A stretch of 61,113 bases of DNA from Oscillospiraceae bacterium. GTDB taxonomy: Bacteria > Bacillota > Clostridia > Oscillospirales > UBA929. Positions 1 to 61,113 of this stretch are shown here, one piece after another (the stretch's first letter is position 1; each line of letters starts with the position of its first letter). Below the pieces are notes generated by a model. The model was not told the origin of the DNA. It saw only the letters and a program-made list of their open reading frames with translations, and ran no database searches. The stretch spans positions 1-61,113 of the forward strand of contig WRIZ01000008.1 of NCBI GenBank assembly GCA_009782475.1, read 5' to 3'. Both the position numbers and the translations under genes were made by a program.

Positions 1-33
1 TTCTCTTGCCGATTTAATCGCCATCTCTTTTTT

Positions 34-58
34 GACTGCCTCACCGCAGTCTTTATTG
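34..58 (+). terminator. Rho-independent terminator (rightward)
   Basis: A six-base-pair stem GACTGC/GCAGTC with a CTCACC loop is followed by a T-rich tract (TTTATTGTC, then CTTTTTATGG). The T tract lies on the + strand, so it would end a rightward gene located before the window. That gene would converge on the spoIIA operon. The stem is short, so the call is moderate. Confidence 0.45.
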
Positions 59-102
59 TCTTGCTCTTTTTATGGTGAGTGATTTTTAATTTGTTTCAAA
101 CT

Positions 103-173
103 TCAAGCCTCACGACGCCAGCTGCCAGTCGGCTAAAGTGAATTTAGCCTCCTTGCCGGCTGTTCGGCTCTTC
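103..173 (-). other. Structured hairpin element, family A copy 1
   Basis: Read on the minus strand, the element begins with GGAAGAGC one base after the sigF stop codon and ends with GGCTTGAAG. Its centre is the hairpin GGCTAAA-TTCAC-TTTAGCC, with an outer pairing AGCCGGC/GCTGGC. The same end sequences and the same type of apical loop occur at 17691-17735, 53948-53993 and 55240-55332. This copy is the most divergent and lies at the 3' side of sigF. Whether it is also upstream of another gene cannot be seen, because the window ends. Confidence 0.4.
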
Positions 174-174
174 C

Positions 175-945
175 TTAATCCTCCGCAAATCCCCGCAGCA
201 GCTTCAGCGCGCGGCGTTCGATCCGCGACACCTGCACCTGCGAGACGCCCAAAACCCTTGCCGTGCGATCCTGCGTGAAATTGCGGTAATACCGCATGAT
301 GATAACGCTTTGCTCACGCTCGGGAAGCCTGCGCACCGCGTCGCGGATGAAAACCTGATTTAAGACGGTTTCCTCATGCCCTTCGACGCCGACCGCCCCT
401 TCGATCGTCAAACCGTCTTCGCCGCTTTCACGCTGAAGCGATTCCACCGGCTCGCCCGACCTGTCCGCTTCGGCGATGTCCTCGACCGACAAACCGCACG
501 CCTCGGATATTTCGCTCAATACAGGCTCCCGACCCAGTTGGTGCATCAGTTTTTCCCGCGCCGACCGTATGGCGGCTGAACGCTCTTTGACCGTCCGGCT
601 GACTTTCACCGCCCCGTCGTCACGCAGGAAACGCCGTATCTCGCCCGCGATTTTCGGAACGGCATAGGTGGAAAACTGGGTTCCGTAACTCTCGTCAAAG
701 CCTTTTACCGCTTTAAGAAACCCCACGCAGCCCAACTGATACAGATCGTCTGGTTCGGCACCGCGCCCGAAATAACGCCGCGCGATCGACCAAATCAACC
801 CGGAGTTTTCGACCACCACCCGCTCAAGGGCAGCCCCGTCGCCCAGTCTAGCGGCCTCTAACAGCGGCAGCGTGCCGCTGCACCCAGTGTCCGTTTTTGC
901 TTGCGGCGGGTGAGAAAATGTTTGCCCGCTCTCTAAGACGGTCAA
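175..945 (-). CDS. sigF: RNA polymerase sporulation sigma factor SigF
   Basis: This is the forespore-specific sigma factor, held inactive by SpoIIAB and released by SpoIIAA after asymmetric division. The 256-residue protein has sigma region 2 with DDLYQLGCVGFLKAV near residues 66-80 and FSTYAVPKIAGEIRRFLRD near residues 91-109. The region 4 helix-turn-helix FTQDRTARVLGVSQVQVSRI lies near the C-terminus. The proposed start is TTG, overlapping the spoIIAB stop as TTGA, which implies translational coupling. It is the last gene of spoIIAA-spoIIAB-sigF, the classical Firmicutes order. Assignment is secure from both sequence and context. Confidence 0.96.
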   Translation of the reverse strand: MTVLESGQTFSHPPQAKTDTGCSGTLPLLEAARLGDGAALERVVVENSGLIWSIARRYFGRGAEPDDLYQLGCVGFLKAVKGFDESYGTQFSTYAVPKIAGEIRRFLRDDGAVKVSRTVKERSAAIRSAREKLMHQLGREPVLSEISEACGLSVEDIAEADRSGEPVESLQRESGEDGLTIEGAVGVEGHEETVLNQVFIRDAVRRLPEREQSVIIMRYYRNFTQDRTARVLGVSQVQVSRIERRALKLLRGFAED

Positions 946-1379
946 CGCAGCAGCCTCGGCATGACCCGTTTGCGCATGACGACCGTTGTCCCGCGCCCCG
1001 CGGCCGAGCGTACCCGAAGCCTGTCCATGAAGCTCTCCATAATGGTAAACCCCATGCCGCTCCGCTCCTCGCCGCCTGTTGTATAGAGCGGTGTGCGCGC
1101 CTGATCGATGTCTTCGATCCCAACCCCTTTGTCACGCACGGTGATCTCCAAAATGCCGCCCTCCAACACCCGGGCTTGCAGCCGGATGATACCCAAACTG
1201 TCGGGATAGGCGTGGACAACGGCGTTGGTCACCGCCTCGCTCACCGATGTTTTGATGTCGCCCAGTTCTTCCAGCGTCGGGTCGAGCTGGGCTGCAAACT
1301 GGCTGGCCGCCGAACGCGCCAATGCCTCATTTGCCGAACGGGAGAGAAATTCCAGTTTCATTTCATTGAGAATCTTCAT
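942..1379 (-). CDS. spoIIAB: Anti-sigma F factor SpoIIAB
   Basis: The 145-residue GHKL-fold serine kinase binds SigF in the predivisional cell and phosphorylates SpoIIAA. The N-box EAVTNAVVHAY (about residues 46-56) and the G1 box RDKGVGI (about residues 80-87) are visible, followed by a glycine-rich GMGFTIMESF lid region. Length matches the B. subtilis protein. It overlaps sigF by four bases and is preceded by a strong GAGGTG ribosome-binding site. A palindromic repeat insertion separates it from spoIIAA, so coupling to spoIIAA is looser than in Bacillus. Confidence 0.96.
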   Translation of the reverse strand: MKILNEMKLEFLSRSANEALARSAASQFAAQLDPTLEELGDIKTSVSEAVTNAVVHAYPDSLGIIRLQARVLEGGILEITVRDKGVGIEDIDQARTPLYTTGGEERSGMGFTIMESFMDRLRVRSAAGRGTTVVMRKRVMPRLLR

Positions 1380-1394
1380 ATGTACACCTCTTTT

Positions 1395-1578
1395 TCATGC
1401 CTCCCTCACGCCTAGCGTACGCTTAGCGTCAGAGGGAGGTGTCTGCAATGCGGACGGAGGGAGAACCACCCCGCGCTTGCGGGCGCACCCCTCCACAGAG
1501 GGGAATGGAACTCTCCTCCCGCCGCCTTATGCCTAGCTTACGCTAGGCGTGGCGGCACCCTCCTCTAAGAGGAGGGCA
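1395..1578. repeat. Palindromic dispersed repeat, family B copy 1
   Basis: This composite block of nested palindromes lies between spoIIAB and spoIIAA. It contains CCTCCCTC...GAGGGAGG, two versions of the palindrome CCTAGCGTACGCTTAG, ACCACCCCG, CACCCCTCC...GAGGGG, and CCTCCTCTAAGAGGAGG. The right end supplies the stop codon and last few residues of spoIIAA. Similar modules occur at 7203-7345, 28984-29102, 29975-30071 and 47642-47686. No transposase is present; it is a non-autonomous element of REP/MITE type. Confidence 0.8.
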
Positions 1579-1888
1579 CAACCGCCCCAATCGGAACAAT
1601 CCTATCCACCCCGGCCATTGTCAGCACTTTGGCCGCGTGGTTGGGAACCTTTGCAACGGTCAGCTCGCCGCCGTAGGATTTCAGGCGTCTGTATGTACCC
1701 AGCACAACCGCGATGCCGGAGCTGTCCATAAAGGTCAGCCCTGATAAATCAAGCACGCAATGCAGCGGCATATGTTCATCCAAAGCCCCGCTGATCTCCA
1801 CCAACGCCTGATGCGCCGCATGGTGATCCAGCTCGCCCCCTAAATACAAGAAAAGCCTGCTGCCGCGCAGTTCCCAGTTGACTCGCAT
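1565..1888 (-). CDS. spoIIAA: Anti-sigma F factor antagonist SpoIIAA
   Basis: This 107-residue STAS-domain protein, when dephosphorylated by SpoIIE, strips SpoIIAB from SigF. The phospho-acceptor loop FMDSSGIAVVLG (about residues 53-64) contains the regulatory serine in the DSSG motif. It is the first gene of the spoIIA operon, and I found no convincing sigma-H promoter upstream. The C-terminal residues VPSS and the TAG stop come from the palindromic repeat, so the native end of the protein appears to have been replaced by repeat sequence; the STAS core is intact. Confidence 0.95.
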   Translation of the reverse strand: MRVNWELRGSRLFLYLGGELDHHAAHQALVEISGALDEHMPLHCVLDLSGLTFMDSSGIAVVLGTYRRLKSYGGELTVAKVPNHAAKVLTMAGVDRIVPIGAVVPSS

Positions 1889-1997
1889 GGCTTGTCCCCC
1901 CTTACCCCTGCCTTTAGTCTGCCCTGTCCATCCCTATTGTAAGCTAAGAAGTCTGCAAAATTTGCCGTTTCCTGCCGGAGGGTTTGCAAAAGCGCGC

Positions 1998-2024
1998 AAT
2001 AAAAACCGCCTGTAAAACAAGCGG
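1998..2024 (-). terminator. Rho-independent terminator after vapC-like gene
   Basis: On the minus strand the stem CCGCTTGT/ACAGGCGG (one G-T pair) with a TTT loop is followed by TTTTTATTG. It lies 24 bases after the stop codon of the vapC-like gene and before spoIIAA, separating the AT-rich toxin-antitoxin pair from the spoIIA operon. Confidence 0.8.
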
Positions 2025-2047
2025 CTCACTTTGGGGAGCGTTCTCGT

Positions 2048-2451
2048 CTAAGCTGTTATCCAATTCTCAAAATGTAATCTGTCTATATTCTCAAAATCCT
2101 TACCATTTTCCGTGACAAGAGTGCAATCATTCAGAATGCAGAAAGAGGCAATGAGAATATCGGCATCTGCTACGGTAAAATGTTTAACGTATAACTCCGC
2201 ATAGATTTGTGCGGCGCGTTCCCAAACCTCATCTGTCATACTTTCAATGGAACAGTTGGCGCAAATAATATCATATGCCTTTTCATGCTTCGGAATTTTT
2301 TTATCATCAATCCGCGCCTAATCTCATAATGAACAGCATATGGGATAATGAATTTCGCTTTTCTGCTTTTTGCTTTTTCTATGTTCTCCTCAGCTATTTT
2401 TGTTCCGCGTATAAGGTGAATAATTATATTCGCATCTAAAGCATATTTCAT
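2048..2451 (-). pseudogene. PIN-domain (VapC-like) toxin, frameshifted
   Basis: Two reading frames together encode one PIN-domain ribonuclease. The 5' part starts MKYALDANIIIHLIRG, with the first catalytic acidic residue in LDAN. The 3' part carries ADADILIASFCILNDCTLVT, with the distal acidic cluster and the conserved TEN-like motif. Frame is lost in a run of seven A residues (plus-strand T7 at about 2296-2302); an eighth A would restore a continuous protein of about 134 residues. The gene starts five bases after the antitoxin stop. It may be a pseudogene, a sequencing error at a homopolymer, or a slippage-expressed toxin. Composition is AT-rich relative to the flanks, consistent with transfer. 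Confidence 0.75.
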
Positions 2452-2455
2452 CTTA

Positions 2456-2704
2456 TCATACCTCGTCAAAGTCGATAAGTTTATGCCCTAATGTGAAACG
2501 ATGAAAATCTTCAAAGCGCGGCTTCTCATCCTCAGTCATTTCCGAGGTGAGTTTATAAAGCTCTTCCCATGTATCGGGTTTTGGGGATATTGATTTATTG
2601 ATCACTGTAATATACGTTTGCATTCCCTCCGGTATCCGTATTGTTTTACCATCTGTGTGAAAAAGTCCGTTTTGAAAATAACCTTCATATACTTGTGCCT
2701 GCAT
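2456..2704 (-). CDS. Antitoxin-like small protein upstream of vapC
   Basis: The 82-residue protein starts MQAQVYEGYFQNGLFHTDG, an N-terminal beta-strand arrangement typical of small antitoxins that pair with PIN toxins. An acidic C-terminal tail follows (EMTEDEKPRFEDF). It lies immediately upstream of the PIN-domain gene on the same strand and has its own promoter at 2747-2775. I do not recognise a precise family; the assignment rests on size, acidic tail and position. Confidence 0.65.
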   Translation of the reverse strand: MQAQVYEGYFQNGLFHTDGKTIRIPEGMQTYITVINKSISPKPDTWEELYKLTSEMTEDEKPRFEDFHRFTLGHKLIDFDEV

Positions 2705-2746
2705 TGGATTTTACCCTCCTTTGACCATCTCTGTTTGCCTATATTG

Positions 2747-2775
2747 ATTATATCATGCCTGTAAATGCTTTTCAA
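2747..2775 (-). promoter_or_regulatory. Sigma-A promoter of the antitoxin-toxin pair
   Basis: On the minus strand TTGAAA (2770-2775) and TATAAT (2747-2752) are separated by exactly 17 bases. The expected start site lies about 35 bases upstream of the antitoxin ATG. Confidence 0.75.
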
Positions 2776-2796
2776 GCGTTATGCTTTTCAAAAGGC

Positions 2797-2848
2797 AAAA
2801 AAGAACCCCCTGCTTCACCTAGCGTATGCTTGGTGTTGCCGGGGGTTC
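2797..2848 (-). terminator. Strong leftward terminator with no protein gene of its own
   Basis: On the minus strand GAACCCCC and GGGGGTTC arms (2803-2848) are followed by TTTTTTGCC. The hairpin loop contains a CACCTAGCG/TGCTTGGTG palindrome. The next minus-strand protein gene to the right already has its own terminator at 3215-3248. The only transcript that would need this one is the minus-strand RNA predicted to start near 3170. Confidence 0.7.
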
Positions 2849-2850
2849 GG

Positions 2851-2879
2851 TTGACACTCGCTTCAACCCATGCTATAAT
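2851..2879 (+). promoter_or_regulatory. Perfect-consensus sigma-A promoter (sense)
   Basis: TTGACA (2851-2856) and TATAAT (2874-2879) are separated by 17 bases. This is a full-consensus promoter pointing at the small ORF at 2985. The predicted start, near 2886, begins the sequence CAGAAGAACCC. The same 11 bases follow the opposing promoter at the same distance. Confidence 0.88.
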
Positions 2880-2984
2880 GCCAGTCAGAAGAACCCCCTG
2901 CTGTGGGCGTGCCTGCTGCCTACCTTTCCTTTTCTCTCGATCGAACGCCGCGCAAACGCCGGTGTGGAAAGGAGGAGATAGCTG

Positions 2985-3110
2985 ATGAAGTTGATTCAAA
3001 TGGTGAAAGAAATGCGATTATTGCTTGCGGAGTTCCGCAGGTGCGCAGAGTACATAGCCAAGCGAAAAAGCAACACAAGCGAAAAGCCCTCCCGATCAGG
3101 TCGCAACTGA
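2985..3110 (+). CDS. 41-residue small basic protein, candidate type I toxin-like peptide
   Basis: The ATG is preceded by AAAGGAGGAGATAGCTG, an excellent ribosome-binding site. The 41-residue product begins MKLIQMVKEMRLLLAEFRRC, continues with a basic stretch (AKRKS) and ends in SRSGRN. The first 27 or so residues could form an amphipathic cationic helix; there is no clear membrane-spanning segment. The gene is driven by the perfect promoter at 2851-2879, and its 3' part is overlapped by a predicted antisense RNA. I do not recognise the family. The architecture suggests a type I toxin-antitoxin mRNA, but the weak hydrophobicity argues for caution. Confidence 0.6.
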   Translation: MKLIQMVKEMRLLLAEFRRCAEYIAKRKSNTSEKPSRSGRN

Positions 3111-3170
3111 AAGAGGGCTTAACGCTTTCCGATAAGTAGCAGGCCGCCTTACGGCGGTTGGGTTCTTCTG
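3084..3170 (-). ncRNA. Predicted antisense RNA to the small ORF
   Basis: A near-consensus minus-strand promoter (3177-3205) predicts a start near 3170. A terminator-like hairpin lies at 3084-3120, with arms AAGCCCTC/GAGGGCTT followed by TTTTC on the minus strand, giving an RNA of about 90 nt complementary to the 3' end of the small-ORF mRNA. Read-through would end at the strong terminator 2797-2848, giving about 370 nt covering the whole mRNA. No protein-coding gene on this strand explains the promoter. This is a prediction; both end positions are inferred. Confidence 0.55.
3143..3156. terminator. Short GC hairpin downstream of the small ORF
   Basis: CCGCC-TTAC-GGCGG is followed on the + strand by TTGGGTTCTTCTG and then CCTTTTATT. 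It may be the 3' end structure of the sense transcript. The following GGGTTCTTCTG (3160-3170) is the exact complement of the sequence at the mRNA 5' end. Confidence 0.4.
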
Positions 3171-3176
3171 CCTTTT

Positions 3177-3205
3177 ATTCTACCACAATACCTCCCCCCT
3201 GTCAA
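3177..3205 (-). promoter_or_regulatory. Near-consensus sigma-A promoter (antisense)
   Basis: On the minus strand TTGACA (3200-3205) and TAGAAT (3177-3182) are separated by 17 bases. The expected start near 3170 is the first base of CAGAAGAACCC on the minus strand, seven bases after the -10 element. This is the same spacing and sequence as at the opposing promoter. Confidence 0.82.
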
Positions 3206-3214
3206 ACAATTTTC

Positions 3215-3248
3215 ACATAAAAGAACCCCCGGCCTAAGCCGGGGGTTC
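3215..3248 (-). terminator. Strong rho-independent terminator of the secreted-protein gene
   Basis: A perfect 11-bp stem GAACCCCCGGC/GCCGGGGGTTC with a CTAA loop is followed on the minus strand by TTTTATG. It lies just after the stop codon of the gene at 3267-4754. Confidence 0.9.
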
Positions 3249-3266
3249 GGTTGCTGTATGTTAGGG

Positions 3267-4754
3267 TTAGGGGGCGAGCGGCACGAGTGTGACGCTTACG
3301 ATGCCGACTTTTTGCTTACCGGCGTCCGCGTCAGGATTGAGAACGCCAAATTTCACAGTAACTTGCCTCGGTTCGCTTGCGGCGAATGTGTCATCAACAG
3401 CTTTGTTATTTTTGCCGTCGTGTTTCGCCGTGTTTTTGATGCGGATATAGATTACTTTTTCAGTGTCTTTCGCTCCCGTGAGTTTCGGGAATTTTGTCCA
3501 TTTGTCGGTATCCGCAGGTTCTGTGGCTTTATCCAAGAACTCATACAGTTTGCCGGCGTCGGTCACTTTGCCGTTGGAAACATCCAAAGCGATCGAAGAA
3601 ATCACGCCTTGTTTGGCCAGTGTGAAGGTTTGAATGGCACTGGCGGCTTTCTTGGCGGTGGCTGTCTGGAAGACTTTAACCGAAGCAAACTCGCTGTCGC
3701 TGATCGCGTCGGCGATGGATACGCCTTTTTTGGCTGCCTCTTTATCAGCGAACACTGTGAAGCTGGAATCTGTGGCGACTGCCCAACCAAGTTTGCCTTT
3801 GAGGTTGTTGAGTTTGTAGTTGGGTTTGCCTTTGGGGGCTTTTTGCAGGGTGGTGACGCTCAGCTTGCCTGCGCTTGTGCCCGGGACGAATGTGCCGTCG
3901 GCTTTTTCATAGGCTTTTACTCTGTAGACATAGACGTCTTTTTCGGCTTTTCCGCTTTCAGGCAGATCGCGAACCGCAACACCTGTGGCCGGGAAAGCAG
4001 CCCAAGCATCTTTCGGGTTTTTCTTGTCTTCCGAGATGCTGTACTCGAGATTGGCATACTCGGCATATACGTCGCTCTTGCCTTTTTCCGCTACTGTCCA
4101 GTGGCCGTTTGCAGAAAAAGGAACGCCAATGCTGGTGTCAGTGCCGACAATATCATTGCGGATAGGCGCGCCGGTGATAACGGTATCTCCTAAGGCAGCG
4201 ACAATGCTGGATTCACTGGCGGCTTGGTTGTTGCCAAACAGCGCGTAGTTAACGGTGAGTTTCGGGGCTTTTTCTTTTTTGGCAACCGATTTGTAAGAAA
4301 CGGTGTAAGCGGAATTCACTGCGGCAGCTTCTTTTCCGGTTTCGGTTACTTCTACACTGCCTTTGAGCGGAACAGGTTTCTTGTCCGCGCTCAGCGCGCT
4401 GGTGAGCTGCATTACGCCGCCTTTTTTCAGCCATTTGGCAATGTCTTCGGTTGACGGCGCGCCGGCTTGCCATTTTTTGCCGTCATACCAGCCGGCGATG
4501 GTAAAGCCGTTGGCGTCAATTTTTTCGTTGGCGATGTCAAAAATCGGAAGAGCTGTTGTAAGGGGAGCTTCTTGCCCGTTTGCTGTGGCGACAGTTTCGT
4601 CCGCGAACTTCGTCTTTTCGCCATCAACTGTAACCTTGAGTGGGGGAAGGTCGTCGCTTAGGATGGGGTCGGCCGCGGCTGCTGGGGCTACGAAGAACGC
4701 CGAGACCATCACGAGGGCGATAAGTAGAGACGCGGTGCGTTTTAAGTTTCTCAT
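3267..4754 (-). CDS. Secreted cell-surface protein of unknown function
   Basis: The 495-residue protein has a clear signal peptide (MRNLKRTASLLIALVMVSAF, cleavage near APAAAADP). The mature region is Lys-, Ala- and Thr-rich with several beta-sandwich-like segments (for example DVYVYRVKAYEKADGTF, EKVIYIRIKNTAKHDG). There is no transmembrane anchor, LPXTG motif or SLH domain, so attachment is unknown. It has its own promoter (4846-4874), a strong terminator (3215-3248), and four direct repeats directly upstream of the -35, suggesting control by a response regulator. The family is not recognised. Confidence 0.85.
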   Translation of the reverse strand: MRNLKRTASLLIALVMVSAFFVAPAAAADPILSDDLPPLKVTVDGEKTKFADETVATANGQEAPLTTALPIFDIANEKIDANGFTIAGWYDGKKWQAGAPSTEDIAKWLKKGGVMQLTSALSADKKPVPLKGSVEVTETGKEAAAVNSAYTVSYKSVAKKEKAPKLTVNYALFGNNQAASESSIVAALGDTVITGAPIRNDIVGTDTSIGVPFSANGHWTVAEKGKSDVYAEYANLEYSISEDKKNPKDAWAAFPATGVAVRDLPESGKAEKDVYVYRVKAYEKADGTFVPGTSAGKLSVTTLQKAPKGKPNYKLNNLKGKLGWAVATDSSFTVFADKEAAKKGVSIADAISDSEFASVKVFQTATAKKAASAIQTFTLAKQGVISSIALDVSNGKVTDAGKLYEFLDKATEPADTDKWTKFPKLTGAKDTEKVIYIRIKNTAKHDGKNNKAVDDTFAASEPRQVTVKFGVLNPDADAGKQKVGIVSVTLVPLAP

Positions 4755-4845
4755 TTTGCTTTGCCTCCATTCATTTTCATGCGGCGAGAATCCTTTCAGG
4801 CCGCGTTAATTGGTTTCGCGGTGCGGATTGACTGCCGTTGTGATC

Positions 4846-4874
4846 ACTTTACCAGCTGTTTGGGGCGGCGTCAA
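4846..4874 (-). promoter_or_regulatory. Sigma-A-type promoter of the secreted-protein gene
   Basis: On the minus strand TTGACG (4869-4874) and TAAAGT (4846-4851) are separated by 17 bases. The -10 is imperfect, as expected of an activated promoter, and four direct repeats lie immediately upstream of the -35. Confidence 0.65.
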
Positions 4875-4877
4875 GCG

Positions 4878-4928
4878 TTCTCACAGCTTTTTCACACGTC
4901 CTAATCCTTTTCTCACAGGATTCTCACA
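4878..4928 (-). promoter_or_regulatory. Four direct repeats, PhoB/PhoP-type operator candidate
   Basis: On the minus strand the motif TGTGAGAA occurs at 4921-4928, 4910-4917 and 4878-4885, with the variant TGTGAAAA at 4889-4896. Start-to-start spacings are 11, 21 and 11 bases. The nearest copy ends four bases upstream of the -35. Eleven-base direct repeats are typical of OmpR/PhoB-family response regulator sites. The regulator itself is not in the window. Confidence 0.6.
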
Positions 4929-4945
4929 ACGGCTGATTTGGGTAG

Positions 4946-4964
4946 GGGCGCGCAAAGCGCGCCC
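4946..4964 (-). terminator. GC-rich hairpin after flagellin
   Basis: A perfect eight-base-pair stem GGGCGCGC/GCGCGCCC with an AAA loop lies 28 bases past the flagellin stop codon. There is no clear T tract, so it may be an RNA-stabilising or inefficient terminator structure. Confidence 0.45.
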
Positions 4965-4992
4965 ACTAACTCAATCAAAAAACTAACTTGGA

Positions 4993-6090
4993 TTACTGAA
5001 GGAGCTGGAGAACCGTCTGCGGAGCCTGGTTGGCTTGCGCCAGCATGGCAGTCGCGGCTTGGTTCAGGATGCTGTTTTTGGTGAAGGACATCATTTCTTT
5101 CGCCATGTCTACGTCGCGGATGCGGGCTTCGGCAGCCTGCATGTTTTCGGCGACGGTATCGACGTTGGAAACGGTGTGCTCAAGGCGGTTCTGCACGGCA
5201 CCGAGTTCGCTTCTCAGGAAGGAGACGCGGGCAAGGCCTGTGTACTCTTGCGGGCCTTCAAGGGGCTCGCCTTCGGTGTTGAGGTTACCGTCGAGGATGT
5301 TGATGAGGAGCTGCCAGTTGGATTCGGCTTCAGCCGGAATGGCCGCTTCATCGCGCTCTTCTTCGGCGTTCAGGTTACCGGTCGAGTTGTCGGGGCGGAG
5401 TTGTTCGTTGAAGCCGTATTCCCAATCGGTGATGCCGGCGGGGTCGCCTTTGAAGGCGCCGAGCTGGCCGTAGAAGTCTTCGCCGCCGAGAAGATCCATG
5501 CGGCTCACGCCGAAGATGTTCACGGTGATGACGTCGCCGAGGTTGGTGTTGGCGCCGACTTGCAGGTTGATGACTGTCGGGCCTTCTTCGATCAGGTCTT
5601 TGGCGACGTTGGGATAGTTGGGCTCACGGATGTTGATACCGTCAAGGAAATCGGCCTGCAAAGCTCCGCCGTAGGCGCCGGAAAGTATGTATTTGCCGTT
5701 GAAGTTGGTTGTGGAAGCGATTCTTTCAAGCTCTTCGGCGAGGGATTCCAGCTCGGCCAGCATGGCGTCGCGGTCTTCCTGAGCCGGCACGCCGCTGGCG
5801 CCTTGGATGGCCAGTTCGCGCATTCTCTGAAGGATGCTTTGGGTTTCCTGAAGGGCGCCTTCAGCCGCTTGGATCATCGAGATGCCGTCTTGCGCGTTCA
5901 TGGAAGCGCGGTTAAGGCCGCGGATCTGGGCGCGCATTTTTTCGGAAATTGTGAGGCCGGCGGCATCGTCGGCGGCGCGGTTGACGCGATAACCGGAGCT
6001 GAGTTTCTCTGTGGATTTCGCTTGGTTCAGCTGGTTGATCCCGAGTTGGCGATGTGTATTGATCGCCATGATGTTGTTTTGGATACGCAT
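4993..6090 (-). CDS. hag: Flagellin
   Basis: The 365-residue flagellar filament subunit has conserved terminal D0/D1 domains. The N-terminal half begins MRIQNNIMAINTHRQLG and includes the Toll-like-receptor-type helix region LQRMRELAIQ. The C-terminus contains RSELGAVQNRLEHTVSN and ends NQAPQTVLQLLQ. The central variable domain (about residues 150-270) is short and acidic. It is monocistronic, behind a sigma-D promoter (6241-6267) and a sigma-A-like promoter (6316-6344), with a leader of about 150 bases. No other flagellar structural gene is nearby. The SD is AAGGAGG. Confidence 0.95.
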   Translation of the reverse strand: MRIQNNIMAINTHRQLGINQLNQAKSTEKLSSGYRVNRAADDAAGLTISEKMRAQIRGLNRASMNAQDGISMIQAAEGALQETQSILQRMRELAIQGASGVPAQEDRDAMLAELESLAEELERIASTTNFNGKYILSGAYGGALQADFLDGINIREPNYPNVAKDLIEEGPTVINLQVGANTNLGDVITVNIFGVSRMDLLGGEDFYGQLGAFKGDPAGITDWEYGFNEQLRPDNSTGNLNAEEERDEAAIPAEAESNWQLLINILDGNLNTEGEPLEGPQEYTGLARVSFLRSELGAVQNRLEHTVSNVDTVAENMQAAEARIRDVDMAKEMMSFTKNSILNQAATAMLAQANQAPQTVLQLLQ

Positions 6091-6240
6091 TGTTTTTTCC
6101 TCCTTGAATTTTTGGTAGTTCGCATCTTGCGAACCCCTTAAAAAATTGGTCTTTGTTCGGGGAAGAGCCTATGGTTCCCGGGAACCGGTGGCGCCTCACA
6201 GATCACAGGGATCAAGAGGCTCTAACCCTCACTGACCCTA

Positions 6241-6267
6241 TTATCGTACGATTCCCTCAAGACTTTA
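6241..6267 (-). promoter_or_regulatory. Sigma-D (sigma-28) promoter of flagellin
   Basis: On the minus strand TAAA (6264-6267) and TACGATAA (6241-6248) are separated by exactly 15 bases. This closely fits the flagellar sigma consensus TAAA-N15-GCCGATAA. Confidence 0.85.
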
Positions 6268-6315
6268 GCCCTTGGGCGGAAAATAATCCGCAGCCGGACA
6301 AAAACCGTTGAATGT

Positions 6316-6344
6316 AGTATATAGTATAGTCCCCCGTCTGTCAA
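6316..6344 (-). promoter_or_regulatory. Sigma-A promoter upstream of the flagellin sigma-D promoter
   Basis: On the minus strand TTGACA (6339-6344) and TATACT (6316-6321) are separated by 17 bases. It lies about 50 bases upstream of the sigma-D promoter, so flagellin may have a second, housekeeping-dependent start. Confidence 0.65.
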
Positions 6345-6449
6345 GCGGAAAAAACACAATTTGTTGTGTGCCGCTTCACAAAGCGCGCAATATTGACGCC
6401 GCGGGGGATCGGTGATAAAATATTTTTATGATAAGGAGGCGGTTTGCTG

Positions 6450-7205
6450 ATGAACATTGGAGCGCAGATGTATACGGTGCGGGAGGTTTGCCAAACGTTG
6501 GATTCGTTTGACGCGTCCATGCGGCGTGTTTCCGAAATGGGCTATCACGCTGTGCAGATTTCCGGCGGCGGTGATTTTTCCCCGCAAACAATCCGCGGGA
6601 CAGCCGAAAAATACGGCTTGACGATCCCGCTCACCCACACCGCCCCGCAGCGGATCAAGGACGAAACGGCTTCGGTCATTGAGGCGCACCAAATCATCGG
6701 CGCGGGCTATATCGGCATCGGCATGATGCCGGGCGAATACCACGGCTCGGCGGAGGGCGTCAGCCGTTTCATCGCCGATTTCACCCCGGCGGCGGCACAA
6801 ATCGCCTCGGCGGGCATGAAGCTGATGTACCACAACCATTCCTTCGAGTTTGAGCGGTTTGACGGCATGTCCGTCATCGAGCGTTTGGCGGCGGGTTTCC
6901 CGCCGGAGCTGCTCGGCTTCACGCTGGATACATACTGGGTTGCTCACGCCGGGGGCGACCCGGCGGCATGGCTGCAAAAATTAAAGGGACGGGTCGATAC
7001 CGTCCATTTCAAGGATATGATCATTGTCAAGCAGGAACAGAGGATGGCCGAAATCGGGGAGGGCAACCTCAACTGGGAAGCCGTCATTGCCGCCGCCCGC
7101 GGCAGCGGCGTCAAGTGGGCATTTATCGAGCAGGATGATTGTTATGGTAATGATCCGTTTATTTGCTTGGAGACAAGTTTGCGGAATTTGGAAAGGATGC
7201 TGTAA
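6450..7205 (+). CDS. Sugar phosphate isomerase/epimerase (xylose isomerase-like TIM barrel)
   Basis: The 251-residue protein belongs to the AP-endonuclease-2/xylose-isomerase-like superfamily. Metal-binding motifs are visible: LTHTAP near residue 62, MYHNHSFEFE near residue 127, TLDTYWVAHAGGDP near residue 158, HFKD near residue 183, and a late Glu in AFIEQD. It probably isomerises or dehydrates an inositol- or ketose-type substrate; the exact substrate cannot be told. ATG at 6450 is preferred because AAGGAGG lies 10 bases upstream; TTG at 6444 is a less likely alternative. A family-B repeat begins at the stop codon. Confidence 0.85.
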   Translation: MNIGAQMYTVREVCQTLDSFDASMRRVSEMGYHAVQISGGGDFSPQTIRGTAEKYGLTIPLTHTAPQRIKDETASVIEAHQIIGAGYIGIGMMPGEYHGSAEGVSRFIADFTPAAAQIASAGMKLMYHNHSFEFERFDGMSVIERLAAGFPPELLGFTLDTYWVAHAGGDPAAWLQKLKGRVDTVHFKDMIIVKQEQRMAEIGEGNLNWEAVIAAARGSGVKWAFIEQDDCYGNDPFICLETSLRNLERML

Positions 7206-7345
7206 ACCACCCCGTCCGCTTCGCGGCCACCCCTCCACGGAGGGGAATTGGACGCGCCTCTTCTAATTCCCCTCTGGGGAGGGGTGTCACCCGCAGGTGA
7301 CGGGGTGGTTACTCCCTCGCAGGGTAAAGCGGATGGGGTGGTTCC
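7203..7345. repeat. Palindromic dispersed repeat, family B copy 2
   Basis: The block starts on the TAA stop of the isomerase gene (TAAACCACCCCG) and contains CACCCCTCCACGGAGGGG, CCCCTCTGGGGAGGGG, GTCACCCGCAGGTGAC and CGGGGTGGTT. Outer arms ACCACCCCGTC/GACGGGGTGGT are complementary. It separates the convergent isomerase and chemotaxis genes and could act as a bidirectional terminator-like structure. Confidence 0.8.
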
Positions 7346-7353
7346 CCGTCCCC

Positions 7354-8406
7354 CTACAGCTTAAACTTCCCAATCAGTTCCCGCAGCCGTTCCGACTGGC
7401 CGCTCACTTCGCGGCTGGAATCGGCGGAGTCGGCCGCCGTTTTGCTGTTTTCGCCAACCGCCCGCCGCAGCTGCCCGATCGAAGCGTTGATTTGGGCGAT
7501 GGCGGCGGCCTGACGGTCACTCGACGCGGCGATCTCTTCGGTGAGCCGCGCGCTCTCGCTGACGCTCCCGACGATCTCGTTCAGGCTGGAAGCTGTCTCA
7601 TCGGCCAGACGGCGGCCTTCCCGCGCCCGTTCGGCCGAATCGGCGATCAGGGTTTCCGATTCCCCAGCGGCTTTTTGGCTTTTCGCCGCCAGGCTGCGCA
7701 CCTCCCCGGCCACAACGGCAAACCCTTTTCCGTGCGCCCCGGCGCGGGCGGCTTCGACCGAGGCGTTGAGTGCTAAAATATTGGTTTGGAACGCAATGTC
7801 TTCAATGGCTTTGATGACCTGGCGTATCTTATCGCCCGCCTCGTCAACGCGGCGGACGGCTTCGGTCATCCCGGCCATTTGCCCGCTGCTCTCTTCGGCC
7901 AAAAGCCGGATGGAGTCGGAAAGAGCGGCGGCCTGACGCGCCATTTCCGCGTTTTGGGTCGTCTCTTCATTGATGCCCTCAACGGTGCGGCTCAGTTCGG
8001 TCACAGCCTCAGCCTGCTCCACAGAGCCTTGCGCCAGTGTATGCGCGTCTCCGGCAAGGCGGTTTGACCCTTCCGAAACAAGGGCGGAAGCGGTATTGAT
8101 CTCCACAAACATCCCGTTCAGGCTTTCCACCATACCGGCCAAAGCCTTGCCGATGGTGTCGTCCTTCGACCGTTTGGCAACGGGGGCGGCCAAATCGCCG
8201 GAAGCCACATTTTTCAGCGACGCGATCTTGGTGCGGAACATGGCCAGCATATCGCCGACCGAGCGCGAGAGCTGCCCGACTTCATCTTTGCGCTTGTTCA
8301 GCGTTTTGGTCAGCTTATAGGCGTCGTCGTCAAGGAAGATGTTGCCTGTTTGGGCGATATTCTGTATCACATCGGCTAAAAAAGCCACAGCGGTTTTCCT
8401 TCGCAT
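7354..8406 (-). CDS. Soluble methyl-accepting chemotaxis protein (no sensor domain)
   Basis: The 350-residue protein has the cytoplasmic signalling domain of an MCP, including the hairpin-tip segment with [20 protein letters not shown] followed by [14 protein letters not shown]. The N-terminal 100 residues contain HAMP-like segments ([28 protein letters not shown]) but no transmembrane helix and no periplasmic sensor. It would therefore report on cytoplasmic or membrane-associated cues. It starts 12 bases after the CotH gene ends, with AAGGAG upstream, so the two are probably cotranscribed. It could also be the truncated remains of a membrane MCP; the clean start argues against that. Confidence 0.9.
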
Positions 8407-8418
8407 ATCCGTCTCCTT

Positions 8419-10695
8419 CTATGATGGAATGATCCTGTCTAAAACCGTCCCCGAGCTGTCGCAGAGATAGAGCATCCGCCCCTTCTTAACATTGAAGCCC
8501 ATGCGGATGAGCATCAGGTCGAGCTGGCTGGAACTCCCTTTCCCCGCCAATTCCAGCGTCCCGTCCGGCGCGGCCGAAGCGGCGGGAATTTCCCAGCGGT
8601 AAGGGTTTTCGAGGTCATTGGTGATGTACAACCCGGCGGTGCCGGTGGTTTCCCTGTTGGGGTTGATCAGCACGCAGCCGTTGCGTTCCCCGTCGGCGTA
8701 AGCGTCCAAAAAAATCAGAGGGGGATACTCTTCCCTTGTGACCAGCTCAACATTGACCAACCCGTTCCGCGCGTCGGCAGCCGAAACGGTGATCTCCGGC
8801 TCGAAAACTTTCACCCCGTTGAGCACCCAATGGTCAAAGACGGTAAATTCCGGCAAAACCGGGCGGAGGGGTACCGTCATGTGTTTGAAATACTGTGACG
8901 AACCACCCTGCTGCGTTCCGATGACCGCTTCCCCGCCGGTAACGGAGACGGTAAACATCTCTTCGCCGAACCCCAAATAATCCCGGAGGGCTTTGAACAT
9001 ATAGGCACCGCGCCCTTTGGCGAAGCGGATCATGTTTCGGTGATTGTCCTGAACGGAGCTGTCGCTGACCCATCCGTCGTACTTAAAGGCATTGATAGCG
9101 GCGTTGATCTCGTGTTGGGACGCGCCGTATAACCTGCCGATGGTTGCTTTGACATTCTCTTCGGTCACGACATTGGCGATCAGGTCGCACACCATCATCG
9201 AAAAGCGGTCGGCAAGTTCGGGGCGTTTCAAGAGGGCTTCGAGCATCGGGCTGTAGCGTTCGTTTCGTTCGTTCATCATTTCCTGAAAGGTGCGTTTGTT
9301 GGGGTCGGACGGGTTTTCATACAGTCCCAGCGTCCAGTCCAAATCGAAGGTCATCATGCGCCAGCGGCCGTCGAGTTCGGGGGGGAGGTTTTCGGTTTGT
9401 TCCCCGGTGTAACGCCAGCGTTTGAGGTTGTTTTGAGGCCAGTCGTGATTGCCCATGATGGTTTCAAAGGCATAATAGAGCAGGAAATCGTCGATGTCCA
9501 TCAACTCTTCCAGCTCGGCGAAGATACGGTCGTTGGTCAGGTCTTTTTCACTGTAACTGTTCAGGTGATAAATGTCTTCCTTGTCTTCCTTCGAGGAACG
9601 CGAGTTGGCCCACCGTTCCGATTTGCCGATAATTTGAAACTCGTTGTCCGGCGCGCCGTATACATCCTGCAAATACTTTCCGTTCATCCGCACCTGAAGC
9701 CAGGCAAAACCGTAATATTCCATATTTCCGTTCCGATCGGTCACAAAGACGGCCGCCGGACGGGCGGGCGTGGCGACACGCAGCCCGGCCTGACGCGCCA
9801 AATCGCACCCGGCTTCATGCCGCAGCATCCCGAAGCCGTGGTCGTTGGCTCCGTTGCGCAAAATGAGCTGATCGAACTTGGTCAGCGGCGTGTCGTATTC
9901 ATCAACAACGGTCTCGCCGGGGAAAAAGTCATAATGAAATTTACCCGCCTCCGGGCTGTATTCCCTCCGCGCGATCATACGGATGGATTTTTGGTTCCGA
10001 TCCCTCGACCAGCCGCCGTGGGCACGGATACCCGCGGCCTGCGATATAACGCGCGTCCCGTCCGGCAGAAAAGCCTCTATGTACGCCGGGCGTTCGCCCT
10101 CCATGCCGCGCCAGTTATAGTTGGCCGGGGCGGGCGGCTGTATATGTACCCCGGGGTTTTGCTTGATGTAATCTGTCCGCGTCTGACCCGGAATAAAGAT
10201 GCCGGTGTTTTTGTCATACAGATTGTCTTTATGGGTGGAGATAACGAAGACCATTGTATCGAACCGGCTGTCAACATTGGCACCTATAATGAAGGTATGC
10301 ACCAGCGTCCGCGACACCTCTTCTCCCAGCACGGCAATGGCTTTCACCGTGATGACCGTCAGGTTCCGTTTGTTCGGAAGGGCAAAGGGGGAAGAATATT
10401 CCGGCGAGGTACTTGTCGGTTCCGATCCGTCTGTGGTATAATGGATTTTAGCGTCGGGATTTGATGCAATAATAGAAACGTCAACGGCCTCGGTGAAAAA
10501 ATGCCCGGTTTCCGAAAGCGTCAGCTGTAGTTTTCCGTTTCCAGCCGGAGCGAAAACATCAACAGCCGGTTCGTCCGAGCCAATCGCGGTTCCAGGCGGC
10601 GGCAGGATCGGCTCTTCGGGGTATATGCTGAGGGCAACCGCCGACGAAACCAGCATCACGGCGGCTAAGGCTAAAATGATCCATTTCCGTTCCAT
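8419..10695 (-). CDS. CotH-family protein kinase, membrane-anchored and extracellular
   Basis: The 758-residue protein starts with an uncleaved signal anchor (MERKWIILALAAVMLVSSAV). A chitobiase-type beta domain follows (IHYTTDGSEPTSTSPEY), then the atypical CotH kinase fold. Likely catalytic segments are IMGNHDWPQNN and the metal-binding MTFDLDWTLGL. CotH proteins phosphorylate secreted or coat proteins. An earlier in-frame ATG would extend into a non-signal sequence; 10695 is chosen for the AAGAGGTG SD and the signal anchor. It is divergent, with a 27-base gap, from the VTC/DUF4956 pair, a known association, and is upstream of the MCP gene. Confidence 0.9.
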   Translation of the reverse strand: MERKWIILALAAVMLVSSAVALSIYPEEPILPPPGTAIGSDEPAVDVFAPAGNGKLQLTLSETGHFFTEAVDVSIIASNPDAKIHYTTDGSEPTSTSPEYSSPFALPNKRNLTVITVKAIAVLGEEVSRTLVHTFIIGANVDSRFDTMVFVISTHKDNLYDKNTGIFIPGQTRTDYIKQNPGVHIQPPAPANYNWRGMEGERPAYIEAFLPDGTRVISQAAGIRAHGGWSRDRNQKSIRMIARREYSPEAGKFHYDFFPGETVVDEYDTPLTKFDQLILRNGANDHGFGMLRHEAGCDLARQAGLRVATPARPAAVFVTDRNGNMEYYGFAWLQVRMNGKYLQDVYGAPDNEFQIIGKSERWANSRSSKEDKEDIYHLNSYSEKDLTNDRIFAELEELMDIDDFLLYYAFETIMGNHDWPQNNLKRWRYTGEQTENLPPELDGRWRMMTFDLDWTLGLYENPSDPNKRTFQEMMNERNERYSPMLEALLKRPELADRFSMMVCDLIANVVTEENVKATIGRLYGASQHEINAAINAFKYDGWVSDSSVQDNHRNMIRFAKGRGAYMFKALRDYLGFGEEMFTVSVTGGEAVIGTQQGGSSQYFKHMTVPLRPVLPEFTVFDHWVLNGVKVFEPEITVSAADARNGLVNVELVTREEYPPLIFLDAYADGERNGCVLINPNRETTGTAGLYITNDLENPYRWEIPAASAAPDGTLELAGKGSSSQLDLMLIRMGFNVKKGRMLYLCDSSGTVLDRIIPS
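10413..10442 (+). promoter_or_regulatory. Possible promoter for the VTC-DUF4956 pair inside the CotH gene
   Basis: TTGTCG and TATAAT are separated by 18 bases on the + strand, within the opposite-strand CotH coding region and 280 bases upstream of the VTC gene. The divergent gap is only 27 bases, so promoters must lie inside genes. Chance occurrence cannot be excluded. Confidence 0.35.
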
Positions 10696-10722
10696 ATTAC
10701 ACCTCTTAGGAGTTTTTGATGT

Positions 10723-11418
10723 ATGAGCACCCTGCAAGAGCAAGTACAATACCGCAATGAGCAGAAATTCTTTATGAATGCCGCCACGGCTGCCGTCTTG
10801 CGGAGCCGGGCGTCGGCCGTTATGCGGCCGGACAGCCACTCGGGCGGGCGTTACATCGTCAACAACCTCTACCTCGATGATCAATACAACTCATTCTACC
10901 ATGAGAAGATGGGCAACCGCTTCAGCCGGGATAAGTACCGCGTCCGATTTTACAACCACGATCTGTCTTTCATCCGTTTTGAGCGCAAGCACAAGGATGG
11001 GGAACACGCTTACAAGCAATCGGTCGCCATGACAAAAGAGGAGTACCACAGCCTCGCAAACGGGGATTTGGCGTTTGCTTTTGAGTCGGAGCACCCGCTA
11101 TGGCAAAAGGTTGCCCTCCTGCACCGTTTGCGGCGGATGCGCCCTACGGCGGCCTATTATTACTCGCGGGAGGCTTACATATATGAACCGGGCAATGTCC
11201 GCGTCACCTTCGACAGCCATCTGCGTCAGGACGCCGTTTCCCCCGAGATCAATCCGGGCGCGCCGCCCGGCGAAGGGGGAATGCTCGAAGTCAAGTTCGA
11301 CCGTTTCCTTCCAACCGTCATCAAGGAACTTCTGCACGGGCTTCCGCTGGTCAGGACTGAAATGAGCAAATACGCCTACTCATTTGAAAGGAGCTATTTT
11401 TTATGCTTGAACAGATAG
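10723..11418 (+). CDS. VTC-domain polyphosphate polymerase-like protein
   Basis: The 231-residue protein has the tunnel-shaped VTC fold: YRNEQKFF near the N-terminus, NLYLDDQYN, KYRVRFYN, IRFERKHKDGEHAYKQSV, and a late EVKFDRFLP segment. The basic and acidic residues of this tunnel bind phosphate and metal in yeast Vtc4. Bacterial members next to CotH and DUF4956 genes are cytoplasmic and may make or bind polyphosphate. It overlaps the DUF4956 gene by 16 bases, so translation is coupled. The SD is AGGAG. Confidence 0.9.
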   Translation: MSTLQEQVQYRNEQKFFMNAATAAVLRSRASAVMRPDSHSGGRYIVNNLYLDDQYNSFYHEKMGNRFSRDKYRVRFYNHDLSFIRFERKHKDGEHAYKQSVAMTKEEYHSLANGDLAFAFESEHPLWQKVALLHRLRRMRPTAAYYYSREAYIYEPGNVRVTFDSHLRQDAVSPEINPGAPPGEGGMLEVKFDRFLPTVIKELLHGLPLVRTEMSKYAYSFERSYFLCLNR

Positions 11419-12122
11419 GGGTTTTCTTCCGAAATTTGGATGCCGAACCCGAAACGGACGGTGTGCTCGGCGAAATCGCGGATGCTGTGAAAAACCAGCC
11501 CAAGGTGGATAGCCTGAATGTTGCCAATATACTCTTTACCTTGAGCATGGCGGCTCTCTGCGGTCTGATGATCTTCCTTGTCTACCGCTACTTCAACAAA
11601 GGCGTGGTATACAGCGTCAACTACAACATCCTTTTGATGATGGTCTGCGTTGTCACGGCGTTTATCATCATCACCATCGGCAACCATCTTGTCCTCTCGC
11701 TCGGCATGGTGGGCGCGTTAAGCATCATCCGTTTCCGCGCCGCCGTGAAAGACCCGCTCGACGTTGGTTTTATCTTTTGGGCGGTGGCCGCCGGTTTGAC
11801 CGCCGGAGCCGGCTTGGAAAAGGTTGCCTTGCTGGGGACGGCGTTCATCGCCGTTCTGTATATCGCAATGACGGTGCTCCGCATTGAGAAACGCAGTTTT
11901 CTGCTCATTGTGCGGTATGCTCCCGAGGCCGAAAGCCCGGTCGGAGCCTCGCTGCTCCCCTTAAAGGCACGGATCAAAAACAAAACGGCGGGCAAGGACT
12001 ATTACGAAGTCACCGCCGAAATCCGCGTCCGCCGCGGGGATACATCGTTTTTGGAGCCGATGCGGCTAATCGCCGGGGTGGACGTCGTGACCCTGGTGGA
12101 ATACACGGGCGACTACGCGTAA
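11403..12122 (+). CDS. DUF4956 integral membrane protein
   Basis: The 239-residue protein has about four membrane helices between residues 40 and 160 and a conserved GALSIIRFRAAVKDPLD segment, followed by a soluble C-terminal domain. This is the DUF4956 family, consistently linked to VTC and CotH genes. A plausible role is the membrane partner of the polyphosphate enzyme, but no activity is established. A good terminator follows at 12156-12190. Confidence 0.9.
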   Translation: MLEQIGVFFRNLDAEPETDGVLGEIADAVKNQPKVDSLNVANILFTLSMAALCGLMIFLVYRYFNKGVVYSVNYNILLMMVCVVTAFIIITIGNHLVLSLGMVGALSIIRFRAAVKDPLDVGFIFWAVAAGLTAGAGLEKVALLGTAFIAVLYIAMTVLRIEKRSFLLIVRYAPEAESPVGASLLPLKARIKNKTAGKDYYEVTAEIRVRRGDTSFLEPMRLIAGVDVVTLVEYTGDYA

Positions 12123-12155
12123 CCCCAGTATACACGAACCGAATGTAAAAAGCAA

Positions 12156-12190
12156 CGTCCGACGGTGGAAACCGCCGGACGATTTTCATA
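12156..12190 (+). terminator. Rho-independent terminator after DUF4956
   Basis: The stem CGTCCGACGGT/ACCGCCGGACG (one A-C mismatch) with a GGAA loop is followed by ATTTTCATATTT. It lies 34 bases after the DUF4956 stop codon. Confidence 0.85.
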
Positions 12191-12200
12191 TTTGCCTGTT

Positions 12201-12293
12201 TCAACCAAACCGCCCGGTCAGCAGCCAAATCAGCGTGATATTGAGGATAAACAAGATCAATAACGAGAGCGTCAGTTTTTTCCTATCTTGCAT
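12201..12293 (-). CDS. 30-residue single-pass membrane peptide
   Basis: The reading frame begins ATGCAAGATAGG and encodes MQDRKK followed by a hydrophobic stretch of about 19 residues (LTLSLLILFILNITLIWLL) and a short TGRFG tail. AAGGGGTGAG stands six bases before the start. It lies alone between the DUF4956 terminator and the flavodoxin-ferredoxin gene, so it could be the last member of the latter operon (50 bases after its stop). Function is unknown; small single-pass peptides of this type are often regulatory subunits or toxins. Confidence 0.55.
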   Translation of the reverse strand: MQDRKKLTLSLLILFILNITLIWLLTGRFG

Positions 12294-12342
12294 CTTCTCA
12301 CCCCTTGTCCCATTATTATATGGGCAAAGGGGGCAAATATGC

Positions 12343-13092
12343 TTACCGGCTGTTGAACGCGATCAAGTCGTCCAATGAGATATGGCTGTTCCGGTAACGC
12401 TCTTTGCCTTTGGTTTTATCCTTCCAGTCAATGGCGGCGGCAGGGCAATGATGGAGGCAGGCAAGGCAGTGTTCGCACTTGTGCAGAAAGCGGGGGTTCC
12501 CGTTTTGCAGTTCAATATTATCGGCGGGGCAGACCTTTTGGCAGGTCGCGCAGCCAGTACACACCGGTGAGACCGTGAAAAACCGGTCGCTGCCCTCCCC
12601 CGGGCAGGTTTTGTTGATCAGCCTGTTTACAAGGGGCAGTGTGCGGCCGCGCTTTTTCTCCCGGCGGCTAACCGCGCCGGAGATGGCATGGTTTTGCGCG
12701 TCTATCGCTTGCCGCAGAGCCTCGCTGTCTTTGGCCGTATACTCCGGAAGATAGTTGGTCACCGATTTGATCCGCTCCGCGTAGTGAAGCCGGACGCCTT
12801 TCTTCCTTAAAATCCGCTTCAACTGCCCGTGCAGGCCGGGAACCGAGCCGCCGCAGGTGACGACGGCGAATATGTAGGCGTCTTTGTCGGTGATTTGCAA
12901 GGCCGATATGAAACGATCAACCATGCGGGGCAATCCCCAAAAGAAACAGGGAAAAACGAAGCCGACGACGCTGTCGTCGCAGACAGCCGCCCCGCCCTTC
13001 ATCGGCAGGACAGTCCCTCCGATCTCCTGTGCGATCGCGTTGGCTGTATACAAGCTGTTGCCGGTGGATGTGAAGCAATAAATGGTCGCCAT
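12343..13092 (-). CDS. EFR1-family flavodoxin-ferredoxin fusion protein
   Basis: The 249-residue redox protein has an N-terminal flavodoxin domain (YCFTSTGNSLYTA at the FMN phosphate loop) and two C-terminal 4Fe-4S motifs: CTGCATCQKVCP near residue 189 and CEHCLACLHHCP near residue 215. It would shuttle electrons in the cytoplasm. The start at 13092 fits the flavodoxin beginning (MATIYCF) and AAGGGGGG upstream. It follows the tail of what appears to be a decayed MerR regulator gene, with a MerR-type promoter at 13211-13241. Confidence 0.88.
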   Translation of the reverse strand: MATIYCFTSTGNSLYTANAIAQEIGGTVLPMKGGAAVCDDSVVGFVFPCFFWGLPRMVDRFISALQITDKDAYIFAVVTCGGSVPGLHGQLKRILRKKGVRLHYAERIKSVTNYLPEYTAKDSEALRQAIDAQNHAISGAVSRREKKRGRTLPLVNRLINKTCPGEGSDRFFTVSPVCTGCATCQKVCPADNIELQNGNPRFLHKCEHCLACLHHCPAAAIDWKDKTKGKERYRNSHISLDDLIAFNSR

Positions 13093-13096
13093 ATCT

Positions 13097-13198
13097 TTAA
13101 CCCCCCTTATTGATTTGGCCGGACTGTATATCGTCAAAAATCTGCTCCATAAACTCGTCGATCTTCTTTTGGTTTCTTTGGTATGTATCAATATCCCC
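13097..13198 (-). pseudogene. C-terminal remnant, probably of a MerR-type regulator
   Basis: An open frame without a usable start encodes about 33 residues (GDIDTYQRNQKKIDEFMEQI and onward), resembling the coiled C-terminal tail of MerR-family regulators. Its stop codon lies four bases before the flavodoxin-ferredoxin start. The expected N-terminal DNA-binding domain is absent, although a MerR-type promoter is retained just upstream. I read this as a deletion of most of an autoregulated merR gene. The family identification of the short tail is uncertain. Confidence 0.45.
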
Positions 13199-13210
13199 CT
13201 ACCTAAGAAC

Positions 13211-13241
13211 AGCATATCATTGGAGCAACCTCCAATGTCAA
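13211..13241 (-). promoter_or_regulatory. MerR-type promoter with 19-bp spacer and operator
   Basis: On the minus strand TTGACA (13236-13241) and TATGCT (13211-13216) are separated by 19 bases. The spacer holds a perfect inverted repeat, ATTGGAG-GTTG-CTCCAAT (13219-13236). A lengthened spacer containing a palindrome is the signature of promoters untwisted by MerR-family activators. It drives the flavodoxin-ferredoxin gene. Confidence 0.8.
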
Positions 13242-13253
13242 GTGTTTTTTATG

Positions 13254-13283
13254 AAAACACCGCCGGAAATCCGGCGGCGTTTC
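13254..13283 (-). terminator. Rho-independent terminator of the 4Fe-4S protein gene
   Basis: On the minus strand the stem CCGCCGG/CCGGCGG with an ATTT loop is followed by TGTTTTC. It lies about 30 bases after the stop codon of the gene at 13311-13931. Confidence 0.8.
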
Positions 13284-13310
13284 GGTTATATGTTCAAGCC
13301 TCTTGCAAAC

Positions 13311-13931
13311 CTACGCGGAGTCTCTTCTATGTAAGGGGCATGAATAATAGCATTCGGTATTGCACCCCTTGCATTTTTCCCGATAAAATAAAAACCGTTC
13401 CTTGCTGATCGACCCTTTGGGGCAGGCGTTGATGCAAATATCGCAATCCTCGCACTCCGCTGCCATAACCGGTTTTTCCCGCCAAGTGCTGTCGTCAAAA
13501 GGCGCGTCTGTCAAAAATACCGTATACTGCACCCAGTTCCCAATCCCCGGCACACTTGTTACGTTGTTTCTGCCATATTCCGCCAATCCGCTCAGCACGG
13601 CAAGTCTTTTGATCGGCAGAGACAGATACAGTTTCGCGGCAAACCCCGCTTCTTTCAAAGCGTTTTTCACATTGACACCCCCGCTTGGGCGCGCGTCGCC
13701 GTCTCCGCGCGGCAGCGCGACAATCAAAACAGAGGTATACTTTTTCGGCATTTCCGACAGCTTCTCAATCCCTTCGATGCTATGCGCAATATTGCCTTTT
13801 TGCTTTTCATGCACGCCGTCTTGACCGTGCAAAACCCGCAGGTCACCCGTCATTGATTTGACCTTTTCAAATGAAACGCATTGCCATTTTGTATAGCCGT
13901 CTTTTTCCAACAATTCTGTTAATTTTTCCAT
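13311..13931 (-). CDS. 4Fe-4S double-cluster protein (QueG-like, short)
   Basis: The 206-residue protein ends in two Cys motifs, CEDCDICINACPKGSI and CKGCNTECYYSCPL. The preceding region (RLAVLSGLAEYGRNNVTSVPG) matches the GRN/GxN segment of the epoxyqueuosine reductase QueG family. It is about half the length of QueG and lacks the cobalamin-binding N-terminal portion, so it is probably a small iron-sulfur redox protein of unknown partner. The start ATG at 13931 has GGAGG ten bases upstream. It is a single gene with its own terminator. Confidence 0.8.
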   Translation of the reverse strand: MEKLTELLEKDGYTKWQCVSFEKVKSMTGDLRVLHGQDGVHEKQKGNIAHSIEGIEKLSEMPKKYTSVLIVALPRGDGDARPSGGVNVKNALKEAGFAAKLYLSLPIKRLAVLSGLAEYGRNNVTSVPGIGNWVQYTVFLTDAPFDDSTWREKPVMAAECEDCDICINACPKGSISKERFLFYREKCKGCNTECYYSCPLHRRDSA

Positions 13932-14036
13932 TTTCCGACCTCCTTCGTTCTTATTAGTATACATACGATAGATGACAGCTGTATGTCATATTTGAAAACG
14001 CCGTTTGTCACGCTCCATGTGCGCCCTCTCCGCTTC

Positions 14037-14117
14037 AAGTCCCCCGAGGGGCTTACCCCCGAGGGACTTTGCGCTGCGGTTTGGATAAATAAGTTCCGAA
14101 GAGCTTATTTTCCAAAC
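14037..14117. other. Two stable hairpins after the coat-protein genes
   Basis: The 174-base stretch 13965-14138 contains no gene that I can support. It holds two hairpins: AAGTCCC/AGGGACTT arms at 14037-14069, with inner CCGAGGGG/CCCCCGAG pairing, and a long stem GTTTGGATAAATAAG/CTTATTTTCCAAAC at 14079-14117 with one bulge. The second lies 21 bases after the coat-gene stop and could end that transcript, although no T tract follows. Confidence 0.5.
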
Positions 14118-14138
14118 ACGGGCGATGGAGCAGCTCTT

Positions 14139-14405
14139 TTACTGCATAAACATCTGTTTAGCCGCCGTGATTTCGGCTGTGGGGGCTTCTTTGACCGGAT
14201 ACCAGCCGCGGCTGTTGGATTCGTTGAACAGTTCGCTTTGGATGGAGTGTTCTTCCTTCAAGATGTTGAGGAAGGTATCGCGCAGGTTGAGGCATTGGCA
14301 TTCGCCCGCGCGGGTATTGTAGTTGTTGGTCACATGTTTTTGGGTTGAAAGCAGGTCGCTCAGCATTTCTTTATCGCCGAGGTAGCCTTGTGTCGCTTCT
14401 GTCAT
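14139..14405 (-). CDS. Spore coat protein, CotF family
   Basis: The 88-residue protein (MTEATQGYLGDKEMLSDLLS near the start) matches the ferritin-like helical CotF coat-protein family. The segment QCLNLRDTFLNILKEEHSIQ is typical, and the WYPVKEAP sequence is characteristic of the C-terminus. ATG 14405 follows AAGGAGGAG. It lies 14 bases after a second small coat gene and is divergent from spoIIGA, consistent with a sporulation locus. Confidence 0.88.
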   Translation of the reverse strand: MTEATQGYLGDKEMLSDLLSTQKHVTNNYNTRAGECQCLNLRDTFLNILKEEHSIQSELFNESNSRGWYPVKEAPTAEITAAKQMFMQ

Positions 14406-14419
14406 GTCTTTCTCCTCCT

Positions 14420-14599
14420 TTACGGTTTTAGTTGCTGCATCAATGTGTCGAAATGCCTTTGGTGCTGGGACGCGATGGTTTCGAGTTTTTGGCGTATGGC
14501 GGGGTCGCTGCATTGTTTGGCCATGGTGCGGTACTTTTTGGTGATGACCTGTTCTTCGCCGATTTGGTCTTGCAGAGCCATCAATTCCTTGGTGGTCAT
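14420..14599 (-). CDS. Small spore coat-associated protein (CotF-like)
   Basis: This 59-residue, all-helical protein begins MTTKELMALQDQIGEEQVIT and ends DTLMQQLKP. It resembles the N-terminal helix of CotF-type or ferritin-like coat proteins found paired with CotF in Clostridia. AAGGAGG stands eight bases before the ATG. It is the first gene of a two-gene unit with the larger coat protein. Confidence 0.8.
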   Translation of the reverse strand: MTTKELMALQDQIGEEQVITKKYRTMAKQCSDPAIRQKLETIASQHQRHFDTLMQQLKP

Positions 14600-14676
14600 G
14601 TTTTCGCCTCCTTCGGTTTGTTTCTGTGCGGTTAGTATTTGACAGGCCGTTCAAAGATATGTACAGCCTTCCCTCT

Positions 14677-14709
14677 TTGACAGTTTTTGACATTCTGATC
14701 CTGTATACT
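14677..14709 (+). promoter_or_regulatory. Candidate spoIIG promoter with extended spacer
   Basis: TTGACA (14677-14682) and TATACT (14704-14709) are separated by 21 bases. A second TTTTTGACATT lies in the spacer and resembles a degenerate Spo0A box. In B. subtilis the spoIIG promoter has an unusual 22-base spacer and Spo0A sites. Here the expected start, about 14716, coincides with an in-frame ATG of spoIIGA, implying a leaderless or nearly leaderless message. Confidence 0.5.
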
Positions 14710-14715
14710 ATGGAC

Positions 14716-15567
14716 ATGGTAATTATTTACATAGACTCGCTCGCCTTCTTAAATTTCATCATCAATTACCTCCTGCTGCTGGCCACCGCCCGTGTCGGCG
14801 GCATGGGGTTCCGCCGCTGGCGGCTGGCTTTGGCCGCCCTCTTCGGCGCGGGGTATGCCGTGGCGGTATGGATGCCGGGGTTTTCTTTCCTCTCGGGTCT
14901 TTTTTGGAAGGCTTTGTCATGCGCGGCTATGGCGTTTATCGCGTTCGGCGGGGTCAAACCTTCCAGGCTGGCGCGGCTCGGTCTGCTCTTTGTGGCGGCG
15001 TCGTTTTTGCTGGGCGGCGTGGTGCTGGCATTGGGGATGTTATCCGGCGCGCCTTCCAGCGGGGGTATTCCGTACATGCCTGTGGATTTCAAGACGCTTT
15101 TCTTAACGGCGGGGATCAGCTACGCGCTGCTGACATTGGCCTTCAAACACAGGGCGCGGCACGGCCCGCGGGAGACGGCCGACGTTTCCGTCACTTGGGA
15201 AACCCGGCATATTCAAGTCAAAGGGCTGTTTGACAGCGGGCATACCTTGGTTGACCCCATCAGCGGGTCGGAAGTGCTTATCCTGGACTGCTCCGCCGCG
15301 CTGAAACTGCTGCCGCCGGACGCCGCCGCGCTGATCGATCCGCCGCTGCTGCGCGACCCGGCCGGGGTGATGGAACTGATGGGTTCCCTGAACGCCGGAG
15401 CCCGGTTCCGGCTCATCCCTTTCCGTTCGGTCGGGGTAGACTGCGGCTTCCTGTTGGCGTTCCGCCCGGATACGGTGAAAGTGCGCGCGAAAACCCGCCC
15501 GGGTTGTTTGATCGGCATATCCCCCACCCCGCTCGCCGAAGGGTTTGACGCGTTAGTAACAATGTAG
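14716..15567 (+). CDS. spoIIGA: Sigma-E processing peptidase SpoIIGA
   Basis: The 283-residue membrane aspartic protease cleaves the pro-sequence of SigE at the sporulation septum. About five membrane helices occupy residues 1-140 (MVIIYIDSLAFLNFIINYLL first). The cytoplasmic domain contains the catalytic motif VKGLFDSGHTLVDPISG near residue 170 and ends in the conserved SPTPL region. ATG 14716 is chosen; ATG 14710 is two codons earlier. No Shine-Dalgarno is visible before either. It lies 12 bases upstream of sigE, the universal arrangement. Confidence 0.93.
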   Translation: MVIIYIDSLAFLNFIINYLLLLATARVGGMGFRRWRLALAALFGAGYAVAVWMPGFSFLSGLFWKALSCAAMAFIAFGGVKPSRLARLGLLFVAASFLLGGVVLALGMLSGAPSSGGIPYMPVDFKTLFLTAGISYALLTLAFKHRARHGPRETADVSVTWETRHIQVKGLFDSGHTLVDPISGSEVLILDCSAALKLLPPDAAALIDPPLLRDPAGVMELMGSLNAGARFRLIPFRSVGVDCGFLLAFRPDTVKVRAKTRPGCLIGISPTPLAEGFDALVTM

Positions 15568-15579
15568 GAGGAACCTGAA

Positions 15580-16302
15580 ATGAAAAAACTGCGCCTGCGC
15601 CTGTACATAGCCCTGCATCGGTTACTGACGCGCCTCGGTATCTCGCGCCCCGGTAAAATATTCTACATCTGCGGTTCGGACACCCTGCCGCCGCCGCTCA
15701 CCACCGACGAAGAGGCGCGGCTCCTGCGCGAATACGGCGAGGGCAACGATTCGGTGCGCCGTATTTTGATCGAGCGCAACCTCCGCCTTGTGGTCTATAT
15801 CGCCCGGCGTTTTGAAAACACCGGCATTTTTGTGGAAGACCTCATCTCGATCGGCACCATCGGCCTGATCAAAGCCATCAACACCTATAAAACCGATAAA
15901 AACATCAAGCTGGCGACCTACGCCTCCCGGTGCATCGAGAATGAAATATTGATGTTCCTGCGCAAGACGTCCTCCCAGCGAAGCGAGGTCAGCCTCGACG
16001 AACCGCTCAACACCGACTGGGACGGGAACGAGCTGCTGCTCAGCGACATCCTCGGCACCGAACCCGATTGCGTGCAGCGTCCCATCGAGGACGACGCCGA
16101 CCGCGAGATGCTGCGCAAAGCCATCTCCCGCCTCACCGAACGGGAGAAGGAGATCATCACCATGCGTTTCGGGCTGGGCGGCGCGCAGGAGAAGACGCAG
16201 AAAGAAGTCGCCGACATGATGGGCATCTCGCAATCCTACATCTCGCGGCTGGAGAAAAAAATCATCTCCCGCCTGCGGCGGGAGATGAGCAAGATGGCTT
16301 GA
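15580..16302 (+). CDS. sigE: RNA polymerase sporulation sigma factor SigE (pro-SigE)
   Basis: The 240-residue mother-cell sigma factor has an N-terminal pro-sequence ([16 protein letters not shown]) removed by SpoIIGA. Region 2 includes [20 protein letters not shown], followed by [18 protein letters not shown]. Region 4 ends in the helix-turn-helix [26 protein letters not shown] precedes the ATG. sigG, which follows sigE in many Bacilli and Clostridia, is absent here. Confidence 0.97.
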
Positions 16303-16309
16303 GCTTTAT

Positions 16310-16801
16310 TTATGCGATTTCCGCTTCGTGCTTCAATAAATAAGCGTGTTCTTCATCGATCAGTTTCTTGATTTCAGCCAGTTCGGCCGCCGTGATGTTG
16401 GGGATTTCAAGCGCGGCCGCGCCGCAGCGGGTTTTTCCTTCACTGATGTAAACATGCGTCATGGGTTCGCCCCTGCAAAAATCACAGCGTTGAACCGTAC
16501 ACGACGCTTCTTGATCCGTCTGTTTGGAAAGAGCCGCGTCCACAATGTCTTGAAACCGCTTTGAAAACCCTCTGCAAGCCGAAAACCTCAAATCGAAAAA
16601 CGGCTGCTTTTTTCGTATGCCTGTTTTTGCCATCTGCTTGTTATGCAAGTCATGCTTGAAAACGATGAATGACCGTTGTTTGTGCGGGTTGTAGCCGACG
16701 CTGGATAAATATTCAAATATCTCACGGTAAATCGGTTTGAGGTTATCCCCGATTTCTGATAAAAACGATTCGATCAATTCTTTTTGTCTTTTTGTTTTCA
16801 T
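16310..16801 (-). CDS. Conserved hypothetical protein with CxxC motif
   Basis: I do not recognise this 163-residue cytoplasmic protein. The N-terminal part is helical and basic (MKTKRQKELIESFLSEIG). A middle segment has many aromatic and Lys/Arg residues (FDLRFSACRGFSKRFQ). It has RCDFCRGEP and a lone Cys in TRCGAAAL, which could form a small zinc site. The C-terminus is an acidic helix. ATG 16801 is preferred over GTG 16810 because GGAAAGGTG lies at a suitable distance. It is convergent with sigE and 19 bases downstream of degV. Confidence 0.65.
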   Translation of the reverse strand: MKTKRQKELIESFLSEIGDNLKPIYREIFEYLSSVGYNPHKQRSFIVFKHDLHNKQMAKTGIRKKQPFFDLRFSACRGFSKRFQDIVDAALSKQTDQEASCTVQRCDFCRGEPMTHVYISEGKTRCGAAALEIPNITAAELAEIKKLIDEEHAYLLKHEAEIA

Positions 16802-16820
16802 GGCCAACACCTTTCCACAG

Positions 16821-17687
16821 TCACCGCGCGATATAAGCGATCCCCACGACGCCCCTGCCGGAGTATGTGCCGATCACGCTGCCGATGCCGACGGTCAGCC
16901 ATTCGGTCAGTTTGAGCGGTTTTTTGAAGCATTCGATCATTTTGTTCAGCAAGTCGGGGCAGACCGAATTGGCAAAGACAATATTGTGTTTCAGGTTGGG
17001 CATGTCCTTCATGATCTTTTTCAAAATCGACTCTATAGCCGCTGCCGTCCCCCTCGCCTTTCCAACAGACTGCACCGTCCCATTGATCATGGAAACAATG
17101 GGTTTCATGCCCAAAATCTCACCGATGACGGCGGTGGTCGCCGAAACGCGTCCGCCCAGCCGCAGGTATTTCAAGGAATGGATGGCGGCGAGAAAGCGCA
17201 CCTTTTTGGTCAGCGCGCCGACATGTTCGGCGATCTGCGCGGCGGGAAGTCCTTCGTCCCGCAGTTTTGCGGCTTCGCTCAACAGCAGGGCGAGGCTCAT
17301 CGACGCGCTGCGCGAATCCACAACATAGACCTTTTTGCCTTCCGCCCCGAGCATCCCTTTGGCGGTGCAAGCCGAATTATAGGTTCCGCTGATCTTCCCC
17401 GAGATAAATATCCCCACGATTTCGTCGCCCGCGCCGGTATACTTTTTGAATGCCTCATAAAACGCCTGCGGCGCGACTTGAGCCGTTGTAGGAAGTTTAT
17501 CACTCGCGTCCAGCAGATTATAAAATTCCTCGTTTGTAAGGTCGATCCCATCCAAATAGGTGTCGTTGGCAAAACTAACGGTCAGAGGCAAGATTTGGAC
17601 GTCAAGGCGCGCCTGATCCTCACGCGAAAGATCGCATGTGCTGTCTGTGATGATCCTGATAGCGATGGGATCAACTTCTTTCTTCAT
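16821..17687 (-). CDS. DegV family protein (fatty-acid binding)
   Basis: The 288-residue protein has the DegV N-terminal motif IRIITDSTCDLSRE, the second motif VGIFISGKISGTYNSAC, and YVVDSRSASMS. DegV proteins (FakB-type) bind a fatty acid for phosphorylation by FakA; FakA is not in the window. The ATG is followed by a charged lead (MKKEVDP). It is preceded by a structured element (17691-17735) that ends four bases before the start codon. It shares a strand with the following PRTase-like gene. Confidence 0.92.
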   Translation of the reverse strand: MKKEVDPIAIRIITDSTCDLSREDQARLDVQILPLTVSFANDTYLDGIDLTNEEFYNLLDASDKLPTTAQVAPQAFYEAFKKYTGAGDEIVGIFISGKISGTYNSACTAKGMLGAEGKKVYVVDSRSASMSLALLLSEAAKLRDEGLPAAQIAEHVGALTKKVRFLAAIHSLKYLRLGGRVSATTAVIGEILGMKPIVSMINGTVQSVGKARGTAAAIESILKKIMKDMPNLKHNIVFANSVCPDLLNKMIECFKKPLKLTEWLTVGIGSVIGTYSGRGVVGIAYIAR

Positions 17688-17690
17688 TCG

Positions 17691-17735
17691 TGTCAAGCGC
17701 AAAGGAGCAAATGAATGGCTCCTTATGCGCTCTTC
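17691..17735 (-). other. Structured hairpin element, family A copy 2 (degV leader)
   Basis: On the minus strand the element runs from GAAGAGCGC to GCGCTTGACA and ends four bases before the degV start. AGCGCA pairs with TGCGCT and AAGGAGC with GCTCCTT around a CATTCATTT loop, giving a 13-bp stem with one bulge. The stem sequence differs from the smpB copy, yet pairing is preserved (GGAGC/GCTCC against GAGGC/GCCTC). Such covariation argues for a functional RNA structure. Confidence 0.6.
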
Positions 17736-17740
17736 GTTTA

Positions 17741-18379
17741 TTATATTTTGGTAAACCCTTCACTGCTGATCAGTGCGTCCAAAGGCAGCCCCGCGCGGCA
17801 AAGCTCGCAGTCGCGGGAGCTGAATGACTTATATCCGGGGATGGCGTCGGAGGTAAACAAGGCGTTGACTTCGTGTTCGGCATGAGCCGACGAGACCATA
17901 AAGAGCGTTGAGATGCCGACGATATTGGCGCGGTAATAGGCAAGGCAATCCAAGGCTCCGTTGAGCGAACGGCCGGAGGAAACCGACGTCGTGAGCAGGA
18001 GGATGTTCCTTCCCGCGAGCAAGTTGACCACGCTGCTTAAAAAAGACAAGGTGCCGATGTTGTTGCTGATGGGCGTGATGATGTGGATGTCGCCGCCGCC
18101 GATGGCCGAAACGCCGCTCGCCATCAGTTCCTCGGCCAAAAAGGCTCCGATCACTTCGGTGCGCTCCACGCAGACAATGGTATCAATCTGCGTCGTTGAC
18201 AGATAGGAATATGCCAGCTCTTTGGCGACTTCCCGCGCCATGGAAACATTGGACTTCAAGCCGCTCACATCGATGAAATGGCTGAGGTGGGAGTTGCTGG
18301 TGGTAAAATGGCCGGGGATCACCCGCAGGGTGATATGCGGGTTTTTCTCGCAGGAAAGACTGTAGGCCTTACTCTCCAT
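17741..18379 (-). CDS. Phosphoribosyltransferase-fold protein
   Basis: The 212-residue protein resembles orotate phosphoribosyltransferase-like proteins. Segment DTIVCVERTEVIGAFLAEEL corresponds to the first PRTase loop. The PRPP-binding position reads ILLLTTSVSSGRSLNGAL, in which the usual two acidic residues of the PRPP loop are replaced by TT and S. It may therefore be a binding or regulatory protein rather than a canonical enzyme. GGAGG precedes ATG 18379. It lies upstream of degV, separated by the family A element. Confidence 0.8.
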   Translation of the reverse strand: MESKAYSLSCEKNPHITLRVIPGHFTTSNSHLSHFIDVSGLKSNVSMAREVAKELAYSYLSTTQIDTIVCVERTEVIGAFLAEELMASGVSAIGGGDIHIITPISNNIGTLSFLSSVVNLLAGRNILLLTTSVSSGRSLNGALDCLAYYRANIVGISTLFMVSSAHAEHEVNALFTSDAIPGYKSFSSRDCELCRAGLPLDALISSEGFTKI

Positions 18380-18445
18380 GATAACCTCCAAAACCAAGTA
18401 TTGGAATTAGTATACCACACATTGGTAAAAATGCAATCCCCAGCA

Positions 18446-18907
18446 TCAAACAAACCCGTTGAACCCGGTTTGGCGCAAAACCTCATACAGCGCGACGGCC
18501 ACAGAATTGCTGAGGTTCAGGCTGCGCGTGTCCGGCAGCATCGGCAGCCGCAGGCATTGATCGGGGGTTGCGGCGCGGATGTGTTCAGGCAGCCCGGCCG
18601 TCTCTTTGCCGAAGAGGAGGCAGTCGCCGCCGGCGTATTCTACCTCGTGGTACGAACGGCTCCCTTTGGTTGTAAATAACCAGAGTGTTTTTCCCTCTAT
18701 ATCCCGCAGAAAAGCGTCAAAATCGGGATGGATGCGGATGTCCATCCCATGCCAATAGTCCAGCCCGGCGCGTTTGAGCTGTTTATCCTCTATCTTGAAC
18801 CCCAGCGGTTCGATCAAATGCAGCACAGACCCGGTCGCCGAGCAGGTGCGCACAATATTCCCGGTGTTTTGCGGTATCTGCGGTTCATGCAGGGCGATAT
18901 GGATCAT
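18446..18907 (-). CDS. trmL: tRNA (cytidine(34)-2'-O)-methyltransferase TrmL
   Basis: The 153-residue SPOUT-class enzyme methylates the wobble ribose of certain tRNA-Leu species. It begins MIHIALHEPQIPQNTGNIVR, with the Arg/Asn motif 1. The knot motifs LLFGKETAGLPEHI and LPMLPDTRSLNLSNSVAVAL bind S-adenosylmethionine. Full length for the family. It overlaps the plsY stop by four bases (ATGA), so it is translationally coupled to plsY. Confidence 0.95.
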   Translation of the reverse strand: MIHIALHEPQIPQNTGNIVRTCSATGSVLHLIEPLGFKIEDKQLKRAGLDYWHGMDIRIHPDFDAFLRDIEGKTLWLFTTKGSRSYHEVEYAGGDCLLFGKETAGLPEHIRAATPDQCLRLPMLPDTRSLNLSNSVAVALYEVLRQTGFNGFV

Positions 18908-19539
18908 GTCGTTTTCTTTTTCAGGCCGAATTTATTCTCCGTACCGTTCAGCAGCCGTTTGATGTTGGTTCGGTGCAGAAAAATGACCAATAGCATCACC
19001 GCCGCATACGCGGCAACCGCTTCCCATCTTCTGCCGAACACGAAGCCCAAAATCGGCAGCGTGATCACGGCGCAGACTGAACCCAGCGATACATACCGCG
19101 TGACCAAGACAATCAGGATAAACAACCCGAACGCGATCGACGCCGTTTGCCAATCCCATGTATAGAAAACAGCCAGCGAGGTAAAAACCCCTTTGCCGCC
19201 TTTGAACTTAAAGAAAACAGGGAAAACATGCCCGAGGATAACAAAAACCCCGGCCGTCAGGGCGGTGAGGCTTCCGGCCAGCAGCCCTTCATGCCCGTCA
19301 ACAAACAGGAAGGCCGCCAGCAGGATGGCCAAAATACCCTTGCCTATGTCCCACAGAGCAACCGCGATCGTCCACTTGACGCCGTATGTACGCAAAACAT
19401 TGGTCGCGCCCGCGTTGCCGCTGCCGTGCCTGCGGATGTCGTCGCGCCAAAATAGCCGGGAGGAAATCAGCGAGCCGTTGAGCGATCCTAAGAGGTAAGC
19501 CCCAACGGCCACAGCGATCGTAAACCAAAATGGATCCAT
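18904..19539 (-). CDS. plsY: Glycerol-3-phosphate acyltransferase PlsY
   Basis: The 211-residue membrane enzyme transfers acyl from acyl-phosphate to glycerol-3-phosphate, the first step of phospholipid synthesis. Motifs are HGSGNAGATNVLR near residue 39, the phosphate-binding FKFKGGKGVFTS near residue 100, and a late membrane segment. The start codon follows directly on a GC-rich hairpin (19545-19587). The only ribosome-binding sequence, GGGGGCGG, is the 3' arm of that hairpin. It heads the plsY-trmL unit. Confidence 0.94.
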   Translation of the reverse strand: MDPFWFTIAVAVGAYLLGSLNGSLISSRLFWRDDIRRHGSGNAGATNVLRTYGVKWTIAVALWDIGKGILAILLAAFLFVDGHEGLLAGSLTALTAGVFVILGHVFPVFFKFKGGKGVFTSLAVFYTWDWQTASIAFGLFILIVLVTRYVSLGSVCAVITLPILGFVFGRRWEAVAAYAAVMLLVIFLHRTNIKRLLNGTENKFGLKKKTT

Positions 19540-19544
19540 AAAGA

Positions 19545-19587
19545 AACCGCCCCCTAGTACGTAGCGTACTATACTATGGGGGCGGTT
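19545..19587 (-). terminator. GC-rich hairpin, family C copy 1, between lipoprotein gene and plsY
   Basis: The inverted repeat AACCGCCCCC/GGGGGCGGTT encloses a loop containing GTACGCTACGTAC on the minus strand. It follows the lipoprotein gene and could terminate it (TTTCTTTATGG follows), but it also holds the plsY ribosome-binding site. A related hairpin with the same arms and the same flanking GTTGTCAAGT lies at 22169-22218. Confidence 0.6.
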
Positions 19588-19607
19588 GTCAAGTTATGTT
19601 ATGTAGC

Positions 19608-19778
19608 TTAACCGAAGAGGCCGCCGAGACCATCGGCAATCGCGTGGATCACGCAATAATCGCTGCCTTCTAATCTTTCTTCGCTACAACCGTCAGCTTT
19701 GCACTTTTTGCTGCAGCCTGCCATCATGGTAACCAGCAGAAGACCGCTTGCCACCAAAGCAATGACTCTCTTTTTCAT
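19608..19778 (-). CDS. Small Cys-rich lipoprotein
   Basis: The 56-residue precursor has a lipoprotein signal peptide (MKKRVIALVASGLLL, lipobox MMAGC). The mature region has four further cysteines (KCKADGC, GC/SDYC pattern) and a His, ending GLGGLFG. The short Cys-containing domain may bind zinc. AGGAGGATG precedes the start. Function unknown. It lies between a GH43 gene and plsY on the same strand. Confidence 0.75.
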   Translation of the reverse strand: MKKRVIALVASGLLLVTMMAGCSKKCKADGCSEERLEGSDYCVIHAIADGLGGLFG

Positions 19779-19861
19779 GCCCGCATCCTCCTTTTTCTCT
19801 AGTTTATTTGTCTGTGCTTTGATTATACCACATTTTGCTCGGCAGTCAAGCCCCTTTTTCG

Positions 19862-22093
19862 TCATTTCCCGCGCTTACGGAAAATCAGGAACAGCGCGCC
19901 GCCAACCACGGCAATGGCTCCCGCCGCGATCAGCCAGCCTGTCATGCCGCTGCCCGGTTTTTCCGGCGTTTCAACGGCTTCGTTAGGCTCCTCGCTATTT
20001 TCCGGCTCCTCTGGCTGCTGATCGTCTTCGGGGTCGTTGTCTTTCTGCTCGTCCGGCTGGGTTGGGTTGGAGGCTTCCGCCGCCGAGAACTGCCACCAGT
20101 CAAAATCGAAGAGTTCGCCGTCGGTTCCTTTGAAAAGCATGTACACATCATGCACGCCTGTGACCTTTTGGATGTTGGCCGACGCCGTTTCAAACCCGTT
20201 CCGCACATTCACCGGAACCGACCCCACAACCGGCCCGTCCGGCGAATCAAGCCGCAGTTCAATCGTTCCGCTTTGTTTGCCGTGTACCGAAGCCACGAAA
20301 GAAAGGGCTCCCTCTGTTCCGAAATCGGCCTGTGAGACGGCGATCCAGTCCCCGTTTTTCAATCCGGTGACAATCAGGTTGAGGCTGGAGAGCTGGGTGG
20401 GGTCTTCCATCGCTGTTTTGACGCTGCTGCTCCACGCGATCGTCTCGGCTTCAACACGCCGGTATGGGTCGAGCGTTGCGATCTGCGGGACGCCTTTCCG
20501 GTCGCCCTGCACTTCGGCGATCGTCCCGTCGGGCTGGAAGAACAATTCATTCATATGGGCCGAACGATAGTTGACCTGCCCGCCCGAAGCGTTGCGCACC
20601 CCTTTGGCGTCGGAGACCAGCGTCGCGTGATAGAGCAGGTACCACTTGTCTTTGAATTGGATGACCGACTGGTGGTTGTTGTTATACAAAACGCCGAAGA
20701 GGTCGCCCGGGTTCCGTAAAATCATCCCCTGATAGGTGAACGGCCCCATCGGGTGATCGCTCACCATATACGCGATTTGGCACTGCCCGGGCGAATCGCC
20801 GCTCAGTTTGCCCTGCCAGTTGGAGCAATAGGAGAAATAGTATGTATCGCCGTATTTAACCATATCGGCCGCCTCGAAGAAATACGGCGCGTCGATCTCC
20901 TGCGGCGTCCCGACAATGGACACCATATCGTCGCCCAGCTGAACCACACGTGCCGATTTCGGGTTCGCGCTCTGCGTGCCCGGAACGCCGCCGCCGAAGT
21001 AAAGATACGCCGTGCCGTCGTCGTCGATGAAAACGGCGGGGTCAAAGCACCAAGGCACGACGGAAGATCTGCAATTCGGCGTGCTGTGGCTCACCAGGTT
21101 TTTCCCGATTGGGTCTTCCCACGGCCCTATCGGGCTTTCGCCGCGCAGAACGCCCACGCCCATTCCGCCGTTGGCAAAATAGAGGAAAAATGTGTCTTTT
21201 CCGTTGATCTCTTTACAGGCGACCGACGGAGCCCATGAATTGCCCGCCCAAGCCGCCACATGCCCCGCCCCCGCGACCGGGATGGAGCCGTGGTCGATCC
21301 AGTTCATCAGGTCGGCCGAGGAGATGACGTTGATGTGTTTGATGTTGCCGTAATGGTTATCGACGATGTTGCCGTCGCCGTCATAGATGGGGGTGTCGTT
21401 GGTCATATAGACATACAACCGCCCGTCATACTCCACCCAAGCCGGATCGGCACCGAACCGCTGGGTAAAGAGCGGGTTGCCGTCGCCGATCTCTTTGCCG
21501 GTTTTCCCGGTGTTGTCCCACTCAAACGGTGCCCTGCCGGCCGGGTCGTAGTCAGACGCCTTGCCCATGATGGTCAGGTCTTTGAAATAGATGGTATTCT
21601 TCTCGCCCGGCAGTTTGAACATCAGGCAGAAATCGGCGTTCTCCATCACCTCGGTAAACTCCAGCTCAACGGTATACTCAGCCCATTCTCCGGCCGGGAC
21701 AGGCGCGCCGCCCGCGTCGCCGAAAATGTTGAGTTCGTTGCCGTCGGATGTAATGTTGAGCCGCACCCCTGTCCCCTCGTTCTCGGCGCGGCACTTCCAC
21801 GAAACGGTGAGCAGCTGGCCGCCCCAGCCGCGTATCTCATTGGGGGAAAAATCACGCTGCGGGCCGATCTGCCCGTCGTCTTCGGCCATGACATATTTCA
21901 AGGCCTTCTGCTCTGTGTCAAGAGATATGTCGTTGCTGTTTTTGCCGTAGATATGCCCCCAAGCCCCGCTCAGACTGCTGCCGGAAAAATCATCCATAAA
22001 GATGACCCCCTCTTCCTCGTCCGCCGCCGCCGGAACGATAAACGTCAGGCAGAAGCAAATCATCAACGCCAGTGACAGTGCTTTTTGCCGCAT
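19862..22093 (-). CDS. Secreted glycoside hydrolase family 43 with carbohydrate-binding domain
   Basis: The 743-residue protein has a signal peptide (MRQKALSLALMICFCL) and an N-terminal jelly-roll domain (about residues 30-185). A five-bladed propeller GH43 domain follows (about 190-535), with GADPAWVEYDGRLYVY containing the base Asp, CFDPAVFIDDDGTAYLYFGG and EAADMVKYGD containing the acid Glu. A CBM6-like module (about 540-665) precedes an acidic Pro/Glu linker and a C-terminal membrane anchor ending RKRGK. It would cleave arabinan or xylan side chains at the cell surface. Start 22093 fits AAGGAG at ten bases. Confidence 0.92.
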   Translation of the reverse strand: MRQKALSLALMICFCLTFIVPAAADEEEGVIFMDDFSGSSLSGAWGHIYGKNSNDISLDTEQKALKYVMAEDDGQIGPQRDFSPNEIRGWGGQLLTVSWKCRAENEGTGVRLNITSDGNELNIFGDAGGAPVPAGEWAEYTVELEFTEVMENADFCLMFKLPGEKNTIYFKDLTIMGKASDYDPAGRAPFEWDNTGKTGKEIGDGNPLFTQRFGADPAWVEYDGRLYVYMTNDTPIYDGDGNIVDNHYGNIKHINVISSADLMNWIDHGSIPVAGAGHVAAWAGNSWAPSVACKEINGKDTFFLYFANGGMGVGVLRGESPIGPWEDPIGKNLVSHSTPNCRSSVVPWCFDPAVFIDDDGTAYLYFGGGVPGTQSANPKSARVVQLGDDMVSIVGTPQEIDAPYFFEAADMVKYGDTYYFSYCSNWQGKLSGDSPGQCQIAYMVSDHPMGPFTYQGMILRNPGDLFGVLYNNNHQSVIQFKDKWYLLYHATLVSDAKGVRNASGGQVNYRSAHMNELFFQPDGTIAEVQGDRKGVPQIATLDPYRRVEAETIAWSSSVKTAMEDPTQLSSLNLIVTGLKNGDWIAVSQADFGTEGALSFVASVHGKQSGTIELRLDSPDGPVVGSVPVNVRNGFETASANIQKVTGVHDVYMLFKGTDGELFDFDWWQFSAAEASNPTQPDEQKDNDPEDDQQPEEPENSEEPNEAVETPEKPGSGMTGWLIAAGAIAVVGGALFLIFRKRGK

Positions 22094-22168
22094 TGTCCAC
22101 ACTCTCCTTTTCATTGACTATGCTTTGAAACCTTGCTATACTGTGGTTAACGCGGGGAAGGCAACAGA

Positions 22169-22218
22169 AAACCGTCCCCTATATGTACGATAAAAGCGTA
22201 CTATACGAAGGGGCGGTT
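22169..22218 (-). terminator. GC-rich hairpin, family C copy 2, terminator-like
   Basis: On the minus strand AACCGCCCCT pairs with AGGGGACGGTT around a GTATAGTACGC...GTACATAT loop and is followed by TTTTCTGTT. It lies six bases after the stop codon of the gene at 22225-22644 and is the likely terminator. Arms, inner GTAC motifs and the flanking ACTTGAC are shared with 19545-19587. Confidence 0.7.
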
Positions 22219-22224
22219 GTCAAG

Positions 22225-22644
22225 TCATCGAGGTTGCTTTTTCACCGTATCTTCCACCAAACAGAAGGCTTTCCACGAGCAGAGCTGATTGAAGATTTCC
22301 GCTATCCGTTCCATGCTTGGGCGTTTTTGGATGTATGGAATGACCAGCCTTAACAATGTCATCTGCGCAACCTGCGGGAACGACGGCGATTGCTCCATCT
22401 CGACCTTGCGCTGCGCGATTTCCAGCATGGTATCCGTCGTTTCGGTGTCTAAACCGCTCTCGGAGATCAGGATGGCGTGATGTAAAAAGTCGTGAACGGG
22501 ATTCCCCGGAACCCGGATTCGTTCAACAACCTGACTGGTCAGCGTGTCAGCATCCCACCCGCCGATCACTTCGGCAATCAGAACGGCAATCTCATCTATA
22601 GCCTCTTGCGGAAGGTTCATGTCTTTCATGATATGTTCACGCAT
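22225..22644 (-). CDS. Hypothetical protein, all-helical
   Basis: The 139-residue acidic, helical cytoplasmic protein starts MREHIMKDMNLPQEAIDEIA. No signal peptide, membrane segment or recognisable motif is seen; a HHAILISESGLDTE segment lies in the centre. The ribosome-binding site is poor, and ATG 22629 is an alternative start. It lies downstream of an AT-rich secreted-protein gene and upstream of the GH43 gene. I cannot assign a function. Confidence 0.55.
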   Translation of the reverse strand: MREHIMKDMNLPQEAIDEIAVLIAEVIGGWDADTLTSQVVERIRVPGNPVHDFLHHAILISESGLDTETTDTMLEIAQRKVEMEQSPSFPQVAQMTLLRLVIPYIQKRPSMERIAEIFNQLCSWKAFCLVEDTVKKQPR

Positions 22645-22658
22645 CTTACGTTAACTGA

Positions 22659-23177
22659 TTAGGAGCCAATTGAAATCATTGGGGTTGAATATGCTAAAAA
22701 ACATCCGCCGCCAGAAGCATATAAATTTGTTATTTGCACAGCACCCCAATCAGGGTAATAGAAAGTCTGACCTTGAGGATACTTGAAAGGAGACAAGTCA
22801 GATAAGGTAAACCTAAAATTGCCCATTGGCTGAGGGACTTTGCTCCAAACCTTTACGTCAAAAGATAAACTAACTGGGTGTAAATGAAAAATTGATGATG
22901 CTTCTTGATATGCAGCTACATGGAAATTATTATTGTCTACTTTTGAAAGGGTTAATGTTATTTCATGAGTAATAGTCGCACTTGACCGAGTTTTACTTTC
23001 TTCTGTTACATAAAATGTAAACTCAATCACATCAGGATTGTTGGCGTTTGTCTCTTTAAGTACATCAATGCTATTTTGAGCAGGATTGCAAATGTCGCTT
23101 TGAGCTGTTCCGAACGGTGCAACAGTAAAACACAAAGCGGTGACGAGTAAGTAAACGATCAATCTTTTCATTTTCAT
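22659..23177 (-). CDS. Small secreted protein in an AT-rich island
   Basis: The 172-residue protein has a signal peptide (MKMKRLIVYLLVTALCFTVA). The mature part is mostly beta-strand and contains SSATITHEITLTLSKVDNNN and a Gly/Cys-containing C-terminus (YASGGGCFLAYS). The gene and its upstream region are far more AT-rich than the neighbours, suggesting recent acquisition. TTAAGGAG precedes the ATG. No family is recognised. Confidence 0.7.
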   Translation of the reverse strand: MKMKRLIVYLLVTALCFTVAPFGTAQSDICNPAQNSIDVLKETNANNPDVIEFTFYVTEESKTRSSATITHEITLTLSKVDNNNFHVAAYQEASSIFHLHPVSLSFDVKVWSKVPQPMGNFRFTLSDLSPFKYPQGQTFYYPDWGAVQITNLYASGGGCFLAYSTPMISIGS

Positions 23178-23307
23178 GGGTAATTCTCCTTAATTGTTAT
23201 TTACCTTGTCGAGGCATAGAGTATGGTTTGGGAATTATGTATTATACCTCAATCCATTTCACTGAGAACCACTCCTTTCGTCATACAATAATGAATTATG
23301 CTTCTAT

Positions 23308-23336
23308 ATAGTATAATATTTGATTATATAAGTCAA
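23308..23336 (-). promoter_or_regulatory. AT-rich promoter of the secreted-protein gene
   Basis: On the minus strand TTGACT (23331-23336) and TACTAT (23308-23313) are 17 bases apart; an overlapping TATACT gives a 15-base spacer. The same AT-rich segment also contains TATAAT on the + strand, which may serve the divergent aldo/keto reductase gene. Confidence 0.45.
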
Positions 23337-23375
23337 TAGTTTGAAACTAAAATTTTTAATAAGGAGTCGATCCCA

Positions 23376-24515
23376 TTGCAATACAGAGAACTGGGAGCCA
23401 CGGGCAAACAAGTCGGCGTCATCGGTTTAGGATGCGAGCATCTCGATCGGAAGCCGTATGAACAGGTCGAGGAAACCATCGGCACGGCACTGGAACACGG
23501 CGTCAACCTCCTTGACGTATTCATGCCGGGAACCGAAGTGCGGGAGTTTATCGCCAAAGCACTGGGGGACAGGCGCAAGGAGGTCATGATCCAGGGGCAT
23601 ATCGGCTCGACCGACGTCAACCAGCAATACGACATCAGCCGTGACCTCCCGGCGGTGAAGAAATATTTTGAGGAACTGCTGCGGGTGTTCGGCACGATTG
23701 AGTTCGGGATGCTGTTTTTCATCGACTCGGAGGAGGACTATCAAAAGGTCTTCGAGACGGAGTTTATCACCTACGCCGAAAAACTGAAAAAGCAGGGCGA
23801 CATTCAGCACATCGGGTTTTCGTCGCACAATCCCGAAACAGCCGCCAAAGTGATCCAAACCGGGGTGCCGGATATGCTGATGTTCAGCGTCAACCCCGCG
23901 TTTGACATGCTGCCCTCCGGGGAATACATTTTCGACCATTTTGAAAAGGGGTTCGGCGCAGACCTCTTCCGCGGCCTTGACCCCAAACGCGCCGAACTGT
24001 ATAAACTCTGCCAGCAAAAACAGGTGGGCATCACCGCCATGAAAGCATTCGGCGGCGGCAAGCTGGTTTCGGCCGAGCATTCACCGTTCGCCAAACCGCT
24101 CACAACGGCGCAATGTATCCATTACGCCCTCTCCCGCCCCGCCGTGGCTTCCGTCCTGCCCGGATGTAAAACCAAAGACGAAATGCTGGACGCCCTTCGG
24201 TACTTGGATGTGAGCGAAGAGGAAAGAGCTTTTTCGGATGCCTTAAACACAGCCAGAACCGATTTTCATGGAAACTGCGTCTACTGCGGTCACTGCCAGC
24301 CTTGTCCGGCCAACATCGACATCGCCGCCGTGAATAAGTACCTCGACATCGCCCTGCTGGACAAAGAGAACATCCCGCCCTCCGTCCGCTCGCATTACCA
24401 TAGCCTTTCCAACGGCGGAACCGATTGCGTGATGTGCGGCAGCTGCGAAAAACGCTGCCCGTTCGGGGTAGCGATCATGGATAAAATGCGCGAAGCGGCG
24501 GAGTTATTCCGATAA
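23376..24515 (+). CDS. Aldo/keto reductase with C-terminal 4Fe-4S domain
   Basis: The 379-residue oxidoreductase has an AKR TIM barrel (YRELGATGKQVGVIGLGCEH at the start) and a C-terminal ferredoxin-like region with CVYCGHCQPCP near residue 299 and CVMCGSCEKRCPFGV near residue 356. The usual catalytic Tyr of AKRs is not evident in the FMPGTEVREF segment, so the barrel may act through the iron-sulfur centres. The start is TTG, supported by AAGGAG nine bases upstream. Its last 12 bases overlap the convergent phosphodiesterase gene. Confidence 0.88.
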   Translation: MQYRELGATGKQVGVIGLGCEHLDRKPYEQVEETIGTALEHGVNLLDVFMPGTEVREFIAKALGDRRKEVMIQGHIGSTDVNQQYDISRDLPAVKKYFEELLRVFGTIEFGMLFFIDSEEDYQKVFETEFITYAEKLKKQGDIQHIGFSSHNPETAAKVIQTGVPDMLMFSVNPAFDMLPSGEYIFDHFEKGFGADLFRGLDPKRAELYKLCQQKQVGITAMKAFGGGKLVSAEHSPFAKPLTTAQCIHYALSRPAVASVLPGCKTKDEMLDALRYLDVSEEERAFSDALNTARTDFHGNCVYCGHCQPCPANIDIAAVNKYLDIALLDKENIPPSVRSHYHSLSNGGTDCVMCGSCEKRCPFGVAIMDKMREAAELFR

Positions 24516-24998
24516 CCCCGCCTCTATGATCTGACACTGTATGCCCTTTTCGTCTATCGTGACCACTCCATACGTCTTCCGGCTCGGGGCTCCGCCCGTC
24601 CATCTGCGCCCGCCGCAGCTGCCGGGGTTCATCAGCAGCGTTTTGCCTGATTTCCCGATGTATGGCATATGGGTATGCCCGAAGAGGACGAGGTCTGCAC
24701 AGACCTCTTTACCCCTTCGGGCAATCTCATCCAGCCCTGTTTTCACACGGTAGACATGCCCGTGTGTATAGAAGATTTTCTTCCCGAGGATGGTGATCAG
24801 GTTTTCGTCCTCCCCGGCATAATCACAGTTCCCGCGTACACAGTAGAGCGGGACGTCATCCGGAATACGGGCGCGCAGGGCAAACGAATCCTGGATATGG
24901 TCGCCCAAATGGAAGACCGCGCCGGGGTTCTCAACGGCTACGCTTTCCAGCATGGAATCGATGCACTCATGCGAATCGGAGAGGATGAGGAGTTTCAT
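24504..24998 (-). CDS. YfcE/MJ0936-family metallophosphodiesterase
   Basis: The 164-residue calcineurin-like phosphoesterase has all metal motifs: LILSDSHE at the start, FHLGDHIQD, CVRGNCDYAG, TILGKKIFYTHGH, and LVLFGHTHMP. Members hydrolyse phosphodiesters with two bound metals. It starts one base after the stop of the zinc-ribbon gene, so the three minus-strand genes 26344-24504 form an operon. Confidence 0.93.
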   Translation of the reverse strand: MKLLILSDSHECIDSMLESVAVENPGAVFHLGDHIQDSFALRARIPDDVPLYCVRGNCDYAGEDENLITILGKKIFYTHGHVYRVKTGLDEIARRGKEVCADLVLFGHTHMPYIGKSGKTLLMNPGSCGGRRWTGGAPSRKTYGVVTIDEKGIQCQIIEAGLSE

Positions 24999-24999
24999 C

Positions 25000-25719
25000 T
25001 TACCAAAGACCGTCTAAGATGCTGCCCCAGTCTATATCGCCCCAATCGTAGTCGCCGTAGCCGTAATCATCATAGCCATAGTCGCCGTAACCGTAATCGT
25101 CGTTGCCGTAGTCATTGTGATTATTTCGGTTGTTTCCGCTGCTTCCGCCGCCTTTTCGGAACTCATCTCCGTCTACAAAGATCGAATCGCCTTCCTTGCG
25201 ATAGGACACCCAATCCTCTTCTCCGTAGGAATCCGTGATGTACATTCTGTTCCCGTCAATCCGGTATGTATATTTTTGCTCATAACCCCAATCATTGACC
25301 GTTACGGTTTTCCCGCTGAATGTAACAGTGTAACTCGAGTCATATACCGATGTATATGTCCCGCTCAGGCCGCCGCCTCCGCCCATGAACACGATCATCA
25401 GGATGATCCCCGCGATCAAAAGCGCGCCGCCGCCCACACATAGGCCGATGATCAGCCCTTTTTTGCTGTGTGCCTGCGGCGCCGGGGTCATATACCCCTG
25501 TGCCTGATACACCTGTTGTTGTGGCTGGTATTGCGGCATGGGCTGCTGATATTGGGGTTGCTGCTGAACTTGCGGCTGAACCTGTTGTTGATATTGCGGC
25601 TGTTGTTGTACAGGCTGCTGGTAGGCTTGCGGCTGTGCGGCCTGCTGAACCGGCTGGCCGCAGGCCGGACAGAAACGCACCGTTTCGGGCATTTGTGTAT
25701 TACAGTTGGTGCAGAACAT
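25000..25719 (-). CDS. Zinc-ribbon, Gln-rich, single-pass membrane protein (paralogue 1)
   Basis: The 239-residue protein has an N-terminal zinc ribbon (MFCTNCNTQMPETVRFCPAC), a Gln/Pro-rich disordered stretch (about residues 30-90), one membrane helix (GLIIGLCVGGGALLIAGIIL) and an extracytoplasmic beta domain (LSGTYTSVYDSSYTVTFSG). The tail is of low complexity, dominated by Asp, Tyr and Gly. Paralogue 2 lies immediately upstream. The zinc ribbon would be cytoplasmic and the beta domain outside. The role is unknown. Confidence 0.85.
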   Translation of the reverse strand: MFCTNCNTQMPETVRFCPACGQPVQQAAQPQAYQQPVQQQPQYQQQVQPQVQQQPQYQQPMPQYQPQQQVYQAQGYMTPAPQAHSKKGLIIGLCVGGGALLIAGIILMIVFMGGGGGLSGTYTSVYDSSYTVTFSGKTVTVNDWGYEQKYTYRIDGNRMYITDSYGEEDWVSYRKEGDSIFVDGDEFRKGGGSSGNNRNNHNDYGNDDYGYGDYGYDDYGYGDYDWGDIDWGSILDGLW

Positions 25720-25741
25720 GACTCCACATCCTTCCAAATCG

Positions 25742-26344
25742 TTATTTCTTTCTGAGTTCGTCTCCGTCTAAATAGATCGTATTACCGTCTTTCCGGTAGC
25801 TCATGTCTTGATCCTGCGTAAATCCAAGTATATCCATGGTAAAGGTCAGCGTATCCCCGTTTATCTTGTAGGTGCCGCTGAATTCCATCCCATACGCGTT
25901 CATAGACATTTTATTGCTGCCGCTGAAAGAAACGCTGACACTGGAATCGTCTACCGATACATAGGTTCCGTTCAGGCCATCGCTGCCGCCATTGAACACA
26001 AAGACAAAGAGCAATACCGCCGCGATGGCAAGGACGGCGACGGCGGACGTCAGGCCGACAATCAGCCCTGTGCGGCTCTTTTTCTGCTGTGCGGGATAAT
26101 ACGGCTGCCCGTACGGCGTTTGGGGCTGTTGATATTGCTGCTGGTATTGCGGTTGAGGCTGCTGATACGATTGCGCGGGTTGCTGGTATTGGGGCTGCGG
26201 CTGCGGTTGGAATTGCTGTTGGGGCTGCTGAACCTGCGGCGCGGGTTGCTGGTATTGAGGTGCGGCCGGCTGAGCCGGCTGACCGCAGACAGGGCAGAAG
26301 CGCACCGTATCGGGCATTTGAGCATTGCAATTCTGACACGTCAT
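25742..26344 (-). CDS. Zinc-ribbon, Gln-rich, single-pass membrane protein (paralogue 2)
   Basis: The 200-residue protein has the same design as its downstream neighbour: MTCQNCNAQMPDTVRFCPVC ribbon, Gln/Pro-rich spacer, membrane helix after KKSRTG, and a beta domain beginning LNGTYVSVDDSSVSVSFSG and ending DGDELRKK. It lacks the Asp/Tyr/Gly tail. AGGAGG precedes ATG 26344. The pair arose by tandem duplication; the extracytoplasmic domain resembles small lipocalin-like DUF domains that sense or bind ligands, but this is not proven. Confidence 0.85.
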   Translation of the reverse strand: MTCQNCNAQMPDTVRFCPVCGQPAQPAAPQYQQPAPQVQQPQQQFQPQPQPQYQQPAQSYQQPQPQYQQQYQQPQTPYGQPYYPAQQKKSRTGLIVGLTSAVAVLAIAAVLLFVFVFNGGSDGLNGTYVSVDDSSVSVSFSGSNKMSMNAYGMEFSGTYKINGDTLTFTMDILGFTQDQDMSYRKDGNTIYLDGDELRKK

Positions 26345-26413
26345 CGTACATCCTCCTAGCATTCTCTCGCTTTACTACAGTATATCATGTCAAGCAACAA
26401 TGAGCAAGACCTT

Positions 26414-27742
26414 TTAACCGTCTCCCCGTTCCCGGATACTCAGCCGGATGGGCGTGCCTGTCAGGGAAAAGGTCTCCCGTATCTGATTTTCGAGGTAACG
26501 CTTGTAGGAGTAATGGAAGAGCCTCGCATCGTTGCAGAAGGCGATGAAATGCGGCGGAGCCGTCCCGGCCTGTGTCATATAGTAGATTTTCAGCCGCCGC
26601 CCTCTGTCGGACGGGGGCTGTACCCTGGCGACGGCTTCGGCCAAAAACCCGTTGAGCTGCCCGGTGGTCACCCGCCGCCTGCTCTGTTCCACGCATTCGC
26701 GGATGAGCGGAAAGAGTTTATCTACCCGCTGCCCGGTTTTGGCGGAGATGCACAGGATGGGCGCGTAAGGCATATAGGCCAGTTTGGCCCGAACCTCGTT
26801 GACCGTTTTCCCCATGGTTTTCTCGTCCTTGTTCTCCACCGCGTCCCACTTGTTGACCACGATAACCGACGGCTTGCCCGCCTCGTGCGCCACGCCCGCC
26901 ACCTTGGTGTCCTGCTCGGTGACTCCTTCCAGCGCGTCGATCAGGATGAGGCAAATATCGCTCCGTTCGGCGGCCGATACGGCGCGCAGGACGCTGTAGT
27001 ATTCGATTCCGGCGTCTATTCTGGATTTCCGGCGCATCCCCGCGGTATCGGTCAGGAGAAATTTTCCGGCTTCGTTCTCAAACGCGCTGTCAACAGCGTC
27101 GCGGGTCGTGCCGGGAACGTCGCTGACAATGGTGCGCTCTATGCCGAGGATATTATTCATCAGGGAGCTTTTTCCGGCGTTTGGTTTGCCGATGATGGCC
27201 ACTTTAATCGGCGCGTCTTCGGGGTCAACATCCGTTTCGGCGGGGACGGGTGGCATCAAATCAAAACAAGCGTCCAGCAGGTCGCCCGTTCCGTGCCCGT
27301 GCAACGCCGAAACTGGGATGGGTTCGCCCAGCCCGAGATTGTAGAACTCATACACTTCGGCGGGCGGCGCGCCCACGCCGTCTACCTTGTTCACCGCCGC
27401 CACGACCGGCTTCCTGCTCCGTTGCAGCATGGCGGCCACGTCGGCGTCGGCCGCCGTAACCCCTGTTTTGACGTCACAAACCAGCACAATGACGTCGGCG
27501 GTATCAACGGCGATCTCCGCCTGTTTGCGCATGAAAAGCAGCATGTCGTCGTCGGTATGCGGCTCTATCCCGCCTGTGTCTATGAGTGTAAACGTCCGGC
27601 CGCGCCATTCGCATTGGGCATACAAACGGTCACGGGTCACGCCCGGCGTATCCTCAACGATTGAGAGGCGTTTGCCGGACAACTTATTAAACAGCAGGCT
27701 TTTCCCCACATTGGGGCGGCCTACGATGGCAATGGTGTTCAT
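26414..27742 (-). CDS. der: Ribosome biogenesis GTPase Der (EngA)
   Basis: The 442-residue protein carries two tandem GTPase domains and a KH-like C-terminal domain for 50S assembly. The first P-loop is VGRPNVGKS at residue 7, with DTGG; the second is IGKPNAGKS near residue 180, with DTAGMRRKS, and VVNKWD follows. The start at 27742 overlaps the stop of the phosphotransferase gene (ATGA). Length matches the family. Confidence 0.96.
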   Translation of the reverse strand: MNTIAIVGRPNVGKSLLFNKLSGKRLSIVEDTPGVTRDRLYAQCEWRGRTFTLIDTGGIEPHTDDDMLLFMRKQAEIAVDTADVIVLVCDVKTGVTAADADVAAMLQRSRKPVVAAVNKVDGVGAPPAEVYEFYNLGLGEPIPVSALHGHGTGDLLDACFDLMPPVPAETDVDPEDAPIKVAIIGKPNAGKSSLMNNILGIERTIVSDVPGTTRDAVDSAFENEAGKFLLTDTAGMRRKSRIDAGIEYYSVLRAVSAAERSDICLILIDALEGVTEQDTKVAGVAHEAGKPSVIVVNKWDAVENKDEKTMGKTVNEVRAKLAYMPYAPILCISAKTGQRVDKLFPLIRECVEQSRRRVTTGQLNGFLAEAVARVQPPSDRGRRLKIYYMTQAGTAPPHFIAFCNDARLFHYSYKRYLENQIRETFSLTGTPIRLSIRERGDG

Positions 27743-28626
27743 GGCGTTACAAACCCGTCTTTCAATCGGTTGAGGAAAAACATCATACATTCGTGATAAT
27801 TCAAATCATGGTTGACCGACTTGGCCTCCATCGCGTGGTGCAGCAATGCCCAGCTGATCTCCCGCAGCATGTTCATATACTTCATATCCCACAGCAGCCC
27901 GGCAAACTCATCCTCAACACGGCCGAAATACCGTTCCAGCAGCAACGTATCCATTGCCTCATCGTATTTGTTGTGGAACGAAACCGTTGCCAAGTCGAAG
28001 AAGATGCTCCCCACGCCGGAGAGTTCCCAGTCGATCAAGCGCAGTTCGCCGCTTTCGTTCTCCAAAAAGTTGAAAACGGCATAGGCGTCGTTGTGGCAGT
28101 ATGCTTCGGTATAATGCTCAACCTTTGAAGCGCGGTTTTGGATGGCGTCCATCTCCCGCAGCACGTCGTCCAGCCCGTCAGGCCAACCGGCATTCAGTTT
28201 CCGCGCCCCGTCCAAATACCGCCCCACCAAGTCAAACGGCGAGCAAACCCTGTTTACGCCGGTGATGGTATGCGCTTTGCGCAGGATGTCCGCTATTTTT
28301 TCAATCACTTCGGGCTGCCGGGCTTTTTCCTCCGTCAGCACCTGCCCCGGGAAAAACTCGGTGACCATATACTCAGAGGTTCCGGCCAGTACCTCCATCC
28401 CGATCCCCAGCGCGTGGGCTTTGCGGATGGCTTCGGCTTCCTCCAGCCTGTCCAGCAAAAGATAGTCGTTCTGACCCCCGTTGATGCGCATGGCATACGG
28501 AACCCCATCGGCAAAGACTTTATAGGTGGTATTGCTCATCCCGCCGTTGAGCGGCCCATAGGTGACGGTTTTGCCCTGCCATAGGCTGATTTCGGGTAAA
28601 ATAGATTCAATCGTTCGCATCTTCAT
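27739..28626 (-). CDS. Phosphotransferase, choline-kinase/aminoglycoside-kinase fold
   Basis: The 295-residue protein resembles LicA/choline kinase-like enzymes: an N-lobe with GPLNGGMSNTTYKVFADG, the catalytic loop YCHNDAYAVFNFL, and the metal motif LIDWELSG. The catalytic loop has one residue more between Asp and Asn than the usual HxDxxxxN pattern. The substrate is unknown; choline or another small alcohol or sugar is plausible. It overlaps both neighbours by four bases (DUF512 gene upstream, der downstream). Confidence 0.85.
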   Translation of the reverse strand: MKMRTIESILPEISLWQGKTVTYGPLNGGMSNTTYKVFADGVPYAMRINGGQNDYLLLDRLEEAEAIRKAHALGIGMEVLAGTSEYMVTEFFPGQVLTEEKARQPEVIEKIADILRKAHTITGVNRVCSPFDLVGRYLDGARKLNAGWPDGLDDVLREMDAIQNRASKVEHYTEAYCHNDAYAVFNFLENESGELRLIDWELSGVGSIFFDLATVSFHNKYDEAMDTLLLERYFGRVEDEFAGLLWDMKYMNMLREISWALLHHAMEAKSVNHDLNYHECMMFFLNRLKDGFVTP

Positions 28627-29972
28627 TCCTGCTTTCCGTCGGATAAACCGACACCGTAAGTATCATACAAAGCCCTCCATAAACCCTCGGCGTCCGGCTC
28701 AACCGGCTCGACCGGGACGCCCAGTTTCTCCGATAATGCATTGACCGTCATATCATCTAAAAAAATATCTTCGCCTCGCCGCAACATACTAGACGGGATC
28801 AGCACCCGTTCGCCCAAGTCTTTGCCCTGCAAGCCGTGCAGCAGATCGCTTCCGGTCAGCAGCCCGGCCACGTCCACCGTTTTGCCGAAGAAGCGGTTTT
28901 CGATCGGGACGACGGTCACGTTTGGGGTTGGTTTCAACAGCTCCGTCAGCATCGGCGCGGCGGCAAAGCCTGTGGCAATTGTTACTCCTCCCGCCGCCTG
29001 CGGGCGGGATTCTCCTCCCGTCGGCTTCGCCGACACCCTCCTCTGAGAGGAGGGCTTTGCCTCCCTCGCAGAGGGAGGTGGCACGAAGTGCCGGAGGGAG
29101 TTCCAATCATCCATAAACAGCGATAGCATCCCGACGCCGTTCTCCAGTTGCGGAAAGTCCATGTAATACTCCGCCGGGGGGATGGGCAGCCCGGCGCGGA
29201 GCAGTATCTCGTCCGAGCACCACACGTTGAGGAAGGATTCGGCCGCTTCGACCGCCGCTAAGGCGTCCTCTTTTGACACCGGATGCAGATAGGTCAGCCC
29301 GGCGCGGTGTTTGGTCAGCCCCACCGGGACGATGGAGGTGGAAATCAAAGCGTCGCCCAGCGTTTGGAGGTCGTTCAGGGTTCGGATAAGGTGTTCGCCG
29401 TCGTTGACGGTGGGGCAGAGGACGATCTGCGCGTTCATTTTAACGCCCGCATCCGCTAGGCGGCGCATGATGGAGAGGCAGTTTCCGACCTGTTTGCTGC
29501 GCAGCATCCTCTCCCGCAGCGCGGGGTCAGTCGTGTGGACAGAAATGCCCAGCGGGCTGATTTTATATTCGCATATCCTGTTTAACTCATCGCGTGACAG
29601 ATTGGTCAGCGTGATGTAGTTTCCTTGCAGGAAGGAGAGCCTCGCGTCGTCGTCTTTGACGCGCAAGCTGGCGCGGCAGCCTTTCGGGTTTTGGTCGATG
29701 AAGCAGAAGATGCAGTTGTTGACGCAGGTCTGCCCGCCGCCGGGCAGGTCTTCCTCAAACGACAGCCCGATGTCGCCGCCTTCGTCATGCCTAAGCAAAA
29801 CAAACCGCGCGTCGCCGTCCGGCGCGCGCAGTTCCAACCGCAATTCCCGTTCATAGGTTTGGTAATGGACGTCCAAGATGTCTCTCACCGGCTGCCCGTT
29901 GACCGAGACCAACGCTTCGCCGATGAGGACGCCCGCCCGGCGGGACACGCCGGATACGCTAGAAATGCGCAT
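28623..29972 (-). CDS. DUF512 radical SAM protein with PDZ domain, carrying an in-frame repeat insertion
   Basis: The 449-residue protein has an N-terminal PDZ-like domain (MRISSVSGVSRRAGVLIGEA), a radical-SAM CxxxCxxC motif in TCVNNCIFCFIDQ near residue 82, and a C-terminal DUF512 domain. Between LSLFMDDW and VTIATGFAAAP lies a segment of roughly 39 residues encoded by palindromic repeat copy 3 (28984-29102). It keeps frame but is unlike the rest of the protein. The start codon is preceded by GGAGGGAG from repeat copy 4. The biological role of the family is undefined. Confidence 0.88.
   Translation of the reverse strand: MRISSVSGVSRRAGVLIGEALVSVNGQPVRDILDVHYQTYERELRLELRAPDGDARFVLLRHDEGGDIGLSFEEDLPGGGQTCVNNCIFCFIDQNPKGCRASLRVKDDDARLSFLQGNYITLTNLSRDELNRICEYKISPLGISVHTTDPALRERMLRSKQVGNCLSIMRRLADAGVKMNAQIVLCPTVNDGEHLIRTLNDLQTLGDALISTSIVPVGLTKHRAGLTYLHPVSKEDALAAVEAAESFLNVWCSDEILLRAGLPIPPAEYYMDFPQLENGVGMLSLFMDDWNSLRHFVPPPSAREAKPSSQRRVSAKPTGGESRPQAAGGVTIATGFAAAPMLTELLKPTPNVTVVPIENRFFGKTVDVAGLLTGSDLLHGLQGKDLGERVLIPSSMLRRGEDIFLDDMTVNALSEKLGVPVEPVEPDAEGLWRALYDTYGVGLSDGKQE
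28984..29102. repeat. Palindromic dispersed repeat, family B copy 3, inside a coding region
   Basis: The 119-base block has ACTCC...GGAGT ends and internal palindromes CCGCCGCCTGCGGGCGG, GTCGGCTTCGCCGAC, CCTCCTCTGAGAGGAGG and CCTCCCTCGCAGAGGGAGG. It interrupts the DUF512 reading frame without a stop codon on the coding strand. Confidence 0.85.
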
Positions 29973-29974
29973 AA

Positions 29975-30071
29975 ACTCCCTCCGGCGCTTCGCGCCACCT
30001 CCCTCTCAGAGGGAGGCAAGAACATGCCCTCCTCTTAGAGGAGGGTGCCGGCGCAGCCGGCGGGAGGAGTT
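29975..30071. repeat. Palindromic dispersed repeat, family B copy 4
   Basis: The 97-base block fills the gap between rpmF and the DUF512 gene. Its ends are near-perfect inverted repeats (ATAAACTCC.../...GGAGTTTAT). The left end supplies the ribosome-binding site of the DUF512 gene; the right end abuts the TAA stop of rpmF. Internal palindromes are CCTCCCTCTCAGAGGGAGG and CCTCCTCTTAGAGGAGG. Confidence 0.85.
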
Positions 30072-30268
30072 TATTTTTTCTTCTTACCGTCTTCCAGCTT
30101 GAGCACGTCGCGGCCGTTGTAGAACCCGCAGGCTTTGCAGGTCACATGCTGACGGCGCAGTTCGCCGCATTTCGGGCAGGCCGAGAGATTGGGCGCGTCG
30201 AGACGCCACACCGAGCTGCGCCGGAGAGCTTTGCGTTGTTTACTGGTCTTAAACTTTGGAACCGCCAT
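30071..30268 (-). CDS. rpmF: 50S ribosomal protein L32
   Basis: The 65-residue protein (MAVPKFKTSKQRKALRRS at the start) contains the zinc ribbon ACPKCGELRRQHVTCKACGFY and a KKKK tail. Length and sequence are typical of L32. The usual upstream partner (YceD/DUF177) is absent; a consensus promoter lies directly upstream at 30308-30336, so it begins its own transcript. Confidence 0.97.
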   Translation of the reverse strand: MAVPKFKTSKQRKALRRSSVWRLDAPNLSACPKCGELRRQHVTCKACGFYNGRDVLKLEDGKKKK

Positions 30269-30307
30269 AACTTGGTCACCTCCGTATCATAAAGCGATGC
30301 AAAGAGC

Positions 30308-30336
30308 ATTATACTATTCATGGCAGACTATGTCAA
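30308..30336 (-). promoter_or_regulatory. Consensus sigma-A promoter of rpmF
   Basis: On the minus strand TTGACA (30331-30336) and TATAAT (30308-30313) are separated by 17 bases, with the expected start about 35 bases upstream of the rpmF ATG. Confidence 0.88.
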
Positions 30337-30355
30337 GAAGATTTGCGGGTGAATT

Positions 30356-31420
30356 ATGCGTTCTGTGAAAACATGGCCGCAATGGGCGCGGAATGTTCTG
30401 TATATCGGTGCCGCATTGGCGGCCTTGTTTGTGCTGTTCCGCTGGCTTTTGCCGGTCGTTCTGCCCTTCCTGATCGCCATGGGGCTGGCGCGCCTGATGG
30501 AGCCGGCCGTGCGGTTTATGCACAAGAAATGGCGTTTTCCGCGTAAAATCGGGGCGGCATTGTTAACCCTGCTCATTGTCGCGGCCATCGTGGGGGCGGT
30601 GTGGTTTATCCTCTCCTGGCTTTTTTGGGAGATCAACGGTTTGATCGAACGCGCCCCGGAACTGATTGCCCGTCTGCCGGAAATGAACGAAAGCTGGACG
30701 GAAAAGCTCAACCGCTGGATCGAGGCCGCGCCGCTCTCGATGCGCGATACCCTGAGCAACGCGGCGGAAGGGGTCATGGAGGGGCTGAGTGCCATCCCCG
30801 CCAAAGTGGTTGGTTGGCTGACCAACTGGCTGACCGGCTTTGCGAAAAAACTACCTTATATCATCCTCTTTGTCTTTGCGTTGGTTTTGTCAACCTTCCT
30901 CATCTCGGCCGATTATCCCGGTATTACGAAATCCCTGTTGAAGCCTTTCTCCAAAAAGACGAGAGATAAAATACTATCCGTAAAAACGCGTTTGGTCAAT
31001 ACACTGGGTAAATGGTTGAAGGCGCAGGGGATGATCATGCTGATCACCTTCGGGGAACTGCTGCTCGGGTTTATGGTTTTGCGGATCCCCACCGCCCTGC
31101 TGGCCGCTTCGCTGATCGCGCTGGTAGACGCCCTCCCGGTGCTGGGCGCGGGGATATGCCTCATCCCCTGGGCTATCATCAGCCTGGCCTCGGGCGATTC
31201 GTTTCAGGCCGCCGGGCTGGCGGTGATCTACGGGGCGGTCGTTTTGGTGCGCGGGTTCCTTGAGCCCAAACTGGTCGGCGACCAAATCGGCCTCGGCGCG
31301 CTGCCGACGTTCATGGCAATGTACGCCGGGTTTGTGCTGTCCGGCGTGCTGGGGATGATCACCTTTCCCATCCTGCTGATCACCGGCAAACAGATATGGG
31401 AATCGTTTCCGAAAATTTGA
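30356..31420 (+). CDS. ytvI: AI-2E-type transporter, YtvI-like sporulation membrane protein
   Basis: The 354-residue protein has eight or so membrane helices, an amphipathic soluble segment (WTEKLNRWIEAAPL) and the conserved C-terminal block LVDALPVLGAGICLIPWAII, characteristic of the UPF0118/AI-2E family. In spore formers, YtvI is a sporulation-associated member. The ribosome-binding site is weak (GGGTGA). It is divergent from rpmF. Confidence 0.85.
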   Translation: MRSVKTWPQWARNVLYIGAALAALFVLFRWLLPVVLPFLIAMGLARLMEPAVRFMHKKWRFPRKIGAALLTLLIVAAIVGAVWFILSWLFWEINGLIERAPELIARLPEMNESWTEKLNRWIEAAPLSMRDTLSNAAEGVMEGLSAIPAKVVGWLTNWLTGFAKKLPYIILFVFALVLSTFLISADYPGITKSLLKPFSKKTRDKILSVKTRLVNTLGKWLKAQGMIMLITFGELLLGFMVLRIPTALLAASLIALVDALPVLGAGICLIPWAIISLASGDSFQAAGLAVIYGAVVLVRGFLEPKLVGDQIGLGALPTFMAMYAGFVLSGVLGMITFPILLITGKQIWESFPKI

Positions 31421-31421
31421 T

Positions 31422-33275
31422 TTACGGGCGTGTCCCTATGTATCTATTCCCGTTATAACAGTTTACATCAACATAATACGCCCGGCCGGCCGGTTTTTTG
31501 GCCGCAGGGGGCGTTCTGATCCATATAGGTTTCCCCGCGATCATCGGGTTATTCAAGTCGATGCCGCCTATCGTTCGGTCAAACGCGACAGTCGCCGCCG
31601 TGTTCGCGTTGCCTATATCAAACCAGTAACCGCTGCCGTAACTGATTTGATATTTTCCGGGTGCCAGTTTCAACGCCTTATCTGTGAGATATTTGGAAGG
31701 CGGTTTGGATTTATTCGGGGCTTTAACACTCACTTTAATCAGCTTAGAGCCGGCGGGTATAGCGGTTTTGAATGTCTGACCGTTGCTCCAGGGTTCCGTC
31801 GTCTCCCCTGAACTTTGGCTTCCTTTACCGCATCCGCAATCCTCCGGCTCTCCAATATTTTCGCAAACCAAGCCGCTCTGGCAGCTTTCGCATTCCCCGC
31901 AGCCTTCGGTCTCCTCTCCGCATTTGCAGCCTTCGCATGTGCAATCGCCGTCATCTCCGCCTCCTTCTCCCGGCGGCTCTGTATCAGCCGTTTTGGGGTT
32001 GGGAAATCGGATCAGCTTGTATTGTTTTTTACGCCCCTCTTCTAATTCCACAGGAAGATAATATGCCCCGCCGATCGGCGTCAAAACCATGTCGCCTAAA
32101 TTGTTATGCGGATCGGCTAAACCTTCTCTTTTCTTCCAGTCGAAGAAGATATAATGCGCGTCTCCGCTCTCGTTGAGGGTCAGCTTCACATGTTCTTGAA
32201 GGATTGTGTACGGATTGGTCTTGATCGGTGTCACTTTGACGGATTTTGTGCGGGGCTGGGCAAAGAAGGCGATCTGCGGCACAGCGTCTTTGTCCGGCTT
32301 GCCGCCAATATATACTTGGATCAGCACCGTATTTTTGTTGTTGAGCATCTTTTCGTAGGAGAATCCGTCCCAGCTCCCGCCGCGCTCCTCTCCGATCTGC
32401 GATTTAAACGACATAGAATACAGTTTTGGTTTGACTTTTTTCCAGCCCCCTTTCGGAAGGGGTTTATAAGGGTCTGTTGATTCGCCGATACCGTTTTTCG
32501 TTGTTTTAACATATACAGGCTGCCCGGCAGAAGCCTCATGATTAAAGAACACAACTTCACTGCGGAGGTCTATAATAAAATCGTCAAAATCGATCAGATA
32601 ATCAAGGCGGTCTATTTCAGCATAGGGATATTGAGGCTGTTCGACCGGCGGGAGGCTCCAGCCGGCTGGGACGGCTACGGCGCGAGCCGGCTGATCATCC
32701 GGTACGCCGCCGCCGTAGCCGATGCGCAGCAGCAATGGCGCGGTTTCCGACGGAGCGGCCGGTAAGGTTTGGCCGCAGTCGATCTGAATATATGTCATGT
32801 TTTGATGGTAATTGTTGCCGTCGTTTACATAATCCTTATCGTATCGGTGTTCCCGCACGGACAGAGAAAACTCGGTGACGGTGCTTTGGTCACCGGCCGG
32901 GGCGGCACCGATATAAACGAAGAAATCGACTTCTGCCTCAGCGGGGTTGCAGCCGGGAACCCATGACAACGCGTCGTATGTAAGGACATTCGGCCCTTTA
33001 TATGATCCGCTCCGAACGGGTTTTCTCTCCCATGGATATACGGGATCGGTGATTGCCATGCTGCTCATAAAAACGATCTCGTCAATACCGCAGCCCCTCG
33101 ATCCTACCCCGAAGCGAATATCGGTTGCACTTGTGTCGTTCGCGGAATAGGTGATCCTCCCCGTAATGTTTATGCCAAGGGAAAGTCCGTCTCCGTCTGC
33201 GGCGGTCGGCGGGATATATGCAACAAGCAAAACCAGTGTCAGAAAGAAGCTCGCAAGCCGATTCATCCGCTTCAT
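31422..33275 (-). CDS. Secreted protein with Cys-rich acidic linker
   Basis: The 617-residue protein has a signal peptide (MKRMNRLASFFLTLVLL) and two beta-rich regions separated by a linker of about 40 residues near position 465 containing ten cysteines (CTCEGCKCGEETEGCGECES begins it). The linker is also rich in Glu and Gly, like a metallothionein or a disulfide-ladder hinge. The C-terminal region (YQISYGSGYWFDIGNANTAA) resembles surface beta-domains. Start 33275 fits AAGGGG eight bases upstream. No anchor is seen. Convergent with ytvI. Confidence 0.8.
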   Translation of the reverse strand: MKRMNRLASFFLTLVLLVAYIPPTAADGDGLSLGINITGRITYSANDTSATDIRFGVGSRGCGIDEIVFMSSMAITDPVYPWERKPVRSGSYKGPNVLTYDALSWVPGCNPAEAEVDFFVYIGAAPAGDQSTVTEFSLSVREHRYDKDYVNDGNNYHQNMTYIQIDCGQTLPAAPSETAPLLLRIGYGGGVPDDQPARAVAVPAGWSLPPVEQPQYPYAEIDRLDYLIDFDDFIIDLRSEVVFFNHEASAGQPVYVKTTKNGIGESTDPYKPLPKGGWKKVKPKLYSMSFKSQIGEERGGSWDGFSYEKMLNNKNTVLIQVYIGGKPDKDAVPQIAFFAQPRTKSVKVTPIKTNPYTILQEHVKLTLNESGDAHYIFFDWKKREGLADPHNNLGDMVLTPIGGAYYLPVELEEGRKKQYKLIRFPNPKTADTEPPGEGGGDDGDCTCEGCKCGEETEGCGECESCQSGLVCENIGEPEDCGCGKGSQSSGETTEPWSNGQTFKTAIPAGSKLIKVSVKAPNKSKPPSKYLTDKALKLAPGKYQISYGSGYWFDIGNANTAATVAFDRTIGGIDLNNPMIAGKPIWIRTPPAAKKPAGRAYYVDVNCYNGNRYIGTRP

Positions 33276-33288
33276 AAACATTACCCCT

Positions 33289-33338
33289 TTGACATATTTT
33301 TTCCCATATAGTATACTATGTTAATCGAAACATGGCAA
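33289..33338. promoter_or_regulatory. Bidirectional promoter with overlapping palindromic -10 elements
   Basis: Rightward, TTGACA (33289-33294) and TATACT (33312-33317) have a 17-base spacer and serve degV-2. Leftward, TTGCCA (33333-33338) and TATACT (33310-33315) have a 17-base spacer and serve the Cys-rich protein. The two -10 elements overlap within the palindrome ATAGTATACTAT. Confidence 0.7.
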
Positions 33339-33366
33339 CACAAACTTCAAGAAAGGAGCCTCGCGC

Positions 33367-34239
33367 TTGGAAAAAATCCTGTTTATCATCGACTCCCCGG
33401 GGGATTTGACAAAAGAAGAAATTGCGGGCAAACCCATTTGGATCAATCCGGTTCTAGTCAGTTACGGCGGATTGGAAAAATGGGAGCACGAACTGGAACC
33501 GCGCCAGTTTTGGAAAGACTTGACCAGACTGGACGAGATCCCGCGCACAACGATGATCGTGCCGGACGACTGGCTCCGTCTCTACCGCAAAGCCAAAGCC
33601 GAGGGGTTTACCCATGTATTGGTACATACACTGTCGTCAACGGCAAGCGGCATCTGCAATTCGGCGTTTTTGGCCAAAAGGCTGTTTGAAGACGGGGACG
33701 GCATCCCGGTCGAGGTGGTCGATTCTCGTTCCTATGCCTTTATATACGGGCGCAACATCCTCAAATGCGCGGAAATGGCCGAACAGGGCGTCCCGTTCAG
33801 CCAAATCGTTGAACACCTGCGCGGTTTGACCAGCCGCAACCGCGCCATTTTATGGGTCTATACCCTCAAACACCTGAAAAAGAGCGGCCGCATTTCGGGT
33901 ATGCGCGCCTTTGTGGGCGAAACGCTCGGTTTGCGCCCCCTCCTGCTGATCAAAGACGGCGTCATCGCGCCGATCGACAAGGTGCGGGGCGACGGCAACG
34001 TCATCCCCCGGGCGGCGCAGCTTGTGAAGGAACACGCCGTCGCGCCGGAGACGCAGCGCATTGAAATTTTATATGCCGATGTGCCGCAAACCGAGATAGA
34101 GCGGGCGCAGAACATCATCGGCGAAGTGGTTCGTCCCAAGGAGATCACCCTTCACCACATCGGAGGCGTTATTGCCATCAACTGCGGCCCGGCCTCGATG
34201 GCGGCGTGTTTTTACGGTGAGCCGATTGAATTGGGGTAG
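33367..34239 (+). CDS. DegV family protein (second copy)
   Basis: The 290-residue DegV-fold protein has FIIDSPGDLTKEE at the N-terminus where canonical members have TDSTxDL, then VLVHTLSSTASGICNSAF and VEVVDSRSYAFIYG. The changed first motif (DSP instead of DST) may alter lipid-head contacts. The start is TTG, backed by AAAGGAGCC at seven bases. It has its own promoter, shared divergently with the Cys-rich protein gene. Confidence 0.87.
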   Translation: MEKILFIIDSPGDLTKEEIAGKPIWINPVLVSYGGLEKWEHELEPRQFWKDLTRLDEIPRTTMIVPDDWLRLYRKAKAEGFTHVLVHTLSSTASGICNSAFLAKRLFEDGDGIPVEVVDSRSYAFIYGRNILKCAEMAEQGVPFSQIVEHLRGLTSRNRAILWVYTLKHLKKSGRISGMRAFVGETLGLRPLLLIKDGVIAPIDKVRGDGNVIPRAAQLVKEHAVAPETQRIEILYADVPQTEIERAQNIIGEVVRPKEITLHHIGGVIAINCGPASMAACFYGEPIELG

Positions 34240-34246
34240 GGAGCTA

Positions 34247-34327
34247 CGCCGCGCTGTAAATCACTTCGCCAGTTTTCAAAAACCCGCTCTTGTCGCAGGT
34301 TTCGTCCAGCACGTATGGCGCACAATG
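34247..34327 (-). pseudogene. Possible C-terminal gene remnant
   Basis: A start-less minus-strand frame encodes about 27 residues (HCAPYVLDETCDKSGFLKTG, then EVIYSAA and a stop) between degV-2 and the MFS gene. Its amino-acid make-up is protein-like rather than repeat-like, but it is too short to identify. It could be a coincidence. Confidence 0.2.
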
Positions 34328-34336
34328 TCAACAATG

Positions 34337-35506
34337 TCACGCATTCGCCCGGTTCTTCATAAACACCAGCAAAATCAACGCCGCCGCCAGCGACAGCACC
34401 GCGCCGAAGACAAACGGCACGGCCGAACCGAACGCGTTCCACAAAAAGCCCGCGATCACGCTGGCCGGGAGCAGGGCGACGCCCGAGACCGTGGACTGTA
34501 AACCGAGCATCGTCCCTTTCAGCTCAGGCGGGGCGATCTCTGCGACATAAGCCCGCTCAACCCCGGCGATCATGGCGGTGTACGCCCCGTAAACGGCGAA
34601 CACCGCAACCATCATCCAGCGTTCGGAGGCAAAGGCAAAGCCGAGGTAGCAAAGAGAAAAAGCGAGGTAGCCGGGAACCAGCAGCTTCTTACGCCCGACG
34701 CAGTCGGAGAGTTTGCCGAACGGCATGGACAAGACCGAGGCGGTTATGTTGTAGAGGAAATAGAGCAGGATGACACTCACCGTGTCAAACCCGGCGGCTT
34801 GCGCTTTAAGCAGGATGAAGGTGTTGGAAGAATTGCCCAGCGTGAACAAGAAGACGACAAAGAGGTAGAGTTTGAGCTGGCTGTCGATCTTGCGCGCGTT
34901 TACCCAAAACAGCTCTTTGGTTTTGGCCGGGCGCGGGTTCTTTTTTTGTTTGATGAAAAAAAACATCAGCAGCCCCAAAACGGCGGGGATGATCGAAAGC
35001 GAGAACATTTTCTTATATTCAAAATTACTCCCCATGTTGCGTAACACAAAATATGTAATCAAAATGCCGATGGCCGCGCCCAGCATATCCATCGCCTTGT
35101 GTAAACCGAAGGCTTTGCCCAGCTTGTCCTGCTCCACGCTTTCGCTCACCAGCACATCGCGCGGCGCGGTGCGGATGCCTTTCCCGACACGGTCGATCAC
35201 GCGCGCGCCCAAAATACCGAGCCACGACCCGGCAAACAGAAGAGCCAGTTTATACACGATCCCGGCGGCGTAACCCATGAAGGCGGTCGCCTTTTTTTGC
35301 TGAAAACGGTCGGTCACATATCCGCTGAACACTTTGAGCAAGCTGGCCAAGCTCTCCGCGATCCCCTCGACCACGCCCACAAGGGCGGGCGTCGCGCCGA
35401 ACGAGGAGACAAGGTAAAGTGGAATGAGCGGGTAGACCATCTCGGAGCTGATGTCGGTAAAAAAGCTGACCAAGCCGAGAAAGATGATATTGAGCAAGGC
35501 GGACAC
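34337..35506 (-). CDS. Major facilitator superfamily transporter
   Basis: The 389-residue protein has twelve predicted membrane helices. The cytoplasmic loop motif GYVTDRFQQKK follows helix 2. A conserved RVIDRVGKGIRTAPRDVLVS segment after helix 4 is typical of the MFS subgroup including YfcJ-like and multidrug-type exporters. The substrate is unknown. The start is GTG (MSALLNIIFLG) with GAAGGG upstream. It is divergent from the seven-gene dlt-like operon. Confidence 0.88.
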   Translation of the reverse strand: MSALLNIIFLGLVSFFTDISSEMVYPLIPLYLVSSFGATPALVGVVEGIAESLASLLKVFSGYVTDRFQQKKATAFMGYAAGIVYKLALLFAGSWLGILGARVIDRVGKGIRTAPRDVLVSESVEQDKLGKAFGLHKAMDMLGAAIGILITYFVLRNMGSNFEYKKMFSLSIIPAVLGLLMFFFIKQKKNPRPAKTKELFWVNARKIDSQLKLYLFVVFLFTLGNSSNTFILLKAQAAGFDTVSVILLYFLYNITASVLSMPFGKLSDCVGRKKLLVPGYLAFSLCYLGFAFASERWMMVAVFAVYGAYTAMIAGVERAYVAEIAPPELKGTMLGLQSTVSGVALLPASVIAGFLWNAFGSAVPFVFGAVLSLAAALILLVFMKNRANA

Positions 35507-35528
35507 GACCCTTCATCGGATTGAGGTA

Positions 35529-35558
35529 AGTATACCATGCCCGGTGAAGCGAGGGCAA
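35529..35558 (-). promoter_or_regulatory. Promoter of the MFS gene
   Basis: On the minus strand TTGCCC (35553-35558) and TATACT (35529-35534) are separated by 18 bases, about 25 bases upstream of the GTG start. Confidence 0.6.
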
Positions 35559-35571
35559 GTCCGTCTTCCGA

Positions 35572-35601
35572 TTGACAAAAGCCGTACTTTCATGGTACAT
35601 T
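35572..35601 (+). promoter_or_regulatory. Promoter of the dlt-like operon
   Basis: TTGACA (35572-35577) and TACATT (35596-35601) are separated by 18 bases, about 50 bases upstream of the transglutaminase-like gene. Confidence 0.6.
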
Positions 35602-35659
35602 GAATGGGTAGTGTTGATGAGTTTGGCGGTGTCGGCGTATAAAAAGGCGTAAAAAGCTG

Positions 35660-36952
35660 ATGATCGGTTTGGCCGTTTGCTTTGCGGTCTTGTCGGCGTT
35701 TGCCCTGATCGTCTTGACCAGGGGTTCCGAAGCCGCCCCTGCCGAAGAACCGTCCGCGCCAGCCTATATCTCCCCGCCCGCGACCTGGGCGCAGTATACC
35801 GTTATCGATCCGCTGATCATCGAGCTGGGTTCGCCCCGGCGGGTGATCACGGCGGCGGATTTTATCTTCAACGCGCCGGAGGAAGACGGGTTTACCCTTG
35901 TAACCGATTTGAGCGGCCTTGACTTTAACGCGCTCGGACAAGTTGAATTGATCATCACGCTAAACGGTGAAGGGCGGCGTTTCACCGTTGAAGTGCGCGA
36001 CCTCATCCCGCCCGAGGCGACACCGGTGCATGTGACCAAATGGCTGGACGAAGCGTTTTCCCCCGAAGAGTTCGTCACCGACATCATCGACCAAACGGAG
36101 GTGACTGTCACGTTTGCCGCCCCGCCCGACGGGTCATTGGAAGGCGAACAGGAAGTCTTCCTCCTGCTGACCGACGAAAGCGGTAACACAACCTCCATTA
36201 CGTCCAAGCTCACCCTGATGCGCGATACCGAACCGCCCGTGATCACCGGGTTGCTGGATAAATCCATGTTTTTGGGCGACACCATCGCCTACCGCTTCGG
36301 GATTACCGTCACCGACAACCGTGACGAAGAGGTGGAGCTGATGGTCGATTCCGGCGCGGTGGACACCCGGAAGGAAGGGGTTTACCCCGTCATTTACTCG
36401 GCAACCGATTCCAGCGGCAATAAGACGGCCGTCAAAGGGACGGTGACCGTTTTCGAGGTGACGCGCGAACAGGTGGACGAAATGGCCGACGAGATTTTAG
36501 AGGTTATTTTCGTGAAGGGTGAGTTAATTGACGATGAGTTCATCGAAGAAGAAATGACTCCGTATGAAAAAGCGTTCGCCATTTATCAATGGGTGCAGGA
36601 TCATATTATCTACATCAACAGCAGCATCAAGGACGACCCGTACTACGCCGCTTACCGGGGTTTCCGCGACATGACGGGCGACTGCTACGTCCATTACGCC
36701 GTCAGCGAGATTTTACTGACCCGCGCCGGGATCGACAACGTCCCGATCGAGCGCATCCCGGGGCAGAGAGCCATGCACTACTGGAGCCTGATCAACCTCG
36801 GTGAAGGCTGGTATCACTTCGACGCGACACCGCATGAAAGCGGCGGCGACGGCTTTTATTTCACCGAATCGCAGGCGCGCGCCCTTCTGAAAGGGCGCAG
36901 CAGCACTTATTATACCTACGACACGGAGTTATACCCCGAGGTGGTTCCATGA
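35660..36952 (+). CDS. Membrane-anchored transglutaminase-like protein
   Basis: The 430-residue protein has an N-terminal anchor (LAVCFAVLSAFALIVL), several Ig-like beta modules (DTEPPVITGLLDKS; TAVKGTVTVFE) and a C-terminal transglutaminase-like domain. The catalytic triad is visible: Cys in DMTGDCYVHYAV, His in RAMHYWSLINL, Asp in WYHFDATP. It would act outside the cell on wall or surface polymers. Codons directly upstream of ATG 35660 read RRIKRRKKL in frame, so translation could begin slightly earlier from a non-standard codon. It overlaps the racemase gene by four bases and heads the operon. Confidence 0.88.
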   Translation: MIGLAVCFAVLSAFALIVLTRGSEAAPAEEPSAPAYISPPATWAQYTVIDPLIIELGSPRRVITAADFIFNAPEEDGFTLVTDLSGLDFNALGQVELIITLNGEGRRFTVEVRDLIPPEATPVHVTKWLDEAFSPEEFVTDIIDQTEVTVTFAAPPDGSLEGEQEVFLLLTDESGNTTSITSKLTLMRDTEPPVITGLLDKSMFLGDTIAYRFGITVTDNRDEEVELMVDSGAVDTRKEGVYPVIYSATDSSGNKTAVKGTVTVFEVTREQVDEMADEILEVIFVKGELIDDEFIEEEMTPYEKAFAIYQWVQDHIIYINSSIKDDPYYAAYRGFRDMTGDCYVHYAVSEILLTRAGIDNVPIERIPGQRAMHYWSLINLGEGWYHFDATPHESGGDGFYFTESQARALLKGRSSTYYTYDTELYPEVVP

Positions 36953-37635
36953 GAAAAAAACTCGGCATTGCCGGGGGGATGGGGCCGTACGCTTCTGCTT
37001 ATTTTATTGAGCAGCTCACACGGCTGACCCGGGCTTCGACCGATCAAGAGCACATCGGGTTCATCTTCTACAGCGCGCCGCAGATACCCGACCGGAGCGC
37101 GTTTCTAACCGGGTTGAGTAGTGTAAATCCGCTGGACAAGCTGCTGGACGTCTGCCGTATCCTCGAACCGCTGGTTGATGTGATTGCCATTCCCTGCATG
37201 ACGGCGCACCATTTCCACAACGAGTTTTCCGAAGCGTTGCGCCTTCCTGTGCCGGACATGCACCGGGTATGCGCCGAGGCTGCCGGGGATTGTTCCTCGC
37301 TGGGCATTTTGGCGACCGACGGCACCGTCGCAAGCGGGCGGCTGTTATCGGTGTTAAGCGATTTTGGCGTCCGTTCGATACTCCCGGAGAATCAAGCCCC
37401 GGTCATGCGGCTGATTTACGATGTGAAAGCGGGCAAACCGCGCAATCCCGAACTCTTCCGCTCGGTGACCGGGCGGCTGATTGAACGCGGCGCGGAAAAG
37501 ATTCTGCTGGCCTGCACTGAACTTTCGGTCTATGCGGGGACGCCGGATACGCCGAGCCTGCTCGACGCTTCCGAACTATACGCAAGATACTGCATCAAAA
37601 TGGCGGGGGGGACGGTTGTTGACCAATGTCCTTGA
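36949..37635 (+). CDS. Aspartate/glutamate racemase family protein (RacX/YgeA-like)
   Basis: The 228-residue protein starts LGIAGGMGPYASAYF and has the two catalytic cysteines of the family, in VIAIPCMTAHHF near residue 84 and ILLACTELSVY near residue 187. Such enzymes interconvert L- and D-amino acids without cofactor; specificity ranges from Asp/Glu to broad (RacX). Its place between the transglutaminase-like and DltA-like genes, overlapping both, suggests it supplies a D-amino acid to the adenylation enzyme. Confidence 0.9.
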   Translation: MRKKLGIAGGMGPYASAYFIEQLTRLTRASTDQEHIGFIFYSAPQIPDRSAFLTGLSSVNPLDKLLDVCRILEPLVDVIAIPCMTAHHFHNEFSEALRLPVPDMHRVCAEAAGDCSSLGILATDGTVASGRLLSVLSDFGVRSILPENQAPVMRLIYDVKAGKPRNPELFRSVTGRLIERGAEKILLACTELSVYAGTPDTPSLLDASELYARYCIKMAGGTVVDQCP

Positions 37636-39091
37636 ATACCTAGATCACACCCCGTTCCCGGAGAGGGTCGCCTACACCAACGGAGAGAACGGTTTGACCT
37701 TCGCAGGGGTTGACCGCCTGTCCCGCGCGATCGGCACCTCTTTGCTGCAAGCCGGGCACAGCCGGGTTCCCGTCGTCGTTCTGATGGGACGATCACCTGA
37801 CACCGCCGCGGCCTTTTTCGGGGCGGTGCGCGCCGGGTGCGCCTATGTCCCGGTCGATCCCGACATGGCGCGAAACCGTATCGAGGGCATCTTTGAGGAT
37901 TTACAGCCCGCTGCCGTCATTTACGAGGAAAAAACCCGCGCGCTGCTGGAATCGCTGGATTACAAAGGCGATGCCTTTGATTACGGTAATATCGTAAATA
38001 CGAAGACCGACGATACCGCTTTGGAGCGCGTCCGCCGGGAGGCGATTGACACCGATTTGCTCTACATCGTCTATACATCCGGCTCGACCGGCCAGCCCAA
38101 AGGCGTGGCGGCCTGCCACCGTTCGGTGATCGACTATATCGAGAGTTTGTCCGGCGTTTTGGGGTTTTCGGAGAAGACGATCTTCGGCAGCCAAACGCCG
38201 CTCTATGTGGACGCCTGCCTGAAAGAACTCTATCCTACCTTGAAATTCGGCGCGGCAACCTATCTGATCCCGAAAGAGCTCTTCATGTTCCCGGTCAAGC
38301 TGATCGACTATCTGAATGAGCACAAGATCAACACCGTCTGCTGGGTGGTTTCTGCGTTGACCATCCTGTCCGGCACCGGCGCGCTGGAAGCCCGCCCGCC
38401 CAAACACCTGACGACGGTGGCGTTCGGAAGCGAGGTCTTCCCGCAAACGCAGCTCTCCCTGTGGCGCAAAGCCCTGCCGGGCGCGCGGTTTTTCAATCTC
38501 TACGGCCCGACCGAATGCACCGGGATGTCGTGCTGGTATGAAGTGACGCGGGACTTCCAGCCGGGGGAGCCTATCCCCATCGGGCAACCCTTCCGCAACA
38601 CCCGCATCCTCCTGCTGGACGGGGAAATCTGCGTCGCGGGAACCTCGCTGACGCTGGGGTACTACAACGATTTCACCAAAACCGACGCTTCTTTCGTTCA
38701 AAACCCGCTGAACACATCCTATCACGAGCTGATCTACCGCACTGGGGACATGGGGGCGTATAACGAATACGGCGAACTGGTTTTCGCCGGACGGCGCGAC
38801 CATCAAATCAAGCATATGGGGCACCGCATCGAATTGGGTGAAATCGAAGCGGCCGTAAACGCCCTGGCCGGTATGGCGCAGGCGGCTTGCGTATACGACG
38901 CGGACAAACGGAAAATCGTGCTGTTCACCGTTGGAACCCCGTCTGTAACGGAAATCATGGCGCATTGCAAAGAGCGGCTGCCGCGCTTTATGGTTCCCAA
39001 CGCGGTCATCCCGCTCGCCCAACTCCCGCTCACGCCCAACGGCAAGACCGACCGAACCGCCTTGCTTGCAACGTGGCGCGAAAGAGGCTGA
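37619..39091 (+). CDS. DltA-like amino acid adenylation enzyme
   Basis: The 490-residue ANL-superfamily enzyme activates an amino acid as adenylate and loads it on the adjacent carrier protein. Motifs: A3 YTSGSTGQPKGV near residue 147, QTPLYVDACLKELYP with the amino-group-binding Asp, NLYGPTECTGMSC, YRTGDMG, and the A10 lysine in LTPNGKTDR. At the position of DltA Cys269 the sequence is AFGSEVFP, with Gly replacing Cys, so D-Ala selectivity may be lost. The start is TTG 37619 (37616 also possible), inside the racemase gene. Confidence 0.88.
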   Translation: MTNVLEYLDHTPFPERVAYTNGENGLTFAGVDRLSRAIGTSLLQAGHSRVPVVVLMGRSPDTAAAFFGAVRAGCAYVPVDPDMARNRIEGIFEDLQPAAVIYEEKTRALLESLDYKGDAFDYGNIVNTKTDDTALERVRREAIDTDLLYIVYTSGSTGQPKGVAACHRSVIDYIESLSGVLGFSEKTIFGSQTPLYVDACLKELYPTLKFGAATYLIPKELFMFPVKLIDYLNEHKINTVCWVVSALTILSGTGALEARPPKHLTTVAFGSEVFPQTQLSLWRKALPGARFFNLYGPTECTGMSCWYEVTRDFQPGEPIPIGQPFRNTRILLLDGEICVAGTSLTLGYYNDFTKTDASFVQNPLNTSYHELIYRTGDMGAYNEYGELVFAGRRDHQIKHMGHRIELGEIEAAVNALAGMAQAACVYDADKRKIVLFTVGTPSVTEIMAHCKERLPRFMVPNAVIPLAQLPLTPNGKTDRTALLATWRERG

Positions 39092-39093
39092 TT

Positions 39094-39315
39094 ATGGATA
39101 AGCTGCTCTCCATCCTCTCGGGTCTGCACCCGGACATAGATTTTAACAGTCACGATGACCTGATCGGCGGCGGCGTGCTGGATTCGTTCGACATTGTGAC
39201 CATTGTCGCCGACATTGACGAGGCATACGGCGCGGCCATCCCCGCCGAGGAGATCGTGCCGGAGAATTTCCATTCGGCGGCGGCGTTGTTCGCGCTGATC
39301 GAGCGTTTGCGATGA
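39094..39315 (+). CDS. DltC-like acyl/aminoacyl carrier protein
   Basis: The 73-residue four-helix carrier protein starts MDKLLSILSGLHPDIDF and has the phosphopantetheine serine in GVLDSFDIVT near residue 30. It is acidic, as carrier proteins are. It begins two bases after the adenylation gene and overlaps the MBOAT gene by four bases (ATGA). Confidence 0.92.
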   Translation: MDKLLSILSGLHPDIDFNSHDDLIGGGVLDSFDIVTIVADIDEAYGAAIPAEEIVPENFHSAAALFALIERLR

Positions 39316-40718
39316 GTTTTACATCGTTTGAGTTTGCCGTTTTTTTAGCGGCGTTGTTTGCCGCTTATTACGTTGCGCCGCCCAAACACCGCTGGAGCTT
39401 GCTGCTGCTGGGCAGTTTGGTCTTCTATTGGTTCAGCGGGTTTATCATCTATGTATTGGCAACTGTTGTTTCGACCTACGGTTTCTCTCGTCTGCTCGAA
39501 GTCAAACGCAGCCGCTGGATCGCCGCGCTGTGGCTGGTGCTCCACATCGGGCTGCTCGCGGCGGTGAAGGTGCCGTTCTTTGGGCTGCTCATGCCGCTCG
39601 GCATTTCGTTTTACACCTTCCAAAGCGCGGGTTACATCCTCGATGTCTACAGAAAGAAAACCGCCGTTGAGCGCAGCCCGGCCAAACTCGCCCTCTTTGT
39701 TTCGTTTTTCCCGCAGCTGATCCAAGGCCCCATCTCCCGCCACGGCGATTTGACCAAAACGCTTTATTCGCCCAACAAGCTATCAAGCGATAACATCGCG
39801 TTTGGGTTACGGCGTATCCTTTGGGGCGTTTTCAAAAAGCTGGTGATCGCCGACCGCCTGATCGCGGCGGTGACGCTGATGTCGGGCGATCCCGAAGCCT
39901 TCCGGGGCGGGTACGCCCTGCTGAACATCCTATTCTACGCGGTGGTGCTGTACGCCGACTTCACGGGCGGGATCGACATCGCCATCGGCGCGGCGCGGCT
40001 GTTCGGCGTTACGGTGACCGAGAACTTCAACAAACCGTTCACCGCCCGCAGCATCGCCGAATATTGGCGGCGGTGGCATATCACCATGGGCAGCTGGTTC
40101 CGCGACTATTTGTTTTACCCGCTCTCGGTCGGCAAGCCCATGCGCCGTTTCTCCCGGCTGAGCCGCAAACTCTTGGGGAACGGTTTTGGTAAGCGGCTCC
40201 CGGTCTATATCGCAACGATCATCACTTGGTTTGCCACCGGGTTGTGGCATGGAGCCTCCCCCAACTTCATCGCGTGGGGTCTGGCCAACGGGATGGTCAT
40301 CATCCTCTCGCAGGAATGCCAGCCGTTGTATAAACGCTTCCACGCCCGTTTTGCCTTCGGCGGCTCTTGGTGGTATCACGGCTTCACCGTTGCAAGGACG
40401 TTTATCCTGATGGGTGCCATCCGCAGCTTTGACATTTACGGCGGAGTCGGGACGACCTTCCGGGCTGTGGGGAGCATCTTTACCCCTTGGAGATTTCCAT
40501 CGCTTGACTTGGGGGTGGGCGGAGCCGACGGGTTGGTTGCGCTGCTGGGCGTGCTTTTGCTGGTGATTGCGGGGCGGGAGCGGCCGCGACGTTGGTTTTT
40601 CGCGCTTCATCCCGCCGGAAGGCTGATGTTGTGTCTGCTGCTGCTTTGCTGTATACTGGTCTTTGGAGTGTATGGATATGGTTACGACGCCGGACAATTC
40701 ATCTACACCCGCTTCTAA
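39312..40718 (+). CDS. DltB-like MBOAT acyltransferase
   Basis: The 468-residue polytopic membrane protein has MBOAT motifs: PLGISFYTFQSAGYILDVYR, YWRRWHITMGSWFRDYLFYP and TGLWHGASPNFIAWG, with the active-site His in the last. In the Dlt system DltB passes the aminoacyl group from the carrier across the membrane. It overlaps the carrier gene by four bases and the DltD-like gene by 41 bases. Confidence 0.92.
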   Translation: MSFTSFEFAVFLAALFAAYYVAPPKHRWSLLLLGSLVFYWFSGFIIYVLATVVSTYGFSRLLEVKRSRWIAALWLVLHIGLLAAVKVPFFGLLMPLGISFYTFQSAGYILDVYRKKTAVERSPAKLALFVSFFPQLIQGPISRHGDLTKTLYSPNKLSSDNIAFGLRRILWGVFKKLVIADRLIAAVTLMSGDPEAFRGGYALLNILFYAVVLYADFTGGIDIAIGAARLFGVTVTENFNKPFTARSIAEYWRRWHITMGSWFRDYLFYPLSVGKPMRRFSRLSRKLLGNGFGKRLPVYIATIITWFATGLWHGASPNFIAWGLANGMVIILSQECQPLYKRFHARFAFGGSWWYHGFTVARTFILMGAIRSFDIYGGVGTTFRAVGSIFTPWRFPSLDLGVGGADGLVALLGVLLLVIAGRERPRRWFFALHPAGRLMLCLLLLCCILVFGVYGYGYDAGQFIYTRF

Positions 40719-41796
40719 CCAACGTGACGTTGGATCCAATGGCGCGCGGGACGTAAGAATGCTTAGCATCCTATCTGTCCTTGCCATAATTGCGCTGCTC
40801 TTTTTCGCCGACAGGCTGCTGATGCCGAAATACATGTCGGGGGTTTACGAAGGCGCGCTGATCGCCGAATATTACCAATCGGAGAAAAACCACCAGCTCA
40901 TCATCCTGGGCGACTGCGAAGCCTATGAAAACATCTCGCCTTTCACCCTTTGGGAGGAATACGGCTACACGTCGTTCATCCGGGGCTCGCCCCAGCAACT
41001 GATTTGGCAGTCATACTATCTGCTGGAGGATACCCTGCGGCATGAGACGCCGGACGCCGTGATTTTCAGCGTTTTCGGCATGAAATACGATACGCCGCAG
41101 TCGGAGGCCTACAACCGCCTGACGCTTGACGGTATGAAACTCTCCCGCTCGAAAATCGCGGCGGTCAGGGCATCTTTGACCGAAGGGGAGAGTTTCCTCT
41201 CCTATTTCGTCCCGCTGCTCCGTTTTCACGACCGCTGGAAAGACCTATCCGCGGACGATTGGCGGTATATGTTCGGCAGGCGCGGCGTTTCGTTCAACGG
41301 GTATATGATGCGCTGCGACGTCAAGCCGATGGGAACATTGCCCACGCCGCAGGAATTGGCGGAACCCGCTTTCGGCGAGGTTTGCTGGGATTATCTTGAT
41401 CAGATACGGGAGCTATGCGAGCGGAACGGCATTGAACTCATCCTGTTCAAGGCTCCGGTGCCGTATCCCTATTGGCATCCCGAATGGGACGCGCAGATTG
41501 GTAAGTACGCGGAGCGGCACGGTTTGACCTACGTCAACGCGCTGAATCATCTTGAAGAGATCGGCATAGATTACGCGTCCGATACCTACGACGGCGGTTT
41601 GCATTTGAATCTGTGGGGAGCCGAAAAAATGTCGGTCTATTTGGGCGGTTTGCTGCAAGGGCTGGACGACCTGCGCGGGGATAACGCGGTAAGCAAGGTC
41701 TGGGCGGAAAAAGCGGAGCGGTATCACGCGCTGATAGCCGTTCAAACCGCCGAGATCGAAACGGTTGGAAAAGTCATGTCACTGACGAGGGAGTGA
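40678..41796 (+). CDS. DltD-like / SGNH-fold membrane-anchored acyltransferase
   Basis: The 372-residue protein has an N-terminal membrane anchor (LSILSVLAIIALLFFADRLL). Its extracytoplasmic SGNH-like domain has LGDCEAYENISP as first block and DGGLHLNLWGAEK with the late His. The first block has Cys where GDS-type enzymes have the nucleophilic Ser. It would complete the transfer of the aminoacyl group to a surface acceptor. ATG 40678 has GGAG nine bases upstream; ATG 40672 is possible. Confidence 0.82.
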   Translation: MVTTPDNSSTPASNQRDVGSNGARDVRMLSILSVLAIIALLFFADRLLMPKYMSGVYEGALIAEYYQSEKNHQLIILGDCEAYENISPFTLWEEYGYTSFIRGSPQQLIWQSYYLLEDTLRHETPDAVIFSVFGMKYDTPQSEAYNRLTLDGMKLSRSKIAAVRASLTEGESFLSYFVPLLRFHDRWKDLSADDWRYMFGRRGVSFNGYMMRCDVKPMGTLPTPQELAEPAFGEVCWDYLDQIRELCERNGIELILFKAPVPYPYWHPEWDAQIGKYAERHGLTYVNALNHLEEIGIDYASDTYDGGLHLNLWGAEKMSVYLGGLLQGLDDLRGDNAVSKVWAEKAERYHALIAVQTAEIETVGKVMSLTRE

Positions 41797-41801
41797 ATAG
41801 A

Positions 41802-42302
41802 ATGAAAAAGGGTTTATCCATATTGATGTTGTTGGTTTTATGCTCCTGCGCCGCCAACACGCCGGACGCTTCGCCGGAGCCGTCCCCTTCTCCGCCGCCG
41901 GAGGGGTTTCCGTTTGAAGCATACGGGCAAGTAATGTATGTATGCGCGCCTGTAAAACCGGTTTTGGACAATCTGCCCGAGCCGCGCGACCGCTTTGAAT
42001 CCCCCAGCTGCGCGTTCGAGGGGTTGGACATCACCTATTTCTATCCGGGGTTTGAGCTGACGACATACCCCGAAAACGGAGAAGAGCATATCCTCTCGGT
42101 CGTTTTGACCGACGATTCTGTCTCAACGCCCGGCGGCGTTTTCATCGGCGGGACGGTTTCAAACATGGAAAAGGCATACGGCACGGATTATACGCAGAAA
42201 GGCGGGCAATATACATACACCGCCGGGAAAGGCAGCCTTGTGTTTACCTTTCGGGATGACGTCATCATCGGGATCGTTTTTGCGTATGTGGCCGGGGGAT
42301 AA
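41802..42302 (+). CDS. Lipoprotein at the end of the dlt-like operon
   Basis: The 166-residue precursor has a lipoprotein signal (MKKGLSILMLLVLCSC; lipobox LCSC), a Pro/Ser linker (SPEPSPSPPPE), and a small alpha/beta domain containing GLDITYFYPGFELTTYP. That domain resembles lipoproteins with DUF-type beta folds found with wall-modifying genes. It starts five bases after the DltD-like gene and is probably its last cotranscribed partner. Confidence 0.8.
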   Translation: MKKGLSILMLLVLCSCAANTPDASPEPSPSPPPEGFPFEAYGQVMYVCAPVKPVLDNLPEPRDRFESPSCAFEGLDITYFYPGFELTTYPENGEEHILSVVLTDDSVSTPGGVFIGGTVSNMEKAYGTDYTQKGGQYTYTAGKGSLVFTFRDDVIIGIVFAYVAGG

Positions 42303-42307
42303 AAAAT

Positions 42308-42331
42308 GCCGCCCGTCATCAAACGAGCGGC
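42308..42331 (-). terminator. Hairpin whose T tract is on the minus strand
   Basis: GCCGC-C-CGT pairs with ACG-A-GCGGC. The only T tract (ATTTTTTATC) is on the minus strand, although both flanking genes are on the + strand. It may block antisense transcription or act as a weak + strand terminator of the operon. Confidence 0.4.
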
Positions 42332-42417
42332 CAAGTGAAGTGGGTCATGGGATCGTGAATCGCTGGATTCAGTATAGCATGTCCCGGGAAGACATGTAAA
42401 TAGGAGGTTTTGTCGAA

Positions 42418-43347
42418 TTGGGCGAACATTTTGACCTTTGCATCCTCGGCGGCGGGCCGGCCGGGCTGACGGCGGCGGTGTACGCCTGCCGAGCCGGATT
42501 GAGGACGGTTGTTTTTGAGAAAGAACCCATGCCCGGCGGGCAGATGGCCACCACGCCGGAAATTGAGAATATGCCCGGATTTATGAAAATCGACGGGTTT
42601 ACATTGGGTATGCACATGACCGAACAGGCGAAATCGTTGGGGGCGGAGTTTGTCACCGGCACAGTGGCCGGGTTGTTTCTAGAGCCGGGGATGCTGCGCG
42701 CCGATACGGCGTCACATGCCATGTCGGCGAAAACCTTTATCCTCGCTATGGGGGCGCGGCGCAGAAAACTGGACATCCCGGGCGAAGACGCTTTCCTCGG
42801 CCGCGGGGTTTCCTATTGCGCCGTGTGCGACGGGAATTTCTTCAGAAACAAGCCGGTTGCCGTTGTCGGCGGCGGCAACACCGCTTTGCAGGAATCCCTC
42901 CATCTTGCGTCTTTGGGCTGCGCCGTGACGCTGCTCCACCGCCGCGATGAGTTCCGGGGGAGCGTTTCCCTGTTAAGCCGTGTGAAAAGCGAACCGCGCA
43001 TCACCGTGATGACGCCGTGGATTCCTCTCTCTATCAAGGGAGATAAGGCCGTCACGGGATTGACGATTTCGCACGCGGCGACCGGGCAGACGGCCGCATT
43101 GGATGTCTCTGCCGTTTTCGTCTGCGCCGGGACAACGGCCAATTCCGAACTGGCGCGCCCGTGGCTGGCGTTGGACGCCGAAGGACGGATCGAAGCCGGG
43201 GAGGATTGCGTTACAGCCATACCCGGGGTCTTTGCCGCCGGGGATATACGGCGAAAACCTTTGTATCAAATCGTCACGGCGGCGTCCGACGGTGCCGTTG
43301 CCGCGACGCGCGCCGCTGCATTTATCTCGGAAGGAATGATCATATGA
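42418..43347 (+). CDS. trxB: Thioredoxin reductase-like flavoprotein
   Basis: The 309-residue enzyme has the FAD motif [20 protein letters not shown] at the start, the redox-active pair in [11 protein letters not shown] near residue 136, and the NADPH-binding [15 protein letters not shown]. The second FAD motif is [18 protein letters not shown]. The start is TTG with AGGAGG ten bases upstream. It overlaps the carbonic anhydrase gene by four bases. Confidence 0.93.
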
Positions 43348-43826
43348 GCCCGGACGAAGCCCTCCGGCGTTTACATATTTCAGGGCGGCGTTATACTGTT
43401 TCTACCGAAGGACAGTATCCCTTCGCCGCTGTGTTGAGCTGTTCGGATTCCCGGGTTGTTCCCGAATTGATTTTTGACTGCGCGCCGGGGGAATTGTTTG
43501 TGGTGCGCACGGCGGGCAATACCGCCGACGCGATAGCGATCGGGAGTTTGGAGTTTGCCGTGACCGTCCTGGGCGTCCCGCTCATCCTCGTGTTGGGGCA
43601 TACCCATTGCGGCGCGGTGGAGGCCAAAGCGTCCGGCAGCCCATACGGTTCCTTCATGGCGGCGGTCATGGCCGAAGTGCGCCCGTGCGCCGATGAAAAC
43701 ATCCTGCACACCATCTTTAAGCTCGAAAAAAGCCCGGTGTTAAGCGGGCTTGTTGGTGAAGGGAAGCTGATCATCGCGGGGGCGAAGTTTACATTGGAGA
43801 CCGGCTGTGTAACGTTCGTTAGTTGA
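43344..43826 (+). CDS. Beta-carbonic anhydrase
   Basis: The 160-residue enzyme interconverts CO2 and bicarbonate. Zinc ligands are the Cys in [13 protein letters not shown] near residue 31 and the His and Cys in [11 protein letters not shown] near residue 86. The Asp-Arg dyad is in CSDSR. It is shorter than most plant-type enzymes but complete for the small bacterial subclass. The last eight bases overlap the convergent DHHW gene. Confidence 0.92.
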
Positions 43827-44970
43827 TGCGTTCCCTTGCGACGAAGGGGGAGACGAATGTTTCCGCCGACAGTCCCCGGATGCTGTCGCTGGCGTTGAAT
43901 AGGGTGGACGAATAGATAAACAGCACGTCGGCTCCGACAAAATCTACGAATTGCCCCAATGTGTCGGGCGATACATACCGCAAATCGATCAGCACGATTT
44001 CGCTGTAGCCGTCCAGCAGCAGCGGGGAAAGGGCGGCCGCGTAAGAATCGCGGAAGAGGATGAGACGCCGCCCCGAACCGTTCAGCGGGTTTTGCGCCGT
44101 GACAATGGCGGCCGAACCGCACATAAATAGATTGTAGGGATCAGGGGATTCAAGCTGTGTTTGGTCATAAACCGGGAGCTTTTGCCCCGGTTTTTCCATG
44201 CTTGTGACAATCGTTTGCCGCGTCGCATCGCTCTCCAGCCACACCAATTCGTCAGGGGCGATGTTTAGTGCCGACTGGCCGTAGTACACCCCGTAGAATC
44301 GGTCAAACCGTTCCTTTGTATACGGCGCATTGCTTAACTCTACGCCCATCCCGTCGGCGAGGGTTTGGGCGGCGGGGATGATTTTGTCCTGTTTCCAGTG
44401 CGAATCGGTGCGGAAATAGCAATCAAGCGACAGATCATCGAAAATGCGGATATACTCAATCTCCCCGTCGAGCGAATCCCGTATACCCCTTTCCAGCGCG
44501 GCGTAATCCATGACGAGATGGCCGGAGTTTTCAAGGTAGGCGTTTTTATCCGGCACGACGGTGTAATACACATTGCCCGCCTCACCGAGAAGCCGGTCAT
44601 ATACGGTGTTGATGATGCCGCAGAGGCGGAGGACGCTCCGCTCGTTGAGCGGATATTCGGTCTTGAACACCATGTCGCCGAGGACGAAAATATTGTTGTT
44701 GTCCATCTTACGCAGAACATTGAGGTCGAACACCGCTTTCAATCGGCGGAAAGGTTCCCGGAACGCCGCCTGATCGACGGCGTATTTGTCAAACCCCTCC
44801 ATAAACGTGCCGTTTCGGATCGTTTCCAGTGTAAACGCCGGAAATTGCGCCAGCCTGCGCCGTTCGGAGACGGAAAAATCATCCGGGGCTTTGAATAGGT
44901 TGAGAAAGAACACCGCGTAGAGGGCGGCGAGGAAGGTGAGGGTGGTAATGATGTGTTTGAGGTTTTTCAT
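43819..44970 (-). CDS. DHHW-family (AlgX/AlgJ-like) extracytoplasmic protein
   Basis: The 383-residue protein has an N-terminal membrane anchor (LTFLAALYAVFFLNLF) and an SGNH-like domain. The signature CYFRTDSHWKQDKI near residue 188 corresponds to the DHHW motif, and LILFRDSYAAALSPLL carries the catalytic Ser. Such proteins work with MBOAT partners in O-acylating extracellular polysaccharides. The upstream MBOAT gene ends eight bases before its start. Confidence 0.9.
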   Translation of the reverse strand: MKNLKHIITTLTFLAALYAVFFLNLFKAPDDFSVSERRRLAQFPAFTLETIRNGTFMEGFDKYAVDQAAFREPFRRLKAVFDLNVLRKMDNNNIFVLGDMVFKTEYPLNERSVLRLCGIINTVYDRLLGEAGNVYYTVVPDKNAYLENSGHLVMDYAALERGIRDSLDGEIEYIRIFDDLSLDCYFRTDSHWKQDKIIPAAQTLADGMGVELSNAPYTKERFDRFYGVYYGQSALNIAPDELVWLESDATRQTIVTSMEKPGQKLPVYDQTQLESPDPYNLFMCGSAAIVTAQNPLNGSGRRLILFRDSYAAALSPLLLDGYSEIVLIDLRYVSPDTLGQFVDFVGADVLFIYSSTLFNASDSIRGLSAETFVSPFVARERIN

Positions 44971-44978
44971 ACGGCCTC

Positions 44979-46382
44979 CTAAAACCGAAAATACAGGAAA
45001 AAGTTGCTCGACGAATCGATCATGTAGGCTATAACAACCAGCAGCAGCACGATATTGAGCACCGGGGTGAGGATGTCAACCGCCGTTCCCCACTTAGGGT
45101 GCTGTTTGGCTTTCCTGATAAGGCTGCGCAAGACCGGCGTCGCGCCGAAGGCGGCCAAAATCAGCACAAATCCGTAGCTTTTGAGCGCGTACACCGATTC
45201 ACTGTTCACAACCGGGACGCCCGCCAGACCGATCATGCCTTTGAGGGTTTCGGTGATGGCGGACACGCTCTCCATGTGGAAAATAACAAAGCTGATTGTA
45301 ATGACAACCAGTACATACAAATGACGGAGGGCGGAGGGCGTCTTCTCCAGCCGTTTCATGAGGAATAGTTTCTCCAGCGCAAGAATGACGCCGAAATACA
45401 AACCCCAAGCGATAAAATTCCATGCCGCGCCGTGCCATAACCCGGTGACAAACCAAACCACGGCGATGTTCCGCACCCATTTGAGCCGGGAGACGCGGTT
45501 GCCGCCGAGGGGTATGTAGATATACTCGCGGAACCATGTGCCCATTGAGATATGCCACCGCTGCCAAAACTCGGAAATGCTTTTGGCGATGAACGGATAA
45601 TTGAAGTTCTCCAAAAACCGGAAGCCGAGGATGCGCCCGAGGCCGATGGCCATATCGCTGTAGCCGGAGAAATCGAAGTATATCTGAAGCATGAAGGAGA
45701 CAACGGCCAGCCAATAGAACAACGCCGCTTTGTCGGTTGCCGCCAACGCGGCGGCGTTGAGCTGCCCCAGCGTATCGGCGATGATGACCTTCTTCCCTAA
45801 ACCGATGATGAAGCGCGTCGCCCCGATTGAAAAGTCTTCCCACGAGTGTTTTCGGTTGTTCAACTGCGCACCTATCGTTTGATAGCGTACGATCGGCCCT
45901 GCCACAAGCTGCGGGAACATGGTCACATAGGCCGCGAAGTCGATGGGGTTGCGCTGCGGGCGAGCTTGCCCCCGGTAAACGTCGATGGTATAGCTCATGG
46001 TTTGGAAGGTATAAAAACTGATGCCGAGCGGCAGGTGGATGTGCGGAAGCGGGAGCGATGTGCCGAGCAGGGCATTGATATTGGCGATGAAAAAGTCGCT
46101 GTATTTGAAAAAGCCCAGCACCAGCATATTGCCGATCACCGAGATCAGCAGGGCGGCTTTGGCCGAAGGTTTCCCGCGGTTCCGTTCGATAAATGTGGAA
46201 ATCGTGTAGTCCATGACCGAAGAAAAGACCAGCAGCAGGACATAACCCGTCTCGCCGTAGTAATAGAAAAAAAGGCTCGCAAGCAGTAAAACCGCGTTGC
46301 GAGCCTTTTTGGGCACGGCGAAATAGAGGGCTAAGAATACAGGCAGGAAATAAAACAGAAAGGGGATGGAAGAGAATACCAT
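44979..46382 (-). CDS. MBOAT O-acyltransferase (AlgI-like)
   Basis: The 467-residue polytopic membrane enzyme moves acyl groups, probably acetyl, across the membrane. Motifs: FFYYYGETGYVLLLV, HLPLGISFYTFQTMSYTIDV, PQLVAGPIVRY, SEFWQRWHISMGTWFREYIY, and TGLWHGAAWNFIAWG with the active His. It follows the DUF4358 gene by four bases. A terminator-like inverted repeat occurs inside its codons 24-40 (46262-46310). Confidence 0.93.
   Translation of the reverse strand: MVFSSIPFLFYFLPVFLALYFAVPKKARNAVLLLASLFFYYYGETGYVLLLVFSSVMDYTISTFIERNRGKPSAKAALLISVIGNMLVLGFFKYSDFFIANINALLGTSLPLPHIHLPLGISFYTFQTMSYTIDVYRGQARPQRNPIDFAAYVTMFPQLVAGPIVRYQTIGAQLNNRKHSWEDFSIGATRFIIGLGKKVIIADTLGQLNAAALAATDKAALFYWLAVVSFMLQIYFDFSGYSDMAIGLGRILGFRFLENFNYPFIAKSISEFWQRWHISMGTWFREYIYIPLGGNRVSRLKWVRNIAVVWFVTGLWHGAAWNFIAWGLYFGVILALEKLFLMKRLEKTPSALRHLYVLVVITISFVIFHMESVSAITETLKGMIGLAGVPVVNSESVYALKSYGFVLILAAFGATPVLRSLIRKAKQHPKWGTAVDILTPVLNIVLLLVVIAYMIDSSSNFFLYFRF
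46262..46310 (-). terminator. Intragenic terminator-like structure in the MBOAT gene
   Basis: A perfect 14-base inverted repeat (AAAAAGGCTCGCAA at 46269-46282 and its complement at 46297-46310) with a 14-base loop is followed on the coding (minus) strand by TTTTTTTC. It lies about 75-120 bases inside the MBOAT gene, in the transcribed direction, and could attenuate expression of MBOAT and the downstream DHHW gene. Confidence 0.6.
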
Positions 46383-46386
46383 CGCC

Positions 46387-47085
46387 TTACTGAGCCAGCT
46401 GCTTAAACGCCTGGTGCAGTTCTTTGCTTTTGTCGCTGATGATGACAACCAGCAGATCGCCGATGCTGTCAACGATGAAGTCGCTTGGATCAACGATGTA
46501 GCATACCCATTTGGCGTTCAAATCCTGATCGCCGGCTTTGCCGTTCTTGATCTTGGTTTTGGCGGCGTCAATATCGGCGTCTTTCTCCATCCGCAGGAGG
46601 ACGAGCGAGAATCCGCCGCCGAACATCGGCTCGGAAACGGCTCCTTCGCTGAACCCAATATTCTCGTTGCCGTCCCCAATAAACCAACCGATGCTTTGCA
46701 TCCCGGTGCCTTCGCCGGATAGGGGCTGCGCCGGGGTTTCCATCAGCTTAACCTTTTCCGGTTCCCTTAACACGGACAATTCAGCCTCAATCCCGTCCAA
46801 TTCAGCCTGCATCCCGGCGCGGTCGTCGTCGGTGACCCCGTCGGCCCACATTTCATTGTAAATCGCATTCATGCGTCCGCTGAGTTCCTCAACGCGCGGG
46901 GCATTTTCTTCGAGTAAAGCCAGAGCGGCTTTGACGTCGGGCTGGTTGTTGTAATTTTCATAGATTTGCCCGATCAAGTCAGATAGATCGCCGGGGATAT
47001 TGTCTTCGTTTTTATTCCCCGAACAGCCCGCGAAGGCGGTGAGCAGCAGGGCGGCGCAAATCACAAACAGGGTTGCTTTCTTCAT
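46387..47085 (-). CDS. DUF4358-type lipoprotein
   Basis: The 232-residue precursor has a lipoprotein signal (MKKATLFVICAALLLTAFAG then C). The mature N-terminal region is an acidic coiled coil (residues 35-105), followed by a domain with GFSLVLLRMEKDADIDAAKT and KWVCYIVDPSDFIVDSIGD that matches the DUF4358 family. This family occurs next to MBOAT and DHHW genes in Clostridia, suggesting a role in the same polymer-acylation system. It heads the three-gene operon. Confidence 0.85.
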   Translation of the reverse strand: MKKATLFVICAALLLTAFAGCSGNKNEDNIPGDLSDLIGQIYENYNNQPDVKAALALLEENAPRVEELSGRMNAIYNEMWADGVTDDDRAGMQAELDGIEAELSVLREPEKVKLMETPAQPLSGEGTGMQSIGWFIGDGNENIGFSEGAVSEPMFGGGFSLVLLRMEKDADIDAAKTKIKNGKAGDQDLNAKWVCYIVDPSDFIVDSIGDLLVVIISDKSKELHQAFKQLAQ

Positions 47086-47140
47086 TGGTTTCATCCTTTC
47101 TTCTCTTGCTGTGAATGTCTAGGGTAGTCAAAGCCTGTAT

Positions 47141-47169
47141 ATTATACGCGAAACCGGCGGCAAAAGCAA
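47141..47169 (-). promoter_or_regulatory. Promoter of the DUF4358-MBOAT-DHHW operon
   Basis: On the minus strand TTGCTT (47164-47169) and TATAAT (47141-47146) are separated by 17 bases, about 50 bases upstream of the lipoprotein start. Confidence 0.65.
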
Positions 47170-47194
47170 GCCGATAAATTTATGGAAAAAAACA

Positions 47195-47223
47195 TTGACA
47201 AACCTAATATAATACGATATACT
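47195..47223 (+). promoter_or_regulatory. Promoter of the ylxM-ffh operon
   Basis: TTGACA (47195-47200) and TATACT (47218-47223) are separated by 17 bases, about 45 bases upstream of ylxM. Confidence 0.82.
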
Positions 47224-47272
47224 TTGTAAAGTTTATCCCTTTACAAGTTGTTGCGGGAAGAGGGTGCATTCA

Positions 47273-47644
47273 ATGAAGGAAGAGCCGCTGGAGATGAGTA
47301 TGCTCTTCGATTTTTACGGCGATGTGCTGACCGATAAGCAAAAAGACTTATTTGACCTCTACCACAACCACGATATGTCCCTGGGCGAGATTGCCGTCAA
47401 TGAAAACATCACCCGCCAAGGGGTGCGCGACGTCATTGTGCGGGCGACGCAGACATTGCGTTCAATGGAAGACAAGCTCAAACTGGTTGGTCGGTACAAG
47501 GCGGTGCAAAACGGCCTTTTGGAGATCCGCGAAGCGGCCGCTTCCATCGAAGACATTAACAACCGCCGCTACGGCTCCACCGCTCTGCGGGATTTCGCGC
47601 GGAGGATTCAGGAATTGGCAGCGGATATAGCGGAGGAGACGTAA
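47273..47644 (+). CDS. ylxM: YlxM/p13-like DNA-binding protein (signal recognition operon)
   Basis: The 123-residue UPF0122-family protein has a sigma-region-4-like helix-turn-helix (MSLGEIAVNENITRQGVRDV) and a C-terminal helix. It is almost always found directly upstream of ffh. ATG 47273 has AAGAGGG eight bases upstream; GTG 47264 is the alternative. A family B repeat begins on its TAA stop. Confidence 0.9.
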   Translation: MKEEPLEMSMLFDFYGDVLTDKQKDLFDLYHNHDMSLGEIAVNENITRQGVRDVIVRATQTLRSMEDKLKLVGRYKAVQNGLLEIREAAASIEDINNRRYGSTALRDFARRIQELAADIAEET

Positions 47645-47686
47645 CCACCCCGCCGCCTGCGGGCGGCACCCCTCCATAGAGGGGAA
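47642..47686. repeat. Palindromic dispersed repeat, family B copy 5 (short)
   Basis: The block starts on the TAA stop of ylxM (TAACCACCCCG) and holds CCGCCGCCTGCGGGCGG and CCCCTCCATAGAGGGG. It separates ylxM from ffh by 56 bases in total but does not carry a T tract, so read-through is likely. Confidence 0.75.
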
Positions 47687-47700
47687 TGATGGAGGAAATC

Positions 47701-49026
47701 ATGGCTTTTGAGAGTCTCGGCGACCGCCTTAACGGCATCTTCAAAAAACTGCGCGGCAAAGGGCGGCTGAATGAAAAAGACATTCAGGAAGCCATGCGCG
47801 AAGTGCGCCTTGCCCTGCTGGAAGCCGACGTCAACTTCAAGGTGGTCAAGGATTTCTGCGCCGCCGCCGCCGAACGCTGCAAAGGCAAGGATGTTTTAGA
47901 CAGTTTATCCCCCGGGCAGATGGTCATCAAAATCGTTCACGAGCAGCTTGTAACTTTAATGGGTTCGGAGTCGGCCAAGATCAACCTCTCCAGCAAGCCG
48001 CCGACCGTCGTCATGCTGTGCGGGCTTCAGGGCGCGGGCAAGACCACAAACGGAGCCAAACTCGCGGGGTATTTCAAGAAGCAGGGCAAACGCCCGCTGT
48101 TGGTTGCCTGTGACGTATACAGGCCGGCCGCCATCAAACAGCTTCAAGTCGTCGGAACCCAACTGGGCGTCCCGGTGTATGAAGAAGGGCAGGGCGACCC
48201 GGTCAAAATCGCTCAAAACGCCGTCGCGCACGCCCAAAAACACGGCAACGACATGGTTTTCCTCGACACGGCGGGTCGTCTGCACATCGACGAAGAGCTG
48301 ATGAACGAACTCGGGCGGATCAAGGAAAAGGTACAGCCGCACGAGATCATGCTGGCCGTCGACGCCATGACGGGTCAGGACGCGGTCAACGCCGCGCAGA
48401 CCTTCAACGAGCGGCTGGGCATCGACAGCATCCTGCTCACCAAACTCGACGGCGATTCACGCGGCGGCGCGGCACTCTCCGCCCGCGCGGTGACAGGGCG
48501 TCCAGTCAAGTTCTGCGGCGTGGGCGAGAAACTCGACCAAATCGAGCCGTTTTATCCCGAACGGATGGCAAGCCGCATCCTCGGCATGGGCGATGTGCTG
48601 ACGCTGATCGAGAAAGCCGAGGCGGCGTTTGACCAAAAAAAGGCCGAACAGATGGAGAAAAACCTCCGCGCCGGGCGGTTCACCCTCAACGATTTTCTCG
48701 ATCAGATGGCGCAGCTCCGCGGGATGGGCTCGATGCAGGACTTATTGGGCATGATGCCCGGCATCGACCGCCGCGCCATGAAGGATATGAAGGTAGACGA
48801 GCGCGCTATGGGCCGGATGGAAGCCATCGTTTTATCCATGACGCCGCAGGAACGTGAAGACCCGAAAATCCTCAATTCCTCACGCCGCAGGCGTATCGCC
48901 TCCGGGAGCGGCACGAAGGTGGAGGACATCAACCGCCTTTTGAAACAGTTTGACATGATGAAAACCATGATGAAGCAAATGGCCGGAGGAAAAATGCCGA
49001 AAGGCATGAAAGGCTTATTGGGGTGA
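47701..49026 (+). CDS. ffh: Signal recognition particle protein Ffh
   Basis: The 441-residue SRP54 GTPase targets nascent membrane proteins. The N domain is followed by the G domain with the P-loop [17 protein letters not shown], the [16 protein letters not shown] box and the [10 protein letters not shown] motif. The M domain is Met-rich, with the SRP-RNA-binding [12 protein letters not shown] and a final [16 protein letters not shown] tail. GGAGG precedes ATG 47701. Confidence 0.97.
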
Positions 49027-49090
49027 CCCTTTTCATCCGCCGGATGAAAAATCACATATACAGAGAAATAATAGGAGGAACAGAAGCAAA

Positions 49091-49330
49091 ATGGTCAAGA
49101 TGAGACTGCGCCGCATGGGCGCGAAGAAAGCCCCTTATTACCGCATCGTGGTCGCCGATTCCCGCTATCCCCGCGACGGGCGTTTCATTGAGGAGATCGG
49201 TACCTACAACCCGCTGGCCGAGCCCGCCGAAATCAAAATCATTGCCGACCGCGCCAAAGACTGGCTGCAAAACGGCGCACAGCCGACCGATACGGTGAAG
49301 AAGCTGCTTCATATCGCCGGGGTTATCTGA
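49091..49330 (+). CDS. rpsP: 30S ribosomal protein S16
   Basis: The 79-residue protein begins [20 protein letters not shown] and is full length. It follows ffh by 64 bases with AGGAGG upstream and begins the rpsP-khpA-rimM-trmD string. Confidence 0.97.
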
Positions 49331-49331
49331 T

Positions 49332-49571
49332 ATGGCCGATTTGAAGGAACTGCTGCTGTATATGGCGCGGCAGCTGGTCGAAAAGCCGGACGAAGTCAGC
49401 GTGAGCGAACGCGAAAACGGAAGCGAACTGACGCTTGAACTGCGCGTCGCGCAGGGGGACGTCGGCAAGGTCATCGGGCGCGGAGGCGGCGTCGCCAAAG
49501 ACCTCCGCTCGGTCGTCCGCGCTTCAGCTCCCATGGGCAAACGCGTCAACGTGGAGATCGTGGATAAATAA
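49332..49571 (+). CDS. khpA: KH-domain RNA-binding protein KhpA (YlqC)
   Basis: The 79-residue protein has the single KH motif GDVGKVIGRGGGVAKDLRSV, whose GxxG loop binds RNA. In Firmicutes it pairs with KhpB (Jag) in cell-elongation control. It starts one base after rpsP and overlaps rimM by one base. Confidence 0.94.
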   Translation: MADLKELLLYMARQLVEKPDEVSVSERENGSELTLELRVAQGDVGKVIGRGGGVAKDLRSVVRASAPMGKRVNVEIVDK

Positions 49572-50050
49572 TGGAACTCCTCGAAATCGGCAGGGTCGCC
49601 GGTACACACGGCATACGGGGCGAACTGCGCGTTGAGCCGTGGTGTGACAGCCCTGCCTTTTTGGCAGGGTTTACAACGGTATATATCAACAAAACGCCGC
49701 ATAAGGTGGAGTCGGCGCGTGTACACAAAAAACATGTGCTGATGAAACTGGACGGCGTGGAAACGGTGGAAGCCGCGCAGGCACTGCGTGGGACGGTTTT
49801 AATGATCGACCGTGCGGGCGTCGCGCTGCCCGAAGGGCGGTATTTCATCCAAGACTTGATCGGGCTTGGCGTATTTAACGGCGGGGAACGGATCGGAACC
49901 CTCTACGATGTGCTGACCGCCCCTGCGGCAGACATTTATGTGGTGCGCGGGGACGACGGGGAGCATATGATCCCCGCCGTGCCGGAGTTTATCAAGGAGA
50001 TCGACGTGGAGAACGGGGTTATCCAGGTCGCTTTGATCGAGGGGATGTGA
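49571..50050 (+). CDS. rimM: Ribosome maturation factor RimM
   Basis: The 159-residue protein assists 30S maturation and binds S19. It has the N-terminal GRVAGTHGIRGELRVEPW block and the PRC-barrel domain with PEGRYFIQDLIGLGVFN and MIPAVPEFIKEIDVENGVI. A CCCTGCC/GGCAGGG hairpin inside the gene (49651-49669) is probably incidental. Confidence 0.95.
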   Translation: MELLEIGRVAGTHGIRGELRVEPWCDSPAFLAGFTTVYINKTPHKVESARVHKKHVLMKLDGVETVEAAQALRGTVLMIDRAGVALPEGRYFIQDLIGLGVFNGGERIGTLYDVLTAPAADIYVVRGDDGEHMIPAVPEFIKEIDVENGVIQVALIEGM

Positions 50051-50053
50051 ACC

Positions 50054-50731
50054 GTGCAGATCGATATTTTGACCCTCTTCACCGAGAGCATTGACCGCTT
50101 TATGGGAGAAAGCATCATCGGACGCGCGCAGAAAAAGGGCACCGTGACCATACGGACGCACCAAATACGCGATTATACACTGAATAAACAGAAACAAGTG
50201 GACGACTATCCTTACGGAGGCGGGCACGGTCTGATCATGCAGGCCGACCCGCTTTTCCGCTGTTGGGAAGACGTTGTTTCCAAGCATGGAACAGGAAGAA
50301 CGGTATACCTTTCGCCGCAGGGGGCGGTGTTCAATCAAACCGAGGCGCGCCGGTTGTTGGATTATGGACATTTGATTCTGATTTGCGGGCATTACGAGGG
50401 GATCGACGAGCGGTTTATCGAGGAATGCGTTGACGAGGAGATTTCCATCGGCGACTACGTCATCACCGGGGGCGAACTGGCCGCCTGCGTCGTCGCCGAC
50501 GCCGTATGCCGCATGGTTCCGGGCGTTCTGAGCGATGAAGCCGGGTTCACGGGCGAAAGCCACTGGGACGGTCTGCTGGAATACCCGCACTATTCCCGCC
50601 CCGAGGTTTGGCATGGGCGCGCCGTGCCCGAAGTGCTGCTTTCAGGCCACCACGCCAACATCGAGCAGTGGCGGCGGGAGCAATCGCTGGAACGGACGAA
50701 ACGGAAACGCCCGGATCTATTGGGGAAGTGA
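50054..50731 (+). CDS. trmD: tRNA (guanine(37)-N1)-methyltransferase TrmD
   Basis: The 225-residue SPOUT-family enzyme methylates G37. Motifs: [39 protein letters not shown], the trefoil-knot [16 protein letters not shown], and the C-terminal [15 protein letters not shown]. The start is GTG, three bases after rimM. The usual following gene, rplS, is absent; a lipoprotein gene follows by two bases. Confidence 0.97.
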
Positions 50732-50733
50732 AG

Positions 50734-51918
50734 ATGAAACGATTGGCGGTTTTGATGGCGTTGCTTCTTTTGTCAGCTTGCGCGAAGGAGACGCTGCCGG
50801 GAGACGATTTTGCCTTCCCGTCCGACAGCGCGCCGCCGACTCCGAAAGAGAGCGGGTATAACCCATCTCCATCTCCGACATCGGAAGTGCCGGGGACTCC
50901 GTCTGAAACGAATATGTTCAACGGTATCGACTGGCCTGAGCCTGCGGAGATATACCACCCGGATTATAAAGTGTTTCCGGTGGTGAACAGGCTGTGGGAG
51001 GGCGCGTACAGATACGGGTCTTTTTTGGAAGGTGCCCCGGTCTTCGTTGACGAGCTTCTCCGCCCAGTTCAAATGCCCTTTGATGTGACGGCGTATGCTG
51101 TGGTATACAATGAGGCCGGCGTCGCGGCATATATGATTTGGGGAGAAAAAGACCAAGCTCTGATGCTCGCCGACGGCACCGTTCCGCGAAAAAGCAGCGG
51201 CTCATATTATTGGCCGGAAGGTTTTTGGGGCGACCTCATCCACTTTTCCGCTTCCGGCAGTTTGGTTGTTACCTTCCATGAGGAAGACTATGTGCCGTAC
51301 TACGGCCTGTATGATCTGAGAGAGCAAAGAGAGCTGCTCCCGGAGGTCTATTCATCGCTTGCCGAATATAAAGGGCTTTATTTCGCCGTGAAAGACGGGG
51401 AAGGTTATTTGCTCAGCCCCGATGGGCGCGTGCTGTATGAGTTCGGAGAAACCGAAGTCATATTGAACGATTGGGGTGAACCCGCTTGGCACTGGGGCTA
51501 CACGACAGACTTGAACGAATGGGCGGCGCATTGGGAAAATGACCCCGGACAGCATGATTACGTCGGCTCGTATGAATTATATCTTGACGGGTTTTACGAG
51601 CCGGACGGCGAGATTGTGCCGATTGAGACGTTTGACGGCACGATACGGCGGGTTGGAAATTTTATCCTTGTGTTTTTTTACAGCGGGGATGGACTCAGGC
51701 CGCCGGATATATATACGCTTGAAGGACAGCCGCTGCATTCTTTTATATATGGTTTTGTGTTTGAAGCGATGGGACCCGGCGGGGGGATGTTTGTTTGGCT
51801 TGATGAACACACTTGCGTCTTACTACTTCCCAACGGCGAAACCATTCCTGTACCGGACGCGCCGGAGGTTAGACGGTCATATCAGGTTTATAACAGATGG
51901 GCGGATTTATTGGGGTAA
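50734..51918 (+). CDS. Lipoprotein with WG-repeat-like beta domain
   Basis: The 394-residue precursor has a lipoprotein signal (MKRLAVLMALLLLSAC) and a Pro/Ser-rich linker. It is followed by a long beta-rich domain in which segments such as YYGLYDLREQRELLPEVYSS and YEFGETEVILNDWGEPAWHW resemble degenerate WG or propeller-type repeats. It starts two bases after trmD, so it is cotranscribed with the ffh operon. The function is unknown. The end overlaps the convergent Ig-like protein gene by 12 bases. Confidence 0.8.
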   Translation: MKRLAVLMALLLLSACAKETLPGDDFAFPSDSAPPTPKESGYNPSPSPTSEVPGTPSETNMFNGIDWPEPAEIYHPDYKVFPVVNRLWEGAYRYGSFLEGAPVFVDELLRPVQMPFDVTAYAVVYNEAGVAAYMIWGEKDQALMLADGTVPRKSSGSYYWPEGFWGDLIHFSASGSLVVTFHEEDYVPYYGLYDLREQRELLPEVYSSLAEYKGLYFAVKDGEGYLLSPDGRVLYEFGETEVILNDWGEPAWHWGYTTDLNEWAAHWENDPGQHDYVGSYELYLDGFYEPDGEIVPIETFDGTIRRVGNFILVFFYSGDGLRPPDIYTLEGQPLHSFIYGFVFEAMGPGGGMFVWLDEHTCVLLLPNGETIPVPDAPEVRRSYQVYNRWADLLG

Positions 51919-52629
51919 GAGTATCGACCCGTTATATTTCGATGACGGCGGTATATCAATATAGTAATCAACCGTTTCCACGATGGTAAACTCCGCCCAG
52001 ACCGGCCGTTCGCCGAATTGCATATCTTCGGCCGGGTCTTCGCTGTCCGCAAGTTCATCCTTTGAAATACCCCTGTGTCCCACTTCTGTGACCAAACGGT
52101 ATACGCCGGGGGTGAGCCTTTCGTTGAGCATTTCATAATGAAGGGTGTAGGTTTCGCTTTGGCCGATTATCAGCATGATCCCTATTAGGTTGAAATAGGC
52201 GTCAAAAGGAACGGTAACCCAATCGTCGCCGGACTTTTTAACGATTCGGAACGACTTGCCGCAGCTTAGTACATCAAGCCCGGCGTTTGTCAGCGTCGCG
52301 TTGATCGACTGCACCGACGCGGGGTATATGCCGTATTCCGTTTGAAAGGTCACCCTTTCATTATACTTTTCGTACGGGAAAGTATATAATTCAACCGAAG
52401 GGTTCTCGGGCTCCTCTACAACCGGGAGCGAAGGTTCGTTTGATGAAAAAAGATAGCGGTAAGCAAAGCCGCCCATCACCAGCAGCATACAGCAAGCCGC
52501 GAGAATGGCGGTCATACGCCCCGGCCGTTGCGGTACGCGGGTTTCCGGGTCGCGTATACGGTCGAAGACTCTGTTATCAGAATCGCTGTCGAGTGACGGC
52601 CTGTTCATATGCCCTTGATCTTCTTTCAT
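51907..52629 (-). CDS. Membrane-anchored protein with C-terminal Ig-like domain
   Basis: The 240-residue protein has an N-terminal cytoplasmic acidic tail (about 40 residues), one membrane helix (MTAILAACCMLLVMGGFAY) and an extracytoplasmic region. The final beta domain (ATLTNAGLDVLSCGKSFRIV and YEMLNERLTPGVYRLVTEVG) matches bacterial Ig-like domains that often end small surface proteins. AAGGAGAG precedes ATG 52629. It is 61 bases downstream of proB. Confidence 0.8.
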   Translation of the reverse strand: MKEDQGHMNRPSLDSDSDNRVFDRIRDPETRVPQRPGRMTAILAACCMLLVMGGFAYRYLFSSNEPSLPVVEEPENPSVELYTFPYEKYNERVTFQTEYGIYPASVQSINATLTNAGLDVLSCGKSFRIVKKSGDDWVTVPFDAYFNLIGIMLIIGQSETYTLHYEMLNERLTPGVYRLVTEVGHRGISKDELADSEDPAEDMQFGERPVWAEFTIVETVDYYIDIPPSSKYNGSILLPQ

Positions 52630-52690
52630 AATCTCTCCTTCCACAGGCGGTTGCGGATTGACATGGAGCAACGATAAAGAGTAACGCTTT

Positions 52691-53479
52691 TTACCGTTCA
52701 AAAATGGTGCCAATATCCTCGCCGTTTAGTATTTTGTACAAAACGGCGGGGTCTTTTCCGTGCGCAACGGCCATGGTGAAGCCTTTCTCCAGCGCGATCT
52801 CGGCGGCGGCCAGTTTGGTGATCATGCCGCCTGTACCGCGCGCGCTGCCCGCGCCGCCGGAGGCGAGCTTCATTTTGTCGGTGATGTCGGTGACGCGCGG
52901 GATGCGTTTGGCGTCCGGGTTTTCCCTCGGGTCTGCTGTATAGAAAGCGTCAATGTCGGTCAGCAGAACCAGCAGATCGGCTTTGACCAGCGCGGCCACC
53001 AATGCCGAAAGGGTATCGTTGTCGCCGAAGACATTTTGCCGTGAGCTGTGTATTTCTTCCTGGGAAACAGAATCATTTTCATTGATAATGGGGACTACTT
53101 TCCATTTCAATAACTCTTTAAGTGTCTTTAGCACTGCTTCATTGCGATTGAGTTCTGTTAGGTCACTACGGGTTACCAATATCTGAGCTACATTATAGTT
53201 ATACTCAGTAAATAATTTGTCATAAATGTGCATCAATCTACATTGCCCCACAGCGGCAGCAGCTTGCTTGCTTTGGACATAGGCAGGCTTTGGCTTATTT
53301 AGTGCCGCCAAACCGGTTCCAATAGCACCAGATGTGACTAATACCACTTCTATATCATTATTTTTTAAGTCACTAAGCACAAGAACCAGCTTATCCATAA
53401 GCCTAAGATTCAGTCTTCCTTTTGAGTCCGTCAGCGTTGACGTTCCGACTTTGACGACGATGCGTTTATAGTCCTTCAT
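52691..53479 (-). CDS. proB: Glutamate 5-kinase (mosaic composition)
   Basis: The 262-residue amino acid kinase makes glutamyl-5-phosphate for proline synthesis. Motifs: RIVVKVGTSTLTDSKGR at the start, VLVTSGAIGTGLAAL, VPIINENDSVS, FGDNDTLSALVAALVKADLL and GTGGMITKLAAAEIAL. It lacks the PUA domain of longer ProB forms. The part at about 53040-53425 (residues about 19-147) is near 36% GC while the rest is much GC-richer, so the gene seems to be a recombinant. proA is not adjacent. It overlaps smpB by four bases. Confidence 0.93.
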   Translation of the reverse strand: MKDYKRIVVKVGTSTLTDSKGRLNLRLMDKLVLVLSDLKNNDIEVVLVTSGAIGTGLAALNKPKPAYVQSKQAAAAVGQCRLMHIYDKLFTEYNYNVAQILVTRSDLTELNRNEAVLKTLKELLKWKVVPIINENDSVSQEEIHSSRQNVFGDNDTLSALVAALVKADLLVLLTDIDAFYTADPRENPDAKRIPRVTDITDKMKLASGGAGSARGTGGMITKLAAAEIALEKGFTMAVAHGKDPAVLYKILNGEDIGTIFER

Positions 53480-53922
53480 CGTTTCGACCTCTCCATTTCC
53501 CGCTGTACTTCCCGGTTCTTTTCGCTCTCCCGCTTGTCGTAGAGCTTTTTGCCCTTGGCCAGCCCAACCGTCACTTTCACCAGCGAACCCTTGAGGTAAA
53601 TGTTCAGCGGGATGATGGTATATCCATCCCGCTCGGCCGCCCGTGTGAATTTCTCGATCTCGCGGCGGTGCATCAGCAGCCTTTTGGGGCGCAGCGGGTC
53701 TTGGTTGTAGCGGTTGCCCTGCTCATACGGGCTGATGTGGACATTGTGGGCGATCATCTCCCCGTTTTTGACCGCGCAAAAGGAATCGCGCAGGTTGCAG
53801 GCTCCGGCGCGGACGCTCTTGACCTCGGTGCCGAACAGCTCGACGCCGGCCTCGATGGTCTCTTCTATATAGTAGTCATGCCGCGCCTTGCGGTTGTCGG
53901 CGATGCGTTTGATGGCGTCCAC
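53476..53922 (-). CDS. smpB: SsrA (tmRNA)-binding protein SmpB
   Basis: The 148-residue protein is essential for tmRNA-mediated ribosome rescue. It begins with the KRIADNRKARHDYYIEETIE block and contains LFGTEVKSVRAGACNLRDSF, ISPYEQGNRYNQDPLRPKRL and the C-terminal tail GKKLYDKRESEKNREVQREM. The start is GTG 53922 with GGAGG upstream. No tmRNA gene is visible in the window. A family A structured element lies 26 bases upstream. Confidence 0.96.
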   Translation of the reverse strand: MDAIKRIADNRKARHDYYIEETIEAGVELFGTEVKSVRAGACNLRDSFCAVKNGEMIAHNVHISPYEQGNRYNQDPLRPKRLLMHRREIEKFTRAAERDGYTIIPLNIYLKGSLVKVTVGLAKGKKLYDKRESEKNREVQREMERSKR

Positions 53923-53947
53923 ATGCAGCCTCCAGTATGTTGTCTCA

Positions 53948-53993
53948 TGTCAAGCGCAAAGAGGCAAGTGAATTGCCTCTTTCACGCTCTTCT
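53948..53993 (-). other. Structured hairpin element, family A copy 3 (smpB leader)
   Basis: On the minus strand it runs from GAAGAGCG to GCGCTTGACA. The stem is AAAGAGGCAA/TTGCCTCTTT with a TTCAC loop and outer AGCG/CGCT pairs. It shares ends and loop with 17691-17735 but has changed stem bases that remain paired. It is 26 bases upstream of the smpB start codon. Confidence 0.6.
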
Positions 53994-54079
53994 GTAAATG
54001 TATCACAAGCGGAAGAAACTGTCAAGTGATTGGAATATTGATTTTTTTAATATCATTATTAATTTTTTTAATTTCTCTA

Positions 54080-54108
54080 TTGACTTTATAAATATCATGT
54101 GTTATTCT
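54080..54108 (+). promoter_or_regulatory. Promoter of the DUF2089 operon
   Basis: TTGACT (54080-54085) and TATTCT (54103-54108) are separated by 17 bases in an AT-rich intergenic region. Two ATTTTTTTAAT direct repeats lie about 20-40 bases upstream of the -35 and may act as an UP element. Confidence 0.7.
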
Positions 54109-54133
54109 ATAGCCAACCAAGGGAGGTGACCTT

Positions 54134-54508
54134 ATGCCAAGCACGTACCACGCGCCCAGCCGCTGCCCGGTCTGCGGCGGGACAGTGGAGTTTACCCGGG
54201 TCAACTGCGCCGGGTGCGGCACCGAGATGACCGGGCGGTTCGCCCTCTGCCGTTTCTGCGCGCTGGAAGAAAAACACCTGCGCTTTATCGAGACTTTCCT
54301 GCGCTGCCGCGGGTCGATCAAAGACGTAGAACGATCGTTAGGGGTGAGCTACCCAACGGTGCGCGGGATGCTGGAAGCATCGCTGGCGGCGTTGGGGCTG
54401 GACGGCGGCGGGCAAGCCCCGCAGCAACCTTCAGATGTGCTGGAACAACTGGAAAACGGCGAAATCAACGCCGAAACCGCCATACAAACGTTAGGAAAGG
54501 GGAAGTGA
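54134..54508 (+). CDS. DUF2089 zinc-ribbon regulator
   Basis: The 124-residue protein has two Cys pairs in the N-terminal ribbon (SRCPVCGG and NCAGCGTEM) and a further CRFCALEE, followed by a sigma-like helix-turn-helix (GSIKDVERSLGVSYPTVRGM). The tail is a short SHOCT-like helix (SDVLEQLENGEINAETAIQT). It is probably a transcriptional regulator of the operon it heads. GGGAGGTGA precedes the ATG. Confidence 0.9.
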   Translation: MPSTYHAPSRCPVCGGTVEFTRVNCAGCGTEMTGRFALCRFCALEEKHLRFIETFLRCRGSIKDVERSLGVSYPTVRGMLEASLAALGLDGGGQAPQQPSDVLEQLENGEINAETAIQTLGKGK

Positions 54509-54513
54509 AAATC

Positions 54514-54960
54514 ATGGCAAGCGAAAAAGAACGCATCGTCAAAATGCTCGACGAGGGCAAAATCAACACCGAGGAGGCGGCCAAACTGCTGGAGTTGCTT
54601 TCAGCGGATCAGCCTGAGAAACCAAAGCCAGCGGCAGCACAAAACCCCGCGCTTAAAGGCAAGAAGCTGCGTGTAAAGGTCAGCGGGAGCGTCAACACCA
54701 AAGACGAGGACATCGGCGAGATCGAAAACATCAACGTCAACGTGGCCGTGCCGCTCGCGCTGGTCGGCGTGGTCGATAACCTGCTGGCCACCGTCATCCC
54801 CAACGAAGCCCACAAAGAGCTGGAGAAGCAGGGCATCGACCTGAAAGGGCTGAACCTCGGCTCGATTGTGGACGCCCTGACCGACACCGACGAAGACATC
54901 GTGAACGTAGACCTGGCCATGAAGGGCAAGCCGCTGACGGTGCGGGTTTATGTGGAATAG
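54514..54960 (+). CDS. SHOCT-like/YvlB-type protein
   Basis: The 148-residue protein has an N-terminal SHOCT-type helix (ERIVKMLDEGKINTEEAAKL), which is similar to the end of the DUF2089 protein, and a C-terminal region with alternating hydrophobic residues (VNVAVPLALVGVVDNLLATV). It resembles YvlB/LiaX-type envelope-stress proteins. It begins five bases after the DUF2089 gene and overlaps the next gene by 11 bases. Confidence 0.8.
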   Translation: MASEKERIVKMLDEGKINTEEAAKLLELLSADQPEKPKPAAAQNPALKGKKLRVKVSGSVNTKDEDIGEIENINVNVAVPLALVGVVDNLLATVIPNEAHKELEKQGIDLKGLNLGSIVDALTDTDEDIVNVDLAMKGKPLTVRVYVE

Positions 54961-55237
54961 GTATCATTGGCTCAAAGCGCGCGTCCGTGTGCGCAGGAAG
55001 GGAAAAGGGGGCTTTTGGATGCCCCCCGTCTTCCTCTCTTTCTCCGCCATGCGCCGCGCCATCCTCTCGGCCGACGGGCTGGTGGGGCTCATCCCCGGCA
55101 AAGCCGGGCGGGTCGCCCGCGCGGGAAGCAACTCACTGCAAAACGCCGTCCTCGTCATGCAGGACGAAGGGCTGGAGGCCAACGTCAACGTCAAAGCGAA
55201 GGATACAAGCGTCAAGGTTTGCATAAGGATGATCTAA
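54950..55237 (+). CDS. Small protein of the YvlB-type cassette
   Basis: The 95-residue basic protein begins MWNRYHWLKARVRVRRKGKG, has a hydrophobic centre (PPVFLSFSAMRRAIL) and ends with DTSVKVCIRMI. No family is recognised. It starts inside the end of the SHOCT-like gene and is followed by a family A element. The C-terminal part (EGLEANVNVKAKDTSVKVCI) resembles the beta region of the preceding protein, so it may be a split or duplicated module. Confidence 0.6.
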   Translation: MWNRYHWLKARVRVRRKGKGGFWMPPVFLSFSAMRRAILSADGLVGLIPGKAGRVARAGSNSLQNAVLVMQDEGLEANVNVKAKDTSVKVCIRMI

Positions 55238-55239
55238 AT

Positions 55240-55332
55240 GAAGAGCGGCGCAGTCCGGCAGGTCACAGAAAGAGGCAATTTATTTGCCTCGTCTGAGACC
55301 GTCCGCCGGGCGTCGCGACGCTTGACAGGAGG
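55240..55332 (+). other. Structured hairpin element, family A copy 4 (long form)
   Basis: The element runs from GAAGAGCG to CGCTTGACA on the + strand and ends eight bases before the start codon of the holin-like gene. The apex is GAGGCAA-TTTAT-TTGCCTC. Lower helices are GGTC/GACC, CCGGC/GCCGG and AGCG-G-CGC/GCG-A-CGCT with internal loops, making a rod of about 85 bases. Confidence 0.6.
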
Positions 55333-55340
55333 CTTTATAC

Positions 55341-55670
55341 ATGGCAATACGCTTATATATCACTCGTTACATCGGCTGCCTGGCGGCGTTGGCGGCGGGC
55401 TGCGCGCTGTTTGACCAGCCGCTGGAGCCGCAAGTCTTCGCGTGGGCAGCTCTATTGGCGTTGCTGTACGCGGTCGTCAAACCGCTGTACAGCTTGGCAG
55501 TATTGCCCCTTGACATGCTCTTGTTCGGGCTGGGGACGCTCTGCCTCGACGCGCTGATGATCCGCATCGCCATGCCGTATGGGTTTTTTTATTGGCAGCA
55601 GCTTGCCATTGCGGCCTTGATTATGGTATGCTTTATACCATATGAGATGTGGAGGTCAGTACGGCAATGA
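55341..55670 (+). CDS. Phage holin family 4-like membrane protein (YvlD-type)
   Basis: The 109-residue protein has four predicted membrane helices, with LAALAAGCALFDQPLEPQVF, LLALLYAVVKPLYSLAVLPL and MRSVRQ-like ends. It belongs to the holin-4-superfamily that includes YvlD of B. subtilis, a chromosomal membrane protein unrelated to lysis. It ends within the ATGA start of the cyclophilin gene. AGGAGG is part of the end of the element upstream. Confidence 0.82.
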   Translation: MAIRLYITRYIGCLAALAAGCALFDQPLEPQVFAWAALLALLYAVVKPLYSLAVLPLDMLLFGLGTLCLDALMIRIAMPYGFFYWQQLAIAALIMVCFIPYEMWRSVRQ

Positions 55671-56230
55671 AAAAACTACATACCATTGCGCTTGCGCTGC
55701 TGCTGTTGTGTTCGATGGCGGCCTGTTCAGAAAAGGGGGAGATCAGCGTGATCAAGATTGAACTATACCCGGACGTCGCGCCGGAGACGGTGGCCAACTT
55801 TGTCAAATTGGCGGGGGAAGGTTTTTACGACGGGCTGAACTTCCACCGCATTGACCCGGACTTTATGATCCAGGGCGGCTGCCCCAACGGCAACGGGCGC
55901 GGCGGCCCGGGGTATACCATCAAAGGCGAGTTCGCCCTGAACGGCTTTGAAAACAACCTTTCCCACACCCGCGGCGTCATATCCATGGCGCGGAGCGACC
56001 CGCCGGATTCGGCGGGCAGCCAGTTTTTCATCTGCGTGGCCAATCCGACCTTCCTCGACAGCAGGTATGCCGCTTTCGGCAAAGTGACCGAGGGGATGGA
56101 CGTCGTCGATGAAATCGCAAACGGCCCCGCGTCCGGCGACCGGGCACTGGAGCCGCGTGTGATGAAGAAAGTGACCGTTGAGCAGACAGAAGACGGCCGC
56201 ACCGTAGCGACCCTTGAAATAGAGGGCTAA
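55667..56230 (+). CDS. Secreted peptidyl-prolyl cis-trans isomerase (cyclophilin), lipoprotein
   Basis: The 187-residue precursor has a lipoprotein signal (MKKLHTIALALLLLCSMAAC) and a complete cyclophilin domain: NFHRIDPDFMIQGGCPNGNG near residue 65, with the catalytic Arg in FHRI, and GSQFFICVANPTFLDSRYAA. It would fold proteins at the outer face of the membrane. It overlaps the holin-like gene by four bases and the convergent ZIP gene by four bases. Confidence 0.95.
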   Translation: MKKLHTIALALLLLCSMAACSEKGEISVIKIELYPDVAPETVANFVKLAGEGFYDGLNFHRIDPDFMIQGGCPNGNGRGGPGYTIKGEFALNGFENNLSHTRGVISMARSDPPDSAGSQFFICVANPTFLDSRYAAFGKVTEGMDVVDEIANGPASGDRALEPRVMKKVTVEQTEDGRTVATLEIEG

Positions 56231-56997
56231 ACCAGCGTCATCAGCAGCCCCGCGATCACACCCGCCAATGTTACAATGGTGGAGGCGCGGCTTTTGGTCT
56301 CGGCAATCGTCTGCGGGATGATCTCGCCGAAAACGATGTAGAGCATTGCCCCGCCCGCCACCGCCAGCGACAGCGAGACTGCCGTGTCGGAGAGACTGCC
56401 GAACAGGACGCCGATCACGCCGCCGATCAGGGTGGTCGAGCCGGACAGGGTTGTCAGCAGCACCGTTTTTCCCCGGCTCAATCCCCCGCCCAGCAGCGGG
56501 GCGGCGATGGCCATGCCTTCGGGGATGTTGTGCAGGGTGATCATCACGGCCAGCATGGCACCCAGAGAAATATCATAACTGCCGCCCGCCCCGATGGCCA
56601 TGCCTTCGGGGATATTGTGCAGCGATATGGCGATCATCATGGTCAAACCGGAGCGAAGCAAGGCTTTTTTGTTGTGAATGATCGGGTCGGCGTGATAGAG
56701 TCCGCCGGCTGTTTCGTGCAGTTTTTTTCCGGTGTGGGTGACAAAGTCGACGATCCGATTCAGGATCAGGATGACGGCGATGCCCAACACCAGTCCGGCC
56801 ACCGCTATCGGCGTATTGGTCAAAAGCATGGCTTCCGGCATCAGACCGAAACAGACGATGCCGATCATCACCCCCGCGGCAAACGACAGCGTCCAGTTCA
56901 TCAGGCGCGCGCTGCGGTGTTTGAACGCCGCCGACACCACGCTGCCCAATCCCATGCCGCAGATACCGGCAAAGGCGGAAAATAAGACGATCCGCAT
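56227..56997 (-). CDS. ZIP family metal transporter
   Basis: The 256-residue protein has eight predicted membrane helices. Metal-binding motifs are in helix 4 (SLHNIPEGMAIGAGG) and helix 5 (LHNIPEGMAIAAPLL). The short His-poor loop between helices 3 and 4 is typical of prokaryotic ZIP proteins for Zn2+ or Fe2+. GGGGGTGA precedes the start. It is convergent with the cyclophilin gene. Confidence 0.93.
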   Translation of the reverse strand: MRIVLFSAFAGICGMGLGSVVSAAFKHRSARLMNWTLSFAAGVMIGIVCFGLMPEAMLLTNTPIAVAGLVLGIAVILILNRIVDFVTHTGKKLHETAGGLYHADPIIHNKKALLRSGLTMMIAISLHNIPEGMAIGAGGSYDISLGAMLAVMITLHNIPEGMAIAAPLLGGGLSRGKTVLLTTLSGSTTLIGGVIGVLFGSLSDTAVSLSLAVAGGAMLYIVFGEIIPQTIAETKSRASTIVTLAGVIAGLLMTLV

Positions 56998-57031
56998 AAG
57001 TCACCCCCTTGACAAACGAAGCCTGTACCAT

Positions 57032-57060
57032 ACTATACACAGGTTGGCGATAAATATCAA
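57032..57060 (-). promoter_or_regulatory. Promoter of the ZIP gene
   Basis: On the minus strand TTGATA (57055-57060) and TATAGT (57032-57037) are separated by 17 bases, about 40 bases upstream of the ZIP start. Confidence 0.65.
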
Positions 57061-57069
57061 GCGTATACA

Positions 57070-57098
57070 TTGACAAAGCTGTCCTTTAAGCGTAAAAT
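57070..57098 (+). promoter_or_regulatory. Promoter of the PilZ gene
   Basis: TTGACA (57070-57075) and TAAAAT (57093-57098) are separated by 17 bases, about 55 bases upstream of the PilZ gene. It is back-to-back with the ZIP promoter. Confidence 0.75.
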
Positions 57099-57159
57099 AA
57101 GGATATAGGCAGCCTTGTTTCTTTCAGGTGTCCCGCGCCGGAAAAAGGAGGGTTATCCC

Positions 57160-57561
57160 ATGAGCGTACAAGCCGCCAAACCCAGCAGGAGGTTAGACCC
57201 CAGGATCGAACGCCCGCCGCTGGACGCGTTGATCAAAATCGGGGAGCAATCCCACAGCGCGACCGTTCTCAACCTCTGCCGCCGGGGGATGAGGTTTCAT
57301 TGCGGGGAATTGTTTCAAAAAGGCGACAAATTGGTTTTTGAACTGCTGATCACCGACAACTCCGTCTCCCTTCCCGCCGACCACCCGCTCAGAATCAAGG
57401 CGAAGGTTATGAACGACTATGGTAACAACAATTACGGCGTCAAATTCTTACGTGTTTTTTCCCATTATGAAATATCCTGCATCGACAAGCTGATTTTGCA
57501 GAAAATCAGGGCGGAACGGCAGAGAACGCAAGGAACGCAGTATTTCCCGATTTTTCGCTGA
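57160..57561 (+). CDS. PilZ-domain protein
   Basis: The 133-residue protein has the PilZ pattern: Arg-rich RRLDPRIERPPLDALI near the start and NLCRRGMRFHC, where family members have NLSxxG (Ser replaced by Cys), followed by beta strands such as DKLVFELLITDN. PilZ domains bind c-di-GMP and control motility or envelope functions. The Ser-to-Cys change makes nucleotide binding uncertain. The start ATG 57160 has AAGGAGG at ten bases. Confidence 0.75.
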   Translation: MSVQAAKPSRRLDPRIERPPLDALIKIGEQSHSATVLNLCRRGMRFHCGELFQKGDKLVFELLITDNSVSLPADHPLRIKAKVMNDYGNNNYGVKFLRVFSHYEISCIDKLILQKIRAERQRTQGTQYFPIFR

Positions 57562-57597
57562 CGGGTTATTTTTTGCCAACTTACTATTGCATATGCA

Positions 57598-57648
57598 GCA
57601 TCGGCGATTGTCACAACCTTCGATTAGAAGGGAGTGCATTGCCGATGC
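57598..57648. other. Structured intergenic element between PilZ and small secreted protein
   Basis: Outer arms GCATCGGC/GCCGATGC enclose an inner hairpin CCTTC-GATTA-GAAGG. The structure is followed by TTTGATTGTT, so it may terminate the PilZ transcript, or form the leader of the gene at 57687. Confidence 0.5.
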
Positions 57649-57686
57649 TTTGATTGTTCATACATAAATAATAGGAGGAATTGATC

Positions 57687-57926
57687 ATGTTAAACCAACT
57701 TAAGAAAGCAAGTGTCATCATGTTAATCGTCTGCGTCATCCTTTCGCTGTCCCTGACGGCGGCAGCCAAATCCCAGCTGGAGCATTTTTCGTGCGAGGAC
57801 AGCGGAAACGCCGATATATTCTTCCTTAGTATACGGGGGATGCGGTATGCCGTGAGCGGGGATGACGATGTATACAATGTCCATTGGATACCCGATTCGG
57901 CTCCGTTTGGTTTTGGGGTTCCCTGA
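57687..57926 (+). CDS. Small secreted peptide, possibly frameshifted
   Basis: The 79-residue protein has a signal peptide (MLNQLKKASVIMLIVCVILS) and a short mature part (SQLEHFSCEDSGNADIFFLS), ending FGFGVP. Immediately after the stop, the -1 frame continues to 57991 with a membrane-anchor-like end (ALFILVTGFLAMRKKMKQ). The complete gene may therefore be longer and interrupted by a one-base frameshift near 57895. AGGAGG precedes the start. It belongs to no family that I recognise. Confidence 0.6.
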   Translation: MLNQLKKASVIMLIVCVILSLSLTAAAKSQLEHFSCEDSGNADIFFLSIRGMRYAVSGDDDVYNVHWIPDSAPFGFGVP

Positions 57927-58003
57927 CGGCTTTGGCTTTGTTTATTCTCGTTACAGGATTCCTTGCGATGCGAAAAAAGATGAAGCAATAGCGTTAAAAA
58001 CCC

Positions 58004-58032
58004 TTGTCAATCTCTCTGTCTTGGTATATAAT
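58004..58032 (+). promoter_or_regulatory. Promoter of the EF-G-like gene
   Basis: TTGTCA (58004-58009) and TATAAT (58027-58032) are separated by 17 bases, about 33 bases upstream of the ATG. Confidence 0.82.
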
Positions 58033-58070
58033 ACGGTATTGAACCGAAAAGAGATTGGAGAGGGTACCCT

Positions 58071-60101
58071 ATGAGCATCCGCAACATCTGCCTGCTGGGG
58101 CATGGCGGCGAGGGCAAAACCTCGCTGGCGGAGAGTATATTGTTCACCACCGGCGGTGCCGACCGTTTAGGCAAGGTGGCCGACGGAAATACCGTTTGCG
58201 ACTTCGACCCCGAAGAAATCCGCCGCAAGATCACCATCTCCGCTACACCCGTTCCGGCCGATTTCGGCGGATGCAAGATCAATCTCATCGACACCCCCGG
58301 ATATTTTGATTTTTCCGGCGAAGTCCTTCAGGGGCTGCGCGTCGCCGACACCGCCGTTGTCGTTGCTTCGGCGAAAAGCGGCGTGGGCGTAGGCGCGGAA
58401 AAAGGCTGGAAAAACAGCGCGGGCAAATCGCGTTTCATCTATGTATCCAAAGTGGATGAAGAAAACGCCAACTTTTTCGGAACGTATGAATCCCTGCGTG
58501 AGAAATTCGGCATCTCGGTCTGCCCTGTTGTCATTCCCGCGAGCAAGGGCGACAAGGTCACCGGGGTCATCAATATCGTCACCAACAAAGCCTATACCGT
58601 CACCGGCGGCAAAGCGGCCGAGATGCCCATCCCCGCCGATATGGCCGGCACGGTAGAGGAATTATTAGAAGTGCTGCGGGAAAATGTCGCCGAAACAGAC
58701 GAGGGGCTGATGGAAAAATTCTTCGGCGGCGAACCGTTTACCCCCGAAGAGTTTACCAAAGGCATCAAAAGCGGCGTGCTGTCCGGCTCGGTCACCCCCG
58801 TCTTCTGCGGCTGCGCCATGAACGGGCTGGGGACAGCTCAACTTCTGCAAGGCGTTGTTGACTACGCCCCTTCCCCTTCTGAAAAAGATGATGAAAAACT
58901 GGCCGACGGCAAACCCTTCAAACAAGACCCGGCCGGAACCCCTGTTCTCTTTGTGTTCAAAACGCTGATCGATCAATTCGGCAAGATCAGCTTCTTTAAG
59001 GTTGTCTCCGGTTCGGTCAAAGCCGGAACGGTGCTGCAAAACGCCCGGACAGGGCAGCAGGAAAAACTGGGAACCCTTTCGGTCACCAAAGGCAAAAAGA
59101 GCACCGAAGCGGCCGAGCTCAAATGCGGCGACATCGGTGCCGTTTCCAAGCTGGCCGATACCAAAACCGGCGACACCCTCGGCGGCGCGGCCTTGAAGGG
59201 CATCAATTTCCCCGAACCTTGCTACGCTTTGGCGTTCGCGCCCAAAGTCAAAGGCGGCGAGGAGAAGATCGCCACCGGCCTCACCCGTATGAGCGACGAA
59301 GACCTCACCTTTATCGTGAAAAACGACGCCGAGGTTCGGCAGTTTATCGTCACAGGCCAGGGCGACATCCATCTCGACGTCCTTTGCCAAAAGCTGAAGA
59401 GCCGTTACGGCGTTGACGTCGAAACCGAGGCACCAAGAGTGGCTTACCGCGAAAAGGTACGCAAAAAAGCAACGGGCGTCGAGGGCAAACACAAGAAGCA
59501 ATCGGGCGGTCACGGCCAGTTCGGTTTGGTTATCATGAACTTTGAGCCATACGACGGCGATGAAGTCATCTTTGAGGAAACCGTCGTCGGCGGCAGCGTG
59601 CCCAAGCAATATTTCCCCGCCGTTGAAAAAGGGCTGCGGGAATGCGTCGGGCGCGGCGTTTTAGCCGGATACCCGGTGGTCGGGCTGAAAGCGACGCTGA
59701 CCGAAGGCAAATACCACGACGTCGACTCCTCCGAAATGGCGTTCAAACTGGCGACAAGGGCGGCCTATAAGGCCGGTTTGCCGCTGGCCTCCCCTGTCCT
59801 GCTCGAGCCGGTCGGCGCGCTGAAAGTCTTTATCCCTGACGAGTACATGGGCGACATCATCGGCGACTTAAACAAGCGGCGCGGACGGGTGATGGGCATG
59901 AACCCAGCCGAAGGCGGCGGACAGGCCGTGGAAGCCGAAGTGCCGATGGCGGAGATGAACACCTATGCCATTGACTTGCGTTCCATGACGCAAGGCCGCG
60001 GCTCGTTCTCCTTAAAATTCGAGCGGTATGAAGAAGCCCCGCCCAATGTTCAGGAAAAAGTCATCAAAGAAACCAAGCTCTTAGAGGAAGAGGAGGAATA
60101 A
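58071..60101 (+). CDS. Elongation factor G-like GTPase (EF-G2 type)
   Basis: The 676-residue five-domain GTPase resembles EF-G but belongs to the divergent EF-G-like group. The P-loop is GHGGEGKTS near residue 10. The G3 box is IDTPGYFDF near residue 76, with Tyr where canonical EF-G has the catalytic His. The G4 box is VSKVDEEN instead of NKxD. Domain IV has VIFEETVVGGSVPKQYF and domain V VLLEPVGALKVFIPDEYMGD. It may bind ribosomes without normal translocation activity. AGAGGGTACC precedes the ATG. Confidence 0.92.
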   Translation: MSIRNICLLGHGGEGKTSLAESILFTTGGADRLGKVADGNTVCDFDPEEIRRKITISATPVPADFGGCKINLIDTPGYFDFSGEVLQGLRVADTAVVVASAKSGVGVGAEKGWKNSAGKSRFIYVSKVDEENANFFGTYESLREKFGISVCPVVIPASKGDKVTGVINIVTNKAYTVTGGKAAEMPIPADMAGTVEELLEVLRENVAETDEGLMEKFFGGEPFTPEEFTKGIKSGVLSGSVTPVFCGCAMNGLGTAQLLQGVVDYAPSPSEKDDEKLADGKPFKQDPAGTPVLFVFKTLIDQFGKISFFKVVSGSVKAGTVLQNARTGQQEKLGTLSVTKGKKSTEAAELKCGDIGAVSKLADTKTGDTLGGAALKGINFPEPCYALAFAPKVKGGEEKIATGLTRMSDEDLTFIVKNDAEVRQFIVTGQGDIHLDVLCQKLKSRYGVDVETEAPRVAYREKVRKKATGVEGKHKKQSGGHGQFGLVIMNFEPYDGDEVIFEETVVGGSVPKQYFPAVEKGLRECVGRGVLAGYPVVGLKATLTEGKYHDVDSSEMAFKLATRAAYKAGLPLASPVLLEPVGALKVFIPDEYMGDIIGDLNKRRGRVMGMNPAEGGGQAVEAEVPMAEMNTYAIDLRSMTQGRGSFSLKFERYEEAPPNVQEKVIKETKLLEEEEE

Positions 60102-60104
60102 ACC

Positions 60105-61016
60105 ATGCGTTTGCTCACACGATCGGATTTTGACGGACTTGCCTGCGGTGCTCTGCTCAAAGAGCTGGGCGTCATTGATCACTGGAAATTTGTTCATCCG
60201 AAAGACCTCCAGGACGGGCTGATCGAAGTCGGCCCGGAAGACGTTTTGGCCAACGTCCCCTATGTCAAAGGCTGCGCGCTGTGGTTCGACCACCACACCA
60301 GCGAGCACGAGCGTTTGGGAGACATTCAGTTCGAGGGCGCCAGCTACATCGCCGACAGCGCGGCACGCGTCATTTACGATTATTATGACGGGGCAAAAAC
60401 CTTGCCGAATATGGAAGAAATGGTCATCGCCGTTGATAAGGTCGACGCGGCCAAACTGACCGCCGACGAGATCCTCAACCCCAAAGACTGGGTTTTGCTC
60501 GGCTATCTGATGGATCCGCGTACCGGTTTGGGGCGGTTCCGCAACTTCCGTATCTCCAACTACGACCTGATGGCAAAGCTGATCGACGCCTGCCGCGAGC
60601 AGAGCATCGACCGTATTTTGGCCGACCCGGACGTCGCCGAGCGGATCGAGCTGTATATGGAGCAGAATGCGCAGTTCAAGGAAATGGTTCTCAATCATAC
60701 CCACACCGTCGGCAATGTCATTGTCTCCGACCTGCGCGGGCTTGACACCATCTACACAGGCAACCGCTTTATGGTTTACAGCCTCTTCCCCGAGCAGAAC
60801 ATATCCCTTTGGATCGTCGACGGGCGCGCCAAGCTCAACGTCGCCATTGCCATGGGGCACAGCATCATCAACCGCACCTCCAAAACCAATGTCGGTTCGC
60901 TCCTGCTGGAATACAACGGCGGCGGGCATAAACAGGTCGGCACTTGCCAAGTGCCGTATGACACGGCAGACCAGTCGATCGCCGAACTGGTGGCGCGGTG
61001 CAAAGCCGACGGATAA
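60105..61016 (+). CDS. DHH-family phosphoesterase (exopolyphosphatase-like)
   Basis: The 303-residue protein has the DHH-fold metal site: TRSDFDGLACGAL near the start, and LWFDHHTSE with the DHH motif near residue 63. The C-terminal DHHA1-like end has EYNGGGHKQVGTCQVP, with GGGH binding substrate. Family members hydrolyse short oligonucleotides, pAp or polyphosphate; the substrate here is open. It starts three bases after the EF-G-like gene and is probably cotranscribed. Confidence 0.9.
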   Translation: MRLLTRSDFDGLACGALLKELGVIDHWKFVHPKDLQDGLIEVGPEDVLANVPYVKGCALWFDHHTSEHERLGDIQFEGASYIADSAARVIYDYYDGAKTLPNMEEMVIAVDKVDAAKLTADEILNPKDWVLLGYLMDPRTGLGRFRNFRISNYDLMAKLIDACREQSIDRILADPDVAERIELYMEQNAQFKEMVLNHTHTVGNVIVSDLRGLDTIYTGNRFMVYSLFPEQNISLWIVDGRAKLNVAIAMGHSIINRTSKTNVGSLLLEYNGGGHKQVGTCQVPYDTADQSIAELVARCKADG

Positions 61017-61029
61017 CAACAAGTTCCCC

Positions 61030-61057
61030 TTTACAAATCATTGAAACCTGTTATAAT
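61030..61057 (+). promoter_or_regulatory. Promoter in front of the tRNA gene
   Basis: TTTACA (61030-61035) and TATAAT (61052-61057) are separated by 16 bases. The start would lie near 61064, at the left arm of a GC-rich hairpin. Confidence 0.72.
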
Positions 61058-61062
61058 AGTGT

Positions 61063-61083
61063 AGCCGCCGGTTTCCGGCGGCT
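61063..61083. other. GC-rich hairpin at the tRNA 5' leader
   Basis: AGCCGCCGG-TTT-CCGGCGGCT is a nine-base-pair stem between the promoter and the tRNA start. It lacks a T tract. It may be a 5' stem of the tRNA precursor, or an inefficient terminator for the upstream gene. Confidence 0.55.
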
Positions 61084-61089
61084 GTACAC

Positions 61090-61113
61090 GGGCTCATAGC
61101 TCAGTTGGTAGAG
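61090..61113 (+). tRNA. tRNA gene, 5' portion only (cut by window end)
   Basis: The sequence GGGCTCATAGCTCAGTTGG, followed by TAGAG, has the acceptor 5' strand, the D-stem and the invariant D-loop residues of a tRNA. The anticodon is beyond the window, so the isotype cannot be given. Confidence 0.9.

What the first reader, a model, noticed from the sequence alone, without database searches (positions are those of the whole stretch)
2797..3250. Antisense-controlled small-ORF locus with type I toxin-antitoxin architecture
A perfect sigma-A promoter (TTGACA-17-TATAAT, 2851-2879) with a strong ribosome-binding site drives a 41-codon ORF (2985-3110). A second near-perfect promoter (3177-3205) faces it from the 3' side and has no protein gene of its own. 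Its RNA would be antisense to the small mRNA. It could end at a hairpin at 3084-3120 or at a strong leftward terminator at 2797-2848 that otherwise has no gene to serve. This is the layout of txpA/RatA and bsrG/SR4. The peptide (MKLIQMVKEMRLLLAEFRRC start) is cationic and amphipathic rather than clearly membrane-spanning, so it would be an unusual member or a new class.
Basis: partly seen in the sequence, partly recalled or inferred. Interest (0 to 1): 0.82.

Follow-up and report, generated by a model that had tools for sequence, protein, structure and literature searches.

The report
Type I toxin-antitoxin-like cassette, unusual peptide
A short bacterial gene, wrapped in a self-closing messenger RNA and faced by an opposing promoter, has the same layout as known RNA-controlled toxin genes, but its peptide is a charged, two-faced helix instead of the usual membrane-spanning one, so it may be a new kind of self-poison in gut bacteria.

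Summary
The 2851-2879(+) promoter is 12/12, the opposed 3205-3177(-) promoter 11/12, and the 41-codon ORF has a strong ribosome-binding site. The ORF has one paralogue in its own genome and six homologues in two congeneric MAGs (Oscillospiraceae). All seven copies complete on both sides keep the opposed promoter; codons are mostly under purifying selection. Each copy is a promoter-to-promoter cassette whose coding-strand RNA folds shut 5'-to-3', hides the Shine-Dalgarno sequence, and has a hairpin at the stop codon followed by U on the antisense strand. True Hol_Tox loci (PF16935, which contains the characterised toxin BsrG) in the same genomes, and bsrG/SR4 of phage SPbeta, show the same anatomy. 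The locus is therefore best read as a BsrG/SR4-like type I toxin-antitoxin cassette. The peptide matches no Pfam, NCBIfam or PHROG family and is a cationic amphipathic helix, not a membrane span. A second amphipathic peptide family (ELRKLIQALASLIRAIKTK) rides in the same chassis, with members in three genera of the family. One chassis thus carries membrane and non-membrane payloads. Transcription, toxicity and antisense repression are inferred, not shown. Verdict: new variant of a known kind.

The parts
2851..2879 (+). sense promoter TTGACA-17-TATAAT (12/12)
   Evidence: conserved in the homologous cassettes
2886..2896 (+). 5' arm of closing helix P1 (CAGAAGAACCC), pairs with 3160-3170
2911..2922 (+). 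5' arm of closing helix P2 (GCCTGCTGCCTA), pairs with about 3133-3144; covaries between copies
   Evidence: arms compared by eye across copies
2923..2929 (+). anti-SD (CCTTTCC) pairing with the GGAAAGG part of the ribosome-binding site
   Evidence: fold; mean P(SD paired) 0.92
2966..2975 (+). Shine-Dalgarno region GGAAAGGAGG
   Evidence: sequence
2985..3110 (+). 41-codon ORF for a cationic amphipathic peptide (predicted toxin)
   Evidence: AlphaFold single helix 2-32
3077..3127 (.). hairpin spanning the stop codon (core 3084-3120); U-tract on the - strand makes it the likely antisense terminator
3144..3157 (+). GCCGCC/GGCGG hairpin near the sense 3' end, with T-rich DNA downstream; possible sense terminator
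3160..3170 (+). 3' arm of closing helix P1 (GGGTTCTTCTG)
3077..3170 (-). predicted antisense (antitoxin) RNA, about 94 nt, starting near 3170; complementary to the last part of the mRNA
   Evidence: position from the promoter; fold of 3076-3170(-) z = -3.2; ends not mapped
3177..3205 (-). antisense promoter TTGACA-17-TAGAAT (11/12)
   Evidence: present in all homologous cassettes complete on both sides
2797..2848 (-). strong leftward terminator with a palindrome in its loop; probably insulates the PIN toxin-antitoxin operon, not a core part of the cassette
   Evidence: not part of the conserved cassette
3223..3248 (-). terminator of the leftward gene 3267-4754; right boundary of the locus

Best explanation
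A type I toxin-antitoxin-like cassette with bsrG/SR4 anatomy. The (+) promoter makes an mRNA of about 285 nt whose 5' and 3' ends pair and whose Shine-Dalgarno sequence is buried, so the full-length transcript is poorly translated. The opposed (-) promoter makes an antisense RNA of about 94 nt that ends at the stop-codon hairpin. It pairs with the last third of the mRNA, including the 3' arms of the closing helices, and would cause RNase III decay and block translation. When antisense RNA falls or the mRNA is trimmed, the 41-residue cationic amphipathic helix is made and harms its own cell, most likely by binding the inner face of the membrane. Shown here: the anatomy, its conservation, coding selection, coding-strand RNA structure, and shared anatomy with Hol_Tox/BsrG loci. 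Inferred: transcription, antisense action, toxicity and target.
For: Both promoters and a strong SD. Homologues in G000 (2 copies), G008 (3) and G009 (3, one cut by a contig end), at different loci, each complete copy with the opposed promoter. Similarity between G008 paralogues spans the promoter-to-promoter unit, about 460 bp, and stops outside it. Cassette between glyS and the transketolase gene in G000, absent from the same junction in G007 and G010. Sense fold z -7.3 against antisense -4.1; sense more stable than antisense in 16 of 18 cassettes. In the terminal repeats of 25 cassettes G.U mismatches outnumber A.C 113:36, p about 1e-10, so the coding strand is what is kept pairable. dN/dS mostly 0.1-0.76. 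Hol_Tox loci in the same genomes have the same anatomy, and BsrG scores as Hol_Tox. SPbeta bsrG shows the closing helix, SD hairpin, stop-codon hairpin with U-tract and opposed promoter. Antisense side of the stop hairpin is T-richer in 22 of 29 loci, Wilcoxon p = 6e-4.
Against: No transcript, toxicity or repression data. The peptide is not hydrophobic (best 19-residue KD mean 0.46), unlike almost all type I toxins. The family is confined to one genus. Some hairpins were mis-picked automatically (G009_C2, G008_C32, G008_C31, G064, BsrG). Sequences in the G.U and U-tract counts are related, so the p values are optimistic. Terminal-repeat scores of several single cassettes do not beat shuffles on their own.
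Confidence: 0.72

Rival explanations
1. A regulatory or dual-function small RNA whose amphipathic peptide is a benign effector (for example a membrane-surface or protein-binding micropeptide) under antisense control, not a toxin.
For: Peptide not hydrophobic; purifying selection fits any useful peptide.
Against: The chassis is shared with Hol_Tox/BsrG-type loci in the same genomes; multiple copies at unrelated loci and an empty site in relatives are typical of toxin-antitoxin cassettes.
Confidence: 0.17
2. A MITE-like mobile element with promoters in its terminal inverted repeats; the ORF is incidental.
For: Terminal inverted repeats; dispersed copies; similarity limited to the unit; empty site.
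Against: Mismatches in the repeats are G.U 113 against A.C 36, which a DNA-level repeat does not predict; codons conserved; repeats diverged between copies while helices are kept.
Confidence: 0.06
3. Amphipathic peptides are decayed or altered descendants of membrane Hol_Tox toxins that have lost toxicity and now serve, for example, as decoys or antidotes for the membrane types encoded nearby.
For: A2 and Hol_Tox cassettes lie within 600 bp in G015; membrane and amphipathic types co-occur on G009:C50.
Against: Two amphipathic families are separately conserved with intact RNA control; no sequence link to Hol_Tox found.
Confidence: 0.05

Closest known systems
bsrG/SR4 of Bacillus phage SPbeta (and txpA/RatA, bsrE/SR5, yonT/SR6)
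   Same: Convergent toxin and antisense RNAs overlapping at their 3' ends, SD buried in a hairpin, 5'-3' closed mRNA, hairpin beside the toxin stop codon giving the antisense RNA a U-tract partly templated by Lys codons (3' overlap and SD sequestration in PMC6562991).
   Different: BsrG is a transmembrane Hol_Tox peptide. The window peptide has no Hol_Tox or other match and is amphipathic. The antisense RNA is predicted to be shorter (about 94 nt).
Hol_Tox (PF16935) loci of the same genomes (G000:C21, G000:C23, G009:C50)
   Same: Same opposed promoters, terminal pairing, buried SD and hairpin at the stop codon.
   Different: Peptide: KD19 above 2.0 with 0-1 charges against 0.46 with 6 charges.
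Clostridioides difficile type I modules (for example CD2517.1-RCd8, CD2907.1-RCd9)
   Same: Convergent, long antisense overlap, small toxin genes (PMC6563280).
   Different: Those toxins are hydrophobic with a Lys-rich tail (PMC6563280).
aapA/IsoA of Helicobacter pylori
   Same: 5'-3' long-distance mRNA closure blocking translation (PMC6733600).
   Different: AapA1 is an amphipathic transmembrane helix (PMC8309996); no homology known.
Cytosolic type I toxins SymE and RalR
   Same: Type I toxins that are not membrane peptides (PMC8309996).
   Different: Those cleave RNA or DNA (PMC8309996); this is a 41-residue single helix.

Membership tests
Type I toxin-antitoxin, bsrG/SR4 (convergent, 3' overlap) kind | small ORF with its own promoter and strong SD | tested here: met
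Type I toxin-antitoxin, bsrG/SR4 (convergent, 3' overlap) kind | opposed promoter placed to make an antisense RNA over the mRNA 3' part, conserved | tested here: met
Type I toxin-antitoxin, bsrG/SR4 (convergent, 3' overlap) kind | toxin mRNA folded so that the SD is sequestered, with 5'-3' pairing | tested here: met
   predicted only; coding-strand G.U bias; SD pairing is weak (mean P 0.4-0.5) in a few homologues
Type I toxin-antitoxin, bsrG/SR4 (convergent, 3' overlap) kind | antisense RNA exists and represses the toxin | not testable with these tools
   no RNA or genetic data
Type I toxin-antitoxin, bsrG/SR4 (convergent, 3' overlap) kind | peptide is toxic to its own cell | not testable with these tools
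   needs expression in a laboratory strain
Type I toxin-antitoxin, bsrG/SR4 (convergent, 3' overlap) kind | hydrophobic transmembrane peptide (usual, not universal) | tested here: not met
   best KD19 0.46, 6 charges inside
Hol_Tox (PF16935) | peptide matches the Pfam model over its cut-off | tested here: not met
   no match; BsrG and several neighbouring-chassis peptides do match
Fst/Ldr family | membrane peptide with the family's conserved core motif (PXXXGC, PMC8309996) | tested here: not met
   the motif is absent from the 41-residue sequence, which is not membrane-spanning
MITE / transposable element | terminal inverted repeats conserved as DNA, with target-site duplications | tested here: not met
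   repeats covary with G.U bias; no systematic duplication search was made
Known structured RNA (Rfam 15) | match at gathering score | tested here: not met
   none in the window

The most novel reading that the evidence does not exclude
The bsrG-type chassis is a general delivery frame with exchangeable payloads, and the two amphipathic families (41-aa KEMRLLLAE type and 24-aa ELRKLIQALASLIRAIKTK type) are a third class of type I toxins that are neither membrane-spanning nor nucleases, acting at the membrane surface or on a cytosolic target.
Probability: 0.45. Interest if true: 0.75.

Novelty: new variant of a known kind. Interest (0 to 1): 0.66.

Why it matters
A 2021 review sorts type I toxins into membrane-spanning peptides and two cytosolic nucleases, RalR and SymE (PMC8309996). 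A non-membrane, amphipathic payload in an otherwise bsrG-like RNA frame would show that the RNA control module is the conserved unit and the peptide is exchangeable. Searches based on hydrophobic peptides would miss such loci; searching by RNA and promoter anatomy finds them. The overlap of Lys codons with the antisense U-tract also offers a simple, testable reason why many type I toxins end in lysines.

Tried and rejected
Pfam, NCBIfam and PHROGs for the peptide: no credible match. Rfam: nothing. Viral contigs, phage and plasmid records: no relative. Order- and class-wide profile searches: strong hits only within the family; weaker hits outside it lack the anatomy where checked and are treated as chance. 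Homology between the two amphipathic families: not established (hhalign probability 4.8). MAFFT/RNAalifold on family A misaligned the 5' arms, so pairing was tested cassette by cassette instead. The A2-family alignment A6 was built with two wrongly truncated rows and was not used. Mobile-element reading rejected as the main explanation because of the G.U bias. The left terminator 2797-2848 as antisense end: less likely than the stop-codon hairpin, since it is not part of the conserved cassette.

Full report
Observation. The window is contig 8 of a 2.1-Mb, 49-contig genome. Named relatives of the same genus are Oscillospiraceae MAGs, Cx337_bin19 and Th196P3bin109; a termite-gut source is my guess from the isolate names and was not confirmed.

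Homologues. The 41-aa ORF has a paralogue on contig 3 of its own genome and three homologues each in G008 and G009. The profile built from them finds nothing credible outside one genus plus one related sequence in a sister genus, in 295 genomes of the order and 391 of the class. No virus, phage or plasmid record has it. Pairwise dN/dS over the first 28 codons is below 1 in 19 of the 20 pairs where it could be computed, mostly 0.1-0.76; the exception differs by only three bases.

Cassette. In every copy complete on both sides the unit runs promoter to opposed promoter. The three G008 copies are alike over about 460 bp and unlike outside it. On contig 3 of G000 the cassette sits between glyS and a transketolase gene; G007 and G010 have the two genes without it, while in G008 and G009 other sequence intervenes.

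RNA. The sense RNA 2886-3170 folds at -127 kcal/mol (z -7.3), the antisense at -108 (z -4.1). The 5' and 3' ends pair (P1 CAGAAGAACCC/GGGTTCTTCTG; P2 GCCTGCTGCC with the 3' GTAGCAGGC), the SD pairs with CCTTTCC, and a stop-codon hairpin stands apart. Across 25 cassettes of all classes, mismatches within the terminal repeats are G.U 113 times and A.C 36 times. G.U is a pair only in the coding-strand RNA, so selection acts on the RNA of that strand and not on a DNA repeat. The sense strand is the more stable in 16 of 18 cassettes. The counts are not independent because cassettes are related.

Same chassis, other payloads. Hol_Tox peptides (PF16935) are encoded in the same genomes, and their loci have the same layout. 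G009:C50 carries four opposed-promoter cassettes in tandem, two of them Hol_Tox. In 1.68 Mb of the own genome the detector finds about nine such loci: the window, its contig-3 paralogue, two 24-aa amphipathic peptides, and five membrane types; the Markov control gives none. A profile search adds a third 24-aa amphipathic copy on contig 9. The scan also gave several hits that look spurious, and the detector was tuned after seeing the first copies. The 24-aa family occurs in at least three genera of the family, with an opposed promoter in the copies scanned, although the sense promoter is weak for the contig-9 copy. In G015 it lies within 600 bp of a Hol_Tox cassette.

Peptides. Membrane types have best 19-residue hydropathy above 2.0 and 0-2 charges there; amphipathic types are at or below 1.1 with 4-6 charges and hydrophobic moment 0.52-0.70. 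AlphaFold gives one helix, residues 2-32, with pLDDT mostly above 88 over residues 1-30, and a loose tail.

Control. BsrG is Hol_Tox over the cut-off. Its SPbeta locus folds with 5'-3' closure, an SD hairpin, and a hairpin by the stop codon followed on the antisense strand by UAUUUUUUCUUUU, copied from the Lys codons; a 10/12 opposed promoter lies downstream. This matches the published 3'-end overlap and SD sequestration (PMC6562991). The same hairpin/U-tract arrangement is seen across the cassettes: the antisense side is T-richer in 22 of 29 loci, p = 6e-4, with some hairpins mis-picked.

Mechanism. Shown by sequence: layout, conservation, coding selection, and RNA structure on the coding strand. 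Inferred from bsrG/SR4 and aapA/IsoA (PMC6562991, PMC6733600): poor translation of the closed mRNA, antisense pairing at the 3' part with RNase III decay, and release of the peptide on loss of antisense RNA or 3' trimming. Inferred from peptide chemistry: membrane-surface action.

Judgement. It works like a bsrG/SR4-kind type I module. By peptide it is not a Hol_Tox or Fst member. It is a new variant of a known kind, with an untested but specific claim that amphipathic, non-membrane payloads use the same chassis.

Noticed in passing
window 1414; 2813-2834; L054:3530; L084:6858 and others: A dispersed palindrome, ACGCC(A/T)AGCGTA(C/A)GCT(A/T)GGCGT, about 12 copies in 1.68 Mb against 1 in a Markov control, sits in hairpin loops of terminators and inside some cassettes, including an SD hairpin on contig 7.
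   Followed up: partly
window 2048-2704 (-): A PIN-domain toxin gene is split over two frames (2236-2469 and 2048-2239, both matching PIN), next to a small partner ORF 2456-2704: a VapBC-like pair with a broken toxin, or a sequencing error.
   Followed up: partly
L039 (G009:C50) 3900-5400 (-): Four opposed-promoter small-peptide cassettes in tandem, two Hol_Tox and two of another membrane type (PRGCIKVIIRY.., NKRSKTVIRY..) that match no Pfam family.
   Followed up: partly
L158 (G010:C2) just after glyS: The glyS-transketolase gap of G010 holds a different inverted repeat (GAACCTGTTTCC .. GGAACAGGTTC) where G000 has the cassette, so this gap may be an insertion hot spot.
   Followed up: no
window 3077-3127 and the stop-codon hairpins of the other cassettes: Lys codons just before the stop supply the U-tract of the predicted antisense terminator, a possible reason for Lys-rich tails in type I toxins.
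   Followed up: partly
window 175-1888 (-) and 4993-6090 (-): Neighbours are a SigF/SpoIIAB/SpoIIAA-like sporulation operon and a flagellin gene; the 495-aa protein 3267-4754 has no Pfam match.
   Followed up: no
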